The notes under the pieces were generated by a model. It saw nothing but the letters and a program-made list of their open reading frames with translations. It was not told where the DNA came from and searched no databases. A DNA stretch of 64,000 nt from Protaetiibacter sp. SSC-01 (GTDB lineage Bacteria; Actinomycetota; Actinomycetes; Actinomycetales; Microbacteriaceae). Positions within the stretch are counted from its first letter, which is position 1. Each line of letters starts with the position of its first letter. The stretch covers positions 620,001 through 684,000 of the forward strand of contig NZ_CP059987.1 in assembly GCF_014483895.1 (NCBI RefSeq), in the 5' to 3' direction. Shown here in pieces: positions 1 to 64,000 of the stretch. A program made the translations under genes and the position numbers.

Positions 1-251
1 CGGGCCCGAAGGCCGGCGACGGCTTCGAGCTCGAGGCCATCTCGGCGGCCTTCATCGGCGGTGCCGCAGTTCAGGGCGGCGTCGGCACGATCGGCGGCGC
101 CATCATCGGCGGCCTCATCATCGGCGTGCTCAACAACGGCATGTCGATCATGGGCATCGGCATCGAGTGGCAGCAGGCCGTGAAGGGCCTCGTGCTGCTG
201 CTCGCGGTCGCGTTCGACGTCTACAACAAGCGCCGCTCGGGCCGCGGCTGA
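1..251 (+). CDS. Sugar ABC transporter permease, C-terminal fragment
   Basis: The last 82 codons of an inner-membrane permease whose start lies left of the window (frame begins at base 3). The visible part has the glycine-rich tail of the BPD_transp_2 (XylH/RbsC/MmsB) permease family: AISAAFIGGAAVQGG, two Gly/Ile-rich membrane segments, then a short basic cytoplasmic end (YNKRRSGRG). Members pair with a two-domain sugar ATPase and a periplasmic-type binding protein. The substrate cannot be read from this piece; XylH/GguB-type aldose permeases are closest in feel. A strong hairpin follows 44 bp downstream, so this is the last gene of its operon. Confidence 0.85.
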   Translation, partial: GPKAGDGFELEAISAAFIGGAAVQGGVGTIGGAIIGGLIIGVLNNGMSIMGIGIEWQQAVKGLVLLLAVAFDVYNKRRSGRG

Positions 252-294
252 CGCGTCGCCGACGGGGCCTGTGGTGGTGTCCCGTCGGCGGCTT

Positions 295-342
295 GCGCAA
301 GGGATGCCGTCCTCCGTGCTGGGGGACGGCATCCCTTTGCGC
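295..342 (+). terminator. Rho-independent-type terminator of the permease operon
   Basis: Arms GCGCAAGGGATGCCGTCC and GGACGGCATCCCTTTGCGC pair over about 18 bp with a single bulged T, around an 11-base loop. A weak T-containing tract follows. It lies 44 bp after the permease stop and before the next promoter. Confidence 0.75.
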
Positions 343-390
343 GTTGTGCTGCAAGAAATGGACATTTTCCCGTCATTTCCCGTGTGAGCC

Positions 391-420
391 TTGTCCTCGG
401 CCTGAGGCCGCTCGTACAGT
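391..420 (+). promoter_or_regulatory. Probable sigma-70-type promoter of the secreted beta-helix gene
   Basis: TTGTCC (391-396), 18-bp spacer, TACAGT (415-420), giving a leader of about 45 nt to the ATG at 471. Immediately upstream is a repeated TTTCCCGT (TTTTCCCGTCATTTCCCGT, 365-383) that could be a regulator site. Confidence 0.45.
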
Positions 421-470
421 CGGGCCGATCGCACGCCGTCGTGCGACCCCCCGAGAGAAACGAGTCGACG

Positions 471-2501
471 ATGACCCGAGCCCGGTCCCTCCTCGCCGCG
501 ACCCTCGCGGGCGCCCTCGCGACGAGCGTGCTCCTCGGCGGCGCGGCCACCGCATCCGCCGCTCCCGCCGCCCCCGCGGCCCCGAGCGCTGCGAAGGTCA
601 CGCGCGCGGCCCTCGACCCCGCGCTCGTCGCGGGGCGCGGCGCCGAGCTCGGCTTCCACGAGCAGGAGGCCGAGAACGTGCGCCACACGGGCACGGTCAT
701 CGGGCCCGACCGCACGGCCTACACGCTCGCGGCGGAGGCGTCGGGGCGCAGCGCCGTGCAGCTCGCGCGCGGGCAGTTCGTCGAGTTCACGCTGCCGGCC
801 GCGGCGAACGCCATCACCGTGCGGTACAGCATCCCGGATGCTCCGGGCGGCGGCGGGATCACGGCTCCCCTGAGCGTCAAGGTCGGAGGCGGCCCGACCC
901 GCACGATGACGCTCACCTCGCAGTACTCGTGGCTCTACAACCAGTACCCCTTCACGAACGACCCCAGCGCCGGCCTGCTGCACCCCGACTGGTGGATCAC
1001 CGAGTGCGGCTGCGTGCCGGGCGAGGGCTACGCGGTGCAGACGCCCTTCCGGCCCATGCACTTCTACGACGAGCAGCGCATGCTGCTCGGGCTCACCTAC
1101 CCCGCGGGCACCCGGGTGCGGCTGACGATGCCGGGGAACAGCGAGGCCGCGTGGACCGTCATCGACCTGCTCGACAGCCACAAGGTGGCGGCGCCGCACG
1201 TGCGGCTCAAGGCCGCCAACGTGCTGCTCTTCGGCGCCGACCCGACGGGGCGCCGGGACTCGGCGGCCGCGATCGAGAACGCCATCGCGTCCGCGAAGAA
1301 GCTCAAGCTGCCCGTCTACATCCCGCCGGGGGTGTACCAGGTGAACCGGCACATCGTCGTCGACGGCGTCACGATCGAGGGGGCCGGCAGCTGGTACACG
1401 ACGATCCGGGGGAAGGAGGTCGCCCTCGCCGAGCAGGCGCCCGACGGCTCGTGGCACACGGGCGTCGGCTTCTACGGCAAGGACGCCGCGGCGGGCGGCA
1501 GCCGGAACGTGCACCTCTCGGGCTTCGCCATCCAGGGCGACGTGCGCGAGCGCATCGACACCGACCAGGTCAACGGCATCGGCGGCGCGCTCAGCGACTC
1601 GACGATCGACGACCTCTACATCCAGCACACGAAGGTCGGCATCTGGCTCGACGGACCCATGAGCAACGTCAAGATCACTGACACCGTGATCGTCGACCAG
1701 ATCGCCGACGGCGTGAACTTCCACCGCGGGGTCACCGACTCGAGCGTCACGAACTCGTTCATTCGCAACACGGGCGACGACGCGCTCGCAATGTGGTCCG
1801 AGTCGACCTCGAACGCCCGGAACACCTTCGCGCGCAACACCGTGCAGACCCCGAGCCTCGCGAACGGCATCGCGGTTTACGGCGGCACCGACATCACGAT
1901 CGTCGGCAACCTCGTGGCCGACCCCGTGCGCGAGGGCTCGGGCATCCACCTCGGCGCCCGCTTCGGGGCCGAGGCCTTCGCGGGGGTCATCGACATCGCC
2001 GACAACACGGTCGTGCGGGCGGGCACCTACGAGCTCAACTGGAACATCGGTCTCGGCGCGATCTGGATGATGGCGCTCGACCGCTCGATCGCGGCCGACA
2101 TCCGAGTGCGCGGCGACCACATCCTCGACAGCACCTACAACGCGCTCATGCTCGTCTCCGACTGGCCCGTGAAGGATCTGTACTCGATCAGCGGCGTCGC
2201 GTTCTCCGACCTGCGGATCGACGGCACGGGCACCTCGGTGCTGAGTGCCCGGGCGGCCGGCTCGGCGAGCTTCCAGAACGTGGACGCGCGCAACGTCGGC
2301 GCGGTCGGGGTCAACAACTGCGGCAGCTTCAACTTCCCGCCGACGGGAAGCGAGTTCTCGATCGCCGACCTCGGCGGCAACGACGGCGGCGGCACCACGG
2401 GTCCCTGGCTCGCGGCCTGGGAGCTGCCGAACACGATCACGTGCGACGACCGCCCGCCCGTCGTCGCGCCGCCTGCCCCGTCGCCGTGGGTGCAGCCGTG
2501 A
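471..2501 (+). CDS. Secreted right-handed beta-helix glycoside hydrolase/lyase-like protein
   Basis: A 676-residue exported protein. The ATG at 471 is chosen because it opens a clear Sec signal peptide (basic MTRARS, Ala/Leu-rich core, ATASA-AP cleavage region near residue 30); an upstream in-frame ATG at 384 would bury it. Residues about 50-200 form a beta-sandwich-like module containing EAENVRHTG and YSIPD. From about residue 250 the FGADPTGRRDS motif marks the start of a Pectate_lyase_3/GH28-related beta-helix, with repeated N-x-I/V rungs to the C-terminus. This layout resembles GH55/GH87 (alpha- or beta-1,3-glucanase, mycodextranase) annotations and rhamnogalacturonan-type enzymes. Next to rhamnosidase and rhamnose genes, a role in extracellular plant or fungal polysaccharide attack is inferred. 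Substrate is unknown. Confidence 0.75.
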   Translation: MTRARSLLAATLAGALATSVLLGGAATASAAPAAPAAPSAAKVTRAALDPALVAGRGAELGFHEQEAENVRHTGTVIGPDRTAYTLAAEASGRSAVQLARGQFVEFTLPAAANAITVRYSIPDAPGGGGITAPLSVKVGGGPTRTMTLTSQYSWLYNQYPFTNDPSAGLLHPDWWITECGCVPGEGYAVQTPFRPMHFYDEQRMLLGLTYPAGTRVRLTMPGNSEAAWTVIDLLDSHKVAAPHVRLKAANVLLFGADPTGRRDSAAAIENAIASAKKLKLPVYIPPGVYQVNRHIVVDGVTIEGAGSWYTTIRGKEVALAEQAPDGSWHTGVGFYGKDAAAGGSRNVHLSGFAIQGDVRERIDTDQVNGIGGALSDSTIDDLYIQHTKVGIWLDGPMSNVKITDTVIVDQIADGVNFHRGVTDSSVTNSFIRNTGDDALAMWSESTSNARNTFARNTVQTPSLANGIAVYGGTDITIVGNLVADPVREGSGIHLGARFGAEAFAGVIDIADNTVVRAGTYELNWNIGLGAIWMMALDRSIAADIRVRGDHILDSTYNALMLVSDWPVKDLYSISGVAFSDLRIDGTGTSVLSARAAGSASFQNVDARNVGAVGVNNCGSFNFPPTGSEFSIADLGGNDGGGTTGPWLAAWELPNTITCDDRPPVVAPPAPSPWVQP

Positions 2502-2516
2502 TCTAGGGTGGCCCTC

Positions 2517-3491
2517 GTGGGCAAGCGGGTGACGGCGGCGGATGTGGCCCGCTCGCTCGGGCTGTCGCGCGCGACGGTCGGGTTCGTGCTCAACGACACC
2601 CCCGGCCAGACGATCTCGGAGGCGACGCGCGAGCGCGTGCTCGCGGAGGCGAAGCGGCTCGGCTACCGCCCCCACACGGCGGCCCGGGCGCTCGCGAGCG
2701 GACGCAGCCACATCGTGCTCGCGCTCCTGCCCGACTGGCCCATGGAGTACAGCATGCGCACGCACCTCGACGAGGCGGCGCTCGTGCTCGACCGGGCGGG
2801 CTACTCGCTCGTGACGATGACACCGCATCCGGGCGGCCAGGCCGTGCCGCTGTGGGAGAGCCTCGCGCCCGACGTCGTGTTCGCGCTCGCGCCCATCCCC
2901 GACGAGCAGTACGACGCCATCCGCGCGACGGGGGCGGCCACGATCATCCCGGGCCGCGACGAGGCCGTCGTCGCCGACGAGCTGCACTTCGCCGACGGTC
3001 CGCGCCTGCAGGTCGCCCACCTGCTCGAGCGCGGTCGCCGTCGCATCGCCTTCGCGGGCACGACGGATGCGCGCCTCGCCTCGCTCGTGGCCGAACGCCG
3101 TGCGCTCGCCGACGCGACGCACCGTGAGCTCGCGGGCGAGCCGCTCGCCGCATCCGCCGACCTCGACGAGACGGATGCCGCCGCGCGCGTCGCCGAGTGG
3201 GTCGCGGCGGGAGTCGACGGGGTCGTCGCGTACAACGACGACGTGGCGGCGCTCGTGCTCGGTGCGGCGCTGCGACAGGGGATCGCCGTGCCCGAGGAGC
3301 TCGCGATCGTGGGCCACGACGACTCGCCGATCGCGCGCCTGCTCGTGCCGGCGCTGTCGAGCGTGCGCGTCGACACGGCCGGGCTCGGGCGGTTCCTCGC
3401 CGACCTCGCCCTCAGCCGGGTGTCGGGCGCGGAGCCTCCCGGCGTGGGCCCCGAGGCGACGAGCGAGGTCGTGCGGCGTGAGACGAGCTGA
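2517..3491 (+). CDS. LacI-family transcriptional repressor
   Basis: 324 residues: N-terminal helix-turn-helix (TAADVARSLGLSRATVGFVLN), hinge helix (RPHTAARALASG), then a periplasmic-binding-protein-like effector domain ending in VGHDDSPIAR. I prefer the GTG at 2517 over the in-frame GTG at 2508 because TAGGGT (2504-2509) lies 7 nt before it, as in other leaderless genes here, and the protein then starts MGKRVTAADV like its relatives. It sits between the beta-helix enzyme and the MFS-GH3-GH78 operon, whose promoter holds a perfect 14-bp palindrome (3543-3556). Repression of that operon, relieved by a sugar or glycoside, is inferred. Confidence 0.88.
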   Translation: MGKRVTAADVARSLGLSRATVGFVLNDTPGQTISEATRERVLAEAKRLGYRPHTAARALASGRSHIVLALLPDWPMEYSMRTHLDEAALVLDRAGYSLVTMTPHPGGQAVPLWESLAPDVVFALAPIPDEQYDAIRATGAATIIPGRDEAVVADELHFADGPRLQVAHLLERGRRRIAFAGTTDARLASLVAERRALADATHRELAGEPLAASADLDETDAAARVAEWVAAGVDGVVAYNDDVAALVLGAALRQGIAVPEELAIVGHDDSPIARLLVPALSSVRVDTAGLGRFLADLALSRVSGAEPPGVGPEATSEVVRRETS

Positions 3492-3510
3492 GAGTCGCCG
3501 CGCGGCTGCC

Positions 3511-3556
3511 TTGCGCGGGGGCGGATGCTCGCTTACGCTGTGCTAGCGCGCGCTAG
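3511..3556 (+). promoter_or_regulatory. Promoter and LacI-type operator of the glycoside-use operon
   Basis: TTGCGC (3511-3516), exactly 17 bp, TACGCT (3534-3539). The perfect palindrome CTAGCGCGCGCTAG follows at 3543-3556, covering the expected start of transcription. CTAG-ended, CG-centred palindromes fit LacI-family operators, and the LacI gene is directly upstream. Confidence 0.6.
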
Positions 3557-3592
3557 TTCTGGTGCGCGGGACAACCCGACAACGGAGTCGAC

Positions 3593-4909
3593 ATGACCAT
3601 CGAGAGCCCGGTGCCCGCCGCGCCCACCCCCGCATCCGCCGCAACCGCATCCGCCGCCACCGCATCCGACGGGAGTAGGGCGCCCGAGCCGCAGAAGAAG
3701 GTCGGCGGGCTCTTCCTGACCCTCTACGGCCTGCTCAACTTCGGGCTGTACCTCACGGTCATGATGCCCGCGCTCTTCAGCCTCCCATACAAGATCGGCG
3801 TCATCGCGCCCGACGACAAGGTCGCCGTGCTCGCGATCGTCACGACGGTCGGCGCGATCGTCGGCGTCATCGCGGGGCCCGTCGCGGGGGTGCTGAGCGA
3901 TCGCACGCGCACGCGCATCGGCCGCCGTCGCCCGTGGCTCATCGGCGGGCTCGCGACGCTCGCACTCGGCTCGTCGATCGTCGCCCTCGCCGACTCGGTG
4001 CCCGTGCTGCTGCTCGGCTGGGGTGTCGTGTCGCTCGCGGGCGCCGCCAACGCCGCGGCCATCGCGCCCGTCGTCGCGGAGCGCGTGCCCGAGGCGCAGC
4101 GCGGCACCGTCGGCGCGATCGTCGGCGTCGCGACCCAGCTCGGCGGCGTGCTCGGCTACTCGATCGGCGGCCTGCTCACACAGGACCTGCTGCTGCTCTT
4201 CCTCGTGCCCGTCGCCGCCTTCGCCGTGCTCGGCGTCGTCTTCATGCTCGCCGTCCGCGAGCCCATCATCGAGCTGCCGCGCACGACCGTCGCCGAGACG
4301 TTCCGCAGTCTCGTCTTCAACCCGCGCCGCTACCCCGACTTCTCGTTCCTCTGGATCGGCAAGCTGCTCATGCAGGTCGCGCTCGCGTTCCTCTCGACCT
4401 ACCAGCTCTACTTCGTCATCGACCGGCTCGGCTTCACGGCCGAGGAGGCGGGCGGTCAGCTCGCGCTCGTCGGAGGCATCGGCATCCTCGTGACCATGAC
4501 GTTCGCGGTCGTGTCGGGCATGCTCTCCGACAAGCTCAAGCGCCGCAAGGTGTTCATCTACACCGCCGCCGTGCTCTCGGCGGTCGGCCTCGGCCTCATG
4601 GCCTTCACCGACGGGTTCGGGATGTTCTTCGCGGCCGTGCTCTTCATCCTCGGCGCCGCGGGCATGTTCGGCTCGGTCGACGTCGCGATGGCGAGCGACC
4701 TCGTGCCGCAGCGCGACCAGGCGGGACGCTGGATGTCGATCTACAACCTCGCGGCGACCCTCTCGACCGCGCTCGCCCCGCTCGCGGGTGCCGCACTTCT
4801 CATGGCCGGCTCGGCCGACTCGACGAACTACACGGCGCTCTTCATCGGCGGCGCCGTGCTCGCCCTCGGCGTCGCCCTCTCGACCCGCTTCGTGAAGGGG
4901 GTGCGATGA
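3593..4909 (+). CDS. GPH/MFS-type sugar or glycoside transporter
   Basis: 438 residues with a 30-residue Ala/Thr/Pro-rich N-terminal tail and about 12 membrane segments. The loop after TM2 reads SDRTRTRIGRRRPW, the signature of the glycoside-pentoside-hexuronide:cation symporter group (MFS_2). GGAG lies about 10 bp before the ATG. The stop overlaps the next start (ATGA), so it is translationally coupled to the GH3 and GH78 genes. Uptake of an intact glycoside (for example a rhamnosyl-glucoside) for hydrolysis inside the cell is inferred, because neither downstream glycosidase has a signal peptide. Confidence 0.85.
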   Translation: MTIESPVPAAPTPASAATASAATASDGSRAPEPQKKVGGLFLTLYGLLNFGLYLTVMMPALFSLPYKIGVIAPDDKVAVLAIVTTVGAIVGVIAGPVAGVLSDRTRTRIGRRRPWLIGGLATLALGSSIVALADSVPVLLLGWGVVSLAGAANAAAIAPVVAERVPEAQRGTVGAIVGVATQLGGVLGYSIGGLLTQDLLLLFLVPVAAFAVLGVVFMLAVREPIIELPRTTVAETFRSLVFNPRRYPDFSFLWIGKLLMQVALAFLSTYQLYFVIDRLGFTAEEAGGQLALVGGIGILVTMTFAVVSGMLSDKLKRRKVFIYTAAVLSAVGLGLMAFTDGFGMFFAAVLFILGAAGMFGSVDVAMASDLVPQRDQAGRWMSIYNLAATLSTALAPLAGAALLMAGSADSTNYTALFIGGAVLALGVALSTRFVKGVR

Positions 4910-7347
4910 CCGCGGTCGCCGCGTCGACGATGGAGGAGCAGCTCGCAGCGCTCACGCTCGACGAGAAGCTCCTGCTGCTCGAGGGCCTCGAGTCGTGGCG
5001 CACGCATCCCGTGCCGCGCCTCGGCATCCGCTCCCTCTATCTGACGGATGGGCCGCACGGCGTGCGCAAGGTGCGGTCGGCGGCCGGCGGTTTCGGCATC
5101 GTCGACAACGAGCACTCGACGGCGTTCCCGACCTCGGCGACCCTCGCGAGCACGTGGAACCCGCAGCTCGCCGAGCGGATGGGCGCCGCGATCGGGGCGG
5201 AGAGCCGCGCGCTGGGCGTCGACGTGCTGCTCGCGCCCGGCGTCAACATCAAGCGCAGCCCGCTGTGCGGCCGCAACTTCGAGTACTTCTCCGAAGACCC
5301 GCTCGTCTCGGGCGTGTTCGGCAGCGCCGTCGTGCGCGGCGTGCAGTCGCAGGGCGTCGGCACCTCGGTCAAGCACTTCGCCGCCAACTCGAACGAGGAC
5401 TACCGCTTCGTGGGCGACAGCGTCGTCGACGAGCGGGCCCTGCGCGAGATCTACCTGCGCGCCTTCGAGCGCGTCGTGAAGGAGACGCGACCCGAGACGG
5501 TCATGTGCGCCTACAACCAGGTGAACGGCACCTTCGCCTCCGAGAACCGCGAGCTGCTCACCGGCATCCTGCGCGAGGAGTGGGGCTTCGACGGCGTCGT
5601 CATGACCGACTGGGGCGCGACCCACGACCGCGTCGCGGGCGTGGCGGCCGGATGCGACCTCGACATGCCGGGATCCGTGCCGCACAACCGCGCGATGCTG
5701 CGTGAGGCCGTGCGCTCGGGTGCGCTGCCGCTCGACGTGCTCGACACCTCGGTGACGCGGATGCTCGAGCTCGTCGCGCGGCACCCCGAGCGCGAGGCGC
5801 TGACGTACGACGCCGAGGTGCACGCCAAGCTCGCACGCGACATCGCCGTCGAGGGGGCCGTGCTGCTCGCGAACGACGGCACGCTGCCGCTCGGGGCGGC
5901 ATCCGGCTCCCTTCTCGTCGTGGGCGAGTTCTTCGAGCGGATGCGGTTCCAGGGCGCCGGCTCGTCGCTCATCAACCCGCCGAGCATCGTGAGCCCGCGC
6001 GACGCGTTCGACGCGCGCGGCGTCGAGTACCGCTACGAGCCGGGGTTCCGCTCGATGCGCGAGGAGCGGGATGCGGCCCTCGAGTCGGCGGCGCTCGACG
6101 CGGCGCGCTCTGCCGACACCGTGCTGTTCTTCGCCGGTCTGAGCGATCTCGAGGAGAGCGAGGGCTTCGACCGCACGCATCTCGGGCTCCACGACAGCCA
6201 GACCGCGCTGCTCGAGGCGCTGCTCGACCAGGGTGCGCGCGTCGTGCTCGTGCTGTTCGCGGGCGCACCCGTCGAGCTGCCGTCGACCGACCGGCTCGCG
6301 GCCGTGCTGCAGATGTACCTGCCCGGCATGCGCGGCGGGGATGCCGTGGCCGCGCTGCTGCTCGGCGAGGCGAACCCGAGCGGACGCCTCGCGGAGAGCT
6401 GGCCGCTGCGCGTGGAGGACACGAGCGCGTACGCCGACTACGACCGCGGCGAGATCGCGCGCTACGCGGAGTCGATCTACGTGGGCTACCGGTTCTACGA
6501 CGCCGCGGGCACGCGGCTCGCATTCCCCTTCGGGCATGGGCTCTCGTACACCGCGTTCGAGTACCGGGATGCCGCGCTCGACGTCGACGGCGATCGGGTC
6601 GTCGTGCGCGTGACCGTCGCCAACACGGGTGCGCGCGACGGCGCCGAGGTCGTGCAGCTCTACGTGCGGAACGCCCCGAGCGCCGTGTTCAAGGCCGAGA
6701 AGGAGCTGCGCGCCTTCGCGAAGGTGCGCGTTCCCGCGGGCGGCGAGGCCGTCGCGCGCCTCGAGTTCGCGCTCGGCGACCTCGCCTACTGGGACGTCGA
6801 GCGTCACGACTGGGTGCTCGAGGACGGCGACTACGAGGTGCTCGTCGCGGCGTCGGCGGCCGACGTCCGGGTGCGGATGCCGCTCGCCGTGACGGGGCAC
6901 GAGCGGTCGCGCTCGCCGTACCCGCCGGAGGTCGACCGTGACTACGCGACGCCGCCCGCCGGCATCCCGGACTCCTTCCCTGCCCTGCTCGGACGGCCCG
7001 TGCCGGAGGATCCGCGGCACGGACGGCTCCACCTGGAGCTGCGGCTGGGCGACGCGCGCGGCACCTTCCTCGGGCGGATCGTCTCGCGTGCGATCATCGG
7101 CGCGGTTGAGAAGCCGTATCGCGAAGCGCTCGCGCTTCCCGACTCGCTCGAGCGCGACATCCGCGTCAAGAACGCCTACTTCCTGTGGCGCATGATGCCG
7201 ACCGCGTCGATGCGCTCGCTCGCGATGTCGTCGGGCGGCGCGTTCTCGTACAGCACGGCCGAGGGCTTCGCCCTGCTCGCGGCGGGGCACCCCATCCGGG
7301 CGATCCGGGCCTTCCGCCGGTACCGGCGGAAGGGAGAGGGCGCCTGA
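4906..7347 (+). CDS. Glycoside hydrolase family 3 (beta-glucosidase-like)
   Basis: 813 residues, no signal peptide, so cytoplasmic. N-terminal GH3 barrel: LTDGPHGVR near residue 45, KHFAANSNED near 157, and the nucleophile aspartate in VMTDWGA at about residue 235. The second alpha/beta sandwich follows from about 320 and a fibronectin-III-like domain begins near residue 540 (FPFGHGLSY). A further C-terminal stretch of about 130 residues ends very basic (RRYRRKGEGA). The ATG overlaps the carrier's stop by 4 bp, and its own TGA overlaps the GH78 ATG (TGATG). Expected to release terminal beta-linked glucose or a related sugar; GH3 also contains xylosidases and arabinosidases, so exact specificity is open. 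Confidence 0.9.
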   Translation: MTAVAASTMEEQLAALTLDEKLLLLEGLESWRTHPVPRLGIRSLYLTDGPHGVRKVRSAAGGFGIVDNEHSTAFPTSATLASTWNPQLAERMGAAIGAESRALGVDVLLAPGVNIKRSPLCGRNFEYFSEDPLVSGVFGSAVVRGVQSQGVGTSVKHFAANSNEDYRFVGDSVVDERALREIYLRAFERVVKETRPETVMCAYNQVNGTFASENRELLTGILREEWGFDGVVMTDWGATHDRVAGVAAGCDLDMPGSVPHNRAMLREAVRSGALPLDVLDTSVTRMLELVARHPEREALTYDAEVHAKLARDIAVEGAVLLANDGTLPLGAASGSLLVVGEFFERMRFQGAGSSLINPPSIVSPRDAFDARGVEYRYEPGFRSMREERDAALESAALDAARSADTVLFFAGLSDLEESEGFDRTHLGLHDSQTALLEALLDQGARVVLVLFAGAPVELPSTDRLAAVLQMYLPGMRGGDAVAALLLGEANPSGRLAESWPLRVEDTSAYADYDRGEIARYAESIYVGYRFYDAAGTRLAFPFGHGLSYTAFEYRDAALDVDGDRVVVRVTVANTGARDGAEVVQLYVRNAPSAVFKAEKELRAFAKVRVPAGGEAVARLEFALGDLAYWDVERHDWVLEDGDYEVLVAASAADVRVRMPLAVTGHERSRSPYPPEVDRDYATPPAGIPDSFPALLGRPVPEDPRHGRLHLELRLGDARGTFLGRIVSRAIIGAVEKPYREALALPDSLERDIRVKNAYFLWRMMPTASMRSLAMSSGGAFSYSTAEGFALLAAGHPIRAIRAFRRYRRKGEGA

Positions 7348-9914
7348 TGCGCATCGCGTCGCTCACGCTCGACGGGCTCGCGTCGGGGCTCGTGACCGAC
7401 GAGGCGCCGCGCATCGCGTTCGCGCTCGAGTCGGACGTGCCGGGGGAGGAGCTCGCGAGCGCGCGCATCAGCTCGGGAGACTGGAGCGCCGAGACGACCG
7501 ACCAGCTCGGCACCGTCTACGGAGGCCCGCTCGAGCCCCGCAGCGAGTACACCGTGCACGTCGTCGCGACGGGCACGAGCGGTGAGACGGCCGAGGCGAC
7601 CGCGACGTTCCGCACCGGACGCCTCGGCACGCCGTGGACGGCGCGTTGGATCACGGATGCCGCGTACCGCACCCCGAAGCACGCCTCGCCCGTGCCGATG
7701 GTGTTCCGCGCGCGGGTCGCGGCCCGGCCCGGCCTGCGCCGAGCTTGGATCGAGGCCACCGCGCTCGGCGTCTACGAGCTCGAGCTCGACGGGCGCAAGG
7801 TCGGCGACCGCTACTTCGCGCCGGGCTTCACCTCGTACCGCCACCAGCTGCAGTACCAGACGTACGACGTGACGGAGCTCGTCTCCTCCGACTCGACCCT
7901 CACCGCGACCGTCGCGGGCGGCTGGGCCGTCGGATCCTTCACCCACAAGCGCAAGAACCGCATCTACGCCGGCCGGCAGGCGCTCCTGCTCGAGCTGCAC
8001 CTCGCCTACGACGACGGCACCGTGGAGACGATCGCGACGGGCCCCGACTGGCAGGTCAGCACCGACGGCCCCGTGCGCATGGCGGAGTGGTACGACGGCG
8101 AGACCGTCGACGCGACCGTGACGCCCGAGCAGCAGACGTGGCGGGCGGCGGCCCTCGCGGGTGAGCCCGCGGGGCGTCCGCGCATCCTCGCCGACTACGG
8201 CCAGCCCGTGCGGGTTCAGGAGGTGCTGCGACCCGTCGCGCAGACGGTGGCCGCGAGCGGCGAGCTCGTCTACGACTTCGGACAGAACTTCGCCGGGGTC
8301 GTGCGCGCACGCATCCGGGGCTCCCGTGGGCAGACGGTCGTGTTCCGGCACGCGGAGGTGACGGTCGACGGAGAGCTCTTCGTGAAGTCGCTGCGCACCG
8401 CGAAGGCGACCGCGGCGTATACGTGTGCCGAGGGGGAGCAGACATATTCCCCGCGCTTCACGTACATGGGCTTCCGCTACGTCGGCGTGACGGGCGTCGA
8501 CGCCGCCGACCTCGAGCTCGAGGCGCTCGTGCTGCACTCCGACCTCGAGCAGACGGGCGACTTCGCGTGCTCCGACGAGCGCCTGAACCGGTTGCAGTCG
8601 GCGATCCGCTGGGGCGGGCGCTCGAACTTCGTCGACATCCCGACCGACTGCCCGCAGCGCGACGAGCGCGAGGGGTGGACGGGCGACTACGCCGTCTTCG
8701 CCTCGACCGCGTCGTACAACTTCGACATGGGGCGCTTCCTCGGCAAGTGGCTGCGCGACGTCACCGCCGAGCAGTCGCGCGGAGGCGGCATCCCCATGGT
8801 CGTGCCGCGCGCCGGCAACCCGTTCCCCGTCGTCGCGACCGCCGCGTGGGGCGACGTGTGCGTGCTCGCGCCGTGGGCCGAGTACCTCGCGCGCGGCGAC
8901 CTCGGGATGCTGCGCCGTCAGTACCCGACGATGCGCCGCTTCCTCAAGGCGGCCGCGTGGTGGGCGAGCCTCTTCTCGGTGCGGCCCGACCGTCGCCGCA
9001 TCTGGCGGTTCCTCTTCCACTTCGGCGACTGGACGGCGCCCGACACGGATGTGAAGGGCTGGCTCCGCCGCGGACGCTGGGTCGCGACCGCGTACCTCGC
9101 CAACTCGTACGGCATCGTGGCGCGCATCGCGGAGCTGCTCGGCGAGGACGCCGACGCCCGCCGTTTCCGCACCGAGCGCGAGCGCGTCATCCGGGCCTAC
9201 CGCAACGTCTTCACCGATGGCGCGGGCACGCTCGGCACCGAGTTCCAGACGGGCTACGTGCTGCCGCTCGCCTTCGGCATGACCGAGGGCGCCGAGACCG
9301 AGCGCATGGCTGACAACCTCGTGCGGCTCATCCGCGACGCGGGCGGGCACCTGCAGACGGGCTTCACGGGCACGCCGTTCATCCTCTTCGCGCTCTCCGA
9401 CAGCGGTCGGCTCGACGACGCCTACGAGCTGCTCATGCAGACCTCCTGCCCCTCGTGGCTCTACATGGTGGAGTCGGGCGGTACGACGATCTGGGAGCGA
9501 TGGGACTCGCTTCGCCCCGACGGCACCGTCAACACGGCCGACCTGCAGACGGGCGAGGACACGGGCGGCGGCATGGTGTCGTTCAACCACTACGCCGCGG
9601 GCGCCGTGGGCGACTGGATGTACCGCCGCATCGCGGGGCTCGAGCCTCTCGACGGGGGTTACCGGCGGTTCCGCGTGCGGCCGCTGCCGGGCGGCGGGCT
9701 CACGTGGGCGCGGGGCAGCGTGCGCACGCCGTACGGGGTGGCGAGTTCGTCGTGGAGTCTCGACCGCGAGAAGTTCACCCTCCGAGTCGAGGTCCCCGCG
9801 TCGACCCGGTGCGAGGTCCACCTCCCCGACGGCACCCACCACGAGGTCGGCGCCGGCACGCACGAGTTCACGTGCGCTGACCGGTCGGTTTCTGGCCCCA
9901 TTCCGGCGGTTTAG
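7347..9914 (+). CDS. Alpha-L-rhamnosidase, GH78
   Basis: 855 residues, no signal peptide. Starts with the usual N-terminal beta-sandwich domains, then the (alpha/alpha)6 barrel with the GH78 hallmark FVDIPTDCPQRDEREGWTGD at about residues 428-447 (catalytic acidic residues) and TTIWERWDS near residue 713. Removes terminal alpha-L-rhamnose, supplying the rhamnose pathway encoded next door. The ATG shares one base with the GH3 stop, with AGGGAGAGG as ribosome site. The 3' end is odd: the last dozen codons (ADRSVSGPIPAV) are supplied by a 61-bp palindromic repeat element (9876-9936), so the original C-terminus was probably replaced. Confidence 0.93.
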   Translation: MRIASLTLDGLASGLVTDEAPRIAFALESDVPGEELASARISSGDWSAETTDQLGTVYGGPLEPRSEYTVHVVATGTSGETAEATATFRTGRLGTPWTARWITDAAYRTPKHASPVPMVFRARVAARPGLRRAWIEATALGVYELELDGRKVGDRYFAPGFTSYRHQLQYQTYDVTELVSSDSTLTATVAGGWAVGSFTHKRKNRIYAGRQALLLELHLAYDDGTVETIATGPDWQVSTDGPVRMAEWYDGETVDATVTPEQQTWRAAALAGEPAGRPRILADYGQPVRVQEVLRPVAQTVAASGELVYDFGQNFAGVVRARIRGSRGQTVVFRHAEVTVDGELFVKSLRTAKATAAYTCAEGEQTYSPRFTYMGFRYVGVTGVDAADLELEALVLHSDLEQTGDFACSDERLNRLQSAIRWGGRSNFVDIPTDCPQRDEREGWTGDYAVFASTASYNFDMGRFLGKWLRDVTAEQSRGGGIPMVVPRAGNPFPVVATAAWGDVCVLAPWAEYLARGDLGMLRRQYPTMRRFLKAAAWWASLFSVRPDRRRIWRFLFHFGDWTAPDTDVKGWLRRGRWVATAYLANSYGIVARIAELLGEDADARRFRTERERVIRAYRNVFTDGAGTLGTEFQTGYVLPLAFGMTEGAETERMADNLVRLIRDAGGHLQTGFTGTPFILFALSDSGRLDDAYELLMQTSCPSWLYMVESGGTTIWERWDSLRPDGTVNTADLQTGEDTGGGMVSFNHYAAGAVGDWMYRRIAGLEPLDGGYRRFRVRPLPGGGLTWARGSVRTPYGVASSSWSLDREKFTLRVEVPASTRCEVHLPDGTHHEVGAGTHEFTCADRSVSGPIPAV

Positions 9915-9936
9915 GGCCAGAAACCGACCAGTCAGC
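9876..9936. repeat. 61-bp palindromic repeat, family 1 copy A (bidirectional terminator)
   Basis: Arms GCTGACCGGTCGGTTTCTGG and CCAGAAACCGACCAGTCAGC enclose an asymmetric centre. A second 61-bp copy lies at 29565-29625 in the opposite orientation (compare centres: CGGCGGTTTAGGG here, the complement of CCCTAAACCGCTCGG there). Both copies sit between convergent gene ends, here the GH78 and rhamnulokinase stops, so the stem can terminate from both sides. It overlaps the last codons of the GH78 gene. Confidence 0.8.
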
Positions 9937-9956
9937 GATGGATGACGCGGGCCCCG

Positions 9957-11399
9957 TCAGGGGGCGTAGCGGGTGACGGGGAACGAGCGGGCGACGAGGG
10001 CGCGGAGATCCTCGAGCGACCCCGAGACTAGGCCGTGGGCGCGGGCCTGCACGAGCACGTTGCCGATCGCGGTCGCCTCGACGGGGCCCGCGACGACGGG
10101 CAGGCCCGTCGCCTCCGCCGTGAGTCGGCACAGCAGCTCGTTCTGCGAACCGCCGCCGACCAGATGCACGGTGCGGATGCGCACGCCCGAGAGCTCGGAC
10201 GCCCTGCGGATCGTCTCGGCGTAGGCGCGCGCGAGGCTCACGAGGACCGAGCGCACGAGCTCCGGCCGCGACTGCGGCGCGCGCAGGCCGCGCTCGGCGA
10301 ACCACGCCGCGATCCGCTCGGGCATGCCGCCCGGCGCGAGGAACAGAGGGTCGTCGGCGTCGAACACCGGCACCTCGCCCGTGACCTGCTCGGCGGCCGC
10401 GAGCAGCTCGGCGAGCTCGATGCGCTCGCCGGACTTCTCCCACTCGCGCACCGACTCCGACAGCAGCCACAGGCCCATGACGTTGTGCAGATAGCGCACG
10501 CGCCCGTCGACGCCGCCCTCGTTCGTGAAGCCCGCCAGCCGGCTCGCCTCGCTCACGACGGGCCGGTCGAGCTCGACGCCCACGAGCGACCACGTGCCGC
10601 ACGAGATGTAGGCGACGTCGCGGTCGGTCGACGGCACCGCGACGACCGCGGAGGCGGTGTCGTGCGACCCGACCGCGGTGACCACCGCATCCGTCTTCCC
10701 CGTGCCGCGCAGCGCGCTCGGCAGCAGCGGGCCGAGCACCGTGCCGGGGTCGACGAGGGTGCGCGTGAGGTGGGCGGGGAGGTCGAGGCGCTCCATGAGG
10801 GCGGCGTCCCAGCGTCCGCTCGACACCTCGACGAGGCCCGTCGTCGACGCGTTCGTGCGCTCCGCGACCTGGCGGCCGGTGAGCCAGAAGGCGAGCAGGT
10901 CCGGGATCAGCAGGAAACTGTCGGCCCGCTCGAGAGCGCCCGCGAGCCGGTCGGCCGTGAGCTGGAAGAGCGTGTTGAACGGCAGGTGCTGCAGGCCGTT
11001 GCGCGCATACAGCTCGGATGCCGGCACGCGCTCGTGCACGACGTCGACGGCCGCGAGGTTGCGGTCGTCACGATAGGAGTACGGCTCGCCGAGCATCCGT
11101 CCGTCGCGCAGGAGCGCGTAGTCGACGGCCCACGAGTCGATGCCGATCGAGAGCAGGCCGGGGGAGCGGCGCACGCCCTCCGCGAGCCCCTCGACGACGT
11201 CGCGGTACAGCTCGGTGATCGACCAGTGCAGCCCGTCGGGCGTGCGCACGGGCGCGTTCGCGAAGCGGGCGACCTCCTCGAGACGCAGCGCGCCGTCGTC
11301 GAGGTGACCGAGGATGACGCGGCCGCTCGTCGCGCCGAGGTCGACCGCGGCGACGGTGCCGCGGGCGCCCGTGCCGCTCGCTCTCGTGCCGGATGCCAT
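9957..11399 (-). CDS. rhaB: L-rhamnulokinase
   Basis: 480 residues, FGGY sugar-kinase fold: N-terminal phosphate-binding DLGATSGRV, central IGIDSWAVDYALL, and the second phosphate/adenosine motifs SCGTWSLVG and HLVGGGSQN. DLGATSGR and IDSWAVDY are typical of rhamnulokinases rather than xylulo- or glycerol kinases. ATP-dependent phosphorylation of L-rhamnulose to rhamnulose-1-phosphate. It is 6 bp downstream of the aldolase/dehydrogenase gene and shares its promoter. The first 15 residues (Ala/Gly/Thr-rich) may be non-conserved. Confidence 0.93.
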   Translation of the reverse strand: MASGTRASGTGARGTVAAVDLGATSGRVILGHLDDGALRLEEVARFANAPVRTPDGLHWSITELYRDVVEGLAEGVRRSPGLLSIGIDSWAVDYALLRDGRMLGEPYSYRDDRNLAAVDVVHERVPASELYARNGLQHLPFNTLFQLTADRLAGALERADSFLLIPDLLAFWLTGRQVAERTNASTTGLVEVSSGRWDAALMERLDLPAHLTRTLVDPGTVLGPLLPSALRGTGKTDAVVTAVGSHDTASAVVAVPSTDRDVAYISCGTWSLVGVELDRPVVSEASRLAGFTNEGGVDGRVRYLHNVMGLWLLSESVREWEKSGERIELAELLAAAEQVTGEVPVFDADDPLFLAPGGMPERIAAWFAERGLRAPQSRPELVRSVLVSLARAYAETIRRASELSGVRIRTVHLVGGGSQNELLCRLTAEATGLPVVAGPVEATAIGNVLVQARAHGLVSGSLEDLRALVARSFPVTRYAP

Positions 11400-11405
11400 G
11401 CCCGC

Positions 11406-13445
11406 CTACCGCAGGAACGCCGCGGCGACACCCGCGTCGACCGGGATGTGCAGCCCCGTCGTGTGCGAGAAGTCGGGGCCCGTGATGGCGGCGACCGCGT
11501 TCGCGACGTTGTCGGGCAGCACCTCGCGCTTGAGGATCGTGCGCTGCGCGTAGAACTTGCCGAGGTCGTCCTCGGGGATGCCGTACGTCTTCGCGCGGTT
11601 CGCGCCCCATCCGGAGGCGAAGATGCCAGAGCCCCGCACGACGCCGTCGGGGTTGACCCCATTGACGCGCACGCCGTGCTCGCCGAGCTCGACCGCGAGG
11701 AGGCGCACCTGGTGGGCCTGGTCGGCCTTCGTCGCCGAGTAGGCGATGTTGTTGGGGCCCGCGAACACGGCGTTCTTCGACGCGATGTAGACGATGTCGC
11801 CGCCCATGCCCTGCTCGATGAGCACGCGCGCCGCAGCCTTCGCCACGAGGAACGAGCCCTTCGCCATGATGTCGTGCTGCAGGTCCCAATCCTTCTCGGT
11901 GGTCTCGAGCAGCGGCTTCGAGAGCGAGATGCCTGCGTTGTTGACGACGAGGTCGACGCCTCCGAAGGCGAGCACGGCATCCGCGATCGCCGCCTCGACC
12001 TGCTCGGCGTCGGTCACGTCGACCTGGACGCCGATCGCGACATCCGCGTTGCCGAGTTCGGCCGCGGCGGCCTGGGCCTTCGAGGCGTCGAGGTCGGCGA
12101 TGACGACGCACGCGCCCTCCGCGGCGAGGCGGGTCGCGATGGCCTTGCCGATGCCGGATGCGGCGCCCGTCACGAAGGCGACGCGCGTCGCGTGCGACTT
12201 CGGCTTCGGCATGCGCTGCAGCTTCGCCTCCTCGAGCGCCCAGTACTCGATGCGGAACTTCTCGGCGTCGGAGATCGGGGTGTAGCGCGAGACGGCCTCC
12301 GCGCCGCGCATGACGTTGACGGCGTTGAGGTAGAACTCGCCGGCCACACGCGCGGTCTGCTTGTTGGCGCCGAAGCTGAACATGCCGACGCCCGGCACGA
12401 GCACGATCGCCGGGTCGGCGCCGCGCATGGCGGGGGAGTCAGCATCCGCGTGGGCCTCGTAGTAGGCGGTGTAGTCGGCGCGGTAGGCCTCGTGCAGCTC
12501 CTTCAGACGCGCGATCGCGTCGTCGACGGATGCGGCGGCCGGCAGGTCGAGCAGCAGCGGCTTGACCTTCGTGCGCAGGAAGTGGTCGGGGCAGCTCGTG
12601 CCGAGGGCGGCGAGCGCCGGAGCCTTCTCGGATGCGAGGAACTCGAGCACGCGCGGGTCGTCGGTGAAGTGGCCGACCATGGGCTTGTCGTGGCTCGCGA
12701 GGCCCCGGATGGTCGGGAACAGGGCGGCGGCCTTCGCGCGACGCTCGGCCTCGGGGAGGGCGGCGTTCGCGGGCACGTGCGCGCCGAACGGGGCGGCGTC
12801 GCCGTGCTCGTCGAGGTAGGCCTGCGCGGTGTCGATGATCCAGCGGCTGTTGGTCTCGGCCTCGTCGCTCGTGTCGCCCCACGCCGTGATGCCGTGACCG
12901 CCGAGGATGCAGCCGATCGCCTGCGGGTTGTCGCGCTTGATGGCGGCGATGTCGAGGCCGAGCTGGAACCCGGGGCGGCGCCACGGCACCCACACGACCT
13001 TGTCGCCGAAGGCCTTCGCCGTGAGCGCCTCGCCGTCGGCCGCCGTCGCGAAGGCGATGCCCGCATCCGGGTGCAGGTGGTCGACGTGCGGGGCGTCGAC
13101 GAGGCCGTGCATGGCGGTGTCGATCGAGGGGGCGGCGCCGCCCTTGCCGTGCAGGCAGTAGTCGAAGGCCGCGACCATCTCGTCTTCGCGGTCGACGCCG
13201 GGGTAGACGTCGACGAGCGAGCGGACCCGGTCGAGACGCAGCACGGCGAGGCCCGCCTCGGTGAGGGTGCCGAGGTCGCCGCCGGAGCCCTTCACCCAGA
13301 GCAGCTCGACCTCCTCGCCCGTGACGGGGTCGATCGCCGTGCCCTTCGCGGAGGTGTTGCCGCCCGCGTAGTTGGTGATCTTCGGGTCGGAGCCGAGGCG
13401 GTTGCTGCGCGCGATGAGCTGCTCGACGGGTGACGTCTCTGTCAT
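11406..13445 (-). CDS. rhaEW: Bifunctional rhamnulose-1-phosphate aldolase/short-chain dehydrogenase
   Basis: 679 residues. N-terminal class II aldolase/adducin domain (about 1-400: YAGGNTSAKG, LWVKGSGGDLG, HLHPDAGIA with metal histidines). C-terminal short-chain dehydrogenase (about 430-679: TGAASGIGKA nucleotide loop, NNAGIS, YSATK catalytic Tyr/Lys). The fusion splits rhamnulose-1-phosphate into dihydroxyacetone phosphate and L-lactaldehyde and oxidises the latter, as in YuxG/RhaEW proteins. The ATG at 13445 is preferred over an in-frame start at 13484 because AGAGGA precedes it and the longer form would begin inside the operator. First gene of the rhaEW-rhaB operon. Confidence 0.93.
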   Translation of the reverse strand: MTETSPVEQLIARSNRLGSDPKITNYAGGNTSAKGTAIDPVTGEEVELLWVKGSGGDLGTLTEAGLAVLRLDRVRSLVDVYPGVDREDEMVAAFDYCLHGKGGAAPSIDTAMHGLVDAPHVDHLHPDAGIAFATAADGEALTAKAFGDKVVWVPWRRPGFQLGLDIAAIKRDNPQAIGCILGGHGITAWGDTSDEAETNSRWIIDTAQAYLDEHGDAAPFGAHVPANAALPEAERRAKAAALFPTIRGLASHDKPMVGHFTDDPRVLEFLASEKAPALAALGTSCPDHFLRTKVKPLLLDLPAAASVDDAIARLKELHEAYRADYTAYYEAHADADSPAMRGADPAIVLVPGVGMFSFGANKQTARVAGEFYLNAVNVMRGAEAVSRYTPISDAEKFRIEYWALEEAKLQRMPKPKSHATRVAFVTGAASGIGKAIATRLAAEGACVVIADLDASKAQAAAAELGNADVAIGVQVDVTDAEQVEAAIADAVLAFGGVDLVVNNAGISLSKPLLETTEKDWDLQHDIMAKGSFLVAKAAARVLIEQGMGGDIVYIASKNAVFAGPNNIAYSATKADQAHQVRLLAVELGEHGVRVNGVNPDGVVRGSGIFASGWGANRAKTYGIPEDDLGKFYAQRTILKREVLPDNVANAVAAITGPDFSHTTGLHIPVDAGVAAAFLR

Positions 13446-13471
13446 GGGAGGGGTCCTCTGTATCAGCGTCG

Positions 13472-13513
13472 TGAATCGTTTCAAACGATAGTCGCCGCCG
13501 TCTGTGCACGCAA
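13472..13513 (-). promoter_or_regulatory. rhaEW-rhaB promoter with LacI operator
   Basis: On the minus strand: TTGCGT (13513-13508), 17 bp, TATCGT (13490-13485). The operator TGAATCGTTTCA (13472-13483, reverse complement TGAAACGATTCA) overlaps the predicted start of transcription near 13478. The wider palindrome is ATCGTTTCAAACGAT (13475-13489). Confidence 0.7.
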
Positions 13514-13584
13514 GGCGCGGCTGGAGCCGCGCCCGGGCGGCGGGGAAGCGACTCCCGCCGTGAGGTCATGGCTCCGGCCGTGCC
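13514..13584. repeat. Nested-stem palindromic repeat, family 3 copy A
   Basis: A 71-bp element with an outer 15-bp stem (GGCGCGGCTGGAGCC with GGCTCCGGCCGTGCC, two mismatches) and an inner CGGCGGG/CCCGCCG stem. A 72-bp relative is at 27530-27601. It fills the space between the two divergent rhamnose promoters, starting directly next to the rhaEW -35 and ending 8 bp before the transporter -35. Confidence 0.6.
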
Positions 13585-13592
13585 ACGGACTC

Positions 13593-13671
13593 TTGACGCG
13601 GCGCGGCGGCGGACCTATGGTGTCTGAACACCGGCTGAAACGATTCAGGTCGTGTTCAGTGAAACGTTGCA
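13593..13671 (+). promoter_or_regulatory. Rhamnose transporter promoter with tandem LacI operators
   Basis: TTGACG (13593-13598), 17 bp, TATGGT (13616-13621). Two operators follow, TGAAACGATTCA (13636-13647) and TGAAACGTTGCA (13660-13671), exactly 24 bp apart start to start, both downstream of the expected start site near 13628. They match the operators of the other two rhamnose promoters. Confidence 0.7.
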
Positions 13672-13705
13672 GCCGACGCGATCACCCCACCCGGAAGAGA
13701 CGACG

Positions 13706-15244
13706 ATGTCCGACATCCCCGACGCCGACGCGGCCGCGCCCGACATGGTCCCCGTGCTCGAGCTCAGCCGCATCGCCAAGGCGTTCGGCGCCGTCGTGGC
13801 GCTCACCAACGGCACCCTGCGCCTCGAGCGCGGCAGCATCCACGCCCTCGTCGGCGAGAACGGCGCCGGCAAGTCGACGCTCGTCAAGATCGTCGCGGGC
13901 CTCTACCAGCGCGACGCGGGCGAGTTCCTGCTCGACGGCGAGAGCGTCGACTTCACCTCGACCGCGCAGGCGAAGGACGCGGGCATCGCCGTCATCTATC
14001 AGGAGCCGACGCTCTTCCCCGACCTCTCGGTCACCGAGAACCTCTTCATGGGCCGTCAGCCGCGCGGCGCCCTCGGCGTCATCGATCGCAAGGCGATGCG
14101 CGCGGAGGCGCTCTCGCTGTTCGAGCGGCTCGGCGTGCGCATCGACCCCGACCGCCCCACCCTCGGCCTCTCGATCGCCGACCAGCAGATCATCGAGATC
14201 GCGAAGGCCATCTCCTTCGACGCCAAGGTGCTCATCATGGACGAGCCCACCGCGGCGCTCTCGGGCGTCGAGGTCGAGCGGCTCTTCGCGGTCGCTCGGG
14301 GCCTCCGCGACGAGGGCCGCGCCATCCTCTTCATCTCGCACCGCTTCGAAGAGGTCTTCGCGCTGTGCGACACCGTCACGGTCATGCGCGACGGCGCCTA
14401 CATCGCGACGAGCCCCATCGGAGAGACGACGGTCGCCGAGATCGTGCGGCAGATGGTGGGGCGCGACGTCACGACGCTCTTCCCCAAGCTGGAGGCGCAC
14501 ATCGGCGACGTCGTGCTCGAGGTCGAGGGGCTCACGCAGCCGGGCGTCTTCGCCGACGTGAGCTTCGTCGCGCGTGCGGGCGAGATCGTCGCGCTCGCGG
14601 GGCTCGTCGGCGCGGGCCGCAGCGAGATCGCGCGCGCCGTCTTCGGCGTCGACCCCTACGCATCCGGCACCGTCAGGGTCGACGGCAGGCCGCTCCCCAA
14701 GCGCTCGCCCTCCGCCGCCATGCAGGCGGGCATCGCCCTCGTGCCGGAGGACCGCCGCCAGCAGGGCCTCGTGCTCGAGTCGAGCGTCGCGCGCAACGCG
14801 ACCCTCGCCATCCGCCGGGCCCTCGCGCGCCTCGGGCTCATCACGAGCGGCGCCGAGAACGCGAGCGCGCGCATCTGGGCGAGCCGCCTCGAGGTGAAGA
14901 CCGCCGCGCTCGACACCGAGGTCGGCACGCTGTCGGGCGGTAACCAGCAGAAGGTCGTGCTCGCGAAGTGGCTCGCGACGAACCCCCGCGTGCTCATCGT
15001 CGACGAGCCGACGCGCGGCATCGACGTCGGCACGAAGGCCGAGGTGCACCGGCTGCTGTCCGAGCTCGCCGGGCAGGGCCTCGCGATCGTCATGATCTCG
15101 TCCGAGCTGCCCGAGGTGCTCGGCATGGCCGACCGCGTGCTCGTCGTGCACGAGGGCCGCATCACGGCCGACATCCCGCGAGCGGATGCGACGGCCGAGT
15201 CGGTCATGTTCGCCGCGACCCATGCAGAGGGGGAGGCCGCGTGA
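13706..15244 (+). CDS. Rhamnose ABC importer, duplicated ATP-binding subunit
   Basis: 512 residues with two ABC domains. The first has Walker [10 protein letters not shown], signature [14 protein letters not shown] and Walker [14 protein letters not shown]. The second has a degenerate loop [11 protein letters not shown] but a clear LSGGNQQKV signature and [13 protein letters not shown]. This is the RbsA/XylG/RhaT ATPase layout. Start at 13706 is supported by GGAAGAG; an in-frame upstream ATG (13652) lies inside the operators. First gene of a four-gene importer operon under TGAAACGATTCA control, ending GTGA into the permease. Rhamnose specificity is inferred from context. Confidence 0.9.
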
Positions 15245-16227
15245 CCCGCCTGCGCCACCTGCTCACCGCGCGTGAGACCGGCATCGCCCTCGCGCTCGTG
15301 CTCGTCGTCGTCGCGACGACCGTCAAGAACCCGTCGTTCCTCTTCTCGGCCGACGGCTTCCGCGACCTGCTGCTGACGCCGTCGATCCTCATGCTCGTCG
15401 CGGTCGGCCAGGCGATCGTCATCATCACGCGCAACGTCGACCTCTCGGTGGGCTCGGTCGTGGGCCTCACCGCTTACCTCACGGGCCGCGTGTTCATCGA
15501 CCTGCCGGGCGTGCCGTGGCCGCTCGTGTTCCTCATCGGGCCGCTCTTCGGCGCGCTCCTGGGGCTCGTCAACGGCGCGCTCGTCGCGTTCGCGAAGGTG
15601 CCAGCGCTCGTCATCACGCTCGGAACGCTCTACGCCTACCGCGGCATCAACGTCATGTGGACGGGCTCCGACCGCATCAACTCGTCCGACATGCCGCGCG
15701 AGTTCCTCGCCCTCGGCACGAGCTCGCTGCTCGGCATCCCGTACCTCACGATCATCGCGCTCGTCGTGCTCGCCATCGCCGGATGGTTCATGTACACCCA
15801 GCGCCAAGGCCGCGAGCTCTACGCGATCGGCTCCGACCCCGCGGCCGCGCACCTCTACGGCCTCAAGGTCACCCAGCGCGTGCTCGCCGCGTTCGTCGTC
15901 GCGGGCGCGCTCGCGGGCCTCGCGGGCGTGCTCTACGCCGCGCGCTACGGCACGGTCAGCTCGCAGGCCGGTTCCGGATGGGAGCTGGATGCCGTGGGCG
16001 CCGCCGTCATCGGAGGCGTCGCGATCTTCGGCGGCTCCGGCACCGTGTGGGGCGCCGCGATCGGCGCCTACCTGCTGCTCACCATCAACCGCGCCCTCCC
16101 CGTCATCGGGGTGCAGGACTTCTGGCAGCGCGCCGTCGTGGGCGTGCTCATCCTCGGGGCGATCGTGCTCGACCGCGTGCTCGCCGTGAGAGCGAGCCGC
16201 CGGCTCACGGAGGCGAGGGACCGATGA
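15241..16227 (+). CDS. Rhamnose ABC importer permease 1
   Basis: 328 residues, about ten hydrophobic segments of the BPD_transp_2 family, with the conserved [13 protein letters not shown] motif after the early membrane helices and [19 protein letters not shown] near the C-terminus. GTG start overlapping the ATPase stop by 4 bp (GTGA). Its partner permease follows, again by a 4-bp ATGA overlap. Two different permeases plus one double ATPase is the arrangement of RhaP/RhaQ and AI-2 (LsrC/LsrD) importers; the surrounding rhamnose genes favour the former. Confidence 0.9.
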
Positions 16228-17279
16228 CCGCCGACATCCAGCACGCGCCCGTGACGCGCAGCTACCGCGACTACGCGCATCCGCTCTGGCGTCGCCTGCT
16301 GTTCACGCGCGAGGCCGCGATCATCGCGCTGCTCGTGATCGTCTACGTCGTCGCGGCGCTCACGGTGCGCAACTTCGCCGCGCCCATCACGATCACCTAC
16401 CTGCTGCTCGACGTCGCGACGATCCTGCTCATCGCGCTGCCGATGACGCTCGTGATCATCACGGGCGAGATCGACCTCTCGGTCGCGAGCGTCGTGGGGC
16501 TCTCGAGCGTCACGCTCGGAACCCTGCACCAGGCGGGGCTGCCGATCGAGGCCGCGGGCCTCGTGGCGATCCTCGTGGGGGCGCTCGCGGGGGCGATCAA
16601 CGGGTTCTTCATCACGGTCGTCGGGCTGCCGTCGCTCGCCGTGACGATCGGCACGCTCGCCCTCTTCCGCGGCCTCGCCGTGGGCCTGCTCGGCACGACT
16701 GCGGTGACCGACTTCACGGAGTTCTGGACCGACCTCGCGAAGTCGAAGATCCCCGGCACGCCCATCCCGAGCGTCATGATCGTGTTCGTCGTGCTCGCGA
16801 TCGCGTTCGCGGTGCTCCTGCACTTCACGCCCTTCGGGCGCGGCGTCTACGCGATCGGGCTCTCGAGCGAGGCAGCGCGCTTCTCGGGGGTGCGCGTCGA
16901 GCGCACCAAGTTCATCCTCTTCGTGCTGAGCGGCACCGTCGCGGCGCTCGCCGGCGTCTACTACACGCTGCGTTTCGGCAGCGCGCGCGGCGACAACGCG
17001 ACGGGCCTCGAGCTGAGCGTCATCGCGGCCGTGCTGCTGGGCGGCGTGTCGATCTTCGGCGGCCGGGGCAACATCCCGGGCGTCATCGCGGGCGTGCTGC
17101 TCATCGGCATCATCGGCAGCGCCCTGCGGCTCGCGAACGTCACGAGCGACGTCATCAACATCATCACCGGCGCGCTGCTCGTCGCCTCGGTGGTGTCCAC
17201 GAGCGTCCTGGCCTGGGTCCACCGCAAGCGGATCGGGGCGGGCATCAAGAAGGGGCCCCCGGCGCCTGCGCAGGACTGA
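16224..17279 (+). CDS. Rhamnose ABC importer permease 2
   Basis: 351 residues, BPD_transp_2 family, with TGEIDLSVASVVGLSSV and GGVSIFGGRGNIPGVIAGVL, paralogous to the preceding permease. A cytoplasmic N-terminus of about 35 residues precedes the first helix. The ATG overlaps the upstream stop. A 54-bp gap with a strong ribosome site follows before the binding protein. Confidence 0.9.
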   Translation: MTADIQHAPVTRSYRDYAHPLWRRLLFTREAAIIALLVIVYVVAALTVRNFAAPITITYLLLDVATILLIALPMTLVIITGEIDLSVASVVGLSSVTLGTLHQAGLPIEAAGLVAILVGALAGAINGFFITVVGLPSLAVTIGTLALFRGLAVGLLGTTAVTDFTEFWTDLAKSKIPGTPIPSVMIVFVVLAIAFAVLLHFTPFGRGVYAIGLSSEAARFSGVRVERTKFILFVLSGTVAALAGVYYTLRFGSARGDNATGLELSVIAAVLLGGVSIFGGRGNIPGVIAGVLLIGIIGSALRLANVTSDVINIITGALLVASVVSTSVLAWVHRKRIGAGIKKGPPAPAQD

Positions 17280-17333
17280 GGACCCCCCGACGTCGATGCA
17301 ATCACATCGGCACCAAGAAAGAGGAGAGAGACA

Positions 17334-18368
17334 ATGACGTTCAGCACCAAGCGTGCGGGCTCCCTCGCGGCGATCGCCGTGGCGGTCGCCCTCGTGGCCA
17401 CCGGATGCGCGGCATCCGACGGCGGTGACGGCGGCTCGGGCGGCGGCGACGGCGGCAACCTCGCCATCACCTTCCTGCCGAAGAACCTCGGCAACCCCTA
17501 CTTCGACACCTCGTCGAAGGGCGGCAAGGCGGCCGTGGACGAGTTCGGCGGAACCTTCGCCGAGGTCGGGCCCACCGAGGCCGCCCCGGATGCGCAGGTC
17601 AGCTTCATCAACACCCTCACCCAGCAGGGCGTCGGGGGCATCGTCGTGTCGGCGAACGACCCCGAGGCCATCTGCGACGCCCTCAACGAGGCACGCGACA
17701 CGGGCATCAAGGTCGTCACGTTCGACTCCGACACCAACGCGGACTGCCGCGATCTGTTCATCAACCAGGCGACCGCCGAGGGCATCGCCAAGGTGCAGGT
17801 CGACACGATCGCCGAGCAGATCGGCGGCGCGGGTGAGATCGCGATCCTGTCGGCCACGGCCAACGCGACCAACCAGAACGCGTGGATCGAGCTCATGAAG
17901 GAGTACCTCGCATCCGACTACCCCGACATCCAGCTCGTCGACGTCGTGTACGGCGACGACGACGACCAGACGTCGTTCGACAAGACGGCGGCGCTGCTGC
18001 AGACGCATCCGAACCTCAAGGGCATCATCTCGCCCACGACGGTCGGCATCGCGGCCGCGGCGCGCTACCTGTCGACCTCGGAGTTCAAGGGCAAGGTCGC
18101 GCTGACCGGTCTCGGCACCCCGAACCAGATGCGGGACTTCGTCGAGGACGGCACCGTCACGGCGTTCGCGCTGTGGAACCCGGAGGACCTCGGCTACCTC
18201 GCGGCGTTCGCCGCGAAGGCGCTCATCGAGGGTGAGATCACGGGCGAGGAGGGCGACACCTTCGAGGCCGGGAAGCTCGGCTCGTACACGGTCGGCGAGG
18301 GCGGCGCCGTGCTGCTCGGCGACCCGTACGTGTTCGACGCGGACAACATCGGCGACTTCGACTTCTGA
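17334..18368 (+). CDS. Rhamnose-binding lipoprotein of the ABC importer
   Basis: 344 residues. Lipoprotein signal with lipobox VATGC (Cys25), a Gly/Asp linker (DGGDGGSGGGDGG), then a Peripl_BP_4 fold: FLPKNLGNPYFD start, VVSANDPEAICDAL, VTFDSDTNADCRD, and GLGTPNQMRDF. RhaS-type proteins of rhamnose importers share this overall pattern. The ribosome site GAAAGAGGAGAGAGAC is the strongest of the operon, consistent with a binding protein made in excess. A perfect hairpin follows its stop. Confidence 0.9.
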   Translation: MTFSTKRAGSLAAIAVAVALVATGCAASDGGDGGSGGGDGGNLAITFLPKNLGNPYFDTSSKGGKAAVDEFGGTFAEVGPTEAAPDAQVSFINTLTQQGVGGIVVSANDPEAICDALNEARDTGIKVVTFDSDTNADCRDLFINQATAEGIAKVQVDTIAEQIGGAGEIAILSATANATNQNAWIELMKEYLASDYPDIQLVDVVYGDDDDQTSFDKTAALLQTHPNLKGIISPTTVGIAAAARYLSTSEFKGKVALTGLGTPNQMRDFVEDGTVTAFALWNPEDLGYLAAFAAKALIEGEITGEEGDTFEAGKLGSYTVGEGGAVLLGDPYVFDADNIGDFDF

Positions 18369-18382
18369 GTCGAATCGTCACG

Positions 18383-18413
18383 GGGCCCGGCCGGTGTCGC
18401 GCCGGCCGGGCCC
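18383..18413 (+). terminator. Hairpin after the rhamnose-binding protein gene
   Basis: Perfect 12-bp stem GGGCCCGGCCGG/CCGGCCGGGCCC with a 7-base loop, 14 bp after the stop. No T-run follows. It may end most transcription or stabilise the upstream mRNA while letting some reach the LacI gene. Confidence 0.6.
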
Positions 18414-18509
18414 TCCTGTCCTGTCCCGCCCTGTCGTGTCCCGCCCGATCATGTCCGGCCATGTCATGTCCGGGGCCCGGGACGACGTGAAGGCCCTGGA
18501 GGTGGAGCG

Positions 18510-19514
18510 ATGGTCGTGAGCATCCGCGACGTCGCGCGCGAGGCCGGCGTCTCGGTGGGCACCGTGTCGAACGTCCTCAACAAGCCCGACGAGGTGTCCG
18601 CCGACTCGATCGCGCGGGTGCAGACGGCGATCGAGAAGCTCGGCTACGTGCGCAACGACGCTGCGCGCCGGCTCCGCGCGGGCGTGAGCTCGACCGTCGG
18701 CTTCATCGTGCTCGACGGGCGCAACCCCTTCATCAACGAGGTCGTGCGCGGTGCCGAGGATGAGGCGTCGCGGCACGGCATCGCGATCCTCGTCGGCAAC
18801 ACGGATGAGGACCCGGCTCGCGAGGAGATGTACCTCGACCTCTTCGCCGAGCAGCAGGTGCGCGGCGTGCTCATCTCGCCGTACGGCGACATCACGCGCC
18901 GGCTGCAACGGCTGCGCGAGCGCGAGGTGCCCGTCGTGCTCGTCGACCGCATGAACCCCGAGGGGCGGTTCAGCGCCGTCGCCACCGACTCGGTCGCGGG
19001 AGGGCGGATGGCGGTCGAGCACCTGCTCGCGCAGCGCCGCCGCCGGCTCGCCTTCGTGGGTGGCCCCTTCGACATGCGCCAGGTGCGCGACCGGCTCGAC
19101 GGCGCTCGGTGGGCCGTCGACGAGTCGGGCACCGGGGCGACCCTCGAGGTCATCACGACATCCGCTCTCTCGGTCGAGGAGGGGGTCGCTGCGGGCCGGC
19201 GCCTCATGGAGCGACCGCCCGCGCAGCGCCCGGATGCCGTGTTCGCCGGCAACGACCTCGTCGCGCTCGGCCTGCTGCAGTCGCTCGCGGAGGGCGGCTC
19301 GCTGCTCGTGCCCGACCGCATCGCGCTCATCGGCTTCGACGACATCTCGTTCGCGGCGGCGGCGGCCGTGCCGATCTCGTCGATGCGGCAACCGGCGCGC
19401 GCGATCGGACAGACGGCCCTGCGCATCCTGCTCGAGGAGGCGGGCGACCCCGCCCTCATCCCACGGCAGACGGTCTTCCGCCCCGAGCTCGTGGTGCGCG
19501 CCTCCACCCGCTGA
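18510..19514 (+). CDS. LacI-family regulator of rhamnose genes, paralogue 1
   Basis: 334 residues. HTH SIRDVAREAGVSVGTVSNVLN at 4-24, hinge VRNDAARRLRAG, ligand domain ending VGFDDI-like (IGFDDISFAAAAAVPISS). Strong site GGAGGTGGAG before the ATG. A second LacI protein at 21250 has the same length, aligns almost without gaps, and has an identical recognition segment AGVSVGTVSNVLN. Both should therefore read the same operator, the TGAAACGATTCA boxes at 13472, 13636, 13660 and 21145. Likely effector is rhamnose or rhamnulose (inferred). Confidence 0.9.
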   Translation: MVVSIRDVAREAGVSVGTVSNVLNKPDEVSADSIARVQTAIEKLGYVRNDAARRLRAGVSSTVGFIVLDGRNPFINEVVRGAEDEASRHGIAILVGNTDEDPAREEMYLDLFAEQQVRGVLISPYGDITRRLQRLREREVPVVLVDRMNPEGRFSAVATDSVAGGRMAVEHLLAQRRRRLAFVGGPFDMRQVRDRLDGARWAVDESGTGATLEVITTSALSVEEGVAAGRRLMERPPAQRPDAVFAGNDLVALGLLQSLAEGGSLLVPDRIALIGFDDISFAAAAAVPISSMRQPARAIGQTALRILLEEAGDPALIPRQTVFRPELVVRASTR

Positions 19515-19523
19515 CCCCGCTAT

Positions 19524-19589
19524 CCGCGAGAGTACGTACTTTTCGGTCCTCTCGGCAGTGAAAGCACCCAAAAGTACGTACTTTCGCGG
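19524..19589. terminator. Convergent hairpin with paired TACGTA cores
   Basis: CCGCGAGAGTACGTACTTTT (19524-19543) pairs with AAAAGTACGTACTTTCGCGG (19570-19589), one mismatch in 20. It lies between the LacI stop (19514) and the rhaM stop (19597), and has T- and A-rich edges suited to termination in both directions. Confidence 0.7.
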
Positions 19590-19596
19590 ACCCGCG

Positions 19597-19953
19597 CTAG
19601 GACATGGCGGCGAGCTGGTCCTCGAGGTGGAAGACCTCGCGCAGCTGCGGGGCGCCCTGGTCGGGGCGCGTGCCGGGCAGCGCGACGAAGAAGTCGGCGG
19701 CCTCGGCCTCCCAGGCCGCGGTGCGCGGGTCCGCGGCGAGCGCGGCGGCGGATGCGGCGTCGTCGTCGGTCTCGTAGTAGCCGATGAGCAGGCCGTCCTC
19801 CCGCAGGAAGAGGGAGTAGTTGCGGCGGCCGGCATCCGCGATCGCGCGCAGCATGTCGGGCCACACGGCGCGGTGCCGCTCGACGTACTCCGCCATCCGC
19901 TCGGGCTTCACCTGCAGCTGGAAGCACACCCGCTGCACCGTCGGCCGTGCCAT
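19597..19953 (-). CDS. rhaM: L-rhamnose mutarotase
   Basis: 118 residues of the RhaM/YiiL family: VCFQLQVKPERMAEYVERH near the start, RRNYSLFLREDGLLIGYYE in the middle, ending in a longer tail than the 104-residue E. coli protein. Interconverts alpha and beta L-rhamnopyranose, so the isomerase meets its preferred anomer. The ATG at 19953 lies 4 bp after the rhaI stop, so the two are one transcription unit. Confidence 0.9.
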   Translation of the reverse strand: MARPTVQRVCFQLQVKPERMAEYVERHRAVWPDMLRAIADAGRRNYSLFLREDGLLIGYYETDDDAASAAALAADPRTAAWEAEAADFFVALPGTRPDQGAPQLREVFHLEDQLAAMS

Positions 19954-19957
19954 GGGC

Positions 19958-21124
19958 TCAGGCCCCCCAACCCGCCTGCGCGCCGCCCTGGCGACCGTCG
20001 ATGATGCTCTGCGCGTAGCCCGACGCCGCGTACGCGGCCATGGGGTCGCCCGCGAGGCCCTTCGCCTCGCGGTACGCGGCCAGGCCGGGCCGCACATCCG
20101 TGTAGAAGGCGTCCATGAGGATGCCGTTCGCAGCGAGCACGTCGCCCGCGGCCTGCGCGGCGGCGAGGGCCTCGCGGTCGACGAGCAGCGCGCGCGCCGT
20201 CATCTCCTGCACGTTGAGCACGCTGCGGATCTGACCGGGGATCTTGTCCTCGATGTTGTGGCACTGGTCGAGCATGAACGCGACGTCGGAGTCGCGGCCG
20301 TAGCCGCCGCCGCGCACGACCTCGAAGATGATGCGGAAGAGCTGGAACGGGTCGGCCGCCCCCACGATGAGGTCGTCATCCGCGTAGAAGCGCGAGTTGA
20401 AGTCGAACGAGCCGAGCTTGCCGAGGCGCAGCAGCTGCATGACGATGAACTCGATGTTGGTGCCGGGTGCGTGGTGGCCCGTGTCGAGGCACACGACGGC
20501 GCGGTCGCCGAGCGCGGCGACCTGGGCGTAGGCGGTTCCCCAGTCCGGCACGTCGGTGTGGTAGAACGCCGGCTCGAAGAACTTGTACTCGAGCACGAGG
20601 CGCTGCTCGTCGCCGATCCGCTCGTAGATCTTCGCGAGCGAGTCGGCGAGGCGGTCCTGGCGGCCGCGGATGTCGTCCTGGCCCGGGTAGTTGGTGCCGT
20701 CGGCGAGCCAGATCTTGAGGTCGCGGCTGCCGGTCGCGTTCATGATGTCGATGCACTCGTAGTGGTGATCGATGGCCTTCTGACGGATGGCGGGGTCGCT
20801 GTGGGTGAGCGAGCCCAGCTTGTAGACGTCGTCCTGGAAGGTGTTGGAGTTGATGGTGCCGAGCGCGACGTTGTTCTCCTCGGCGTGGAGGGAGAGGTCG
20901 GTGTAGTCGTCGACCTTGTCCCACGGGATGTGCAGCGCGACGGTCGGCGCGAGGCCCGTGTGGCGGTGCACCTGCGCGGCGTCGGAGATCTTCTCGTAGG
21001 GGTCGCGCGGCACGCCGGGCTGCGCGAACACCTTGAAGCGGGTGCCGGAGTTGCCGAAGGCCCAGGACGGGAGCTCGATGGCCTGCTCGTCGAGGAGGGG
21101 CGCGATCGCGGTGAGGTCGGTCAT
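19958..21124 (-). CDS. rhaI: L-rhamnose isomerase (RhaI type)
   Basis: 388 residues, xylose-isomerase-like TIM barrel: SWAFGNSGTRF at the N-terminus, LEYKFFEPAFYHTDVPDWG, CLDTGHHAPGTNIE and FDFNSRFYADDD carrying the metal-binding Glu/Asp/His residues. This is the Pseudomonas stutzeri/actinobacterial class rather than enterobacterial RhaA. Converts L-rhamnose to L-rhamnulose. The ATG at 21124 follows GCAGGAAAC; a longer in-frame form (21196) would start within the promoter. Confidence 0.93.
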   Translation of the reverse strand: MTDLTAIAPLLDEQAIELPSWAFGNSGTRFKVFAQPGVPRDPYEKISDAAQVHRHTGLAPTVALHIPWDKVDDYTDLSLHAEENNVALGTINSNTFQDDVYKLGSLTHSDPAIRQKAIDHHYECIDIMNATGSRDLKIWLADGTNYPGQDDIRGRQDRLADSLAKIYERIGDEQRLVLEYKFFEPAFYHTDVPDWGTAYAQVAALGDRAVVCLDTGHHAPGTNIEFIVMQLLRLGKLGSFDFNSRFYADDDLIVGAADPFQLFRIIFEVVRGGGYGRDSDVAFMLDQCHNIEDKIPGQIRSVLNVQEMTARALLVDREALAAAQAAGDVLAANGILMDAFYTDVRPGLAAYREAKGLAGDPMAAYAASGYAQSIIDGRQGGAQAGWGA

Positions 21125-21144
21125 GTTTCCTGCTGTCTCGTCGT

Positions 21145-21196
21145 TGAAACGATTCACTATCAGGGCTACAGTAGGGCGCACCCCGGCGGAGGTCAA
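21145..21196 (-). promoter_or_regulatory. rhaI-rhaM promoter with LacI operator
   Basis: Minus strand: TTGACC (21196-21191), 17 bp, TACTGT (21173-21168). The operator TGAAACGATTCA (21145-21156) lies just downstream of the expected start near 21161 and is identical to the one at 13636. Confidence 0.7.
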
Positions 21197-21249
21197 GTCG
21201 TCCGCTAGTGTCGCAACCGCGTGACCACGTGCCGGAGAAGGGGGAGCCG

Positions 21250-22254
21250 ATGGCGGTCTCGATCCGCGACGTGGCCGAGCGCGCCGGCGTCTCCGTCGGA
21301 ACCGTCTCGAACGTTCTCAACCGCCCCGACCGGGTCTCGGATGCCGTGGTCGGCCGCGTGCACGATGCCATCCGCGAGCTCGGCTACGTGCGCAACGACG
21401 CCGCCCGCCAGCTGCGCGCCGGACGCTCGAGTTCCGTCGGGCTCGTCGTGCTCGACGCGCGCAACCCCTTCTTCACCGACATCGCCCGCGGCGCCGAGGA
21501 CGAGGCGGCCGAGCACGGCGTCGCCGTGCTGCTCGGCGACAGCGACGAGAAGCCCGAGCGCGAGGCCGCCTACCTCGATCTCTTCGAGGAGCAGCGCGTG
21601 CGCGGCGTGCTCGTCTCGCCCCTCGGCGACATCCGCGAGCGCCTCGAGCGACTGCGCGCGCTCGGCACACCCGTCGTGCTCGTCGACCGCATGGCGGAGG
21701 ACGACGTGCTCAGCTCGGTCTCCGTCGACGACCACGCGGGCGGCCGCACGGCCGTCGCCCACCTGCTCGAGCAGGGCCGCCGCCGCATCGCCTTCGTCGC
21801 GGGCCCGCTCGCCATCCGCCAGGTCGCCGACCGTCTCGCCGGTGCGCGCGAGGCCGTCGACGCGGTGCCGGATGCGTCCCTCGAGGTGCTCGAGGGAACG
21901 GCGCTCTCGGTGCTCGAGGGCCGGCGGATGGGGGAGCAGCTCGTCGCGCGCCCCGCATCCGAGCGCCCCGACGCCGTCTTCGCCGCCAACGACCTGCTCG
22001 CCGTCGGCCTCCTGCAGGCGCTCGTCATGCGCGGCGAGGTGCGCGTGCCCGAGGACGTCGCGATCGTCGGCTTCGACGACATCGACTTCGCCGCCGCGAC
22101 CGTCGTTCCGCTCAGCTCCATCCGCCAGCCGAGCCGCCTCATCGGCCAGACCGCGCTGCGCATCCTGCTCGAGGAGGCCGACGACCCGACGCTCGCGCCG
22201 CGCCAGGTCGTGTTCCAGCCCGAGCTCGTCGTGCGGGAGTCGAGCGCGTTCTGA
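21250..22254 (+). CDS. LacI-family regulator of rhamnose genes, paralogue 2
   Basis: 334 residues, divergent from rhaI-rhaM. HTH SIRDVAERAGVSVGTVSNVLN, hinge VRNDAARQLRAG, effector domain with VVLVDRM and IVGFDDIDFAAATVVPLSS. The ATG at 21250 follows GAGAAGGGGAG; the in-frame ATG at 21208 lacks a site and the conserved N-terminus. It is a clear paralogue of the LacI gene at 18510 (same length, identical recognition helix, collinear), probably a tandem duplication now separated by rhaM-rhaI. Differences are concentrated in the ligand domain, so the two may sense different ligands at the same DNA sites. Confidence 0.9.
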   Translation: MAVSIRDVAERAGVSVGTVSNVLNRPDRVSDAVVGRVHDAIRELGYVRNDAARQLRAGRSSSVGLVVLDARNPFFTDIARGAEDEAAEHGVAVLLGDSDEKPEREAAYLDLFEEQRVRGVLVSPLGDIRERLERLRALGTPVVLVDRMAEDDVLSSVSVDDHAGGRTAVAHLLEQGRRRIAFVAGPLAIRQVADRLAGAREAVDAVPDASLEVLEGTALSVLEGRRMGEQLVARPASERPDAVFAANDLLAVGLLQALVMRGEVRVPEDVAIVGFDDIDFAAATVVPLSSIRQPSRLIGQTALRILLEEADDPTLAPRQVVFQPELVVRESSAF

Positions 22255-22327
22255 CCGTCCCGGACGGTCGAGGAGCGCGCGGGCAGTCGCTCGCGGCTCG
22301 AGACGACCCGGGGTGCATGATGGTGCC

Positions 22328-23044
22328 GTGAGCGACACCACCTCCCCCGAGCCGAAGCCGGAGTCCGCCGCGACGCCGGCGGCGCCCGCATCCGTCCCCG
22401 CCGCATCCGCGCCCGCCGCGACGCCGCCCGCCGGAAAGCCCGCAGCGCCGAAGAAGCACGAGACGCCCGCGGAGGCGGAGGAGCGCCGCGCCCGCCGGGG
22501 CACGGTCATCGCGGGCGCCGTGACGCTGCCGCTCATCACGCTCGGCGTCGTGCTGCTCGCGGTGCCGCTCGCCGTCTGGTACCTCAGCACCGTCATCCGC
22601 ACGCTCGTCGTCGTGGTCGCGAACATCGTCTCCGGCAGCGGCGCCGCGAAGGACGCCAACTCGACCCTCGGCCAGATCGACCCCGCCGCCCTCGGCGGTG
22701 TGACGCTCGGCTTCGCGATCGTGGGTGCCGTGTTCGTGATCGCGGCCTGGCTCTTCAGCTTCTTCGTGCTGCGCGCGCACCGCGTCGAGCGCCCCGGCTA
22801 CGTGACCGGGTTCGGCGTCACGGTGGGGCTCGTCATCGCGACCGTGCTCACCGCGACGGTCGGCGCGCTCACCGGGCTGCTCTTCGGCACGGCCCGCACC
22901 GTCGGCCAGGTGCTCGGCAACGCGGCGCTCAGCATCGCGCTCACGGGGCTCGGGTCGGTCGCGGTGACGGTCGTCACGGGCATCCTCGTGTGGCTGTGGA
23001 TGTCGCGGATCTTCCGCACGCGGGTGGCCGACCCGGCGACGTGA
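22328..23044 (+). CDS. Membrane protein with Pro/Ala-rich N-terminus, unknown function
   Basis: 238 residues: a 55-residue disordered N-terminus rich in Ala, Pro and Thr, a short charged helix (HETPAEAEERRARR), then four hydrophobic segments at about 60-88, 118-145, 155-180 and 195-222. GTG start; CATGAT (22316-22321) lies 6 nt before it, suggesting a leaderless message. I recognise no family. The soluble loop between TM1 and TM2 (ANIVSGSGAAKDANSTLGQ) has no motif. Confidence 0.75.
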   Translation: MSDTTSPEPKPESAATPAAPASVPAASAPAATPPAGKPAAPKKHETPAEAEERRARRGTVIAGAVTLPLITLGVVLLAVPLAVWYLSTVIRTLVVVVANIVSGSGAAKDANSTLGQIDPAALGGVTLGFAIVGAVFVIAAWLFSFFVLRAHRVERPGYVTGFGVTVGLVIATVLTATVGALTGLLFGTARTVGQVLGNAALSIALTGLGSVAVTVVTGILVWLWMSRIFRTRVADPAT

Positions 23045-23050
23045 TCCGCG

Positions 23051-23156
23051 GGCTGGTTTCGACACGCCGCTGCGCGGCTACTCAACCAGCGGAGATCGCG
23101 CTGGCGGCGCCACCCGCTGGTTGAGTAGCGCCGAAGGCGCGTGTCGAAACCAGCCC
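23051..23156. repeat. Inverted pair of family 2 palindromic repeats
   Basis: Copy 1 (23051-23092) contains GGTTTCGACACGCCGC and CGGCTACTCAACCAGC. Copy 2 (23114-23156) is its inverse: GCTGGTTGAGTAGCGCCG and CGCGTGTCGAAACCAGCC. Each copy folds on itself and the pair forms a larger inverted repeat. It lies between convergent stops (23044 and 23170). Other copies: 35248-35287 and several at 55104-55482; a diverged one at 30377-30418. Confidence 0.8.
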
Positions 23157-23169
23157 GCCTGGTGACCCC

Positions 23170-24603
23170 TCAATCCCCCACGCGGTGCGCCTCGAGGAAC
23201 TCGTACAGCTCGCGGTCGTCGACGCCCGGGTAGGTGCCCGACGGCAGCGGGCTGAAGATGTGGGCGTGCACCTTCGCGCTCGTCCACGCCTTGCCCGCCC
23301 AGCGCGACGCGAGCTCGCTCGGCGGACGCTTGCAGCAGCTCGCATCCGGGCAGCGCGACTGCTCGCGCCGCGTCGCCTCGCGCCCGCGGAACCACTTCGA
23401 CTCGGTGAACGGCACCCCGATCGTGATCGAGAACTCGTCGGTCGCGCTCGTGCCCGTCTGCGCGGACTCGAAGAAGGTGCCCTCGGGGGTGTCGGTGTAC
23501 TGGTAGAACTCGGTCGTGCGGTTGGTGCGCGCGAACGCCGTGCGGGCCGCCCAGTAGCGGCACACGATCTGCCCCTCGACGCCGCCCGTGACATCCTTCG
23601 GCAGCCGCAGGCCGTCGTTTTCGTAGGCCTTCGCGACCGAGCCGTCGTCGGCCACCCGCAGGAAGTGCACGCGCATGTCGAGGTGCGCCGTCGCGAGGTT
23701 CGTGAACCGCAGGGCGGCGGCCTCGTGGGTCACGCCGAACGCGTCGCGGAAGTCCTCGATCGCGATGTCGCGATCCTGCTTCGCCTGCGCGAGGTGCCGC
23801 ACGGCGTGCGAGCGCGGCATGAGGCACGCGGCCGCGAAGTAGTTGATCTCGAGCCGCTGCTGCAGGAACTCGGCGTAGTCGCGCGGCGGCTCGTGCTCCA
23901 GCAGGCGGTGGGCGATCGCCTGCAGCGCCATCGAGCGGAGACCGTGGCCACCGGGGATGGACGCGGGCGGAAGGTAGATGCGCCCGTTCTCGAGGTCGGT
24001 CACCGAGCGGGCCGAGTGCGGCAGGTCGTGCACGTGCACGAGCTCGAAGCCGAGGCGCTGCGCCGCGAGCGCGACCTGCCGGTGCGTGACGGCTCCTCCG
24101 TCGTAGCCGACGTCGCGCATGACGCCCTCGGCGAGCTCCTCGATCTCGGGGATGTGGTTGTCGGCCTCGCGCATGCGGGCGCGCAGCTCGGTGTTGGCGC
24201 GCCGCGCCTCCTCGGGCGTCGCGATCTTCTCGCGTGAGCGGCGGTGCAGCTCGCGGTGCAGGCCGACGAGCGCCTCGAGCACGTCGTCGGGCATCGAGCG
24301 GCCCGGCCGCACGGTCGGCAGCCCCAGCTCGGCGTACAGGGCGCCCGACTGCGCGCGCTCGAGCTCGATCTCGAGCGCGGCGCGGGCCGACGGGGGCGCG
24401 TCGTCGAGCAGCTCGGAGACGGGGATGCCGAGGTGCGCCGCGATCGCCGACAGAAGCGAGAGGCGCGGCTCGCGCTTGCCGTTCTCCATGAGGGAGAGCT
24501 GGCTCGCGGAGACGCCCACCGCCTCGCCGAGCTCGCCGAGGGTGAGGTCCGCCGCGGTGCGGAAGTGCCGCATCCGCTGGCCGAGGGTCGAGAGATCCGG
24601 CAT
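23170..24603 (-). CDS. RamB/ScfR-family regulator (HTH, DUF955-like, DUF2083)
   Basis: 477 residues: Xre-type HTH at about 5-60 (LGELGEAVGVSASQLSLMENG), a central IrrE/ImmA-like domain (about 150-280, NYFAAACLMPRS but no HExxH zinc motif), and a C-terminal DUF2083 region with SRCPDASCCKRP near residue 425. This is the layout of RamB and short-chain acyl-CoA-responsive ScfR regulators of carbon metabolism. It is divergent from pckG-glpX, with the palindrome AATTTCGCGCGAAATT between them. Start at ATG 24603: TATCGT lies 6 nt upstream, suggesting a leaderless message. Control of itself and of gluconeogenesis is inferred. Confidence 0.85.
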   Translation of the reverse strand: MPDLSTLGQRMRHFRTAADLTLGELGEAVGVSASQLSLMENGKREPRLSLLSAIAAHLGIPVSELLDDAPPSARAALEIELERAQSGALYAELGLPTVRPGRSMPDDVLEALVGLHRELHRRSREKIATPEEARRANTELRARMREADNHIPEIEELAEGVMRDVGYDGGAVTHRQVALAAQRLGFELVHVHDLPHSARSVTDLENGRIYLPPASIPGGHGLRSMALQAIAHRLLEHEPPRDYAEFLQQRLEINYFAAACLMPRSHAVRHLAQAKQDRDIAIEDFRDAFGVTHEAAALRFTNLATAHLDMRVHFLRVADDGSVAKAYENDGLRLPKDVTGGVEGQIVCRYWAARTAFARTNRTTEFYQYTDTPEGTFFESAQTGTSATDEFSITIGVPFTESKWFRGREATRREQSRCPDASCCKRPPSELASRWAGKAWTSAKVHAHIFSPLPSGTYPGVDDRELYEFLEAHRVGD

Positions 24604-24609
24604 GAATGC

Positions 24610-24640
24610 ACGATAGGGCAATTTCGCGCGAAATTTCCAA
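24610..24640 (-). promoter_or_regulatory. Regulator promoter with AATTTCGCGCGAAATT operator
   Basis: The perfect 16-bp palindrome (24620-24635) fills the space between TTGGAA (24640-24635) and TATCGT (24615-24610) of the minus-strand promoter. It is also 75 bp upstream of the pckG ATG, so one bound dimer could affect both genes. Confidence 0.55.
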
Positions 24641-24710
24641 TCAGGATGGCGCTCATACCCCGCAATGCCCCTTCAAAGTGGAATCACGCCGATTCTTACA
24701 GGAGGACACC

Positions 24711-26543
24711 ATGGCTGCGTCGCCCACGCCCGTCGCCCCCGTCCGCTCGCTCGACGAGTGGGTCGCCGAACACGTCGAACTGCTGCAGCCCGACCGCGTC
24801 GTCTGGATCGACGGCTCGCGCGCGCAGCTCGACGGCCTCCTGCGCGAGATGGTCGACGAGGGGCGCATCCTGCGCCTCAACGCCGAGCTGCGCCCCTACA
24901 GCTTCCTCGCCCGCTCCGACCCTGACGACGTCGCGCGCGTCGAGTCGCGCACCTTCATCTGCTCGGAGCGCGAAGAGGATGCCGGGCCCACCAACAACTG
25001 GCGCGAGCCCGAGGCCATGCGCGCCGAGCTGCGCGAGCTCTTCGCGGGCGCCATGCGCGGGCGCACCCTCTACGTGCTGCCGTTCTCGATGGGGCCTGTC
25101 GGCGGCGCCCTGTCGCGCTACGGCGTGCAGCTGACCGACTCGGCGTACGTCGTCGCGTCGATGTCGATCATGACGCGCGTGGGCGACGCCGTGCTCGACC
25201 GCATCCGCGCCGGCGCCCGCTGGGTGCCCGCGTTGCACTCGGTCGGCGCGCCCCTCGAGGAGGGGCAGGAGGACGTGGCCTGGCCCTCCAACCCGGTCAA
25301 GTACATCTGCCACTTCCCCGAGACCCGCGAGATCGTGTCGTTCGGCTCGGCGTACGGCGGCAACGCGATCCTCGCCAAGAAGTCGTTCGCGCTGCGCATC
25401 GCATCCGCCATGGCGCGCGACGAGGGATGGCTCGCCGAGCACATGCTGCTGCTGCGCGTCACCGACCCGCGCGGACGCCGCTTCCACATCGCCGCGGCGT
25501 TCCCCTCGGCGTGCGGCAAGACCAACTTCGCGATGCTGCGCTCGAGCCTGCCCGGGTGGGAGATCGAGACGCTCGGCGACGACATCGCGTGGCTCGCGCC
25601 CGGCTCCGACGGCCGCCTGCGCGCCATCAACCCCGAAGCGGGCTTCTTCGGGGTCGCGCCCGGCACGGGCCCCGGCACCAACCCGACCGCGATCGACACC
25701 CTGTGGGGCAACACGATCTTCACGAACGTCGCGCTGCGCCCCGACGGCGACGTGTGGTGGGAGGGCCTCACCTCCACCCCGCCCGAGGGCCTCGTCGACT
25801 GGCGCGGCGAGCCGTGGACGCCCGAGAGCGGCCGACCCGCCGCCCACCCCAACTCGCGCTTCACCGTGCGGGCCGCGCAGTGCCCGTCCATCGCGCCCGA
25901 CTGGGACGACCCGAACGGCGTGCCCATCGACGCGATCATCTTCGGCGGGCGGCGCGCCACGAACGTGCCGCTCGTCGTGGAGGCGCGCGACTGGGAGCAC
26001 GGCGTCTTCCTCGGGGCGACCATCGCATCCGAGCGCACCGCCGCGGCCGAGGGCGAGCTCGGCGAGCTGCGCCGCGACCCCTTCGCGATGCTGCCGTTCT
26101 GCGGCTACAACATGGGCGACTACTTCCAGCACTGGCTCGAGGTCGGCCAGCGCCTGCGCCGCACGGGCGGTGTGCCCGCCGTGTACCAGGTCAACTGGTT
26201 CCGCAAGGGCCCGGAGGGCGAGTGGCTGTGGCCCGGCTTCGGCGAGAACGGCCGCGTGCTCGCGTGGATCATCGAGCGCATCGCGGGCGAGGCCGCCGCA
26301 TCCGACACCCCGCTCGGCAAGGTGCCCTCGATCGGCGGCATCGACTACCGCGCCGCGGGCGTGAGCGACGAGGCGTGGCAGGAGCTGTTCCGCATCGACG
26401 AGAAGGCGCTGCTCGCCGAGGCCGACGACACCGAGGCGTTCCTCGAGCAGTTCGGAGACCGGCTGCCGGATGCGATCCGCCGCCAGCTGTGCGGCCTGCG
26501 CGAGCGGCTCGGAGCGACGACGGCGAAGAAGGCGGTCGCGTGA
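24711..26543 (+). CDS. pckG: Phosphoenolpyruvate carboxykinase (GTP)
   Basis: 610 residues, standard for the GTP enzyme. Key motifs: substrate loop YVLPFSMGP, PVKYICHFPE, P-loop FPSACGKTNFAML (near residue 265), metal-binding LGDDIAWL, and guanine-binding end region FCGYNMGDYFQHWL. Converts oxaloacetate and GTP to PEP and CO2, the entry step of gluconeogenesis. A perfect AGGAGG lies 5 bp before the ATG at 24711, which fixes the start. The stop overlaps the glpX start (GTGA). Confidence 0.97.
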   Translation: MAASPTPVAPVRSLDEWVAEHVELLQPDRVVWIDGSRAQLDGLLREMVDEGRILRLNAELRPYSFLARSDPDDVARVESRTFICSEREEDAGPTNNWREPEAMRAELRELFAGAMRGRTLYVLPFSMGPVGGALSRYGVQLTDSAYVVASMSIMTRVGDAVLDRIRAGARWVPALHSVGAPLEEGQEDVAWPSNPVKYICHFPETREIVSFGSAYGGNAILAKKSFALRIASAMARDEGWLAEHMLLLRVTDPRGRRFHIAAAFPSACGKTNFAMLRSSLPGWEIETLGDDIAWLAPGSDGRLRAINPEAGFFGVAPGTGPGTNPTAIDTLWGNTIFTNVALRPDGDVWWEGLTSTPPEGLVDWRGEPWTPESGRPAAHPNSRFTVRAAQCPSIAPDWDDPNGVPIDAIIFGGRRATNVPLVVEARDWEHGVFLGATIASERTAAAEGELGELRRDPFAMLPFCGYNMGDYFQHWLEVGQRLRRTGGVPAVYQVNWFRKGPEGEWLWPGFGENGRVLAWIIERIAGEAAASDTPLGKVPSIGGIDYRAAGVSDEAWQELFRIDEKALLAEADDTEAFLEQFGDRLPDAIRRQLCGLRERLGATTAKKAVA

Positions 26544-27517
26544 GCTTCGTCCTCGGTACCGCGGTACCCGATCGCAACCTCGCCCTCGAGCTCGTGCGCG
26601 CGACCGAGGCGGCCGCAATCCGCGCATCCGCCTTCGTCGGGCACGGCGACAAGAACGCGGCCGACAAGGCCGCCGTGGATGCCATGCGCGCCTTCCTCGG
26701 CACGGTCGCGTTCCGTGGCACCGTTGTGATCGGCGAGGGGGAGAAGGACAAGGCCCCCATGCTGTTCAACGGCGAGGTCGTCGGCACGGGCGACGGGCCC
26801 GAGTGCGACATCGCTGTCGACCCGATCGACGGCACCTCGCTCACGGCGGCCGGCCGGCCGAACGCGATCTCGATGATCGCGGCGTCCGACCGCGGCACGA
26901 TGCTCGACGCGTCGAGCGTGTTCTACATGGACAAGATCGTGACGGGGCCAGCGGGAGTCGGCATCGTCGACATCCGCCGCCCCATCGGAGACAACCTGCG
27001 CGCCCTCGCGAAGGCGTCGGGCAAGCGCGTCGGGGACCTCGCGGTCGGCGTGCTCGACCGCCCGCGCCACGAGGGGCTCGTGGCCGACATCCGCGCGGCG
27101 GGGGCGGGCGTGCGCCTGCTGCTCGACGGCGACGTCGGCGGCGGCATCGCGGCCGCCTCGCTCGACGGCGACCTCGACATGTGCGTCGGCATCGGCGGCA
27201 GCCCCGAGGGCGTCGCGACGGCGTGCGCCGTGAAGGCGCTCGGCGGGCTCATCCAGGGGCGGCTCGTGGCGGGCGACGACGCGGAGCGCGAGCGCGGCGA
27301 GGCCGCGGGCCTGCTGTTCGATCACGTCTACGAGGCCGACGACCTCGTGCGCGGCGACAACACCTTCTTCGTGGCGACGGGCGTCACCGACGGCGCGCTG
27401 CTCGAGGGTGTGCGCAAGCTGGGGCCCGTCATCCGCACCGAGTCGATCGTCGTGCGCGGAGCATCCGGCACCGTGCGCCGCATCACGGCCGACTACCGAG
27501 CCGCCCGCTGGGAGTAA
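26540..27517 (+). CDS. glpX: Fructose-1,6-bisphosphatase class II
   Basis: 325 residues, GlpX family: VIGEGEKDKAPML and the metal-binding CDIAVDPIDGTSLTAAGRPN, followed by GDVGGGIAAA and GIGGSPEGV. Hydrolyses fructose-1,6-bisphosphate to fructose-6-phosphate, the late irreversible step of gluconeogenesis. The GTG start overlaps the pckG stop by 4 bp, so the first and last committed steps of the route are made from one message. Confidence 0.95.
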   Translation: MSFVLGTAVPDRNLALELVRATEAAAIRASAFVGHGDKNAADKAAVDAMRAFLGTVAFRGTVVIGEGEKDKAPMLFNGEVVGTGDGPECDIAVDPIDGTSLTAAGRPNAISMIAASDRGTMLDASSVFYMDKIVTGPAGVGIVDIRRPIGDNLRALAKASGKRVGDLAVGVLDRPRHEGLVADIRAAGAGVRLLLDGDVGGGIAAASLDGDLDMCVGIGGSPEGVATACAVKALGGLIQGRLVAGDDAERERGEAAGLLFDHVYEADDLVRGDNTFFVATGVTDGALLEGVRKLGPVIRTESIVVRGASGTVRRITADYRAARWE

Positions 27518-27529
27518 CGCGGGGTTCGC

Positions 27530-27601
27530 GGCGCAGCTGGAGCCGTGACCGCGCGGCGGGAGTTGTTTCTCCCGCCGCCGAGTCGCAGCTCCAGCTGCGC
27601 C
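27530..27601. repeat. Nested-stem palindromic repeat, family 3 copy B
   Basis: Outer perfect stem GGCGCAGCTGGAGC/GCTCCAGCTGCGCC and inner perfect stem CGGCGGGAG/CTCCCGCCG with loop TTGTTT. It aligns along its whole length with the element at 13514-13584. It begins 13 bp after the glpX stop and probably serves as that operon's terminator. Confidence 0.65.
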
Positions 27602-27607
27602 ACGGTC

Positions 27608-27640
27608 AGATTGTCTGACAATCTGGTATTGTCTGACAAT
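27608..27640 (+). promoter_or_regulatory. Tandem GntR (FadR-type) operators over the GntR start
   Basis: AGATTGTCTGACAATCT (27608-27624, perfect palindrome) and ATTGTCTGACAAT (27628-27640) share the core TTGTCTGACAA, with centres 18 bp apart. TATTGT (27627-27632) is the likely -10 and lies inside the second site; the ATG follows at 27642, so the message is probably leaderless and autorepressed. Confidence 0.75.
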
Positions 27641-27641
27641 C

Positions 27642-28313
27642 ATGCGAGCGACGGATGCGGCAGGCGCGGGCGCCACGGGTGCCGTGCGCCCGGATGCCGT
27701 GGTCGCCTCGCTCCGCACCGCGATCCTCGCGGGCACGGTCGAGCCCGGCAGCGCCGTGACCGAGGCGCTCGTGTCGGAGACCTTCGGCGTCGCCCGGCCC
27801 ACCGCGCGCATCGCGATCGACCGGCTCGTCTCCGACGGCATCCTCGAGCGCGAACCGCACCACGCGGCGCGTGTGAAGCGGCTCGGCCGCGACGACATCG
27901 CCGACCTGTTCGCGGCCCGCGCGGCCGTCGAGTCGGCCGCCGTCGAGCTGCTCGCGGGCACCGCGCGCGTGCCGGCCGACGCATCCGCCGCCCACGAGCG
28001 GCTGCTCGGACTCGAGGCCGACGCCTCATACTGGGCGATCGACCTCGCGTTCCACCGCGCCCTCGTGCAGGGCGCGCCCTCGACGCGGCTGCCGCGGCTG
28101 CACGATCAGCTCATGGGTGAGATCGAGTTCGCGCTCGCCCAGGTCGACGCGCACCGCCTGCGCTCGACGCGCGAGGTCGCCGCCGAGCACGGGCGCATCC
28201 TCGACGCCGTCGCCGCGGGCGACGCGGCGCTCGCCGAGCACCTCACCCGCAGCCACATCCTCGCGTCGCGCGACCGCCTGCTCGCGCACTTCGACATGCA
28301 ACACGGAAGGTGA
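27642..28313 (+). CDS. GntR/FadR-family regulator, probably of lactate use
   Basis: 223 residues: winged HTH (about 15-80: [23 protein letters not shown]) and an FCD ligand domain ([14 protein letters not shown], then [10 protein letters not shown], and [13 protein letters not shown] with the metal-binding His pattern). Two TTGTCTGACAA palindromes cover its start. Its TGA overlaps the GTG of an L-lactate dehydrogenase-like gene, so LldR-like control of lactate oxidation is the simplest reading (inferred). Confidence 0.88.
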
Positions 28314-29554
28314 CCCCGGTGGTCAAGCGCCAGTTCCCCCGTCCGGTCGAGATCCTCGACCTGATGAAGTTCAAGAAGCCCGAGCTCGACGGCAAGAAGC
28401 GCCGTCTGAACCAGGCGCTCACGATCTACGACCTGCGCGACATCGCCAAGCGCCGCACGCCGAAGGCCGCGTTCGACTACACCGACGGCGCCGCGGAGGG
28501 CGAGCTCTCGCTCGCGCGCGCACGCCAGGCGTTCGAGGACGTCGAGTTCAGCCCCCGCATCCTGCGCCCTGCAACCGACGTCGACACGAGCTCGACGATC
28601 CTCGGCGGGCCGTCGGCCTACCCGTTCGCGATCGCGCCCACCGGGTTCACGCGCCTCATGCAGACCGAGGGCGAGATCGCGGGGGCGGGCGCGGCGGGCG
28701 CGGCCGGCATCCCGTTCACCCTCTCGACGCTCGGCACGACCTCGATCGAGGACGTCAAGGCGGCGAACCCCGACGGACGCAACTGGTTCCAGCTCTACGT
28801 CATGCGCAACCGCGACATCTCGTACGGCCTCGTCGAGCGCGCGGCCGCCGCGGGCTTCGACACTCTGCAATTCACCGTCGACACCCCCGTCGCAGGCGCG
28901 CGCCTGCGCGACAAGCGCAACGGCTTCTCGATCCCGCCGCAGCTCACGGTCGGCACGATCATCAACGCGATCCCGCGGCCGTGGTGGTGGTTCGACTTCC
29001 TCACGACGCCGAAGCTGGAGTTCGCCTCGCTCTCGACGACGGGCGGCACGGTCGGCGAGCTGCTCGACGCCGCGATGGACCCGACGATCTCCTTCGACGA
29101 CCTCGACATCATCCGCGAGATGTGGCCGGGCAAGATCGTCATCAAGGGCGTGCAGAACGTCGAGGATGCGAAGCAGCTCGCGGCTCGCGGCGTCGACGGC
29201 ATCGTGCTCTCGAACCACGGCGGTCGGCAGCTCGACCGCGCGCCCATCCCGTTCCACCTGCTGCCGGATGTCGTGCGCGAGGTGGGCAGGGACGTCGAGG
29301 TGGGCGTCGACACCGGCATCATGAACGGCGCCGACATCGTCGCATCGGTCGCGCTCGGCGCGAAGTTCACGATGATCGGCCGCGCCTACCTGTACGGCCT
29401 CATGGCGGGCGGCCGGGCGGGCGTCGACCGCACGATCGCGATCCTCACGAGCGAGCTCGTGCGCACGATGAAGCTCCTCGGTGCGTCGACCCTCGCCGAG
29501 CTCGAGCCCGCGCACGTCACCCAGCTCGAGCGACTCACCCCGCGCCGCCGCTGA
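28310..29554 (+). CDS. lldD: FMN-dependent L-lactate dehydrogenase-like alpha-hydroxy acid oxidoreductase
   Basis: 414 residues of the FMN_dh family. Key pieces: [40 protein letters not shown] (FMN-contacting Lys) and [13 protein letters not shown] with the active-site His and Arg. Length and the C-terminal TMKLLGAST match LldD2-type quinone-linked L-lactate dehydrogenases of actinobacteria; mandelate or glycolate oxidase activity cannot be excluded. The GTG start overlaps the GntR stop. No lactate permease is adjacent. Its product pyruvate would feed the pckG-glpX operon just upstream. Confidence 0.88.
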
Positions 29555-29564
29555 CGCACCCTTC

Positions 29565-29625
29565 GCTGACTGGTCGGTTTCTGGCCCTAAACCGCTCGGA
29601 TGAGGCCAGAAACCGACCAGTCAGC
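29565..29625. repeat. 61-bp palindromic repeat, family 1 copy B (bidirectional terminator)
   Basis: Begins GCTGACTGGTCGGTTTCTGG and ends CCAGAAACCGACCAGTCAGC. Same length as, and inverted relative to, copy A at 9876-9936. It lies 10 bp from the lldD stop and 10 bp from the ohrR stop. Confidence 0.8.
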
Positions 29626-29635
29626 GTTCGCGGGG

Positions 29636-30070
29636 TCAGCGGGCGGCGGCGATCACCTGGTGGAGGGCGGCGCGGAGGGACTCGAGCTCGGGGAGGCTCA
29701 TGCCGAGGCGCTCGACGACGCGGGGCGGGATCGTCTCGGCCTGCGCGCGCAGGGCGGCCCCCGCATCCGTCGTCGAGATCTCGAGCACGCGCTCGTCGTC
29801 GACGCTGCGCCGCCGGGCCACGTAGCCGAGCGCCTCGAGGCGCTTGAGCAGCGGGGAGAGGGTCGCGGGGTCGAGCTGCAGCTCGTCGCCGAGCTCGCGC
29901 ACCGAGCGTGGGCTGCGCTGCCACAGGGCGAGCATCACGAGGTACTGCGGATGCGTGAGCCCGAGCGGCTCGAGGAGCGGCCGGTAGATCGCGTTGACGC
30001 TGCGCGAGGCGACGGCGAGCGCGAAGCACACCTGGTTCTCGAGAGCCAGCACGTCGGGGGAGTCGGCCAT
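29636..30070 (-). CDS. ohrR: OhrR-like MarR-family peroxide-sensing repressor
   Basis: 144 residues. The N-terminus LENQVCFALAVASR with Cys near residue 15, followed by YRPLLEPLGLTHPQYLVMLALW, is the OhrR pattern; that cysteine senses organic hydroperoxides. The wing reads LSPLLKRLEALGYVARRRSVDDER. One of the two tyrosines that bond the oxidised cysteine in Bacillus OhrR is conserved (Y29), the other is not. No ohr gene is in the window. ATG 30070 has TACGAT 6 nt upstream (leaderless). Inverted repeats at 30082-30103 are candidate operators. Confidence 0.85.
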   Translation of the reverse strand: MADSPDVLALENQVCFALAVASRSVNAIYRPLLEPLGLTHPQYLVMLALWQRSPRSVRELGDELQLDPATLSPLLKRLEALGYVARRRSVDDERVLEISTTDAGAALRAQAETIPPRVVERLGMSLPELESLRAALHQVIAAAR

Positions 30071-30076
30071 GGAGCT

Positions 30077-30103
30077 ATCGTACGGAATCCGTTAGTACAC
30101 TAA
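30077..30103. promoter_or_regulatory. Divergent ohrR/mini-protein control region
   Basis: TACGAT (minus, 30082-30077) is the probable ohrR -10. ACGGAATCCGT (30082-30092) and TTAGTACACTAA (30092-30103, arms TTAGT/ACTAA) are adjoining inverted repeats between two start codons only 32 bp apart. Confidence 0.5.
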
Positions 30104-30363
30104 TGATTGTGACACGAACGGATGGCGAGGAGAGGGCCGACGGCTTCAGCCGTGGCAACGACTTCTCGGGCGGCTCGGGCTTCTTCAACCGACTCAACCG
30201 CCGCCTCTTCCCGTGGCTCGGACCGCCTCCGCTCGGCCCCTACGACCAGCCGAAGCAGGCGCCGGCCCGCGATCGCGGCTGCCCGCTGTGCGGCCACGCG
30301 ATGGCCGAGCACACGAAGGGCGTCAGCGACGGGCGCACGCTGCTCTACTGCCCGGAGGGCTGA
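30103..30363 (+). CDS. Small CxxC zinc-ribbon-like protein, unknown
   Basis: 86 residues. The first 55 are polar and Gly/Asn/Pro-rich. The C-terminus has GCPLCGHAMAEH and, 17 residues later, LLYCPEG, i.e. a CxxC-x17-C pattern with a histidine that could hold zinc. Start ATG 30103 lies in the operator region shared with ohrR, so peroxide-linked control is possible. I know of similar short CPLCG proteins in Microbacteriaceae but no function. Confidence 0.6.
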   Translation: MIVTRTDGEERADGFSRGNDFSGGSGFFNRLNRRLFPWLGPPPLGPYDQPKQAPARDRGCPLCGHAMAEHTKGVSDGRTLLYCPEG

Positions 30364-30376
30364 GTCGCCCGGCGGC

Positions 30377-30418
30377 GGTCTCGAGACGCGTCGACTTCGG
30401 CGGCGCTCCTCGACCACC
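30377..30418. repeat. Diverged family 2 palindromic repeat
   Basis: GGTCTCGAGACGCGTCG at one end and GCTCCTCGACCACC at the other follow the frame of the GGTTTCGATACGCGTCG...CTACTCAACCA elements at 23051 and 55264. A partial echo (CCCGGCGGCGGTGTCGACCACCT) follows at 30428-30450. It lies between convergent stops. Confidence 0.45.
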
Positions 30419-30458
30419 TAGGAGTAACCCGGCGGCGGTGTCGACCACCTCGTTGTCG

Positions 30459-31037
30459 TCAGACGACGACGGCCTCGCGCGTCGCGACGTTGGCCAGCAG
30501 TTGGCTGCGCACGAGCGGCAGCGCGCGCGAGAGCGACGTCTCGATGCGCTCGTCGAGGTCGGCGGAGGTCACCCGGTAGTCGGTGAAGTCGCGCTCGTTC
30601 GCGAAGATGCCGAGCGGCAGCGTGAGCGCCTGGAAGAACCCGAACAGCGGCCGCATCTGGTGTTCGACGAGCAGCGCGTGCCGGTCGGAGCCGCCCGTCG
30701 CGGTGAGCACGATGGGAGTGTCGACGAGGGCGTACTGGCCGACGTAGTCGAAGAAGAGCTTGAAGAGCCCCGAGTAGGTGGCGCGGTAGGCGGGCGAGCC
30801 CACGACCAGCACGTCGGCGGTCTCGACGGCCTCGAGCGCCTCCTGGGCGACCGGGCCGAGGTTGGAGCGGTAGCCGCCCGCGGCGAGCGACGGCAGCACG
30901 GTCGCGAGCTCGATGATCTCCGCCCGACCGGCGAGCTTCTCGGCGAACGCCTCCGAAACGCGGCGCACGAGCGCGGTCGTGCGCGAGGGGTCGGTGGGGC
31001 TCCCGCTCACTCCGACGACGCGGATCGTCTCGCTCAT
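30459..31037 (-). CDS. NADPH-dependent FMN reductase (MsuE-like)
   Basis: 192 residues, flavodoxin-like fold: VVGVSGSPTDPSRTTAL (phosphate loop for FMN), VLVVGSPAYRATYSGLFKLFFDYVG and VLTATGGSDRHALLVEHQMRPLFG. These match the MsuE/SsuE-type FMN reductases that feed reduced flavin to monooxygenases. No monooxygenase is nearby, so the partner is unknown. GGAGGAG precedes the ATG. Confidence 0.85.
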   Translation of the reverse strand: MSETIRVVGVSGSPTDPSRTTALVRRVSEAFAEKLAGRAEIIELATVLPSLAAGGYRSNLGPVAQEALEAVETADVLVVGSPAYRATYSGLFKLFFDYVGQYALVDTPIVLTATGGSDRHALLVEHQMRPLFGFFQALTLPLGIFANERDFTDYRVTSADLDERIETSLSRALPLVRSQLLANVATREAVVV

Positions 31038-31120
31038 GCGCTCCTCCTCCCGCCGCGGACCTCACGGCGCCCTGCGATCCTGTCACCGCCACCTGGAACC
31101 GCGTCCCAATGCGTCCCGAG

Positions 31121-31154
31121 GTTGCAGTTCGTGACACCGTGTTGCAGCCGTGAC
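31121..31154. repeat. Short direct repeat in the divergent intergenic region
   Basis: GTTGCAGTTCGTGAC (31121-31135) and GTTGCAGCCGTGAC (31141-31154) repeat with a 20-bp period between the FMN reductase and the following gene. A regulator site is possible; there is no further support. Confidence 0.3.
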
Positions 31155-31203
31155 GGATGCCGCGGGCCAGCGCGCGCATCATGTGCGCGGGCAGGATGGG
31201 GGC

Positions 31204-31620
31204 ATGATCTCGACCCGACTGGCCCGCGAGCTTCGCGAGGCGGGCCTCGTGTGGGCCCCCGTCTCGGGTGACGCGTTCCAGCTGGAGGGCGGCGAGTTCG
31301 AGGGCGACGTCTTCACGGTGAGCGACATGACGATCGAAGCGCACCACTACGCCACCGGCTCGGTGCTGGGCTTCAACGGCACGACCGAGTGGGCGCTCGA
31401 CTCCGTCGCCCTCGACGATGCGCTGTGGCTGCCGCGCGAGGAGCAGCTGCGCGACCTGCTGCGCGGCTCGTTCCGTTCGCTCGAGCGCATCCCGCAAGGC
31501 GCAGGGGCGCGCTACCGCGTCACGACGGAGCGCGGTGGCGCCGTCACCGTGTTCGAGGCCGACGACGCGACCGAGGCGTACGGCGAGGCGCTGCTCGCCC
31601 TCATCCGCTCGCTCGCCTGA
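31204..31620 (+). CDS. Conserved hypothetical protein, 138 aa
   Basis: Soluble acidic protein: RELREAGLVWAPVSGDAFQL at the N-terminus, then VFTVSDMTIEAHHY, GFNGTTEWALDSV and LWLPREEQLRDLL. I recognise it as a short protein common in Microbacteriaceae, often loosely labelled pilus assembly CpaE, but it lacks any ATPase motif and that label is not supported. CAGGAT 7 nt before the ATG suggests a leaderless message. Confidence 0.75.
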   Translation: MISTRLARELREAGLVWAPVSGDAFQLEGGEFEGDVFTVSDMTIEAHHYATGSVLGFNGTTEWALDSVALDDALWLPREEQLRDLLRGSFRSLERIPQGAGARYRVTTERGGAVTVFEADDATEAYGEALLALIRSLA

Positions 31621-31650
31621 CGGACCGGCCCGACCACCGGGCCGCGGCGC

Positions 31651-33024
31651 TCAGTCGGATGCCGCCTGGTCGGCCCCGAGCGCGGCGCGGCTCGAGGTCG
31701 GCAGCTCGCTCTCCTCGGCAGGCACCGACTCGCGCTGCTGGAGGTAGAGCCCCGAGATGTGCCGGTAGGCGGGCGTGAGGAACGCGAGCGCCGCCGCGAC
31801 GACCATGACGAGGCCGGCGATGAGGAAGACGAGCGCGATGCCGCGCGCCGCCCCGTCGCCCAGCAGCCAGCCCCACGCCTCGCGTCCGGACCCCGACTCC
31901 ATGTAGGGGATGATGAGGAACTCGGCGAGGGGCGCGATGAGGAACGCCGTGATGGGCGCCGCGGCCGACTCGAAGGCCGCCGCGAAGCCGAACACGCGCC
32001 CCTGGGTGCGGAACGGCACGACCTTCTGGATGACGGTCTGCTCGGACGCCTCGACCGCCGGGATGAGCATCATGTACAGCCAGATGCCGCCCGCGTAGAG
32101 CCACCACCAGTCGCGGATCGTGAAGAGGGCACCGAGCGCGCCCATGATCATGACGAGCACGAGCATCGTGCGGATCGGGTTGCGGCCGAGCCCGAACCTC
32201 GCGATGACGATGCCGCCGATGATGAACCCCGTCGAGGTCACGCCGAGCACGATGCCCCACCACTCGACGGGGAACAGCTCGAGACCGTACGGGTCCATGA
32301 GGGCCATGTAGACGCCGCCGATGAGGTTGTTGAAGGTCGAGAAGATGATGAGCGCGAAGAGGCCGGTCGCCGCGCGCACCGCCGTGATGCTGCCGCGGAG
32401 GTCGACCAGGCCGGTGCGATTCGGGTCGCGCACGGGCTCGTCTTCCGGCACGCGCAGGAAGAGCAGGTGCACGAGGGCGGCGGCGGTCAGCACGAGCGCG
32501 ATCGTGAGCGTCCAGCCCATGCCGAGCCAGCCGATCGAGAGGCCGCTGAAGACGCTCGTGACGGTGAACGCGAGACCCTGCACGGTGCCGACCATCCCGT
32601 TCGCGTTGGCGTGACGCTCCTCGGGCACGAGCAGGGTGACGGTCGTGGAGAGCGCGATGTTGCGCATGTTCTCGACGACGCCGCCGATGAGGATGATCGT
32701 GGTGAAGAACCAGAACGCGGGCCCGCCGATGTCGACGAGCTGCGACTCCGGGTAGAGCAGGTAGAGGCCGCCCGCGATGCCGAACGACACGAGCGTGACG
32801 ATGCTCGCGAAGATCATGACGCGGTGCTTGCGGTGCCGGTCGACGATCGTGCCGAACATCATCGAGAAGAGCGCGAGCAGCAGCATGTACGCCCCGCCGA
32901 TGATGCCCGTCGCGAGCACGGAGCGCGTCTCGAGGTACACCCAGAAGGTCAGGGCGAACCACAGGTAGCTCGTCGTGACGTTGGCGATGCCCGTGTTGAC
33001 GAGCACCTGGAGGAAGGTTCGCAC
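31651..33024 (-). CDS. MFS transporter, efflux type
   Basis: 457 residues with 12 predicted membrane segments, MFS_3-like (enterobactin or macrolide exporter type): ALTFWVYLETRSVLATGI, GTIVDRHRKHRVMI (motif A) and NAIALSTTVTLLVP-like NIALSTTVTLLVPEERHAN. I choose GTG 33024 over ATG 33054 or GTG 33069 because a promoter TTCACA-17-TACCCT (33059-33031) ends 6 nt before it and the longer forms would start inside the TetR-like operator. The substrate is unknown; drug or metabolite export is likely. Confidence 0.82.
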   Translation of the reverse strand: MRTFLQVLVNTGIANVTTSYLWFALTFWVYLETRSVLATGIIGGAYMLLLALFSMMFGTIVDRHRKHRVMIFASIVTLVSFGIAGGLYLLYPESQLVDIGGPAFWFFTTIILIGGVVENMRNIALSTTVTLLVPEERHANANGMVGTVQGLAFTVTSVFSGLSIGWLGMGWTLTIALVLTAAALVHLLFLRVPEDEPVRDPNRTGLVDLRGSITAVRAATGLFALIIFSTFNNLIGGVYMALMDPYGLELFPVEWWGIVLGVTSTGFIIGGIVIARFGLGRNPIRTMLVLVMIMGALGALFTIRDWWWLYAGGIWLYMMLIPAVEASEQTVIQKVVPFRTQGRVFGFAAAFESAAAPITAFLIAPLAEFLIIPYMESGSGREAWGWLLGDGAARGIALVFLIAGLVMVVAAALAFLTPAYRHISGLYLQQRESVPAEESELPTSSRAALGADQAASD

Positions 33025-33030
33025 CGGGTC

Positions 33031-33071
33031 AGGGTAGCCCGAAACCGCCGACATGTGAACAGCGTCCACAT
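33031..33071 (-). promoter_or_regulatory. MFS promoter with TetR-type operator
   Basis: On the minus strand ATGTGGAC-GCT-GTTCACAT (33071-33053) overlaps the -35 TTCACA (33059-33054), followed by 17 bp and TACCCT (33036-33031). The same 8-bp arms recur at 51638-51656. Confidence 0.65.
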
Positions 33072-33116
33072 ATCGGCGGCGTGTCGGGTCGGTTCAGCCC
33101 GGCACCGTCGGGGGGT

Positions 33117-34019
33117 TCAGGATGCGGCGGGCGGCGCGGGCGGCATGGGCGCCCCGGGAGGAGCCGCCGTGGGCGCCGCGCCGCGGCCCACGCGTCGCGC
33201 GACGTACACGGCCGCCACGACCCCGACCGCGAGGAGCACGAGCCAGGGGAGCGCGACACCGAGCCCGACGGCCACGCCCGCCCAGAACCCGACGAAGGCG
33301 TTCCAGCCGGCCACGAGCCCCTCCCAGAAGTTCGTCGGCCCCTCGGGCGGCGGTGCGACGCCCTCGGCGCGCAGGGTGAGCGTGATCGTCGACATCGCGA
33401 CCTGGTCGGCGAGGGCGCGCTGCTCGGCCTCGAGGGTCTCGAGCTGTGCCTGGCGGTCGGCGATCGCCGTCTCGAGCGAGATGAGATCGGCCGTCGTCTC
33501 GGCCGTCGCGAGCCACGCGGTGAAGCGCGCGATCGACGCCGTGAGCGTCGTGATGCGGCTCTCGATGTCGCGCTGACGCTCGCCCACCGAGACGGTCGAG
33601 AAGTCGGTCTGGTCGACCGTGCCGAGCTCGTCGAGGCGCTCGCGCACCTCGTCGACGCTGTCGGCGGGCACGCGCAGCGTGAGCCGCGCGCTGCCGCCCT
33701 CGCCGTCGCGAGCCGCGTACTCCGTGCGGGCGTCGACGCGCCCGCCGACGGATGCCGCGATCTCGGTCGCGAGCGCGGCGGCCGCGATCGGGTCCTCGGC
33801 GGTGACGGTCACGGTGCCCGTGATGACGAGGGCGCGGTCCTCGGGGCTCGCGGCCTCGTCGGCCGCCCCGCGGGATTCGCCGTCGACGGCCTGCGGGGCC
33901 TGCTGGCCGGTGCCGCCGGAGTCGGACGCTCCCTCGAACGACGCGGAGCATCCGCTGAGGGCGAGGGTCGCCGCAGCGAGCGCGGCGAGGACAGCTGCTG
34001 TGCGGGGGATGTGCCTCAT
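33117..34019 (-). CDS. DUF4349 lipoprotein
   Basis: 300 residues: lipobox LALSGC (Cys near residue 24), a Gly/Ser/Gln linker, the DUF4349 domain (ALVITGTVTVTAEDP, then LTLRVPADSVDEVRERL), a coiled coil (about 165-200, TAIADRQAQLETLEAEQRAL), a membrane helix (about 245-270) and a Pro/Ala-rich cytoplasmic end. Function of the family is unknown; envelope location is clear. Start at ATG 34019 gives a proper signal peptide. Confidence 0.88.
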   Translation of the reverse strand: MRHIPRTAAVLAALAAATLALSGCSASFEGASDSGGTGQQAPQAVDGESRGAADEAASPEDRALVITGTVTVTAEDPIAAAALATEIAASVGGRVDARTEYAARDGEGGSARLTLRVPADSVDEVRERLDELGTVDQTDFSTVSVGERQRDIESRITTLTASIARFTAWLATAETTADLISLETAIADRQAQLETLEAEQRALADQVAMSTITLTLRAEGVAPPPEGPTNFWEGLVAGWNAFVGFWAGVAVGLGVALPWLVLLAVGVVAAVYVARRVGRGAAPTAAPPGAPMPPAPPAAS

Positions 34020-34210
34020 GCTCGTCACGCTAGGGAGCGGCGGATGCGAGCACCACCCAACTTTCGTCACGATTCGGTCGTCATCCGGTCACGCCGGAGG
34101 GCCTCCGCGGATGCTGTCAAGCCCGTTCCGCAGCCCCCGCATCCGGAGTTGTATGGGGGAAAGCGGGGGCGAACCGGCCCCGGCGGAACGCCTGCCACGA
34201 GGAGGACGAC

Positions 34211-34408
34211 ATGGGGTTCATGGACGACGCCAAGGACGCGGCCGAGGCCACGGGCAAGAAGGTCGGCGAGTGGGCCGACGACACCAAGGAGCGCGTCTCC
34301 GACAAGGTCGACGAGGTCAAGGCCGACGCCGACGTGAAGCGCGCCGAGGCCGACCGCGACCGCGTGCACGCGAAGAACGACTACAAGGAGAAGCTGCGCG
34401 AGGACTGA
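34211..34408 (+). CDS. Small charged coiled-coil protein, 65 aa
   Basis: MGFMDDAKDAAEATGKKVG start followed by Lys/Asp/Glu-rich helical sequence with no hydrophobic core. It resembles CsbD-, Rv0909- or apolipophorin-like stress proteins of actinobacteria. GAGGAGGAC precedes the ATG. A role in stress or antitoxin-like functions is speculative. Confidence 0.75.
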   Translation: MGFMDDAKDAAEATGKKVGEWADDTKERVSDKVDEVKADADVKRAEADRDRVHAKNDYKEKLRED

Positions 34409-34458
34409 CCTCCCGCCGCTGACCTCCGTCCACCCCGTGCCCCGCTAGCCTCGGGGGC

Positions 34459-35244
34459 ATGGGGTGGAATCCGTTCCGGCGCGCGCCGCTTCTGCACGTG
34501 GCGCACGACGAGGGCGAGGGGCCCGTCGCCGTCTTCCTGCACGGCATCGCGTCGTCGTCGCTCACGTGGACGTTCGTGCGCCCCCTTCTGCGTGACCGCT
34601 ACCGCTGCGTCTGCATCGACCTGCTCGGCTTCGGCGGGTCGCCCATCCCCGAGGCGGCGGAGTACACGCTCAAGGAGCACGTGGATGCCGTCGCGCGCTC
34701 GATCGCAGCGTTGCGTCTCACAGAGCCCTTCGTGCTCGTCGGGCACTCGATGGGCGCCCTCATCGCGACGCGCTACGCGGCGCGCAACCCCAAGCGCGTC
34801 AGGCGCCTCGTGCTCGTGAGCCCGCCCATCTACGTCAACCCCGAGGCACTCTCCGACGACCGCGACCGCCTCGTGCAGGACTTCTACCTCAAGGCATACC
34901 GCTACATCCGCGCCAATCGCGAGTTCACGCTGCGCAACGGCGGCATCGTGGGCAGGCTCCTCGAGATCCCCCAGGTCATGGACATCAACGAGCGCACGTG
35001 GGTGCCGTTCGTGAAGTCGCTCGAGCACACGATCGAGTCGCAGACGACGATCAGCGACCTCGCGGCCCTGCGGATGCCGGTCGAGATCGTCACGGGAACG
35101 CTCGACGAGTTCACCTCGCCGGGCGGCATCCGCATCGCGGAGCGGCTGCGCGGTGTGACGGTCACGCGCGTGCGCAGCGCCGACCACGTGATCGGCAAGC
35201 GCCTCGCGCGGGCGGTCGCCGCGGCCGTCGACGACGACGGCTGA
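34459..35244 (+). CDS. Alpha/beta-fold hydrolase
   Basis: 261 residues: oxyanion-side VFLHGIASSSLTW, nucleophile elbow LVGHSMGAL (Ser near residue 97), acid in TGTLDEFTSP and histidine in RSADHVIGK. These give a full Ser-Asp-His triad. Substrate unknown (esterase, lipase or C-C hydrolase type). TAGCCT ends 7 nt before the ATG (leaderless pattern). A family 2 repeat follows its stop. Confidence 0.88.
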   Translation: MGWNPFRRAPLLHVAHDEGEGPVAVFLHGIASSSLTWTFVRPLLRDRYRCVCIDLLGFGGSPIPEAAEYTLKEHVDAVARSIAALRLTEPFVLVGHSMGALIATRYAARNPKRVRRLVLVSPPIYVNPEALSDDRDRLVQDFYLKAYRYIRANREFTLRNGGIVGRLLEIPQVMDINERTWVPFVKSLEHTIESQTTISDLAALRMPVEIVTGTLDEFTSPGGIRIAERLRGVTVTRVRSADHVIGKRLARAVAAAVDDDG

Positions 35245-35247
35245 CCC

Positions 35248-35287
35248 GCTGGTTGAGTAGCCGCGGAGCGGCGTGTCGAAACCAGCC
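35248..35287. repeat. Family 2 palindromic repeat
   Basis: GCTGGTTGAGTAGCCGCGGAGCGGCGTGTCGAAACCAGCC: a self-complementary 40-mer whose ends match the 23051-23156 and 55104-55482 copies. It lies between two genes in the same direction, directly before the next promoter (TAGGCT, 35292). Confidence 0.75.
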
Positions 35288-35304
35288 CACGTAGGCTCGT
35301 ACCC

Positions 35305-36291
35305 ATGCGTCACAACTCCCTCGGCCGCACCGGCCGCAACGTCTCCGTCATCGGCCTCGGCACCTGGCAGCTCGGCGCGGACTGGGGTGAGGTGAGCGAG
35401 GCCGACGCGCGTGCCGTGCTCGACGCGAGCCTTGCATCCGGTGTCACGTTCTTCGACACCGCCGACGTCTACGGCGACGGTCGCAGCGAGTCGATCATCG
35501 GCGCGTGGCGCCGCGACAACGCGGATGCCGACGTCACGGTCGCGACGAAGATGGGCCGCCGCATGGAGCAGGTGCCCGAGAACTACGTCATGGACAACTT
35601 CCGCGCGTGGACCGACCGCAGCCGCCGCAACCTCGGCGTCGACACGCTCGACCTCGTGCAGCTGCACTGCCCCCCGACGCCCGTCTACTCGTCCGATGCC
35701 GTGTTCGACGCGCTCGACACCCTCGTCGAGGAGGGAGTCGTGGCGAACTACGGCGTGAGCGTCGAGACGGTCGACGAGGCGCTCACCGCGATCGCGCGCC
35801 CGAACGTCGCGACCGTGCAGATCATCCTCAACGCGTTCCGCCTCAAGCCGCTCGACGCCGTGCTGCCGGCGGCGCAGGATGCCGGCGTCGGCATCATCGC
35901 GCGTGTGCCGCTCGCGAGCGGCCTGCTCTCGGGCCGCTACACGCACGAGACGACGTTCGCCGAGAACGATCACCGCACCTTCAACCGCCACGGCGAGGCC
36001 TTCGATCAGGGCGAGACGTTCTCGGGCGTCGACTACGACGAGGGTGTCGAGGCGGCGCGCGAGTTCTCCGCGCTCGCGGCGGATGCGGGCCTCGCGCCCG
36101 CGACGGCCGCGCTCGCGTGGGTCGCGCAGCTGCCCGGCGTCTCGACCGTCATCCCCGGTGCGCGCAACGTCGCGCAGGCGGAGTCGAACGCCGCCGCGGG
36201 CTCGGTCGACGACCTCGGCGAGGACTTCCGCAAGGCCGTGCGCGAGCTCTACGACCGCCGCTTCCGCGCGGCGATCCACGAGCGCTGGTAG
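35305..36291 (+). CDS. Aldo/keto reductase
   Basis: 328 residues, AKR barrel: [22 protein letters not shown] (catalytic Asp and Tyr), ATKMGRR (Lys) and LVQLHCPP (His), with the NADPH-binding region [10 protein letters not shown] near the C-terminus. The full tetrad is present. Oxidoreductase of sugars or aldehydes; specificity unknown. TAGGCT 7 nt before the ATG. Confidence 0.9.
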
Positions 36292-36423
36292 GCGCTCAGG
36301 CGAAGAGGCGGCGCGTAGGCGCCGCATCCGCCGCGCCCGCCACACGTCTCACACGCGTTCCTTGACATCGGCGCAGACCCTGAGGCGGCGAGGCCACTCC
36401 TGAGGCCGGCCGGCCCCGCTCGG

Positions 36424-36464
36424 CCGAGGCGGCGGGCCCCCCACCGGTCCCGCCGCCTCGGTTT
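36424..36464. terminator. Convergent hairpin terminator
   Basis: Perfect 13-bp stem CCGAGGCGGCGGG/CCCGCCGCCTCGG, 12-base loop, then TTT. It stands between the aldo/keto reductase (+) and the lipoprotein operon (-), 27 bp from the latter's stop. Nothing else is visible in the 199-bp gap. Confidence 0.75.
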
Positions 36465-36490
36465 CGTCGCATCCGGATCGACGGATGCCG

Positions 36491-37369
36491 TCAGCGCACC
36501 CCGCTCGTCGTCACGATCCACGACCACGGGCCGGGCGGCACCTCCCACTCCTCGACGAAGCGCCACGAGATGCCCGTCGCGATCCCGTCGAGCTCGGGGA
36601 ACCCGAGGCACCCCGTGAGCGCGGGCGAGACGTCCATCCCCGCCCCGCCGTAGCGGGTGTTGACGGGCCGCGCGTCGTCGGCGCCGAAGACGTAGGCGGC
36701 GTCGTGGTACTCGCCGGGTCCCGCGTCCTGGATCTGGCCGTAGCAGACGCGGTCGCCGCGCACGAGCTGCACCCACCGGTTCTTGAGGTAGCTGAAGTCC
36801 CGGTCGCCGCGATGGGAGCGGTACGGCTCGCGCCCTGCCCACGGGATGACGGCGTCGCGCTGCGCGAAGCCCGTGGGGTCGTTGGCGTCGTCGTACGGCA
36901 GGTCGAGGTAGAAGGGGTTCTGGCGCGGTGTCATGCTCGTCGGGAAGAACCCGTTCGCGGCCGTGCGCGCCTCGGTGCGGCATCCGCCCCCCGCGACGAC
37001 GCCGTCGCATCCGCCGTAGGCGCCGTACCAGTCGGAGTCGTAGGTCGAGATCATCTGACTCCCGTCGGGGGCGCTCGCGTCGAAGATCTCGCCCACCCAG
37101 AAGGTCGTCGAGACGATGCCGTGGTGCCAGGGGTAGGCGGATGCGCCGCCTCCGCCGCCCCCGCCCCCCGCGTCGGCAGGTGGGGGCGGCGTCGCGATGT
37201 CGGTCGGGGTGGGCGTCGGCCCGGGGGCCACGCGCGCCTCACCCGTGCGTCGCGGGGTCGCCGTCGCGGTCGGCGTCGGCACGGGCGCGGGGCCCGGCGC
37301 CCCGCACGCGACGAGGACCGCCGCCATGGCTCCCAAGACGGCCACGGCTGCGATCCTCGCCCCGCGCAT
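36491..37369 (-). CDS. Secreted lipoprotein, double-psi beta-barrel-like
   Basis: 292 residues: lipobox VLVAC (Cys22), about 50 residues of Pro/Thr linker and a Gly8 run, then a conserved globular domain with LKNRWVQLVRGDRVCYGQIQDAGPG and GMDVSPALTGCLGF. The order resembles DPBB (RlpA-like) secreted proteins, and several cysteines could pair outside the cell. It starts 3 bp after the polysaccharide deacetylase stop, as the last gene of that operon, so a role at the cell surface or in polymer handling is inferred. Confidence 0.75.
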   Translation of the reverse strand: MRGARIAAVAVLGAMAAVLVACGAPGPAPVPTPTATATPRRTGEARVAPGPTPTPTDIATPPPPADAGGGGGGGGASAYPWHHGIVSTTFWVGEIFDASAPDGSQMISTYDSDWYGAYGGCDGVVAGGGCRTEARTAANGFFPTSMTPRQNPFYLDLPYDDANDPTGFAQRDAVIPWAGREPYRSHRGDRDFSYLKNRWVQLVRGDRVCYGQIQDAGPGEYHDAAYVFGADDARPVNTRYGGAGMDVSPALTGCLGFPELDGIATGISWRFVEEWEVPPGPWSWIVTTSGVR

Positions 37370-37372
37370 GGA

Positions 37373-39292
37373 TCAGGATGCCGCTGGGGGCGCCGCCTCC
37401 TGCGGCGCGGCATCCTCGGCCGTGGGAGATTCGGCCGCCTCGGCGGGAGGCGCGGTCTCCGCCGGGGTCTCCGCGGTCGTCGGTTCCTGAGCGGGCGGGT
37501 CGACGGTCTCCTCGGCCGGCGGGTCCGCCGGTGCGAGCTCCGTCGCGGGCGGTTCCGCCGGGGGAGCCGCGAGCGGCTCGACGACGCTCTCGACCACGGG
37601 TGGCGCTTGCACCATCGCGTAGTCGTCGGTCACGAGCGTGCCCGGGGCGAAGATGTTGAGCCCGAAGCTGATGCCGGTGTACCCGGGCGGGATCGCATCC
37701 GTCTGCCACACGGCCTGCGTCCACTCGGATGCCGGCGCGAACCACGGGCTCGATGTCCAGTACTCCCACGCGCCCGTCGTCGTGCGCAGGTAGACCGCGA
37801 ACTGGGTGACGACGGTGGACCGGTACCAGCCGGAGAGCTGGTAGCTCTGCCCGGTCGTGACGCTCGGAGCGCACGCCCCGAGGTCGAGGGCCTGGATGAT
37901 CTTGCCCTCGCCCGACACGTAGTTCGTGATCGTGACCTGGCTCGCGACGTCGCCCGAGCGCCCCGGGCTCACGAGCGAGAACTCGGCGTCGTTGGCGCCC
38001 CACGGCGCCCGGTACCAGCAGGCCGGGAAGCCGTTCTGCATGGTCTCGAGGTCGGGGTTGATGACGGCGTTCCCATCGGTCGGCGGCGGCACGACGGGCC
38101 CGTTCACGAGCGGCTTGGCGGCGCCGCCGACGACGTCGCCGACCGTGCGGACGACCGTGTTGCGGGTGTCGCCGCGCTCGTCGAGCCAGGACGCGAATGC
38201 CTCGAGCATCGATGCGCTGATGTCGAGCTCGCCGCAGCTCGTGGTGCACACGTCGTGGAAGGTGAACTGCAGCCAGCCGCCTCCGTGCGACTCGCCCGCG
38301 AGCACGATGCCCGTGAGGTCATCGAGCGTCCAGGTCTCGTCGAACTGGTCGAGCGCGAGGGTGATCGCGGGGCGCGCCGGAGGCACGCTCTCCGCCCAGT
38401 CGCAGTCGAAGCATCCGAAGCGCGAGCGGATGTCGCCGAGGTTGCGCCCGCTGTTGTAGCCGCAGTCGACGACCGCCTGGGCGACGTCGTCGGTGAGCGC
38501 GGCGAACGGATAGGCGAAGCTGCGCACCGTGAAGCCCCAGTTGCTGAGCTGCACGCGATCGTCGCACACCTGGCGCAGCACCTCGTCGTGCGGCACCGAC
38601 GTGAGGTCGACGTGCGTGACGCTGTGCCCGCCGATCTCGTTGCCGGCCGCGGCGAACGCCTGCAGCTGGCCGAGGGTGAGCTTGCCGGGGGTGCCGACCG
38701 TGCCCGAGTTGACGTAGAACGTCGCCGGGAGTCCGTGCGCGCCGAGGATGTTCGCGGCGATCGCCTGGCCCGCGTTGCCGTCGTCGAACGTGAGGCTCAC
38801 GTAGGTGAGCGGGCCGGTCTTGGCAGGCGGGTCGGTGGGGTCCGTCGGATCGGTGGGGTCGGTCGGGTCGGTCGGATCGGTGGGGTCGGTCGGATCCGTC
38901 GGATCGGTGGGGTCGGTCGGATCGGTGGGGTCCGTCGGTTCTGTGGGGTCCGTCGGATCGGTGGGATCAACCGGATCCACGGGGTCGACCGGATCCGCGG
39001 GACCCGCCGGCGTCGTCGGCGTCGTGCCGACCGGGTCGGCGGGCGTCGACGGCGGGTCGGCCGGCGGGTCGGCCGGCGGGTCTGCCGGGTCCTGCGGCGC
39101 GGGGTCCGCGGGCGGAGCGGGGTCAGGCGCCGGGGGCGGCGAGGGGTCGGGATCCGCGGGCGCCTGCGTCGCCGGGGGCGTCGTGGGCTGCGTCGTGGGG
39201 TTCCGCACGGTGTGGTTGCCGGCGGCGAAGGAGATCAGAAGGGCGAGGACCGCCGCGAGACCTCCCAGTCCGAACAGGCGTCGTCTGGTCAT
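37373..39292 (-). CDS. Polysaccharide deacetylase (CE4) with DPT repeat linker and C-terminal CBM-like domain
   Basis: 639 residues. N-terminal membrane anchor (about 6-25), a Pro/Asp-rich linker of about 130 residues ending in some fifteen DPT triplets, then a NodB/CE4 domain: YVSLTFDDG (catalytic Asp pair), GGHSVTHVDL (zinc His-x3-His) and FAYPFA. A beta-sandwich of CBM4/9 type follows (NPDLETMQNGFPACW ... SGWYRST) and a 75-residue Pro/Ala/Glu tail. Probably anchored outside the membrane and removing acetyl groups from an N-acetylated polymer. Middle gene of the dehydrogenase-epimerase-deacetylase-lipoprotein operon (gaps of 3-8 bp). Confidence 0.87.
   Translation of the reverse strand: MTRRRLFGLGGLAAVLALLISFAAGNHTVRNPTTQPTTPPATQAPADPDPSPPPAPDPAPPADPAPQDPADPPADPPADPPSTPADPVGTTPTTPAGPADPVDPVDPVDPTDPTDPTEPTDPTDPTDPTDPTDPTDPTDPTDPTDPTDPTDPTDPPAKTGPLTYVSLTFDDGNAGQAIAANILGAHGLPATFYVNSGTVGTPGKLTLGQLQAFAAAGNEIGGHSVTHVDLTSVPHDEVLRQVCDDRVQLSNWGFTVRSFAYPFAALTDDVAQAVVDCGYNSGRNLGDIRSRFGCFDCDWAESVPPARPAITLALDQFDETWTLDDLTGIVLAGESHGGGWLQFTFHDVCTTSCGELDISASMLEAFASWLDERGDTRNTVVRTVGDVVGGAAKPLVNGPVVPPPTDGNAVINPDLETMQNGFPACWYRAPWGANDAEFSLVSPGRSGDVASQVTITNYVSGEGKIIQALDLGACAPSVTTGQSYQLSGWYRSTVVTQFAVYLRTTTGAWEYWTSSPWFAPASEWTQAVWQTDAIPPGYTGISFGLNIFAPGTLVTDDYAMVQAPPVVESVVEPLAAPPAEPPATELAPADPPAEETVDPPAQEPTTAETPAETAPPAEAAESPTAEDAAPQEAAPPAAS
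38829..38999. repeat. 9-bp tandem repeats encoding (Asp-Pro-Thr)n
   Basis: About 18 imperfect units of GGTCGGTGG/GGATCGGTC type (plus strand), coding DPT on the minus strand, with DPV units at one end and a single EPT. Varied third bases show the array is old but could still change length. Confidence 0.85.
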
Positions 39293-39298
39293 GATGGG

Positions 39299-40348
39299 TC
39301 ACCTCGATGTGCTGATGGCAGGGACATGCGTGCGACCTGCTCGGACGTACGCCCGGAACGCGCCCCACTCCTCCGACTGCGCCGCGCCGGGGTCGGCGAG
39401 CGTGGAGGCGACGCTCCACACGATCTCGTCGATGCCGGTGTGCGGCACGAAGCCGATGAGCTCGTGCGCGAGCGAGTTGTCGGGCACGCGTCGCCGCATG
39501 TCCTCGAAGCCCGCCCCGTAGGCCTCGTCGTAGGGCACGAGGCGGATGGGGCTGCGGCTGCCGGTGAGCCGCACGATGGTCTCGGCGAGCTCGAGGATGG
39601 AGATCTCGGTGCCGCCGCCGAGGTTGACGGCCTGCCCGATCGCGCGGGACTCCTCGATGAGCCGCACGAACGCGGGCACGACGTCGTACACCGACGAGAA
39701 GCACCGCGACTGGCGACCGTCGCCGAACACCGTGAGCGGCTCCTCGCGGAGCGCCTGCCCCACGAGGTTCGGCACGACCATGCCGTAGCGGCCCGTCTGA
39801 CGGGGGCCGACCGTGTTGAAGGGGCGCGCGATCGCGACCTCGAGGCCGTACTCCTGCAGGTAGGCGTGCGCGAACGACTCGTCGAGCCCCTTCGCGGCGG
39901 CGTAGGTCCAGCGCGCCACGAGCGGGGAGCCCAGGATGCGGTCGGCCGACTCGGCGAGCGCATCCGAGGTGTTCTTGCCGTAGATCTCGCTCGTCGAGAC
40001 GAGCAGGAGCTTCGCCCCGTGGGCGACGCACGCGTCGAGCACGTTCTCGGTGCCGTGCACGTTGACGCGCAGGCCCTCGAGCGGATGCTCGACGATGCGT
40101 CGCACGCCCACCGCGGCGGCCAGGTGGAACACCCGATCGCTTCCCCTGACCGCCGCGCGGACCGCGCCGGGGTCGAGAACCGACCCCACGCGATATTCGA
40201 GCCGGGGATCGTCGATGACGTCCCGGAGGTTGTCGGGGCGCCCCGTCGACTCGTCGTCGAGCACGACGACCTCGTCGCCCAGGTCGAGCAGGAGCTCGAC
40301 GAGGTGGCTGCCCAGGAATCCGGCTCCGCCGGTGACCGTGCTGCGCAT
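39299..40348 (-). CDS. NAD-dependent epimerase/dehydratase, nucleotide-sugar type
   Basis: 349 residues of the extended SDR family: TGGAGFLGSH nucleotide loop, LVSTSEIYG (catalytic Ser/Thr), and YAAAKGLDE (Tyr-x3-Lys). ARPFNTVGPRQ and GDGRQSRCFSSVYDVVPAF point to UDP-glucuronate decarboxylase/4-epimerase-like enzymes. It is 8 bp downstream of the UDP-sugar dehydrogenase, whose product it probably uses. Exact reaction not determinable. Confidence 0.88.
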   Translation of the reverse strand: MRSTVTGGAGFLGSHLVELLLDLGDEVVVLDDESTGRPDNLRDVIDDPRLEYRVGSVLDPGAVRAAVRGSDRVFHLAAAVGVRRIVEHPLEGLRVNVHGTENVLDACVAHGAKLLLVSTSEIYGKNTSDALAESADRILGSPLVARWTYAAAKGLDESFAHAYLQEYGLEVAIARPFNTVGPRQTGRYGMVVPNLVGQALREEPLTVFGDGRQSRCFSSVYDVVPAFVRLIEESRAIGQAVNLGGGTEISILELAETIVRLTGSRSPIRLVPYDEAYGAGFEDMRRRVPDNSLAHELIGFVPHTGIDEIVWSVASTLADPGAAQSEEWGAFRAYVRAGRTHVPAISTSR

Positions 40349-40356
40349 GGCGGGCC

Positions 40357-41709
40357 TCACAGGGTCACGCGCCGCGGCACGGCGAGCTCGCGATAGCTCG
40401 CGTCCAGCACGAGGTGCCGCTCGTCGATCCACGACAGGTCGAGCTCGCGGTGCCGCGTGTGGATGACGACGAGGTCGGGGGCGAAGCCGAGCGGATCCCG
40501 CACCGTCTCCGTGACGCGCCCGTCGAGCATCCGCGCCTGCGGGCACAGCGGGTCGAGGTACTCGACGATCGCCCCGCGCCGCTCGAGGCCGTGGATGATC
40601 TCGAGCGCAGGCGACTCGCGCAGGTCCGCGACATCCGGCTTGTACGAGACTCCCACGACGAGCACGCGCGCTCCGCCGAGGCCGCGGCCGGCATCCGAGA
40701 GCACCTGCGCGGCGCGCTCGACGACGCGGGCGGGCCGCGCCGCGATCTCCGACATCGCCTGCGTGATCATGGGCGCGGCGACGCGACGCTCGCGCAGCTG
40801 CCACAGCAGGTAGTGCGGGTCGCACGGGATGCAGTGGCCACCCACTCCGGGACCGGGCAGGAACGGCATGAAGCCGTAGGGCTTCGTCGCCGCCGCGTCG
40901 ATCACCTCGGTGACGGGCACGTCGAGCTCGCGGCAGATGTCGGCGACCTCGTTCGCGAGCGCGATGTTGACGGCGCGGAAGGTGTTCTCGAGCAGCTTCG
41001 TCATCTCCGCCGCCGCGAGCGAATCCACCCGGTGCACGCGCGCCGTGTAGCGCGACAGCACGGCCGAGGCGCGCATCTCGCAGCTGGGGGTGGCGCCGCC
41101 GACGACGCGCGGCACCGACTCGTGCTCGTACGCGTCGTTGCCGGGGTCGATGCGCTCGGGGCTGAACGCCACCGAGATGTTCCTGCCGGGTGTGAACCCG
41201 CGCTCGACGAGCGGGGTCACGAGCAGGTCGTCGGTGCATCCGACGTAGCTCGTCGAGGTGAGCATGAGGATCTGGTCGGGCACCGCGTTCGCGACGACCG
41301 AGTCGCACGCCGACCGCAGCATCGTGAGGTCGGGCACGAGGTGGTGGTCGACGGGCGTCGGCACGCACACGATGACGGCCGTCGCGCGCCGCAGCATCGT
41401 GGGGTCGTCGGTGATGGCGAAGCGCGGGTCGCGCAGAGCCTCGGTGAGGCGGGCGCGGTCGCTGTCGAGCAGGTCGGCGTCGCCCGAGCGGATGGTCGAG
41501 ATGCGCTGCGGGGAGATCTCGAGCCCCAGCACGCGGGCGCCGGCGTGGTGGTACGCGAGCGCCGTGGGCAGGCCCACGTAGCCGAGGCCGACGATCGCGA
41601 TGTCGAAGTCGGCCGCGTACTGCGGGGGGACGGAGGGGAGTGCCGAGGATCCGAGATCGGGCCTGGGGTGACGGCGGCCCACGAGGGGGCGCGTTTCGAG
41701 AGACGTCAT
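40357..41709 (-). CDS. UDP-glucose/UDP-N-acetylmannosamine-type dehydrogenase
   Basis: 450 residues: Rossmann IAIVGLGYVGLPTA, middle domain AEMTKLLENTFRAVNIALANE, catalytic cysteine in GVGGHCIPCDPHY, and a C-terminal UDP-binding domain (VSYKPDVADLRESP). The GGHCIP cysteine context and length fit the WecC/WbpA group that makes UDP-sugar uronic acids. ATG 41709 has GGAGGC upstream; an ATG at 41724 does not. First gene of the minus-strand operon, divergent from the glycosyltransferase. Confidence 0.9.
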   Translation of the reverse strand: MTSLETRPLVGRRHPRPDLGSSALPSVPPQYAADFDIAIVGLGYVGLPTALAYHHAGARVLGLEISPQRISTIRSGDADLLDSDRARLTEALRDPRFAITDDPTMLRRATAVIVCVPTPVDHHLVPDLTMLRSACDSVVANAVPDQILMLTSTSYVGCTDDLLVTPLVERGFTPGRNISVAFSPERIDPGNDAYEHESVPRVVGGATPSCEMRASAVLSRYTARVHRVDSLAAAEMTKLLENTFRAVNIALANEVADICRELDVPVTEVIDAAATKPYGFMPFLPGPGVGGHCIPCDPHYLLWQLRERRVAAPMITQAMSEIAARPARVVERAAQVLSDAGRGLGGARVLVVGVSYKPDVADLRESPALEIIHGLERRGAIVEYLDPLCPQARMLDGRVTETVRDPLGFAPDLVVIHTRHRELDLSWIDERHLVLDASYRELAVPRRVTL

Positions 41710-41867
41710 GGTGGGGGCCTCCATGGCGACGCCGGGGGGACGGCGCGTCGGGTGATGAGGGGACAGGGTGCGGCGCCCGTTCGGGAACCGGTGGGCCCAA
41801 TGTCGACCTCGCTGCGGGGCGGGTCAACGCGGATGCGGCAGGTGTGCGGAACGCCCCGTCGCCGGAT

Positions 41868-41899
41868 GCGGATCCCCGCAACGGGGTGCGGGGATCCGC
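41868..41899. promoter_or_regulatory. Perfect 13-bp inverted repeat in the divergent region
   Basis: GCGGATCCCCGCA-ACGGGG-TGCGGGGATCCGC, within the 260 bp between the dehydrogenase and glycosyltransferase starts. It could be a regulator site or an RNA hairpin in the dehydrogenase leader. No clear promoter hexamers are visible around it. Confidence 0.45.
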
Positions 41900-41969
41900 G
41901 CGAGGCCTACGGGCACAGCGGATGCGCCCCGGTCGTAGGGTCGGGATCGAACCCGATCGAGGAGGCCCC

Positions 41970-43235
41970 ATGGTGGCTTTCGTCGTGACCGCCGTCGTGG
42001 TGGTCGGCATCAACACCCTGCTCTGGGTGGGCGCGGGCCTCATCCGCGTCGTCGCCGCGCGCGTGCGCCGCGGCGCGCCCCGGGGTGCCGGCCGCGTGCC
42101 CGAGCCGCGCGACGTCGCGATCGTCATCGCGGCGCACGACGAGGAGCTCGTCATCGAGGCGACGATCCGCTCGGCGGCGCGCCAGGTGCCCGTCGAGAAC
42201 GTCTTCGTCGCGTGCGACGGCTGCACCGACCGCACGGCCGAGGTCGCGCGCGCGTGCGGGGCGATCCCCCTCGAGATCGTGCCGAACCGCGGGAAGGCGG
42301 GCGCCATCCGCGCGATCGTCGACGAGCTCGACCTCGCGCGCCGCTTCGAGGTCATGCTGCTGCTCGACGCCGACAGCCAGCTGCACGACGACTACCTGCG
42401 CTCGGGGTTGCCCGCGTTCGCCGACCCCGAGGTCGTCGCCGTCGCGGGGCGCGCGACGACGCTGCTCGACCCGCCGCCCCCGACGCTCGGCGGACGCATC
42501 CTCGTGGCCTACCGCGAGCGGCTCTACCTGAGCGTGCAGTACCTGCAGAAGTTCGGCCAGGCCGCGCGGCTGCTCAACGCCGTGTCGATCGTGCCCGGCT
42601 TCGCGAGCATGTACCGCACGCGCGTGCTCGCCGACATCGACATCGATGCGCCTGGCCTCGCGATCGAGGACTACAACATGACCTTCGAGGTGCACGCCAA
42701 GCGCCTCGGTCGCATCGCGTTCCGGCCGGATGCCGCGATCGCGCTCACCCAGGACCCCGACAACCTGCGCGACTACCGCAAGCAGATGGGCCGCTGGAGC
42801 CTCGGCTTCTGGCAGACGGTGCGCCGCCACGGCCTGCGCGCGGGCCGCTTCTGGACGCTCCTCGCGATCTCGATCGGCGAGCTCGTGACGAGCAGCGTGC
42901 TCATGCTGCTCGTGCTGCCCGTCGTGCTCGTGAGCCTCGCGGCGACGGCGCTCGCGGCATCCGGCGCCGACCCCTCGGGTGTCGCGGCGGGCATCGCGGC
43001 GACCGTGCCGCCGCTCGCGATCGTGCTGGGCGTGCTCGTGCCCGACTACCTGCTCACGATCCTCGCGGCCGCGCTCTCCCGGCGTCCCGTGTACCTGCTG
43101 CTCGGCCCGCTCTTCCCCGCCCTGCGGATGCTCGACGCGTGGCTGTGCCTGCGCGCGATGGCGCACGCGTACCTGCGGCGGCGCGCCGACGGCCGCTGGA
43201 CCTCGCCCTCGCGCCGCACGGTCGCGCGTGCCTGA
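41970..43235 (+). CDS. Processive family 2 glycosyltransferase, membrane polysaccharide synthase-like
   Basis: 421 residues: one N-terminal membrane helix, GT2 catalytic domain (IVIAAHDEE, VACDGCTDRT, LLLDADSQ as the DxD site, AIEDYNMTFE for the catalytic ED) and QMGRW, the QxxRW motif of processive synthases such as cellulose, hyaluronan or poly-GlcNAc synthase. Three to four C-terminal membrane helices follow. GGAGG precedes the ATG. With the neighbouring deacetylase, a PNAG-like or uronic acid-containing polymer is possible. Its stop directly abuts the regulator's stop (TGA|TCA). Confidence 0.9.
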   Translation: MVAFVVTAVVVVGINTLLWVGAGLIRVVAARVRRGAPRGAGRVPEPRDVAIVIAAHDEELVIEATIRSAARQVPVENVFVACDGCTDRTAEVARACGAIPLEIVPNRGKAGAIRAIVDELDLARRFEVMLLLDADSQLHDDYLRSGLPAFADPEVVAVAGRATTLLDPPPPTLGGRILVAYRERLYLSVQYLQKFGQAARLLNAVSIVPGFASMYRTRVLADIDIDAPGLAIEDYNMTFEVHAKRLGRIAFRPDAAIALTQDPDNLRDYRKQMGRWSLGFWQTVRRHGLRAGRFWTLLAISIGELVTSSVLMLLVLPVVLVSLAATALAASGADPSGVAAGIAATVPPLAIVLGVLVPDYLLTILAAALSRRPVYLLLGPLFPALRMLDAWLCLRAMAHAYLRRRADGRWTSPSRRTVARA

Positions 43236-45914
43236 TCACGACAGCAGCGACACGAGGTGGGCGCGCGAGCGCGCCCCGACCTTGCGGTAGATGCGCGTGA
43301 GGCGCAGCTCGACCGTGCGCACCGAGAGGAAGAGCGCGGCCGCGATCTCCTTGTTGTGCAGGCCGCGCACGACGAGCTCGGCGACGGCGCGCTCGTCGTC
43401 GCTCAGGAGCGCGAGGCGCGCGGGCGGATGCGGTGCGTCGGGTTCCGGCGTGAGCGTCGCGGCGCTCGCGGACGGGGTGGGCGCCGCCATCCACGGGCGC
43501 GCGCCCGCTCCCGCGAACGCGATGCGGGCGTCCGCGGCCGCCTCCTCGGACTCGGGGACGGCCCCCGCCGCGGCGAGGCGCCGGCCGTAGGCGCGATGGA
43601 GGCGCCCGAGCTCGAAGACCGAGTCGCCGGGTCGGTGCAGCGAGACCGCCCAGAGGTAGCGCTCGCGGAGGTCCTCGTCGTGTGCCGTCACGACGACGGT
43701 GCGGGCGCTCGCGAGGGTCGACCAGCGGCTCTGGTGGGCACGCGCCGCCTCCGCGAAGCGATGCGCGACCTCGCGTGCCGCGCTCATCCGCCCGGTCTCC
43801 ACGAGCACCTCGACGAGCTCGGGGAGGTGCCGCGTGAGCCGGGGGTCGTCGATCGCGGCGGCGACCGTGTCCGCCACCTGGAGCAGCTCGCTCGCGGTCG
43901 CCAGGTCGCCCCGCAGTCGGGCGATCTCGGCGCGGAAGAGCAGGGCGCGCGCGGTGGGCAGGGGCCCGACGCGTGCGGCCGCGTTCTCGGTGCACGGTGC
44001 GGCCACGGCCTCGGCGCCCTCGAGGTCGCCCGCCGCGAGCCGCGCCCAGGCGCCCAGCGGCACCATCCCCGCGGGGCCTTCGACCCCGGGATGCTGCGTC
44101 TCCCAGTCGCTCGCGAGCTCGAACGCCTGGCCGATGCGCCCCTCACGGGCTGCGCAGTCGATCGCGAGCGCGGTGAGCCAACCCGCCCACATGCGGCTCG
44201 GGCGGGCGAGGGAGTGCGCGAGCCGGCTGATGAGCTGACGCGCCCGCGCGTAGTCCCCCGCGAGGGTCTCGGCCCGCGCATGCAGCGCGATGAGCAGTGG
44301 ATCGCGCGCGTCGTCGCTCGCGTGCGGGATCCCGTCGACGCTCCCGAGGAGCGCCCGTGCCGTCCGTGCCATCGAGCGCGTCTCGGACGTCGTGCCCGGC
44401 GCGAGCCCCGACTCCAGCCCCATGAGCGGTCCGCGCGCGGCGTGGAAGTCGCCGCGCGCCGCGGAGACCGCGGCGAGCGTCGCGGCCCAGCGCGCCACGA
44501 GCTCGGGGTCGGCGTCCGCGAGCAGCGCATCGGTGTGCGGTGGCCGTCCGGCGAGGTAGTCGGCGCGCAGGCGCGAGATCGCGACCCGCAGCCGGTCGTC
44601 GACGTCCGCGGAGGGGTCGGATGCGGCCAGTTGCAGGTAGCGCTCCGCGAGCTCCGGCTCGCCCGCCGCGAGCAGCTCGTCGGCGACCGTCGCGAGGGCG
44701 CCCGCGAGGCCGTCGCCGCCCGAACGCACGGCGCGGTCGGCGAACTCGATCGTCGCGTGCGGGTGGCCGAGCCGCGCGCTCTCGGCCGCCGCCTCGAGAA
44801 GCGGGGCGCGCAGGTCGGCCGCCGGATCGGCCCAGCTCGCGTGCCACGCGTCGAGCAGCGGGCCCGAGCCGGCGCGCAGCTCGAGGTGCAGCTCCCGCCG
44901 CGCCCGCGAGGGCAGCCCGTCGGCGAGGGCCGAGCGCACGAGCGGGTCGGCGAGGGTGACGAACGCGCCCGCCTCCCGAACCGCGCCGAGGTCGATGAGC
45001 TCCTGCAGCGCGTCCTCCGCGTCGTCGCCCCACGAGCCGACCGACGCACGCGGATGCAGGGGCGCTGTCGCGAGGCGGTCGAGCACCGCGACGTGGCTCG
45101 CCCCCATCCGGCGAGTGAGCCGCTCGAGCGCGTGCCACGCCGCCCGCCCGGGGCGCGGCGGCAGGCGGAGGCCCTCCCTCCCGTGCAGCTGCTCGGGTGA
45201 GAGCGAGTCGAAGAGCGACACGAGGGTACGCAGGTTGCCGCCCGCGACCGAGGAGAGGATGCGAAGCGTGCCCGGGTCGATGCCCGCCGGGGCGACGGCG
45301 CGCGCATCCGTGTCGTCGACCGGGAGGAGCTGCACCGACTGGACGCCCACGAGCGGCTCGTCGCTCGGGATGTCGGCGGCGGACGCGACGAGGCGGATGC
45401 CCGAGCCGGCCAGGTGCCCCGCCATGTAGCCGATGACCCGGCGGCTCGCGGCATCCATCGCGTCGATGTCGTCGACGAGCAGCAGGGTGCGGGGGAGGCC
45501 GAGCCCGCGGAGCACCGCGAGCAGCTCGGTGGCGGCCTCGGAGATCGCGGCCTCGTCGTCGGAGCGCAGGGCGAACCTCCCCGTGAACTCCGCGACCCGC
45601 GGGTCGCCGATGCCGGCCAGGATCGCCGAGACCCCCGAGAGCGGCCATCCGTTCTCGGCGGGATTCACGGGCACGAGGGATGCGATGTCGGTGTGGGCCG
45701 CGAGGCTCTGCGCGAGCACGGTGCTCCTGCCCGCCCCGGGGGCGCCCAGGATGAGGAGCGCACCCTCCTGGGGGCTCCGGGCGATCGCGTCGACGGCGGC
45801 GAGCGCCTGCTCGTGGCAGCGGAGCATGACCGTGGGGCCGGTCAGCTCCGCGGCGAGCGCGTTCGGGCAGGTGAAGATGACATCGGGAAATCCATCTCCG
45901 TGGGTGGGGGGCAT
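43236..45914 (-). CDS. Large LuxR-family ATPase regulator (LAL/MalT type)
   Basis: 892 residues from ATG 45914 (no good ribosome site, so the start is uncertain; in-frame starts exist upstream at 45980 and downstream). AAA domain: Walker A LILGAPGAGRST and Walker B LLLVDDIDAMD in the first 170 residues. A long helical-repeat region rich in Ala/Leu/Arg follows. C-terminal LuxR HTH: LLSDDERAVAELVVRGLHNKEIAAALFLS, then VRTVELRLTRIYRK. Family members are ligand- and ATP-dependent activators. Its position, tail to tail with the polysaccharide synthase, suggests but does not show control of that locus. Confidence 0.87.
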   Translation of the reverse strand: MPPTHGDGFPDVIFTCPNALAAELTGPTVMLRCHEQALAAVDAIARSPQEGALLILGAPGAGRSTVLAQSLAAHTDIASLVPVNPAENGWPLSGVSAILAGIGDPRVAEFTGRFALRSDDEAAISEAATELLAVLRGLGLPRTLLLVDDIDAMDAASRRVIGYMAGHLAGSGIRLVASAADIPSDEPLVGVQSVQLLPVDDTDARAVAPAGIDPGTLRILSSVAGGNLRTLVSLFDSLSPEQLHGREGLRLPPRPGRAAWHALERLTRRMGASHVAVLDRLATAPLHPRASVGSWGDDAEDALQELIDLGAVREAGAFVTLADPLVRSALADGLPSRARRELHLELRAGSGPLLDAWHASWADPAADLRAPLLEAAAESARLGHPHATIEFADRAVRSGGDGLAGALATVADELLAAGEPELAERYLQLAASDPSADVDDRLRVAISRLRADYLAGRPPHTDALLADADPELVARWAATLAAVSAARGDFHAARGPLMGLESGLAPGTTSETRSMARTARALLGSVDGIPHASDDARDPLLIALHARAETLAGDYARARQLISRLAHSLARPSRMWAGWLTALAIDCAAREGRIGQAFELASDWETQHPGVEGPAGMVPLGAWARLAAGDLEGAEAVAAPCTENAAARVGPLPTARALLFRAEIARLRGDLATASELLQVADTVAAAIDDPRLTRHLPELVEVLVETGRMSAAREVAHRFAEAARAHQSRWSTLASARTVVVTAHDEDLRERYLWAVSLHRPGDSVFELGRLHRAYGRRLAAAGAVPESEEAAADARIAFAGAGARPWMAAPTPSASAATLTPEPDAPHPPARLALLSDDERAVAELVVRGLHNKEIAAALFLSVRTVELRLTRIYRKVGARSRAHLVSLLS

Positions 45915-45995
45915 CGCCGGGGGGCGACAATCCGGTCTACCGTGACCAGGAGGTTCTCCGCAAGAGCCCGTTGCGGGCAACCGCCGGAGCTTCGC

Positions 45996-47210
45996 TCAAC
46001 TCGGGGTGATCGGGACCGGCTCGGTGTCGGGGATCGGGCTCGCGTCGCGGCCCCGCAGGTCGGGCAGCGCGCGCACGAAGACCGCCGGCACGATCGCCCC
46101 GAGCAGGCCGAAGGCCGCGGCCGCGATGAAGCCGCCCTGGGACCCGAGGTCGTCGATGAGGAACCCGGCGATCGCGGAGCCGAGCGCCGCGCCGATGAGC
46201 TGGCCGGTGCCGATCCAGCCGTAGGCCTCCGCGGTGTCGGAGAACTTCACGCTCGCCGAGACGACCGTGAACATGACCGCGAGAGCCGGCGCGATGCCGA
46301 CGCCCGCGATCGCGAGGGCGCCCGCGATCGTCCAGAACTCGAACGCCCACACCGCGACGAGGCAGCCGACGAAGACGATGAGCATGCGGCGGGCGAGCGC
46401 CCACGGGCCGATCGGCACGTGCCCGAAGCCGAGGCCGCCCGCGAGCGACGTGATCGAGAAGATCGCGAGCACGAGACCCGCCTCGAGCCCGCCCTCGCCG
46501 AAGTGCGACACGACGCCGGCCTCGACGGCCGCGCACGCCCCCACGAGCAGGAAGCCGACGACGGTGGAGAGCAGCACGGCCGGGCGCTTGAGCACGACGC
46601 CGAAGGCGCGCTTCGAGCGTGGGATGCGCACGCGTCCGAGCTCGGGGGATGCGATGAACCACGCGCCGCCTCCCACGAGGAAGGCGACCGACAGCAGGAT
46701 GCCGACGACGCTCGAGATCTGCAGCGACACGAAGGTCACGACGACGGGTCCGAGCACCCAGATGAGCTCCTGAGCCGAGGCGTCGAGCGAGAACAGCGGG
46801 GTGAGCTGCCGCGAGTTGACCATCTTGGGGTAGATCGTGCGCACGGCGGGCTGCACCGGCGGGTAGCTGAGGCCCGCGATGAGGCCCGTGAGCATGAACG
46901 CCCAGAGCGGGAGCGTCGCGGGCGCGAGGGCGATGAACGAGATCGCGACGGCGCACACGGCGGTCGTGAGGATGAGCACGGGGCGCATCCCGAAGCGGCC
47001 CATGAGCCGGCTCGTGGCGGGGCCCGAGATCGCCTGCCCGATGGACGTCGCGCCGAGCACGAGGCCCGCTGCGCCGTAGCTGTGGAAGATGTGCTCGATG
47101 TGGATGAGGAAGCCGAGCGACAGCATGCCGCCGGGGAAGCGGGCGAGCAGCTGCGCGGCGATGATCCGGGCGACTCCCCGGGTGCGCAGCAGGTCGAGAT
47201 AGGCGTTCAC
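45996..47210 (-). CDS. MFS transporter
   Basis: 404 residues with 12 membrane segments; motif A-like SRLMGRFGMRPVLIL after TM2, and a short acidic tail (DTEPVPITPS). GTG start at 47210 with GGAGGGCC. It is upstream of, and in the same direction as, the LuxR-type regulator but 81 bp away. Efflux of small molecules is the usual role; no substrate clue. Confidence 0.85.
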   Translation of the reverse strand: MNAYLDLLRTRGVARIIAAQLLARFPGGMLSLGFLIHIEHIFHSYGAAGLVLGATSIGQAISGPATSRLMGRFGMRPVLILTTAVCAVAISFIALAPATLPLWAFMLTGLIAGLSYPPVQPAVRTIYPKMVNSRQLTPLFSLDASAQELIWVLGPVVVTFVSLQISSVVGILLSVAFLVGGGAWFIASPELGRVRIPRSKRAFGVVLKRPAVLLSTVVGFLLVGACAAVEAGVVSHFGEGGLEAGLVLAIFSITSLAGGLGFGHVPIGPWALARRMLIVFVGCLVAVWAFEFWTIAGALAIAGVGIAPALAVMFTVVSASVKFSDTAEAYGWIGTGQLIGAALGSAIAGFLIDDLGSQGGFIAAAAFGLLGAIVPAVFVRALPDLRGRDASPIPDTEPVPITPS

Positions 47211-47281
47211 GGCCCTCCGAGCCTAGTGCCGACGCCCGACGTCGCGACCCGTGTCGGACGGGCCTCCTAGGGTGTGGAAAG

Positions 47282-47321
47282 TGTGCATAACAGCGGCGAA
47301 GTTATGCACATCTGTGGATGA
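47282..47321. promoter_or_regulatory. Inverted DnaA-box pair plus a third near-box upstream of nrdA
   Basis: TGTGCATAA (47282-47290) and TTATGCACA (47302-47310) are an inverted pair fitting TTWTNCACA; the full arms TGTGCATAAC/GTTATGCACA are perfect. TGTGGATGA (47313-47321) is one mismatch from TGTGGATAA. DnaA control of nrdAB is established in E. coli; here it is inferred. Confidence 0.6.
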
Positions 47322-47326
47322 CACGC

Positions 47327-47374
47327 CCACAACATCTAGGGTTGGCCCGCTGTCGGCGGCCCGATATATAGTGG
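47327..47374 (+). promoter_or_regulatory. nrdA promoter with two NrdR boxes
   Basis: TTGGCC (47342-47347), 17 bp, TATATA (47365-47370). NrdR-like boxes CCACAACATCTAGGGT (47327-47342) and GCCCGATATATAGTGG (47359-47374) are 32 bp apart, three helical turns, abutting the -35 and covering the -10. The leader to the GTG at 47500 is about 120 nt; no gene or clear structure is seen in it. Confidence 0.6.
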
Positions 47375-47499
47375 TGGAACCTCCGGGCCGGGGGAGAGCG
47401 AGGAAGCTGGCGAGCGGTCCGTCGAGGTGCGTTCTCACCAGGGTTTTTCATCGGAGTTCGGGGCGCGCAGAGAGGCTGCGCGGGGAGGAAAGGGATCAC

Positions 47500-49965
47500 G
47501 TGACCATCACCGTCGTGAAGCGCAACGGAGAGCGCGAGCCGTACGACGCCAACAAGATCAACCTGGCGATCGAGGAGGCGAGCCGCGGACTCTCCGAGGA
47601 GATCACCTGGGTCACCCAGATCGCGTCGGAGCTCGAGCTCACGCTCTTCGACGGCATCACGACGCAGCAGCTCGACGAGGCCGTCATCCAGGTCGCCCTC
47701 CAGAACGTCAAGGACGACCCGCAGTTCGACACCGTCGCCGCGCGCCTCCTCCTCAAGACGATCTACAAGCGCGTGCTCGGCGACTACAGCACCGACGAGG
47801 AGCTCAAGGACCTCCACCGCGCCCACTTCGCGCGCGCCATCAACCGCGGCGTCGACGAGCTCCTGCTCGACTCGCGCTTCCCCGCCCTCTTCGACCTCGA
47901 CCGTCTCGCCGACGCCCTCGAGCCGAGCCGCGACGGCCTCCTCAAGTACATCGGCGTCGTCACGCTCAACAACCGCTACGGCATCAAGGCCCGCAACGGC
48001 GAGCCGCTCGAGGTGCCCCAGTTCTTCTGGATGCGCATCGCCATGGGCCTCTCGCTCAACGAGGCCGACCCCACGAGCCACGCGATCGAGTTCTACGACA
48101 AGATGTCGAAGCTCGAGTACCTCGCCGCCGGCTCGACGCTCGTCAACGCGGGCACCGCCTACCCCCAGCTCTCCAACTGCTTCGTCATGGAGATGCACGA
48201 CGACATCGAGCACATCGCCAAGAGCGTGCGCGACGTCATGTGGCTCACGAAGGGCACGGGCGGCATCGGCCTCTCGGTCACCAAGCTCCGTGCGCAGGGC
48301 TCGCCCATCCGCTCCAACAACACCATGAGCACGGGACCCATCCCGTTCATGCACACGATCGACTCGGTGCTGCGCGCGGTCAGCCGCGGCGGCAAGAAGT
48401 TCGGCGCCCTGTGCTTCTACATGGAGAACTGGCACCTCGACTTCCCCGAGTTCCTCGACCTGCGCCAGAACTCGGGCGACCCCTACCGCCGCACCCGCAC
48501 CGCCAACACGGCCGTCTGGATCTCCGACGAGTTCATGAAGCGCGTGCAGAACGACGACGACTGGTACCTCTTCGACCCGCTCGAGGTCGCCGACCTCAAC
48601 GAGCTCTACGGCGAGGCGTTCTCGAAGCGCTACGCCGAGTACGTCGCGCAGGCCGAGGCCGGCCAGCTGCGCATGTTCAAGAAGATCTCCGCGCGGTCGC
48701 AGTTCAAGGACATCCTCATGTCGCTCCAGACCACGAGCCACCCGTGGCTCACCTGGAAGGACACGATCAACAACCGCGCCCTCAACAACAACACGGGCAC
48801 GATCCACCTCTCGAACCTCTGCACCGAGATCTGCCTCCCGCAGGACCTCGAGAACATCTCCGTCTGCAACCTGGCCTCCATCAACCTCTCGACCCACCTC
48901 AAGGTCGACGCGAACGGCGGCCTCGGATTCGACTGGGAGCTCATCGAGGACTCCGCGCGCAGCGCCGTGCGTCAGCTCGACAACCTCATCGACATCACCG
49001 AGTCGTCGGTCGCCGAGGCGGACCACGCCAACCAGATGAACCGCGCCATCGGCCTCGGCGTCATGGGCTTCACGGATGTCGTCGAGAAGCTCGGCTTCTC
49101 GTACGAGTCCGAGGAGGCCTACGCCCTCATGGACGAGATCATGGAGCACGTCTCCTACGCGGCGATCGACGAGTCGGCCGACCTCGCCCGCGAGCGCGGC
49201 TCGTACGCGAACTTCGAGGGCTCGCGCTGGTCGCAGGGCCTCGTGCCGTTCGACTCGATCGAGCTCACCGAGAAGGACCGCGGCATCGCGATCACGGTCG
49301 ACCGCACCATGCGCCTCGACTGGGACCGCCTGCGCGAGAAGGTCAAGGGCGGCATGCGCAACGCGACGCTCATGGCGATCGCGCCCACGGCATCCATCGG
49401 CCTCGTCGCCGGCACCACGCCCGGCCTCGACCCGCAGTTCGCTCAGATCTTCAGCCGCTCGACCTCGAACGGCAAGTTCCTCGAGGTCAACCGCAACCTC
49501 GTGGCCGACCTGCAGCGCCTCGGCATCTGGGAGAAGGTGCGCGAGCAGGTGCTGCGCAGCCAGGGCGACATCCAGGTGATCGCCGAGATCCCCGACGAGC
49601 TCAAGAAGGTCTACAAGACGAGCTTCCAGCTCTCGCCGTACGCCTTCATCGAGGTCGCGGCGCGCGCCCAGAAGTGGATCGACCAGGCCATCAGCCGCAA
49701 CATGTACCTCGAGACGCGCGACCTCGGCGACATGATGGACATCTACTACAAGGCGTGGGAGAAGGGCGTCAAGACGACGTACTACCTGCACGTCAAGCCC
49801 CGTCACCAGGCCGAGCAGTCCACCGTCAAGGTCAACAAGGCGGAGGAGATCACGGCCGGCGCCAAGCGCGGCTTCGGCGCCGCAGGCCCCGCGGCCGCCC
49901 CGGCATCCGAGGCTCCCGCCGCCGCCCCCGGCTCGCCGCGTCGCGGATTCGGCGGCCTCGCATGA
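47500..49965 (+). CDS. nrdA: Ribonucleoside-diphosphate reductase large subunit, lacking its own C-terminal CxxC tail
   Basis: 821 residues. N-terminal ATP-cone (VVKRNGEREPYDANKINLAIEEASRG). Active-site cysteines in SNCFVMEMHDD, the radical-site motif NLCTEICLP and SVCNLASINL; catalytic-site loop APTASIGLVAGTTPG and YYLHVKPRH near the end. The C-terminus is a Gly/Pro/Ala linker with KRGFGAAG and RRGFGGLA, then TGA. The redox-active Cys pair that re-reduces the active site is missing here and appears in the next, overlapping 26-codon ORF. GTG 47500 is preceded by GGGGAGGAAAGGG. Reduces ribonucleotides to deoxyribonucleotides with NrdB. Confidence 0.93.
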   Translation: MTITVVKRNGEREPYDANKINLAIEEASRGLSEEITWVTQIASELELTLFDGITTQQLDEAVIQVALQNVKDDPQFDTVAARLLLKTIYKRVLGDYSTDEELKDLHRAHFARAINRGVDELLLDSRFPALFDLDRLADALEPSRDGLLKYIGVVTLNNRYGIKARNGEPLEVPQFFWMRIAMGLSLNEADPTSHAIEFYDKMSKLEYLAAGSTLVNAGTAYPQLSNCFVMEMHDDIEHIAKSVRDVMWLTKGTGGIGLSVTKLRAQGSPIRSNNTMSTGPIPFMHTIDSVLRAVSRGGKKFGALCFYMENWHLDFPEFLDLRQNSGDPYRRTRTANTAVWISDEFMKRVQNDDDWYLFDPLEVADLNELYGEAFSKRYAEYVAQAEAGQLRMFKKISARSQFKDILMSLQTTSHPWLTWKDTINNRALNNNTGTIHLSNLCTEICLPQDLENISVCNLASINLSTHLKVDANGGLGFDWELIEDSARSAVRQLDNLIDITESSVAEADHANQMNRAIGLGVMGFTDVVEKLGFSYESEEAYALMDEIMEHVSYAAIDESADLARERGSYANFEGSRWSQGLVPFDSIELTEKDRGIAITVDRTMRLDWDRLREKVKGGMRNATLMAIAPTASIGLVAGTTPGLDPQFAQIFSRSTSNGKFLEVNRNLVADLQRLGIWEKVREQVLRSQGDIQVIAEIPDELKKVYKTSFQLSPYAFIEVAARAQKWIDQAISRNMYLETRDLGDMMDIYYKAWEKGVKTTYYLHVKPRHQAEQSTVKVNKAEEITAGAKRGFGAAGPAAAPASEAPAAAPGSPRRGFGGLA

Positions 49966-50042
49966 GCGGCTACACCGCCGTCGACGAGTACGCCGTGCCC
50001 GTCGACCCCATGGACGAGCTGCAGTGCGAGAGCTGCCAGTAA
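49962..50042 (+). CDS. 26-aa ORF carrying the RNR CESCQ redox tail
   Basis: ATG at 49962 overlaps the nrdA TGA (ATGA). It encodes MSGYTAVDEY..., then VDPMDELQCESCQ and TAA. A C-terminal CxxC near the very end is the hallmark of class I RNR large subunits, so this is the missing tail of NrdA in the -1 frame. Three explanations: a one-base indel in genome or assembly, programmed frameshifting, or a truly separate peptide made by termination-reinitiation. No classic slippery heptamer is visible at the junction (GGCCTCGCATGAGC). Confidence 0.75.
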   Translation: MSGYTAVDEYAVPVDPMDELQCESCQ

Positions 50043-50096
50043 CCCGACGCGGTCTCTGACCCGAGCGGCCACGTAGTACAAGAAGGACGACACTTC

Positions 50097-51098
50097 ATGC
50101 CCATCCTCGGCACCGGAGTCCAGGAAGGACTCCTCCTCAAGCCCATCACCTACCAGTGGGCGATGGACCTCTACGACCAGGCGGTCGCCAACACCTGGTT
50201 CCCCAACGAGATCCAGCTCGGCGAGGACCTCGCCGACTTCAAGAAGATGACCGACGAGGAGCGCCACGCGGTCACCTTCCTCATCTCGTACTTCAACCCC
50301 AACGAGCTGCTCGTCAACAAGGCGCTCGCGTTCGGGGTGTACCCGTACGTGAACGCGCCGGAGGCGCACCTCTATCTCGCGAAGCAGATGTGGGAGGAGG
50401 CCAACCACTGCATGTCGTTCGAGTACGTGCTCGAGACGTTCCCGATCGACCGCAACGAGGCCTACAACTCGCACGTCGACATCCCCTCCATGGCGCGCAA
50501 GGAGGAGTTCGAGGTCAAGTTCATCAAGCGGATGACCGAGGAGACCCTCGACATCACGACGACCGCGGGCAAGCAGGACTTCATCCGGAACCTGATCGCC
50601 TACAACATCATCCTCGAGGGCATCTGGTTCTACTCGGGGTTCATGGTGGCGCTCTCGTTCCGTCAGCGGAACCTGCTGCGCAACTTCGGTTCGCTCGTCG
50701 ACTGGATCGTGCGCGACGAGTCGCTGCACCTCAAGTTCGGCATCAACCTCATCCTCACGGTGCTCGACGAGAACCCCGATCTGCAGACCCCGGAGTTCGC
50801 GGCCGAGATCAAGCAGATGATCCTCGACGCCGTCGAGATGGAGGAGCAGTACAACAACGACCTGCTCCCGAACGGCATCCTCGGCCTCAACGCGAACTAC
50901 ATCAACCAGTACGTGAAGTACCTCGCCGACCGTCGCCTCGAGGAGCTCGGCTTCGGCACGCACTACAACGTGGTGAACCCGGCCAAGTGGATGGCGACGG
51001 CGAACGACACGCTCGAGCTCGTCAACTTCTTCGAGTCGACGAACACCTCCTACGAGGCGAACGCCAAGGCGTCGACGGGCGACCGCCCGAAGGAGTAG
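50097..51098 (+). CDS. nrdB: Ribonucleotide reductase small subunit, class Ic-like (Tyr replaced by Phe)
   Basis: 333 residues. Metal ligands by spacing: E70, E101, H104, E174, E208 and H211 (FNPNELL, WEEANH, ILEGIWF, RDESLHL). The gaps 31, 3, 70, 34 and 3 equal those of the Chlamydia trachomatis enzyme (E89, E120, H123, E193, E227, H230). The first ligand is Glu rather than Asp, and the radical tyrosine four residues after the first His is Phe (F108, HCMSF). These are the class Ic features tied to a Mn/Fe cofactor. It follows the nrdA tail ORF by 54 bp. A hairpin terminator follows. Confidence 0.93.
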   Translation: MPILGTGVQEGLLLKPITYQWAMDLYDQAVANTWFPNEIQLGEDLADFKKMTDEERHAVTFLISYFNPNELLVNKALAFGVYPYVNAPEAHLYLAKQMWEEANHCMSFEYVLETFPIDRNEAYNSHVDIPSMARKEEFEVKFIKRMTEETLDITTTAGKQDFIRNLIAYNIILEGIWFYSGFMVALSFRQRNLLRNFGSLVDWIVRDESLHLKFGINLILTVLDENPDLQTPEFAAEIKQMILDAVEMEEQYNNDLLPNGILGLNANYINQYVKYLADRRLEELGFGTHYNVVNPAKWMATANDTLELVNFFESTNTSYEANAKASTGDRPKE

Positions 51099-51118
51099 GG
51101 CCCGGCCGCTTCGCCAGG

Positions 51119-51145
51119 GCGCGGACCCCGTCGCGGGGTCCGCGC
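51119..51145. terminator. nrdB terminator hairpin
   Basis: GCGCGGACCCCG-TCG-CGGGGTCCGCGC, a perfect 12-bp stem with a 3-base loop, 20 bp after the nrdB stop and 6 bp before the convergent gene's stop. Confidence 0.75.
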
Positions 51146-51150
51146 TCGGC

Positions 51151-51555
51151 TCACTCGGATGCGTCGCGGCGGAACCGCCGCCCGCTCACCTTGTCGGGCG
51201 TGATGCGCACGTAGTTGTGCTTCTCCGACGGGGCCCAGCTCACGAGCCCGAGCACGCCCGTGTGCTCGATCTCGTCGTCGTACTCGAGGCGCTCCGCGGT
51301 GCCCCAGAGGATGACGCTCCAGGCGACCTCGTCGTCGGTGTGGTCCACCTCGAAGGCGACGCGCGGCCGGTCGAGCACGAGCTCGAGCTTCGTGCCGGGC
51401 GCGCTGCGGAACAGCACGCTGCGCCCGCCCACCGAGTAGTTCACGGGGAACACCTCGATCTCCTCGCCCTCCGCGAAGACGACGCGTCCGATGCGCCCCG
51501 TGCCCAGCAGGTCCCAACAGGTCTCGATGTCCAGCGTCTCCGCTCCGTGCTCCAT
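51151..51555 (-). CDS. Pyridoxamine 5'-phosphate oxidase-fold protein
   Basis: 134 residues: LGTGRIGRVVFAEGEEIEVFPVNY start, VLFRSAPGTKLELVL, VAFEVDHTDDEVAWSVILWGTAERL. This is the split-barrel nitroreductase/PNPOx-like family of short actinobacterial proteins, some of which bind F420 or heme. No specific substrate can be read. TAGGGT ends 6 nt before the ATG (leaderless pattern). Confidence 0.82.
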   Translation of the reverse strand: MEHGAETLDIETCWDLLGTGRIGRVVFAEGEEIEVFPVNYSVGGRSVLFRSAPGTKLELVLDRPRVAFEVDHTDDEVAWSVILWGTAERLEYDDEIEHTGVLGLVSWAPSEKHNYVRITPDKVSGRRFRRDASE

Positions 51556-51637
51556 GCACGCACCCTACGGCCGCCGACGCGCGGGGTCGAGAGGGCGAAG
51601 GTCCCGCGGGGCTTGACGCGGCATCCGGCGCCTGCGA

Positions 51638-51656
51638 ATGTGGACAGCGTTCACAT
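51638..51656 (+). promoter_or_regulatory. TetR-type operator upstream of the VOC gene
   Basis: ATGTGGAC-AGC-GTTCACAT, with the same arms as the site at 33053-33071. TTGACG (51613-51618) with 17 bp and a weak GAATGT (51636-51641) places the operator over the -10 and start site. Confidence 0.6.
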
Positions 51657-51674
51657 CAGACGTGGAGGTGCCGG

Positions 51675-52130
51675 ATGTCTCAGAAGATCACACCGTTCCT
51701 GTGGTTCGGGGGTCGGCTGGGGGAGGCGATCGAGCTGTACACCTCGACCTTCCCCGACAGCGAAGTGCTCGAAACCGTGGACAGGGACGGCCAGCTCTTC
51801 ACCGCGAACTTCCGCATCGGCGGCATCGAGGTGTCGGGCATGAACGTGCCCGAGGGGCCGGTGTTCAACGAGGCGATCTCGCTCGTCGTCGACTGCGACG
51901 ATCAGGCCGAGGTCGACCGCTACTGGGAGGCGCTCACCGCGGGCGGCGGCCGCGAGGACCGCTGCGGCTGGCTCGTCGACCCGTTCGGCGTGAGCTGGCA
52001 GATCACCCCGCGCCGACTCATCGAGCTCGTCAACGACCCCGACCCCGCGCGTGCGCAGCGGGCGATGGAGGAGATGCTGACGCAGAACAAGATCGACATC
52101 GCCGCGATCGAGCGAGCCGCCGACGGCTAG
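51675..52130 (+). CDS. PhnB-like VOC (glyoxalase-fold) protein
   Basis: 151 residues: ITPFLWFGGRLGEAIELYTSTFPDSEV, NEAISLVVDCDDQAEVDRYWEAL, RCGWLVDPFGVSWQITP. This is the 3-demethylubiquinone-methyltransferase/PhnB subfamily of the VOC superfamily, usually of unknown substrate. GGAGGTG precedes the ATG. The TetR-type operator just upstream links it to the MFS exporter at 31651, hinting at a stress or xenobiotic response (inferred). Confidence 0.87.
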   Translation: MSQKITPFLWFGGRLGEAIELYTSTFPDSEVLETVDRDGQLFTANFRIGGIEVSGMNVPEGPVFNEAISLVVDCDDQAEVDRYWEALTAGGGREDRCGWLVDPFGVSWQITPRRLIELVNDPDPARAQRAMEEMLTQNKIDIAAIERAADG

Positions 52131-52139
52131 CCTCGACGC

Positions 52140-52793
52140 GTGACCACCGAGCTCCGCGCGCGCCTCCGCACCCTGCCGTCGTTCCCGCGCGAGCTGCCCG
52201 AGTTCGCCCCGGATGCCGCGCCGACGACCCCGCAGGAGCTCTTCCTCGCGTGGCTCGACGAGGCCGTGGCCACGGGCGTGCTCGCGCCGCACGCCGCGAC
52301 GCTCGCGACGGTCGACGAGACGGGTCCGAGCGCGCGCGTGCTCGTGCTCAAGGACGTCGACGCCGACGGCTGGGCGATCGCGACGCCCGCCGACAGCCGT
52401 CCGGGCCAGGCGATGACGGCATCCGGCCGCGCGGCCCTCACCTTCTTCTGGCCCGCCCTCGGGCGGCAGGTGCGCGTCGAGGGGGAGGTGCGCCGAGCGG
52501 ATGCCGCGGATGCCGCCGCCGACTTCCGCGACCGCCCCGCCGAGGCGCGCGCCACCGCGCTCGTCGGGCGCCCCACGCCGACGCTCGCGGACGATGCGGA
52601 GTACGCGGCGGCGCGTGCCGAGGCGCTCGCACGTGTCGAGGCCGACCCCTCGCTCGTGCCCGAGACCTGGGCCCTGTGGTGGGTCGCGCCGGGCACCGTC
52701 GAGTTCTGGCAGGCCTCGCACGACCGCGCCCACACGCGCCTTCGCTACCGCGCCGACGCAGACGTCTGGGTGCGTGAGAGGCTGTGGCCGTGA
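52140..52793 (+). CDS. pdxH: Pyridoxine/pyridoxamine 5'-phosphate oxidase-like protein
   Basis: 217 residues: PSARVLVLKDVDADGWAIATPADSRPG, ALTFFWPALGRQVRVEGEV, then WALWWVAPGTVEFWQASHDRAHTRLRY and a C-terminal VRERLWP. The FMN-binding and substrate segments follow PdxH order, though the ends are less conserved than in E. coli PdxH. Would make pyridoxal 5'-phosphate. GTG start with TAGCCT 7 nt upstream. The TGA overlaps the next GTG. Confidence 0.8.
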   Translation: MTTELRARLRTLPSFPRELPEFAPDAAPTTPQELFLAWLDEAVATGVLAPHAATLATVDETGPSARVLVLKDVDADGWAIATPADSRPGQAMTASGRAALTFFWPALGRQVRVEGEVRRADAADAAADFRDRPAEARATALVGRPTPTLADDAEYAAARAEALARVEADPSLVPETWALWWVAPGTVEFWQASHDRAHTRLRYRADADVWVRERLWP

Positions 52794-53278
52794 ACCGCCC
52801 GTCCCTCCACCTCGTCTTCGGTCTGCCGGGCGCGGGCAAGTCGACGCGGTCGCGGCACATCGTCGAGACGGAGTCGGCGGTGCGGCTCGACCCCGACCCG
52901 TGGATCGTCGCGCTCGGCGTGAGCCTCGTCGACTACGACTTCCGCTTCACGCTGCAGCACCAGCTGCTCGCGCACGCGGGCGACATCCTGCGGGTGGGCG
53001 CGAACGTCGTGGTCGAGTTCGGCACGTGGTCGCGAGTCGAGCGCGAGGCCGTGCGGCGGGTCGCCGTCGACGCGGGTGCTCGCACCGTGCTGCACTTCGT
53101 CGACGCCCCGCTCGACGAGCTCGTCCGGCGCGTCCGCGAACGCGGCGGACCCGACGCCGAGGCTCTCATCGCCGACGTGCTCATCGGGCTCTCCGACCGG
53201 TTCGAGCGCCCCGACCCCGACGAGATCGCGCTCTACGACCGCTACGTCGGCCCCGAAGACGACCCGCTCGCGGCATAG
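52790..53278 (+). CDS. Small P-loop ATPase/kinase
   Basis: 162 residues: Walker A VFGLPGAGKSTRS at the start, VVVEFGTWSRVEREAVRR, and HFVDAPLDELVRRVRERGG (lid-like Arg-rich segment). This is the AAA_33/shikimate or gluconate kinase-like group that phosphorylates small molecules. GTG 52790 is preferred to GTG 52784 because it overlaps the pdxH stop (GTGA). A vitamin-linked role with pdxH is only positional. Confidence 0.8.
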   Translation: MNRPSLHLVFGLPGAGKSTRSRHIVETESAVRLDPDPWIVALGVSLVDYDFRFTLQHQLLAHAGDILRVGANVVVEFGTWSRVEREAVRRVAVDAGARTVLHFVDAPLDELVRRVRERGGPDAEALIADVLIGLSDRFERPDPDEIALYDRYVGPEDDPLAA

Positions 53279-53324
53279 CCGCGCCGTCTCGGCGACGGTC
53301 GCCCGGGCGTGAGAGGCTGTCGCC

Positions 53325-55091
53325 GTGACCACGCCGCCCACCACCACGATCACGGTCGTCGACGCCGATCGCCCGCTCCGCAGCCTCGGGCGGATGCTGC
53401 GCGCGTACCGCGGCCGGCTCGCGATCGCCGTGCTCGCCTTCGGCATCAAGGACAGCCCGCTGTGGCTCCTGCCGGTCATCACGGCATCCGTCATCGACGT
53501 CGTCGTCGCGGGCGGGCCGGCGATCCGCCTCGCGTGGGTCGCCGCGGGCGCCGTCGTGCTGCTCGCGCTCAACTACCCGATGCACGTGCTGTTCGTGCGG
53601 CTGTTCTTCGGCACGAGCCGCGCCCTGGGCGCGCAGCTGCGCAACCGTCTCGCCGAACGCCTCCAGAGTCTCTCGATCGGCTTCCACTCGCGGTCGTCGG
53701 CCGCCGTCATCCAGACGAAGGTCGTGCGCGACGTCGAGAACGTCGAGCTCATGTTCCAGCAGGCCGGCCCGCCCGCGCTGTCGGCGGTGTTCTCGCTCGC
53801 GGGAGCCGTCACGATGACGGCGATCGCGGTGCCGCAGTTCCTCGTCGTCTACGTGCTCACCGTGCCGGTCGCGGCGACGCTCACCCTCGCCATGCGGAGG
53901 CGATCGGCTCGCCGCAACGAGGACTTCCGCCGCGAGGTGGAACGGTTCTCGAGCCGCGTCGGCGAGATGGCGACGCTCATCCCCATCACGCGCGCGCACG
54001 GCCTGGAGCGCGTCGCCCACGAGCGCGTCGCCCGCAGCGCGGAGGGCGTGCGCGACGCCGGCATGACGCTCGACCTGCTCAACGGCCGGTTCGGAGCGGC
54101 CACCTGGATCTCCTTCCAGCTGCTCGGGATCGGCTGCCTCGTGATCGCCGCCCTCGCGGCGATCTCGGGGTGGCTGCCCGTCACCGCCGGCGAGGTCGTG
54201 CTGCTCGGCTCCTACTTCTCGATCCTCACGGGCGCCGTCACCCAGCTCGTCTCGATGATCCCTCTCGTCGCCAAGGGCCTCGAGTCGGTGCGGTCGATCG
54301 CCGAGGTCATGCAGGAGCCCGACATCGAACGCAACGAGGGAAAGGAGGCGGTCGAGGCGGTCGAGGGCCGCATCCGCCTCGAGCGCGTCGCCTTCCGGTA
54401 CCCCGGCTCCGACGGCGGCGCCCTCGACGACATCGACCTCGACGTTGCGCCCGGCGAGACGATCGCCTTCGTCGGGCCGTCCGGCTCCGGCAAGTCGACG
54501 ATGCTGAACCTCGTGCTCGGCTTCCTGCGGCCGAGCGAGGGCCGCATCCTGCTCGACGGGCGCGACATGGAGACGCTCGACCTGCGCACCGTGCGGCGCC
54601 ACGTGTCCGTCGTGCCGCAGGAGTCGGTGCTCTTCGAGGGCAGCATCCGTGAGAACGTCGCCTACGGGCTCGACAACGTGCCCGACGAGCGGGTGCTCGC
54701 GGCCCTCGCGGATGCCAACGCGCTCGAGATCGTCGAGGCCCTACCCGACGGATGGGACACCGTCGTCGGGGAGCGCGGCGCCCGACTCTCGGGTGGGCAG
54801 CGGCAGCGCATCGCCATCGCGCGCGCCCTCGTGCGCGACCCCCGCATCCTGCTGCTCGACGAGGCCACGAGCGCCCTCGACACCGAGTCGGAGGCGAAGG
54901 TCAAGCAGGCGCTTGACACGCTCATGCGGGGCCGCACGACGCTCGTGGTCGCGCACCGGCTCTCGACGATCCGCTCCGCCACCCGGATCGTCGTGCTCGA
55001 CCACGGGCGGATCGCCGAGGTCGGCTCGCACGACGAGCTGCTCGCCGCCGGCGGCCGCTACGCGCAGCTGCACCGCATCCAGTCGGCGTAG
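53325..55091 (+). CDS. ABC exporter, fused membrane and ATPase domains
   Basis: 588 residues: six membrane helices in about 35-320, then the ATPase domain: Walker A GPSGSGKST (about 386), signature LSGGQRQR (about 488), Walker B ILLLDEATSALD and VAHRLSTIR. A half-transporter of the MsbA/LmrA type, so it must homodimerise; lipid, peptide or drug export. GTG start at 53325 lies in a sequence nearly identical to the start region of the previous gene. Followed by a cluster of repeats. Confidence 0.88.
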   Translation: MTTPPTTTITVVDADRPLRSLGRMLRAYRGRLAIAVLAFGIKDSPLWLLPVITASVIDVVVAGGPAIRLAWVAAGAVVLLALNYPMHVLFVRLFFGTSRALGAQLRNRLAERLQSLSIGFHSRSSAAVIQTKVVRDVENVELMFQQAGPPALSAVFSLAGAVTMTAIAVPQFLVVYVLTVPVAATLTLAMRRRSARRNEDFRREVERFSSRVGEMATLIPITRAHGLERVAHERVARSAEGVRDAGMTLDLLNGRFGAATWISFQLLGIGCLVIAALAAISGWLPVTAGEVVLLGSYFSILTGAVTQLVSMIPLVAKGLESVRSIAEVMQEPDIERNEGKEAVEAVEGRIRLERVAFRYPGSDGGALDDIDLDVAPGETIAFVGPSGSGKSTMLNLVLGFLRPSEGRILLDGRDMETLDLRTVRRHVSVVPQESVLFEGSIRENVAYGLDNVPDERVLAALADANALEIVEALPDGWDTVVGERGARLSGGQRQRIAIARALVRDPRILLLDEATSALDTESEAKVKQALDTLMRGRTTLVVAHRLSTIRSATRIVVLDHGRIAEVGSHDELLAAGGRYAQLHRIQSA

Positions 55092-55103
55092 GGCGCGCCT
55101 CTC

Positions 55104-55482
55104 CCGCTGGTTGAGTAGCGCCGCGCGCGGAGCGCGCGACCCCCTGCCGTTGGTTGAGTAGCGCCGCGCCGCGCGACGCGCGGCACGACGCGTATCGAAA
55201 CCCTCGCACCGCGTATCAACAGCGGGCCACGGGATGCGATCCCTCCGCACGTCATCCGCTCCTCGGGTTTCGATACGCCGTGCGTCGCGCGCTTCGCGCA
55301 CGGCGCGCGGCACTCAACCAGCGGTGAACTCGCGGCGCGCGCAGCGATCACGGAGCGCGGCACTCAACCAGCGGTCACCTCGCGGCGTGCGGGGACCCCC
55401 TTTTCCGTTGGTTGAGTAGCGCCGCGCGCGAAGCGCACGACGCGTATCGAAACCCCCGCACCCCGCATCAACAGCGGGCTAC
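55104..55482. repeat. Cluster of family 2 palindromic repeats
   Basis: The 387-bp non-coding gap holds about five copies: 55104-55140 (half), 55149-55203, 55264-55324 (inverted), 55346-55374 (half) and 55407-55455, all built on GGTTGAGTAGCGCCG...CGTATCGAAACC. Two copies carry the same tail (CGCACC-CG-ATCAACAGCGGGC, at 55206-55228 and 55457-55479), so a longer unit was duplicated. The second tail reaches the hrpA stop codon. No gene is seen. Confidence 0.8.
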
Positions 55483-58400
55483 GACTCCAGCGCCTTGCGG
55501 ATGCGTTGCACCGAGACGGGGCCGGCGGCGCCGAGGTGCTGGGCGAAGAGCGAGAGGCGCAGCTCCTCGAGCATCCAGCGCACCGCGACGAGCCTCGGCG
55601 GGGTGTTGCCCGCGTGCGGCAGCGCACCGCCGGCCTTCGTGTAGAGCGCCGTCACCTCCTCGACCTGCGACTGCCACGCGCGGTCGCGGCCGGGGTTCTC
55701 GGCGAGCTTCTGCACACGGAACACGATGCCCGCGAGGTACACGGGGTAGCGGCGCAGCTGCGCGAGCCCCGCCCGCCGCACGAACCCCGGATGCACGAGC
55801 GCGGCGAGCTGGGACCGTGCGTCGCCGAGAGACCCCATGAAGGCGAGGCTCGACGCCGACGAGATGGCCTTGTCGGCGTCCTTCGCGGCCCCGAGGATGC
55901 GCGCGACGAGTCCCGCGGCGCCGAACAGCGCATCCACGAGTCCCGCATTGACGGTCTCCTGCAGCGCACGGAACCCGTCGGGCGTGCGCGGGGAGGCATC
56001 ACCCGCGAGCTCCTCGACGACGGCGATCATGATGTCGTCGAGCAGCGCCCTCGTCGAGGCGTACGGCGCCGTCGCGAGCAGCAGCTTCTCGGTGCCCGTG
56101 AGCTGGTCCTGAACGTAGCCGAGCGGGCTCGGCAGGGTGAGCGCGACGAGGCGGTGCACGCCGCGCACCTGCGAGGCCTCGGCCTGCGCACGGCTCGCGA
56201 ACACCTTGAGGTCGACGCCCGAGCCCGTGTCGACGAGGGCGGGGTAGCCGACCACGGTCGACCCGCCCTGCTTCGCGGTGACCTGCTCGGGCAGCTTGCC
56301 GAGGTCCCACTCGGTGATGCCCGTGCGCTCGATGTCGCGGCCGGGGGTCGCCGCGGCGGTCGCGACCGCGACATCCGTGCGGGCGCGCTCGGCGAGCCGC
56401 TTCTGCAGCGCGGCGAGGTCGCGCCCCGCCGCGAGCGTGCGCCCGCGCTGGTCGACGACCTCGTAGCGCATGCGCAGGTGCGGCGGCACACGGTCCCACT
56501 CGATGTCGGATGCCGCGACGGGCGTGTGCGTCGCCGCCCGGATGGCGTCGGCGAGCGCCTCGCCGACGGGGGCGTCCGAGTACACCGGCAGCTGCGCGCC
56601 CAGCCGCCGCGCCCAGTCGGCCGCCGGCACGACGTTCTTGCGGATCGCCTTCGGCAGCGCCTTGATGAGCGCCGTCAGCAGTTCGTCGCGCAGGCCCGGC
56701 ACGAGCCAGTCGAAGCCGCGCTCGGCGACGCGCGGCAGCACGGCGAGCGGGATGACGACGGTCACGCCGTCGTCGTCGGCGCCGGGCTCGAAGCGGTAGC
56801 GCAGCCGGAAGCGCGTGTCGCCCTGCACCCACTCGTCGGGGAAGCCGGATGCGTCGCCCTCGTCGTCCTCGAGGAGGTCCTCGCGGCGCATCGTGAGCAG
56901 CTCGGGCGTCTCGGCCTTCGCCTTCTTCCACCAGCTCGCGAAGCGGCGCGAGTCGGTGACGTCGTCGGGGATCCGCGCGTCGTAGAAGGCGAAGACGGCC
57001 TCGTCGCCCGTGAGGATGTCGCGGCGGCGCGTGCGCTCCTCGACCTCGGCGAGCTCGCGGCGCAGCTTCTCGTTGTCACGGTCGAACCCGAGCAGTGCCG
57101 AACGCTCCAGCTCGTGCGGCCAGTCGCCCTCGACGAGCGCGTGCCGGATGAAGAGCTCGCGCGCGAGGGGCGCGTCGATGCGGGCGAGCTGGGCGCGCCG
57201 ACGCGGCACGATGGGCACGCCGTAGAGCGTGACCTTCTCCCACACGAGAGCGGCGCCCTGCTTGCTCGACCAGTGCGGCTCCGAGTACGAGCGCTTGGCG
57301 AGGTCGCCTGCGAGCTTCTCGGCCCAGGCGGGGTCGACCGCGGCGACCGTGCGCGCGAAGAGGCGCGAGGTCTCGACGAGCTCGGCGGCCATGACGGCGT
57401 TCGGCTGCTTCTTCGCGAGTCCCGAGCCGGGGAAGATCACGAAGCGCTGGCCGCGCGAGCCGAGGTAGTCCTTCTTGTCGGGGTCGCGCAGGCCGAGCCG
57501 CGACAGCAGCCCCGCGAGGATCGAGCGGTGGATGGCGTCGGCATCCGTCGAGCGCTCGCCGGGCTTGAGGCCCACCGACTTGGCCGCGCGCGTGAGCTGG
57601 CGGTAGAGGTCCTGCCACTCGCGCACGCGCAGGTAGTTGAGATATTCCGCCTTGCACATACGTCGGAAGGCGTTGCCGCTGCGCTCCTTCTGCTCGTCCT
57701 CGAGGTGGTTCCAGAGGTTGAGGAGCGAGATGAAGTCCGACGAGGGGTCGCGGAAACGCGCGTGCGCGGCATCCGCCTGGGGTCGCATCTCGAGCGGTCG
57801 CTCGCGCGGGTCCTGGATGGAGAGGCCCGCGACGATCGCGGCCACCTCGCGCACGACGCCCTGCTGCCCGGCCTCCACGAGCATCCGCCCGAAGCGCGGG
57901 TCGACGGGCAGGCGCGCGAGGTCGCGGCCGACGCGCGTGATGCGCTGCTCGGCGTCGACCGCGCCGAGCTCGCGCAGCAGGTCGAGGCCGTCGGCGATGC
58001 CCCGCGAGTCGGGCGGGGTGAGGAACGGGAACTCGCGGATGTCGCCGAGCCGCAGCTCGAGCATCTGCAGGATGACGGCGGCGAGCCCCGTGCGCAGGAT
58101 CTCGGGGTCGGTGAACTCGGGGCGCCGCTCGAAGTCGTCCTCGGAGTAGAGGCGGATGGCGATGCCCGGCGAGGTGCGGCCGGCGCGGCCCGAGCGCTGG
58201 TTGGCGGAGGCCTGGCTGATCGCCTCGATCGGCAGGCGCTGCACCTTGGCGCGCGGCGAGTAGCGGCTGATGCGCGCCGTTCCGGCGTCGACGACATAGC
58301 GGATGCCGGGCACCGTGATGCTCGTCTCGGCGACGTTCGTGGCGATCACGACGCGGCGACGGATGCCGGGGGCGCGTCGCGTGTCGAAGACGCGGTGCTG

Positions 58401-59252
58401 GTCGGCGGCCGAGAGGCGACCGTAGAGCGGCACGACCTCGTCCTTGGGGAACCGTCCGCGCACGACGTCCGCGGCATCCCGGATCTCCGACTCCCCCGAG
58501 AGGAACACGAGCACGTCGCCCGCCTCCTCGCGCTCGAGCTCGGCGAGCGCGTCGACGATGCCCTGCGCGACATCCCGGTCGGAGGAGGCGGCACCCTCGT
58601 CCTCGGCGTCGTCGGAATCGTCGCCCGCCTCGGCGACGAGCGGCCGGTAGCGGATCTCGACGGGGTAGGTGCGGCCCGACACCTCGATGACGGGCACCTC
58701 GGCGCCGATGGCGTTCGAGAAGTGGCGCGCGAAGCTCTCGGGGTCGATCGTCGCCGAGGTGACGATGACCTTGAGGTCGGGGCGGCGGGGGAGCAGCCGG
58801 GTGAGGTAGCCGAGCAGGAAGTCGATCGTGAGCGATCGCTCGTGCGCCTCGTCGATGATGATCGTGTCGTAGGCGCGCAGCTCGCGGTCGCGCGAGAGTT
58901 CGGCGAGCAGCACGCCGTCGGTCATGAGCTTGATCGCGGTGTCGGTGCGCGTGCGGTCGTCGAAGCGCACCTGGTAGCCGACGACGGTTCCGAGGTCGAC
59001 GCCCAGCTCGGATGCGATGCGCTCGGCGATCGAGCGCGCCGCGATCCGACGTGGCTGGGTGTGCCCGATGCGCTCGCGCCCGAGCTCGAGGCAGATCTTG
59101 GGCAGCTGCGTCGTCTTGCCCGAGCCGGTGGCGCCCGCGACGACGACGACCTGGTGGTCGCGGATGGCGTCGGCGAGCTCGTCGTGCGCCTGGCTGACGG
59201 GCAGCTCCGGCGGGTACGAGATGTGGTACGCGGGCGTGGACGTGGCGGACAT
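55479..59252 (-). CDS. hrpA: ATP-dependent RNA helicase HrpA
   Basis: 1257 residues, typical for HrpA. Motif I AGATGSGKTTQLP, Ia QPRRIAARSIAERIA, DEAH box IIIDEAHERS, SAT (VTSATID), motif V and VI region TNVAETSITVPGIRYVVD and QRSGRAGR, then helicase-associated and OB-fold domains and the long HrpA-specific C-terminus. DEAH-box helicase acting on mRNA and ribosomes. GGAGGGC precedes the ATG. The stop is at the edge of the repeat cluster. Confidence 0.95.
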   Translation of the reverse strand: MSATSTPAYHISYPPELPVSQAHDELADAIRDHQVVVVAGATGSGKTTQLPKICLELGRERIGHTQPRRIAARSIAERIASELGVDLGTVVGYQVRFDDRTRTDTAIKLMTDGVLLAELSRDRELRAYDTIIIDEAHERSLTIDFLLGYLTRLLPRRPDLKVIVTSATIDPESFARHFSNAIGAEVPVIEVSGRTYPVEIRYRPLVAEAGDDSDDAEDEGAASSDRDVAQGIVDALAELEREEAGDVLVFLSGESEIRDAADVVRGRFPKDEVVPLYGRLSAADQHRVFDTRRAPGIRRRVVIATNVAETSITVPGIRYVVDAGTARISRYSPRAKVQRLPIEAISQASANQRSGRAGRTSPGIAIRLYSEDDFERRPEFTDPEILRTGLAAVILQMLELRLGDIREFPFLTPPDSRGIADGLDLLRELGAVDAEQRITRVGRDLARLPVDPRFGRMLVEAGQQGVVREVAAIVAGLSIQDPRERPLEMRPQADAAHARFRDPSSDFISLLNLWNHLEDEQKERSGNAFRRMCKAEYLNYLRVREWQDLYRQLTRAAKSVGLKPGERSTDADAIHRSILAGLLSRLGLRDPDKKDYLGSRGQRFVIFPGSGLAKKQPNAVMAAELVETSRLFARTVAAVDPAWAEKLAGDLAKRSYSEPHWSSKQGAALVWEKVTLYGVPIVPRRRAQLARIDAPLARELFIRHALVEGDWPHELERSALLGFDRDNEKLRRELAEVEERTRRRDILTGDEAVFAFYDARIPDDVTDSRRFASWWKKAKAETPELLTMRREDLLEDDEGDASGFPDEWVQGDTRFRLRYRFEPGADDDGVTVVIPLAVLPRVAERGFDWLVPGLRDELLTALIKALPKAIRKNVVPAADWARRLGAQLPVYSDAPVGEALADAIRAATHTPVAASDIEWDRVPPHLRMRYEVVDQRGRTLAAGRDLAALQKRLAERARTDVAVATAAATPGRDIERTGITEWDLGKLPEQVTAKQGGSTVVGYPALVDTGSGVDLKVFASRAQAEASQVRGVHRLVALTLPSPLGYVQDQLTGTEKLLLATAPYASTRALLDDIMIAVVEELAGDASPRTPDGFRALQETVNAGLVDALFGAAGLVARILGAAKDADKAISSASSLAFMGSLGDARSQLAALVHPGFVRRAGLAQLRRYPVYLAGIVFRVQKLAENPGRDRAWQSQVEEVTALYTKAGGALPHAGNTPPRLVAVRWMLEELRLSLFAQHLGAAGPVSVQRIRKALES

Positions 59253-59298
59253 GAGCCCTCCAGGCTACCGCCCGCCCTCGTCCCTCGTGGTCTGGTGT

Positions 59299-59368
59299 CA
59301 AACGCTGCCGCGGTTGGCCCGCCGCGGCAGGGATATCTGCAGCCCGACGGCAAGCGCGGCAGCGTTTG
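59299..59368. promoter_or_regulatory. Long inverted repeat upstream of the ABC cassette
   Basis: CAAACGCTGCCGCG (59299-59312) and CGCGGCAGCGTTTG (59355-59368), perfect 14-bp arms 42 bp apart, with an inner GCCGCGG/CCGCGGC stem. It ends 9 bp before the -35 of the next gene. Each arm also holds a CGCTGC/GCAGCG half-site, so a looping or large-spacer regulator site is possible. Confidence 0.5.
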
Positions 59369-59377
59369 CCAACTTGC

Positions 59378-59406
59378 TTGACTCGCAGAGAGGTTTGCGT
59401 TACAAA
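59378..59406 (+). promoter_or_regulatory. Leaderless promoter of the ABC cassette
   Basis: TTGACT (59378-59383), 17 bp, TACAAA (59401-59406). The ATG at 59413 is 7 nt after the -10, so transcription should start at or next to the start codon. Confidence 0.65.
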
Positions 59407-59412
59407 GTAGGC

Positions 59413-60063
59413 ATGGATGACGAACTCGACGTCGCGGCGCCGGGCGACGCCGACCTCAGCCCCGAGGAGATGCTGGCCCTCATCGATGGTCAGACCCGCG
59501 GCGTGAGGCGCGCCTTCACCGCGCAGGTGCCCGTCTACTACTTCGTGTGGGGCGGCGCGTGGCTCGTGGGCTACCTCGTGCTGTGGTCGGGCTGGGAGGG
59601 CACCACCTCGCCCGTGCAGCTTCCGCTGTGGATCGGGGCGATCGTCTTCGGCCTGCTCATCCTCGGTGCCGCCGTCACCTCGGCGGTCGTCGGCGTGCGG
59701 GCGAACCGCGGCATCAAGGGCGTGAGCGACTTCGTCGGCACCCTCTACGGGCTCTCGTGGCCCATCCTCGGCACGGCCTTCGCGGCCGTCGGCGTCGCGA
59801 TCCAGCGCGCAGGCGCCTCGAGCGACGTCACCGCGATCTACTACACCTCGGCGTACGCCCTGCTCGCGGGCGGGATGTACCTCGCGGGCGCCATGATCTG
59901 GCGCTCGGTCGACCAGCTCGTCATCGCGCTCATCCTCATCGTCGCCGCGGCCGTCACCGGGTTCTTCGGCGCCCCCGCCAACATGCTCGCGATGGCGCTC
60001 ATCGTCGGGCCCGCGCTCATCGTCGGGGGCATCGTGTCGGTCGTCCGCCTGCGGAGGCTCTGA
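59413..60063 (+). CDS. Membrane protein of the ABC cassette, unknown
   Basis: 216 residues: acidic N-terminus (MDDELDVAAPGDADLSPEE), then about six hydrophobic segments, with one positive loop (RANRGIKGVSD). I recognise no family. The TGA shares a base with the following regulator's ATG (TGATG), so it is first in a four-gene coupled operon with a regulator and an ABC exporter; it may be the sensor or target of that system. Confidence 0.8.
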   Translation: MDDELDVAAPGDADLSPEEMLALIDGQTRGVRRAFTAQVPVYYFVWGGAWLVGYLVLWSGWEGTTSPVQLPLWIGAIVFGLLILGAAVTSAVVGVRANRGIKGVSDFVGTLYGLSWPILGTAFAAVGVAIQRAGASSDVTAIYYTSAYALLAGGMYLAGAMIWRSVDQLVIALILIVAAAVTGFFGAPANMLAMALIVGPALIVGGIVSVVRLRRL

Positions 60064-60359
60064 TGGACGAGCTCGACCCCGTCATCCACGCCTCGGCCAG
60101 GTTGCGCATCACGGCGGCGCTCGCGGCGCTCGAGCGGGGCGACCGGATCTCGTTCCCCCGATTGCAGGAACTGCTCGGCATGACGGCGGGCAACCTCTCC
60201 ACCCACCTGCGGAAGCTCGAGGACGCGGGCTACGTCGACGTCGACAAGACCTTCCAGGGCCGCTCGCCCGTCACCTACCTGTCGCTCAGCCAGACCGGAC
60301 GCCGCGCCTTCGAGGACTACACCGCGCAGCTCCGCACGCTCCTCGGAGGAACCCCATGA
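60063..60359 (+). CDS. Winged-helix regulator, 98 aa (ArsR/MarR-like, HTH_27)
   Basis: Almost only DNA-binding domain: ARLRITAALAALERGDRISF, recognition region LLGMTAGNLSTHLRKLEDAGYVDVDKTFQGRSP, and a short C-terminal dimer helix. Such stand-alone regulators are commonly encoded with ABC-2 exporters. Stop overlaps the ATPase start (ATGA). Confidence 0.87.
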   Translation: MDELDPVIHASARLRITAALAALERGDRISFPRLQELLGMTAGNLSTHLRKLEDAGYVDVDKTFQGRSPVTYLSLSQTGRRAFEDYTAQLRTLLGGTP

Positions 60360-61240
60360 CATCCCTCGCCACCCTCGCCGGCGTCACGCGACGCTACGGC
60401 GACCTCACCGCCCTCGACGACGTCAGCATCGACATCGCCGACGGGCAGATCCTCGGCCTGCTCGGCCCCAACGGCGCCGGCAAGACGACGCTGCTCTCGC
60501 TGCTGGCGGGCCTCATCCGCCCGACGCGCGGCACGGTGCGCCTCTTCGGGCGCGACCCGCGCGACGCATCCGCCCGACAGCACCTCGGCACGACCCCGCA
60601 GCAGACCGCCCTGCCCGAGACGCTGCGCGTGCGGGAGGTCATCGACTTCGTGGGCGGGCACTTCGCCGAGCGGATCCCCACCGTCGAGCTCGCCGAGGAG
60701 TTCGGCCTCGCCGAGCTGCTCACGCGCCAGACGGGCGCCCTCTCGGGAGGCCAGAAGCGCCGCCTGAGCGTCGCGCTCGCGTTCGTCGGCCGCCCGAAGC
60801 TCGTGCTGCTCGACGAGCCCACGACGGGCCTCGACATCGACGGACGCCGCGTGCTGTGGGATGCCATCCGCCGTCAGCGGGAGGGCGGTGCCTCGATCGT
60901 CGTCACGAGTCACTACCTCGAGGAGATCGAGCAGCTCGCCGAGCGCGTCGCCGTCATCGCCGGAGGTCGCGTCGTGGCCGATGACGACCTCGCGACCGTC
61001 ATCGGCTCGGTCGGCACCCGCTGGGCGAGCCTCGTGAGCCCCGAGGCCGCGCGCATCGCCGCGCTGCCCCAGGTGGCCGGTTCCCGCATCGACGGCGACC
61101 GCGTGGAGCTCTCGCTGCGTGACGCCGACGCGTTCGTGCGCGACCTCGTCGCGACGGGCGCCTCCTTCATCGAGCTGCAGCTGCGCAGCGCCACCCTCGA
61201 GGAAGCGTTCCTCTCGATCGTGCGAGGAGAAGGCGCATGA
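60356..61240 (+). CDS. ABC transporter ATP-binding protein
   Basis: 294 residues: Walker A GPNGAGKTT, signature LSGGQKRRL, Walker B LVLLDEPTTGLD, H-loop VTSHYLEE, plus a C-terminal regulatory domain typical of ABC-2/DrrA-like exporters. Coupled at both ends by 4-bp overlaps. Confidence 0.92.
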   Translation: MTSLATLAGVTRRYGDLTALDDVSIDIADGQILGLLGPNGAGKTTLLSLLAGLIRPTRGTVRLFGRDPRDASARQHLGTTPQQTALPETLRVREVIDFVGGHFAERIPTVELAEEFGLAELLTRQTGALSGGQKRRLSVALAFVGRPKLVLLDEPTTGLDIDGRRVLWDAIRRQREGGASIVVTSHYLEEIEQLAERVAVIAGGRVVADDDLATVIGSVGTRWASLVSPEAARIAALPQVAGSRIDGDRVELSLRDADAFVRDLVATGASFIELQLRSATLEEAFLSIVRGEGA

Positions 61241-62040
61241 CCACCGCATCCGCGTCGGCACCCGCCGTCGTCTCCACCTCGCCGGGCGGCGGGCTCGTCG
61301 GCCTCGGGCTGCTGCACGCCAAGTACCTGCTGCTCGAGACGGTGCGCGTGCCGATGGCCGTCATCGGCCCGATTGTGTTCCCCGCGCTCTCGTTCGCGTT
61401 CTTCATCCTCCCGCAGCGTGGCCTCGTCGAGAACCCGACGGGCGCCGCGCAGGCGGTCATCCAGCTCATGGTCTTCGCCGTGATGGTGAACGCGCTGTTC
61501 TCCTACGGCCTCAACATCTCGCAGGCCCGCGAGGCGCCCTGGGAGCCGTACCTGCGCACGCTCCCGGCGCCGGCCGGGGCGCGCATCCTCGGCCAGGTGC
61601 TCTCGGTGGGCCTCATCGGCGTGCTCGCGCTCGTGCCGCTCTTCCTCATGGGCGCGCTCTTCACGGAGGCGCACGCGGATGCCGCGGGCATCGCGCTCGG
61701 GTTCGTCGCGCTCGCGCTGTCGTCGCTCCCGTTCGTGTTCGCCGGTATCGCGATCGGCTACGCGCTGCCGTTCAAGGCCGCGATCGCCGTCATCCAGATC
61801 GTGATGTTCGGGCTCGCGTTCGCGGGAGGGCTGTTCCTGCCGCCCATGATGTTCCCCGACTGGCTCGACACCGTCTCGCGCTTCCTGCCCTCCCGCGAGG
61901 CGCGCGAGCTCGTCATCTGGGCGGTGCAGGGCGGTGAGGTGCCGCTGCTCGAGCTCGTCGGCGCCGCCGTGTGGACGGTGCTGCTGCTCGCGGCCGCGCT
62001 CGTGCTGTACCGCCGCGACGAGGGGCGCCGCTACCGCTGA
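61237..62040 (+). CDS. ABC-2 type permease
   Basis: 267 residues with six membrane segments and the ABC-2 pattern ([16 protein letters not shown] early, [31 protein letters not shown] late). Partner of the preceding ATPase; efflux of an unknown compound. Its last 10 bp overlap the 3' end of the convergent pntB gene. Confidence 0.9.
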
Positions 62041-63449
62041 GCCGGGAGCGCGCGGAGGATGTCCTCCACGCGCTCCTTCGCGTCGCCGAACAGCATCTGC
62101 GCGTTGTCGCGGAAGAACAGCGGGTTCTGCACGCCCGCGTAGCCCGACGCCATCGAGCGCTTGAACACGACGACGTTCGCCGCCTCCCACACGCGCAGCA
62201 CGGGCATCCCTGCGATGGGCGAGCCCGGGTCCTCCGCCGCGGCGGGGTTGACCGTGTCGTTCGCGCCGATGACGAGCACGACATCCGTCTCGGCGAGGGA
62301 GTCGTTGATCTCGTCCATCTCGAGCACGATGTCGTAGGGCACCTTCGCCTCGGCGAGCAGCACGTTCATGTGGCCCGGCAGGCGGCCCGCGACGGGGTGG
62401 ATGCCGAAGCGCACCTCGACGCCGCGCGCCCGCAGGCGCTCGGTGAGCTCTGCGACGGGATACTGCGCCTGGGCGACGGCCATGCCGTAGCCGGGCGTGA
62501 TGACGACCGAGCCGGCGGATGCGAGCAGCTCGGCCACCGAGGCCGCGTCGATCTCGCGGTGCTCGCCCTGCTGCTCGTCGCCGCCCGTCGGCGCCGCGAT
62601 GCCGAAGCCGCCTGCGATGACGGAGAGGAACGAGCGGTTCATGGCCTTGCACATGATGTAGGAGAGGTAGGCACCCGACGACCCGACGAGCGCACCGGTC
62701 ACGATGAGCAGGTCGTTGTTCAACAGGAAGCCCGCCGCGGCCGCCGCCCAGCCCGAGTAGCTGTTGAGCATCGACACGACGACGGGCATGTCGCCGCCGC
62801 CGATCGACGCGACGAGGTGCCAGCCGAGCAGCAGCGCGAGCACCGTGACGGCGACGAGCGACCACAGGCTCGGCGTGATGACGTACCAGACGGTGAGCGC
62901 GAGGAAGAGCACGAGCGCGCCGACGTTGAGCACGTTCTTGCCGGGCAGCATGAGCGGCTTCGAGCTGATGCGCGCCGAGAGCTTGAGGAACGCGACGATC
63001 GAGCCCGTGAACGTCACGCCGCCGATGAACACGCCGATGAAGACCTCGGCGTGGTGGATGTCGCGCAGCGCGCCGCTGAGGTGGTCACCCGCGAGGTGAC
63101 CGTTCCAGCCCACGAGCACGGCGGCGAGACCCACGAACGAGTGCAGCAGCGCGATGAGCTCCGGCATCCCCGTCATCTCGACGACGCGCGCCCGCCACAG
63201 GCCGATCGCCGCGCCCACGAGCACCGCGACGGCCATGAGGGTGAGCCCGAGGCCGCCCTGCGGTAGCTGCCAGCCGGATGCCGCGGTGAGCCCGACGGTC
63301 GCCACGAGCGCGATGACCATGCCCGCGATGCCGAACGCGACGCCGCGGCGCGACGTCTCGTGCTTGCTGAGCCCCGCGAGACTCAGGATGAACAGCAGCG
63401 CGGAGACGATGTAGGCGGCGTCGGCGGCCGCCTGCGCGAACGCGATCAC
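62031..63449 (-). CDS. pntB: NAD(P) transhydrogenase subunit beta
   Basis: 472 residues: eight or nine N-terminal membrane helices (proton channel, domain II) and the C-terminal NADP(H)-binding domain III with [57 protein letters not shown] and a [16 protein letters not shown] end. Couples proton re-entry to NADPH formation from NADH. GTG start overlaps the pntA stop (GTGA). Confidence 0.95.
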
Positions 63450-64000
63450 TTCTGGTTCCCCTTCTGGAACATCGCGAGCATGCGTCGCGTCACGGCGAAG
63501 CCGCCGAAGATGTTGATGCTCGCCACGAGCACGGCGACCGCCGCGAGCAGCTGCACGGCGAGCGAGCCGTCGGCGATCTGCACCATCGCGCCGACGACGA
63601 TGATGCCGCTGATCGCGTTGGTGACGCTCATGAGCGGCGTGTGGAGCGCGTGCGCGACCTTGCCGATCACGTAGAAGCCGATGACGACCGAGAGCGTCAG
63701 CACGAGGAAGTGCTGCGGCAGCGGCGCGGGCGCGAACGCGCACACGAGGAAGAGCACGAGGATGCCGGCCCCGATGAGCGCCGTGCGGCCGCGCGGGCCG
63801 AGCGCGCGCTTCGGCGCGGGGGCGGCATCCGCTGCGGGGGCCGTGACGGCTGACGCGGGCGAAGCGGATGGCGGCGCGGCCGACACCTGCACGGGTGGCG
63901 GCGGCCAGGTGACGGCGCCGTCGCGCGTGACCGTGACGGCGCGCTGTACGACGTCGTCGAAGTCGAGCGTGAGCGTGCCGTCCTTGCCGGGTGTGAGCAG
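63446..64000 (-). CDS. pntA: NAD(P) transhydrogenase subunit alpha, C-terminal part
   Basis: The open frame runs off the right edge (reads [18 protein letters not shown] at the boundary). It includes the end of the NAD-binding domain, an Ala/Pro linker and three membrane helices ([19 protein letters not shown] ... [14 protein letters not shown]). Because the frame is open through the edge with a normal PntA sequence before the linker, I read one fused alpha subunit rather than the split PntAA/PntAB form; the GTG at 63892 is then internal. Confidence 0.87.

Follow-up and report, generated by a model that had tools for sequence, protein, structure and literature searches.

The supply of dNTPs has to match replication and repair. 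For species that lack Hda, the available part of PMC11853086 raises as an open question how dNTP synthesis is linked to initiation. For nrdAB of E. coli, DnaA control is established: DnaA-ATP represses and low occupancy activates transcription, as stated in the available text of PMC8203912; the initial annotation of the present locus had likewise named DnaA control of E. coli nrdAB as known. The same text treats DnaA control of ribonucleotide reductase (RNR) in Caulobacter and Bacillus as proposals. Repression of E. coli nrdAB by NrdR is mentioned along with DnaA in the available part of PMC11853086. Two further regulators are relevant here. In mycobacteria, the PafBC motif TGTCGG-N10-TANNNT often lies across the -35/-10 region and is directional (PMC8151990, available sections), and PafB reads a -26 motif on the SigA polymerase after activation by ssDNA (PMC11804915, available sections). 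The WhiA motif is GACAC. In S. venezuelae, the nrdR promoter is footprinted by WhiA (PMC3781837, in part), and the motif occurs in about 15,000 copies in this species (PMC4850268, in part). Control of an actinobacterial nrdAB by DnaA or PafBC is not reported in the available portions of PMC3781837, PMC4850268, PMC5656591, PMC8151990, PMC6789036, PMC8203912, PMC11804915, PMC11853086 and PMC9739823.

From the sites, their spacing and their conservation, all of which were observed directly, we infer that the nrdAB promoter described here probably integrates inputs from NrdR, DnaA and PafBC and, with less certainty, WhiA. One short stretch of DNA may thus read several signals on the demand for DNA, i.e., the starter of replication, the repressor of the operon itself and an activator responding to damage.

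The nrdAB locus and its predicted NrdR operator

The stretch of DNA analysed here (64,000 nucleotides; the window) belongs to an actinobacterial genome of 2.96 Mb in one contig. It contains nrdA (47500–49965, plus strand, with a GTG start chosen by us), which encodes a class I RNR alpha subunit with an ATP cone, and nrdB for the beta subunit (50097–51098, plus strand). Only one gene in the genome belongs to PF02867 (class I/II RNR large subunit), and a search for ATP cones returned NrdA and NrdR and no other protein. Genes for DnaA, NrdR, PafC and WhiA are all present. Among the NrdA relatives, the nearest kin are Microbacteriaceae, led by the MAG BP8.4 at 96% and followed by Homoserinibacter and Protaetiibacter. 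Promoters were compared over 81 nrdA loci, consisting of the window and the best 80 of 405 NrdA relatives, a sample that favours close kin and includes one locus (L068) with only 42 bases before NrdR box 1. Another locus (L016) comes from a MAG titled Acidobacteria; its nrdA and promoter are typical of Microbacteriaceae, and it is probably mislabelled or a mixed bin. Directly 5′ of the nrdA ribosome-binding site, a possible hairpin, CGCGCAG-AGAGG-CTGCGCG, was read by eye at 47464–47482; hairpin-like sequence before nrdA, likewise read by eye, is kept in the relatives L002, L004 and L005 with changed bases.

A paired-box scan of the 81 loci placed NrdR box 1 at 47327–47342 and NrdR box 2 at 47359–47374, both on the plus strand; the register of box 2, which contains the inferred -10 (TATATA/TATAGT), is our reading. 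The two NrdR-like boxes bracketing the promoter, as proposed in the initial annotation, were thereby recovered, with starts 32 bp apart or about three turns. The scan reports one best pair for any locus; among these pairs, 71 of 81 had the commonest spacing, eight were one base longer and two one base shorter, and five columns of box 1 were identical in 81/81 loci. Paired boxes across an RNR promoter, together with nrdR in the genome, make these predicted NrdR regulon sites. As inferred from the known family, NrdR-dATP on the box pair across the proximal -10 would repress transcription.

The core promoter had been annotated as TTGGCC-17-TATATA. Both hexamers are present, 17 bp apart (47342–47347 and 47365–47370), but TTGGCC had to be rejected as a conserved -35 hexamer: across the 81 promoters, its first two bases alone stand out (69% and 64%), and these are the end of NrdR box 1. 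A promoter scan of 47150–47510 found no consensus sigma-70 promoter. In one relative (L078), about 120–160 bp before nrdA, NrdR box 2 and TGTC are followed by their own inverted copy, which forms a long palindrome over the promoter; another (L081) has an imperfect version of it.

DnaA boxes upstream of the operator

Two inverted boxes and a third near-match, annotated upstream of the promoter, were all found in place. Box A (47282–47290, minus strand) and box B (47302–47310, plus strand) both read TTATGCACA, and the weak box C (47313–47321, minus strand) reads TGTGGATGA on the plus and TCATCCACA on the minus strand. In the window, 11 bp separate the centres of boxes B and C. The only two copies of TTWTNCACA in the whole 64 kb are those at the nrdA promoter, vs 0.08 expected from shuffles. 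The whole 2.96-Mb genome contains 17 TTRTNCACA sites vs five for the reversed control, and the TTATGCACA form occurs at the nrdA promoter only. The C-terminal domain of the DnaA of this genome matches solved DNA-binding domains (3pvp, 1j1v). A further pair of DnaA boxes, 145 bp apart, was seen elsewhere in the same genome (L086:922–930, TTGTCCACA; 1067–1075, TTATCCACA); this pair and the remaining genomic boxes were viewed by open frame.

The initial annotation had made its reading depend on whether the boxes recur upstream of nrdA in close relatives. They do: the 60 bp 5′ of NrdR box 1 hold 113 exact TTRTNCACA, spread over 73 of the 81 promoters, whereas 100 shuffles of the same 60 bp gave 0.99 on average and never more than 4. 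In the 80 relatives taken by themselves, 111 exact copies fall within the 4,782 bp 5′ of NrdR box 1 vs six in the remaining 421,204 bp of these loci. No exact DnaA box was found in eight of the 81 loci (L022, L031, L037, L039, L042, L055, L058 and L077). Box A is exact in 47/81 loci and has at most one mismatch in 72/81; for box B these numbers are 64/81 and 72/81. Box C is exact in none of the 81 loci and has one mismatch in 73/81, with C at position 2 in 79/81. All three boxes together have at most one mismatch each in 66/81 loci. The earlier reading, DnaA and NrdR sites on one RNR promoter, is thus supported at the level of predicted sites. A family-wide search with the pattern TGTGGANGACACGCCNNC matched 97 of 299 genomes; these matches are not tied to nrdA, so they provide no evidence of presence or absence.

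The boxes occupy defined slots relative to NrdR box 1: box A on the minus strand at -44/-45 in 61 loci, at -43 in two and at -35 in nine; box B on the plus strand at -24 to -26; and box C, TCRTCCACA-like, on the minus strand at -13/-14. In eight loci, each with a Leifsonia title, the exact box is found at -35 rather than near -45, one helical turn closer to NrdR box 1, and a one-mismatch box lies at -35 in L010 and L017 (Leifsonia) and in L058.

A DnaA box tolerates changes at positions 3 and 5, the other seven positions being fixed. On the NrdA tree, the fewest changes needed at positions 1–9 (quick method) were 0, 1, 22, 2, 27, 2, 2, 0 and 2 for box A (74/81 rows), 0, 1, 9, 1, 22, 0, 3, 0 and 0 for box B (75/81 rows) and 0, 0, 19, 0, 4, 0, 0, 0 and 0 for box C (76/81 rows), compared with 19–36 changes in control columns; rows exceeding two mismatches were excluded and the best-fitting of five, three or two offsets was used, both of which bias the counts towards the pattern. 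In boxes A and B, positions 3 and 5 thus appear free and the other seven almost invariant, which matches the expectation for DnaA boxes. The inverted TTATGCACA pair might instead be the palindromic operator of another regulator, and boxes A and B do form a perfect 10-bp inverted repeat in the window that exists at a single place in the genome. Against such an operator, the two boxes vary at position 5 and in spacing, including the shift by a whole turn, which a single dimer site would hardly tolerate. Furthermore, the two TTRTNCACA sites in the dnaA–dnaN region of the same genome (1081, minus strand; 1240, plus strand) both read TTATCCACA. We consider a foreign operator highly unlikely.

Loci that titrate or reactivate DnaA, such as datA and DARS, suggest another reading, in which the boxes lie beside nrdA by chance and have no effect on its transcription. 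The cluster indeed comprises two of the 17 TTRTNCACA sites of the genome. However, the distance from boxes B and C to NrdR box 1 hardly varies among the Microbacteriaceae loci, and the presence of DnaA boxes changes only three times on the NrdA tree, which makes a chance neighbourhood most improbable. Our preferred reading remains that DnaA acts on nrdAB: it would occupy the strong boxes A and B and the weak box C, all on the same helical face and about 58–97 bp upstream of the inferred proximal start, and would tie nrdAB transcription to the initiation of replication. By analogy with E. coli, the most likely sign is activation at low occupancy and repression by abundant DnaA-ATP.

Beyond the family, NrdA scored above the cut-off in 20 of 119 genomes of an order-wide sample; 19 of these loci are outside the window and one of them (L106) is a fragment, leaving 18 for comparison. 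Four of the six loci of family f10 had an exact DnaA box close to the NrdR boxes, arranged differently from the window, and the remaining 12 loci had none. A PafBC-type match was present in one of the 18 (L113). In the class-wide sample, NrdA exceeded the cut-off in 29 of 246 genomes, 28 of them outside the window, and none of these 28 loci had an exact DnaA box near its best NrdR pair or a PafBC-type motif; the best-pair scoring always returns one pair, with lower scores in family f35. Within these samples, the predicted DnaA cluster looks specific to Microbacteriaceae and f10, or has been lost elsewhere.

PafBC-type damage motifs at the nrdA promoter

A predicted PafBC-type element at the nrdA promoter had been overlooked in the initial annotation. 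The spacer between the NrdR boxes carries a conserved TGTCRG in the 81 promoters, and in the window it is part of a proximal motif, TGTCGG-N10-TATAGT (47351–47372, plus strand), whose TATAGT is shared with NrdR box 2. A distal motif, TGTCGG-N10-TAGGGT, lies at 47252–47273 on the plus strand. The proximal motif occurs in strict form in 44/81 loci and the distal motif in 27/81. Over the 81 regions (up to 310 bp each), we counted 71 strict TGTCRG-N10-TANNNT in sense orientation, none in antisense and none in reversed form. At least one copy pointing at nrdA is present in 65/81 loci, both copies in 6/81 and none in 16/81, and nrdA is accordingly a predicted member of the PafBC regulon. Because the -10 of the proximal motif is shared with NrdR box 2, only TGTCRG at its fixed distance counts as independent evidence there: TGTCRG stands at N10 before TATAG[TG] in 44/81 loci and at any other offset once; if one mismatch is permitted, 56 copies have the N10 spacing and 32 another one. 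On the NrdA tree, the columns of the proximal motif are changeable (11–25 changes), which agrees with the 17 gains or losses inferred. Proximal and distal copies tend to alternate (Fisher test, p 5e-5), but the median p is 0.06 on independent pairs; a trade-off between the two predicted sites is therefore no more than suggestive, and the PafBC reading does not draw on site turnover.

TGTCRG might alternatively be a fixed part of the core promoter, as a spacer element or a substitute for the -35, with DnaA and NrdR acting alone and no response to damage. This would fit the fact that NrdR box 2 by itself requires TATAGT, the absence of a strict proximal motif in 37/81 loci and the upstream copies of TGTCRG without a partner: of 50 in the 110 bp upstream, 23 have no TANNNT in reach. 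The remaining 27, in contrast, have TANNNT within about 20 bp, every one at exactly N10. The strict distal motif, which has its own TANNNT, stands without a proximal copy in 21 of its 27 loci, and the same motif precedes recA, uvrA, uvrB and polA. On balance, a core-promoter role without damage response seems unlikely.

In the whole genome, the PafBC-type pattern has 14 matches vs one for the reversed control, and 12 of the 14 are away from nrdA. Candidate downstream frames were scanned at ten of these 12 (all except L118 and L127), and the chosen frame need not be the regulated gene; they include UvrA, UvrB, PolA, RecA, DnaB, HU and an exonuclease, besides an N6 methylase (HsdM-like), an MFS protein and a PfkB kinase. 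The PafC homologue matches PDB 6sj9 at 2e-46 and the PafC of 7p5x at 8.3e-28. Beside it lie a second WYL match, the sole trace of PafB, and a frame read as TatC. Upstream of dnaB, a PafBC-type motif (G000:C1:2940333–2940354, L129) and a TTGTCCACA box (2940465–2940473, L091) are about 110 bp apart, and dnaB is a second replication gene with both a DnaA box and a PafBC-type motif.

PafBC, activated by ssDNA, would bring SigA RNA polymerase to TGTCRG-N10-TANNNT in place of a -35 and induce nrdAB upon damage. The inferred starts, six to seven bases past TANNNT, are at about 47379 (proximal) and 47280 (distal). With the -10 of the proximal motif lying within NrdR box 2, PafBC as activator and NrdR as repressor would compete for it. 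The distal motif lies 5′ of the DnaA cluster and the DnaA boxes are just downstream of the inferred distal start, a region that DnaA would then occupy. If true, the interlock of PafBC and NrdR on one -10 would show how damage overrides the dATP feedback. A literature search, which covered few subscription journals, found no report of PafBC on an RNR promoter or of NrdR together with PafBC.

The GACAC element and comparison with known systems

Adjoining NrdR box 1, the element GACACGCC (47320–47327, plus strand) contains GACAC and is a candidate WhiA site. GACAC occurs at most 16 bp before NrdR box 1 in 81/81 loci, and its columns change three to five times on the NrdA tree. It might be a mere extension of the NrdR site rather than a WhiA site: it stands at -7 (70 loci) or -6 (eight loci) of NrdR box 1 in 78/81 loci and is close to the box in several other families. 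Its position nevertheless varies, being -16 in L031, L037 and L077 and 46 bp before NrdR box 1 in five of the six f10 loci; it is therefore not simply part of the NrdR site. We regard the extension as a real possibility, somewhat short of an even one. Both the GACAC motif and a whiA gene are present, although five bases are too few to be diagnostic and the motif is common in GC-rich genomes. Taken as a further, less certain site beside NrdR box 1, GACACGCC is at best about as likely as not to be bound by WhiA. The same GACACGCC was also seen at L083:1019–1026, in the dnaA–dnaN region just 3′ of dnaA.

The nrdAB promoter of E. coli is a target of DnaA, NrdR and Fis. Upstream of E. coli nrdA, TTATCCACA and TTATGCACT lie 39 and 27 bp before an NrdR-like pair, ACACTATCTTGCAGTG / CCCCTATATATAGTGT. 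This pair, which we take to be the known NrdR pair of E. coli nrdA, scored second, one point below a pair further downstream. As in the window, the DnaA boxes are thus located just 5′ of an NrdR-like pair. Unlike in E. coli, which belongs to another phylum, boxes A and B are inverted in the window and a weak third box is conserved, and the 330 bp of E. coli DNA scanned contained no PafBC motif. The nrdAB and nrdRJ promoters of Streptomyces share the NrdR box pair and the GACAC motif with the window, whereas none of the 16 loci of family f38 (probably Streptomycetaceae, which is a guess) had an exact DnaA box or a PafBC motif. Mycobacterial recA P1 of the PafBC regulon resembles the nrdA promoter in its directional TGTCGG-N10-TANNNT across -35/-10 (PMC8151990, available sections); the motif at nrdA differs in being interlocked with the NrdR operator.

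DnaA and NrdR on one RNR promoter are already known from E. coli, and their combination is not new in itself. As far as the literature was searched, the lineage is new, and so are the PafBC motifs with their interlock and the possible WhiA site. The layout resembling that of E. coli may have arisen convergently, and its similarity in a distant phylum suggests that coupling has been repeatedly favoured and offers a natural replicate for testing it. Tentatively, and with rather more doubt than confidence in the full picture, we propose that the Microbacteriaceae RNR operon receives four inputs within about 125 bp (DnaA, NrdR, PafBC twice and WhiA), in which polymerase with PafBC would compete with NrdR for the -10 and DnaA would gate a second, damage-inducible start, a layout convergent with that of E. 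coli.
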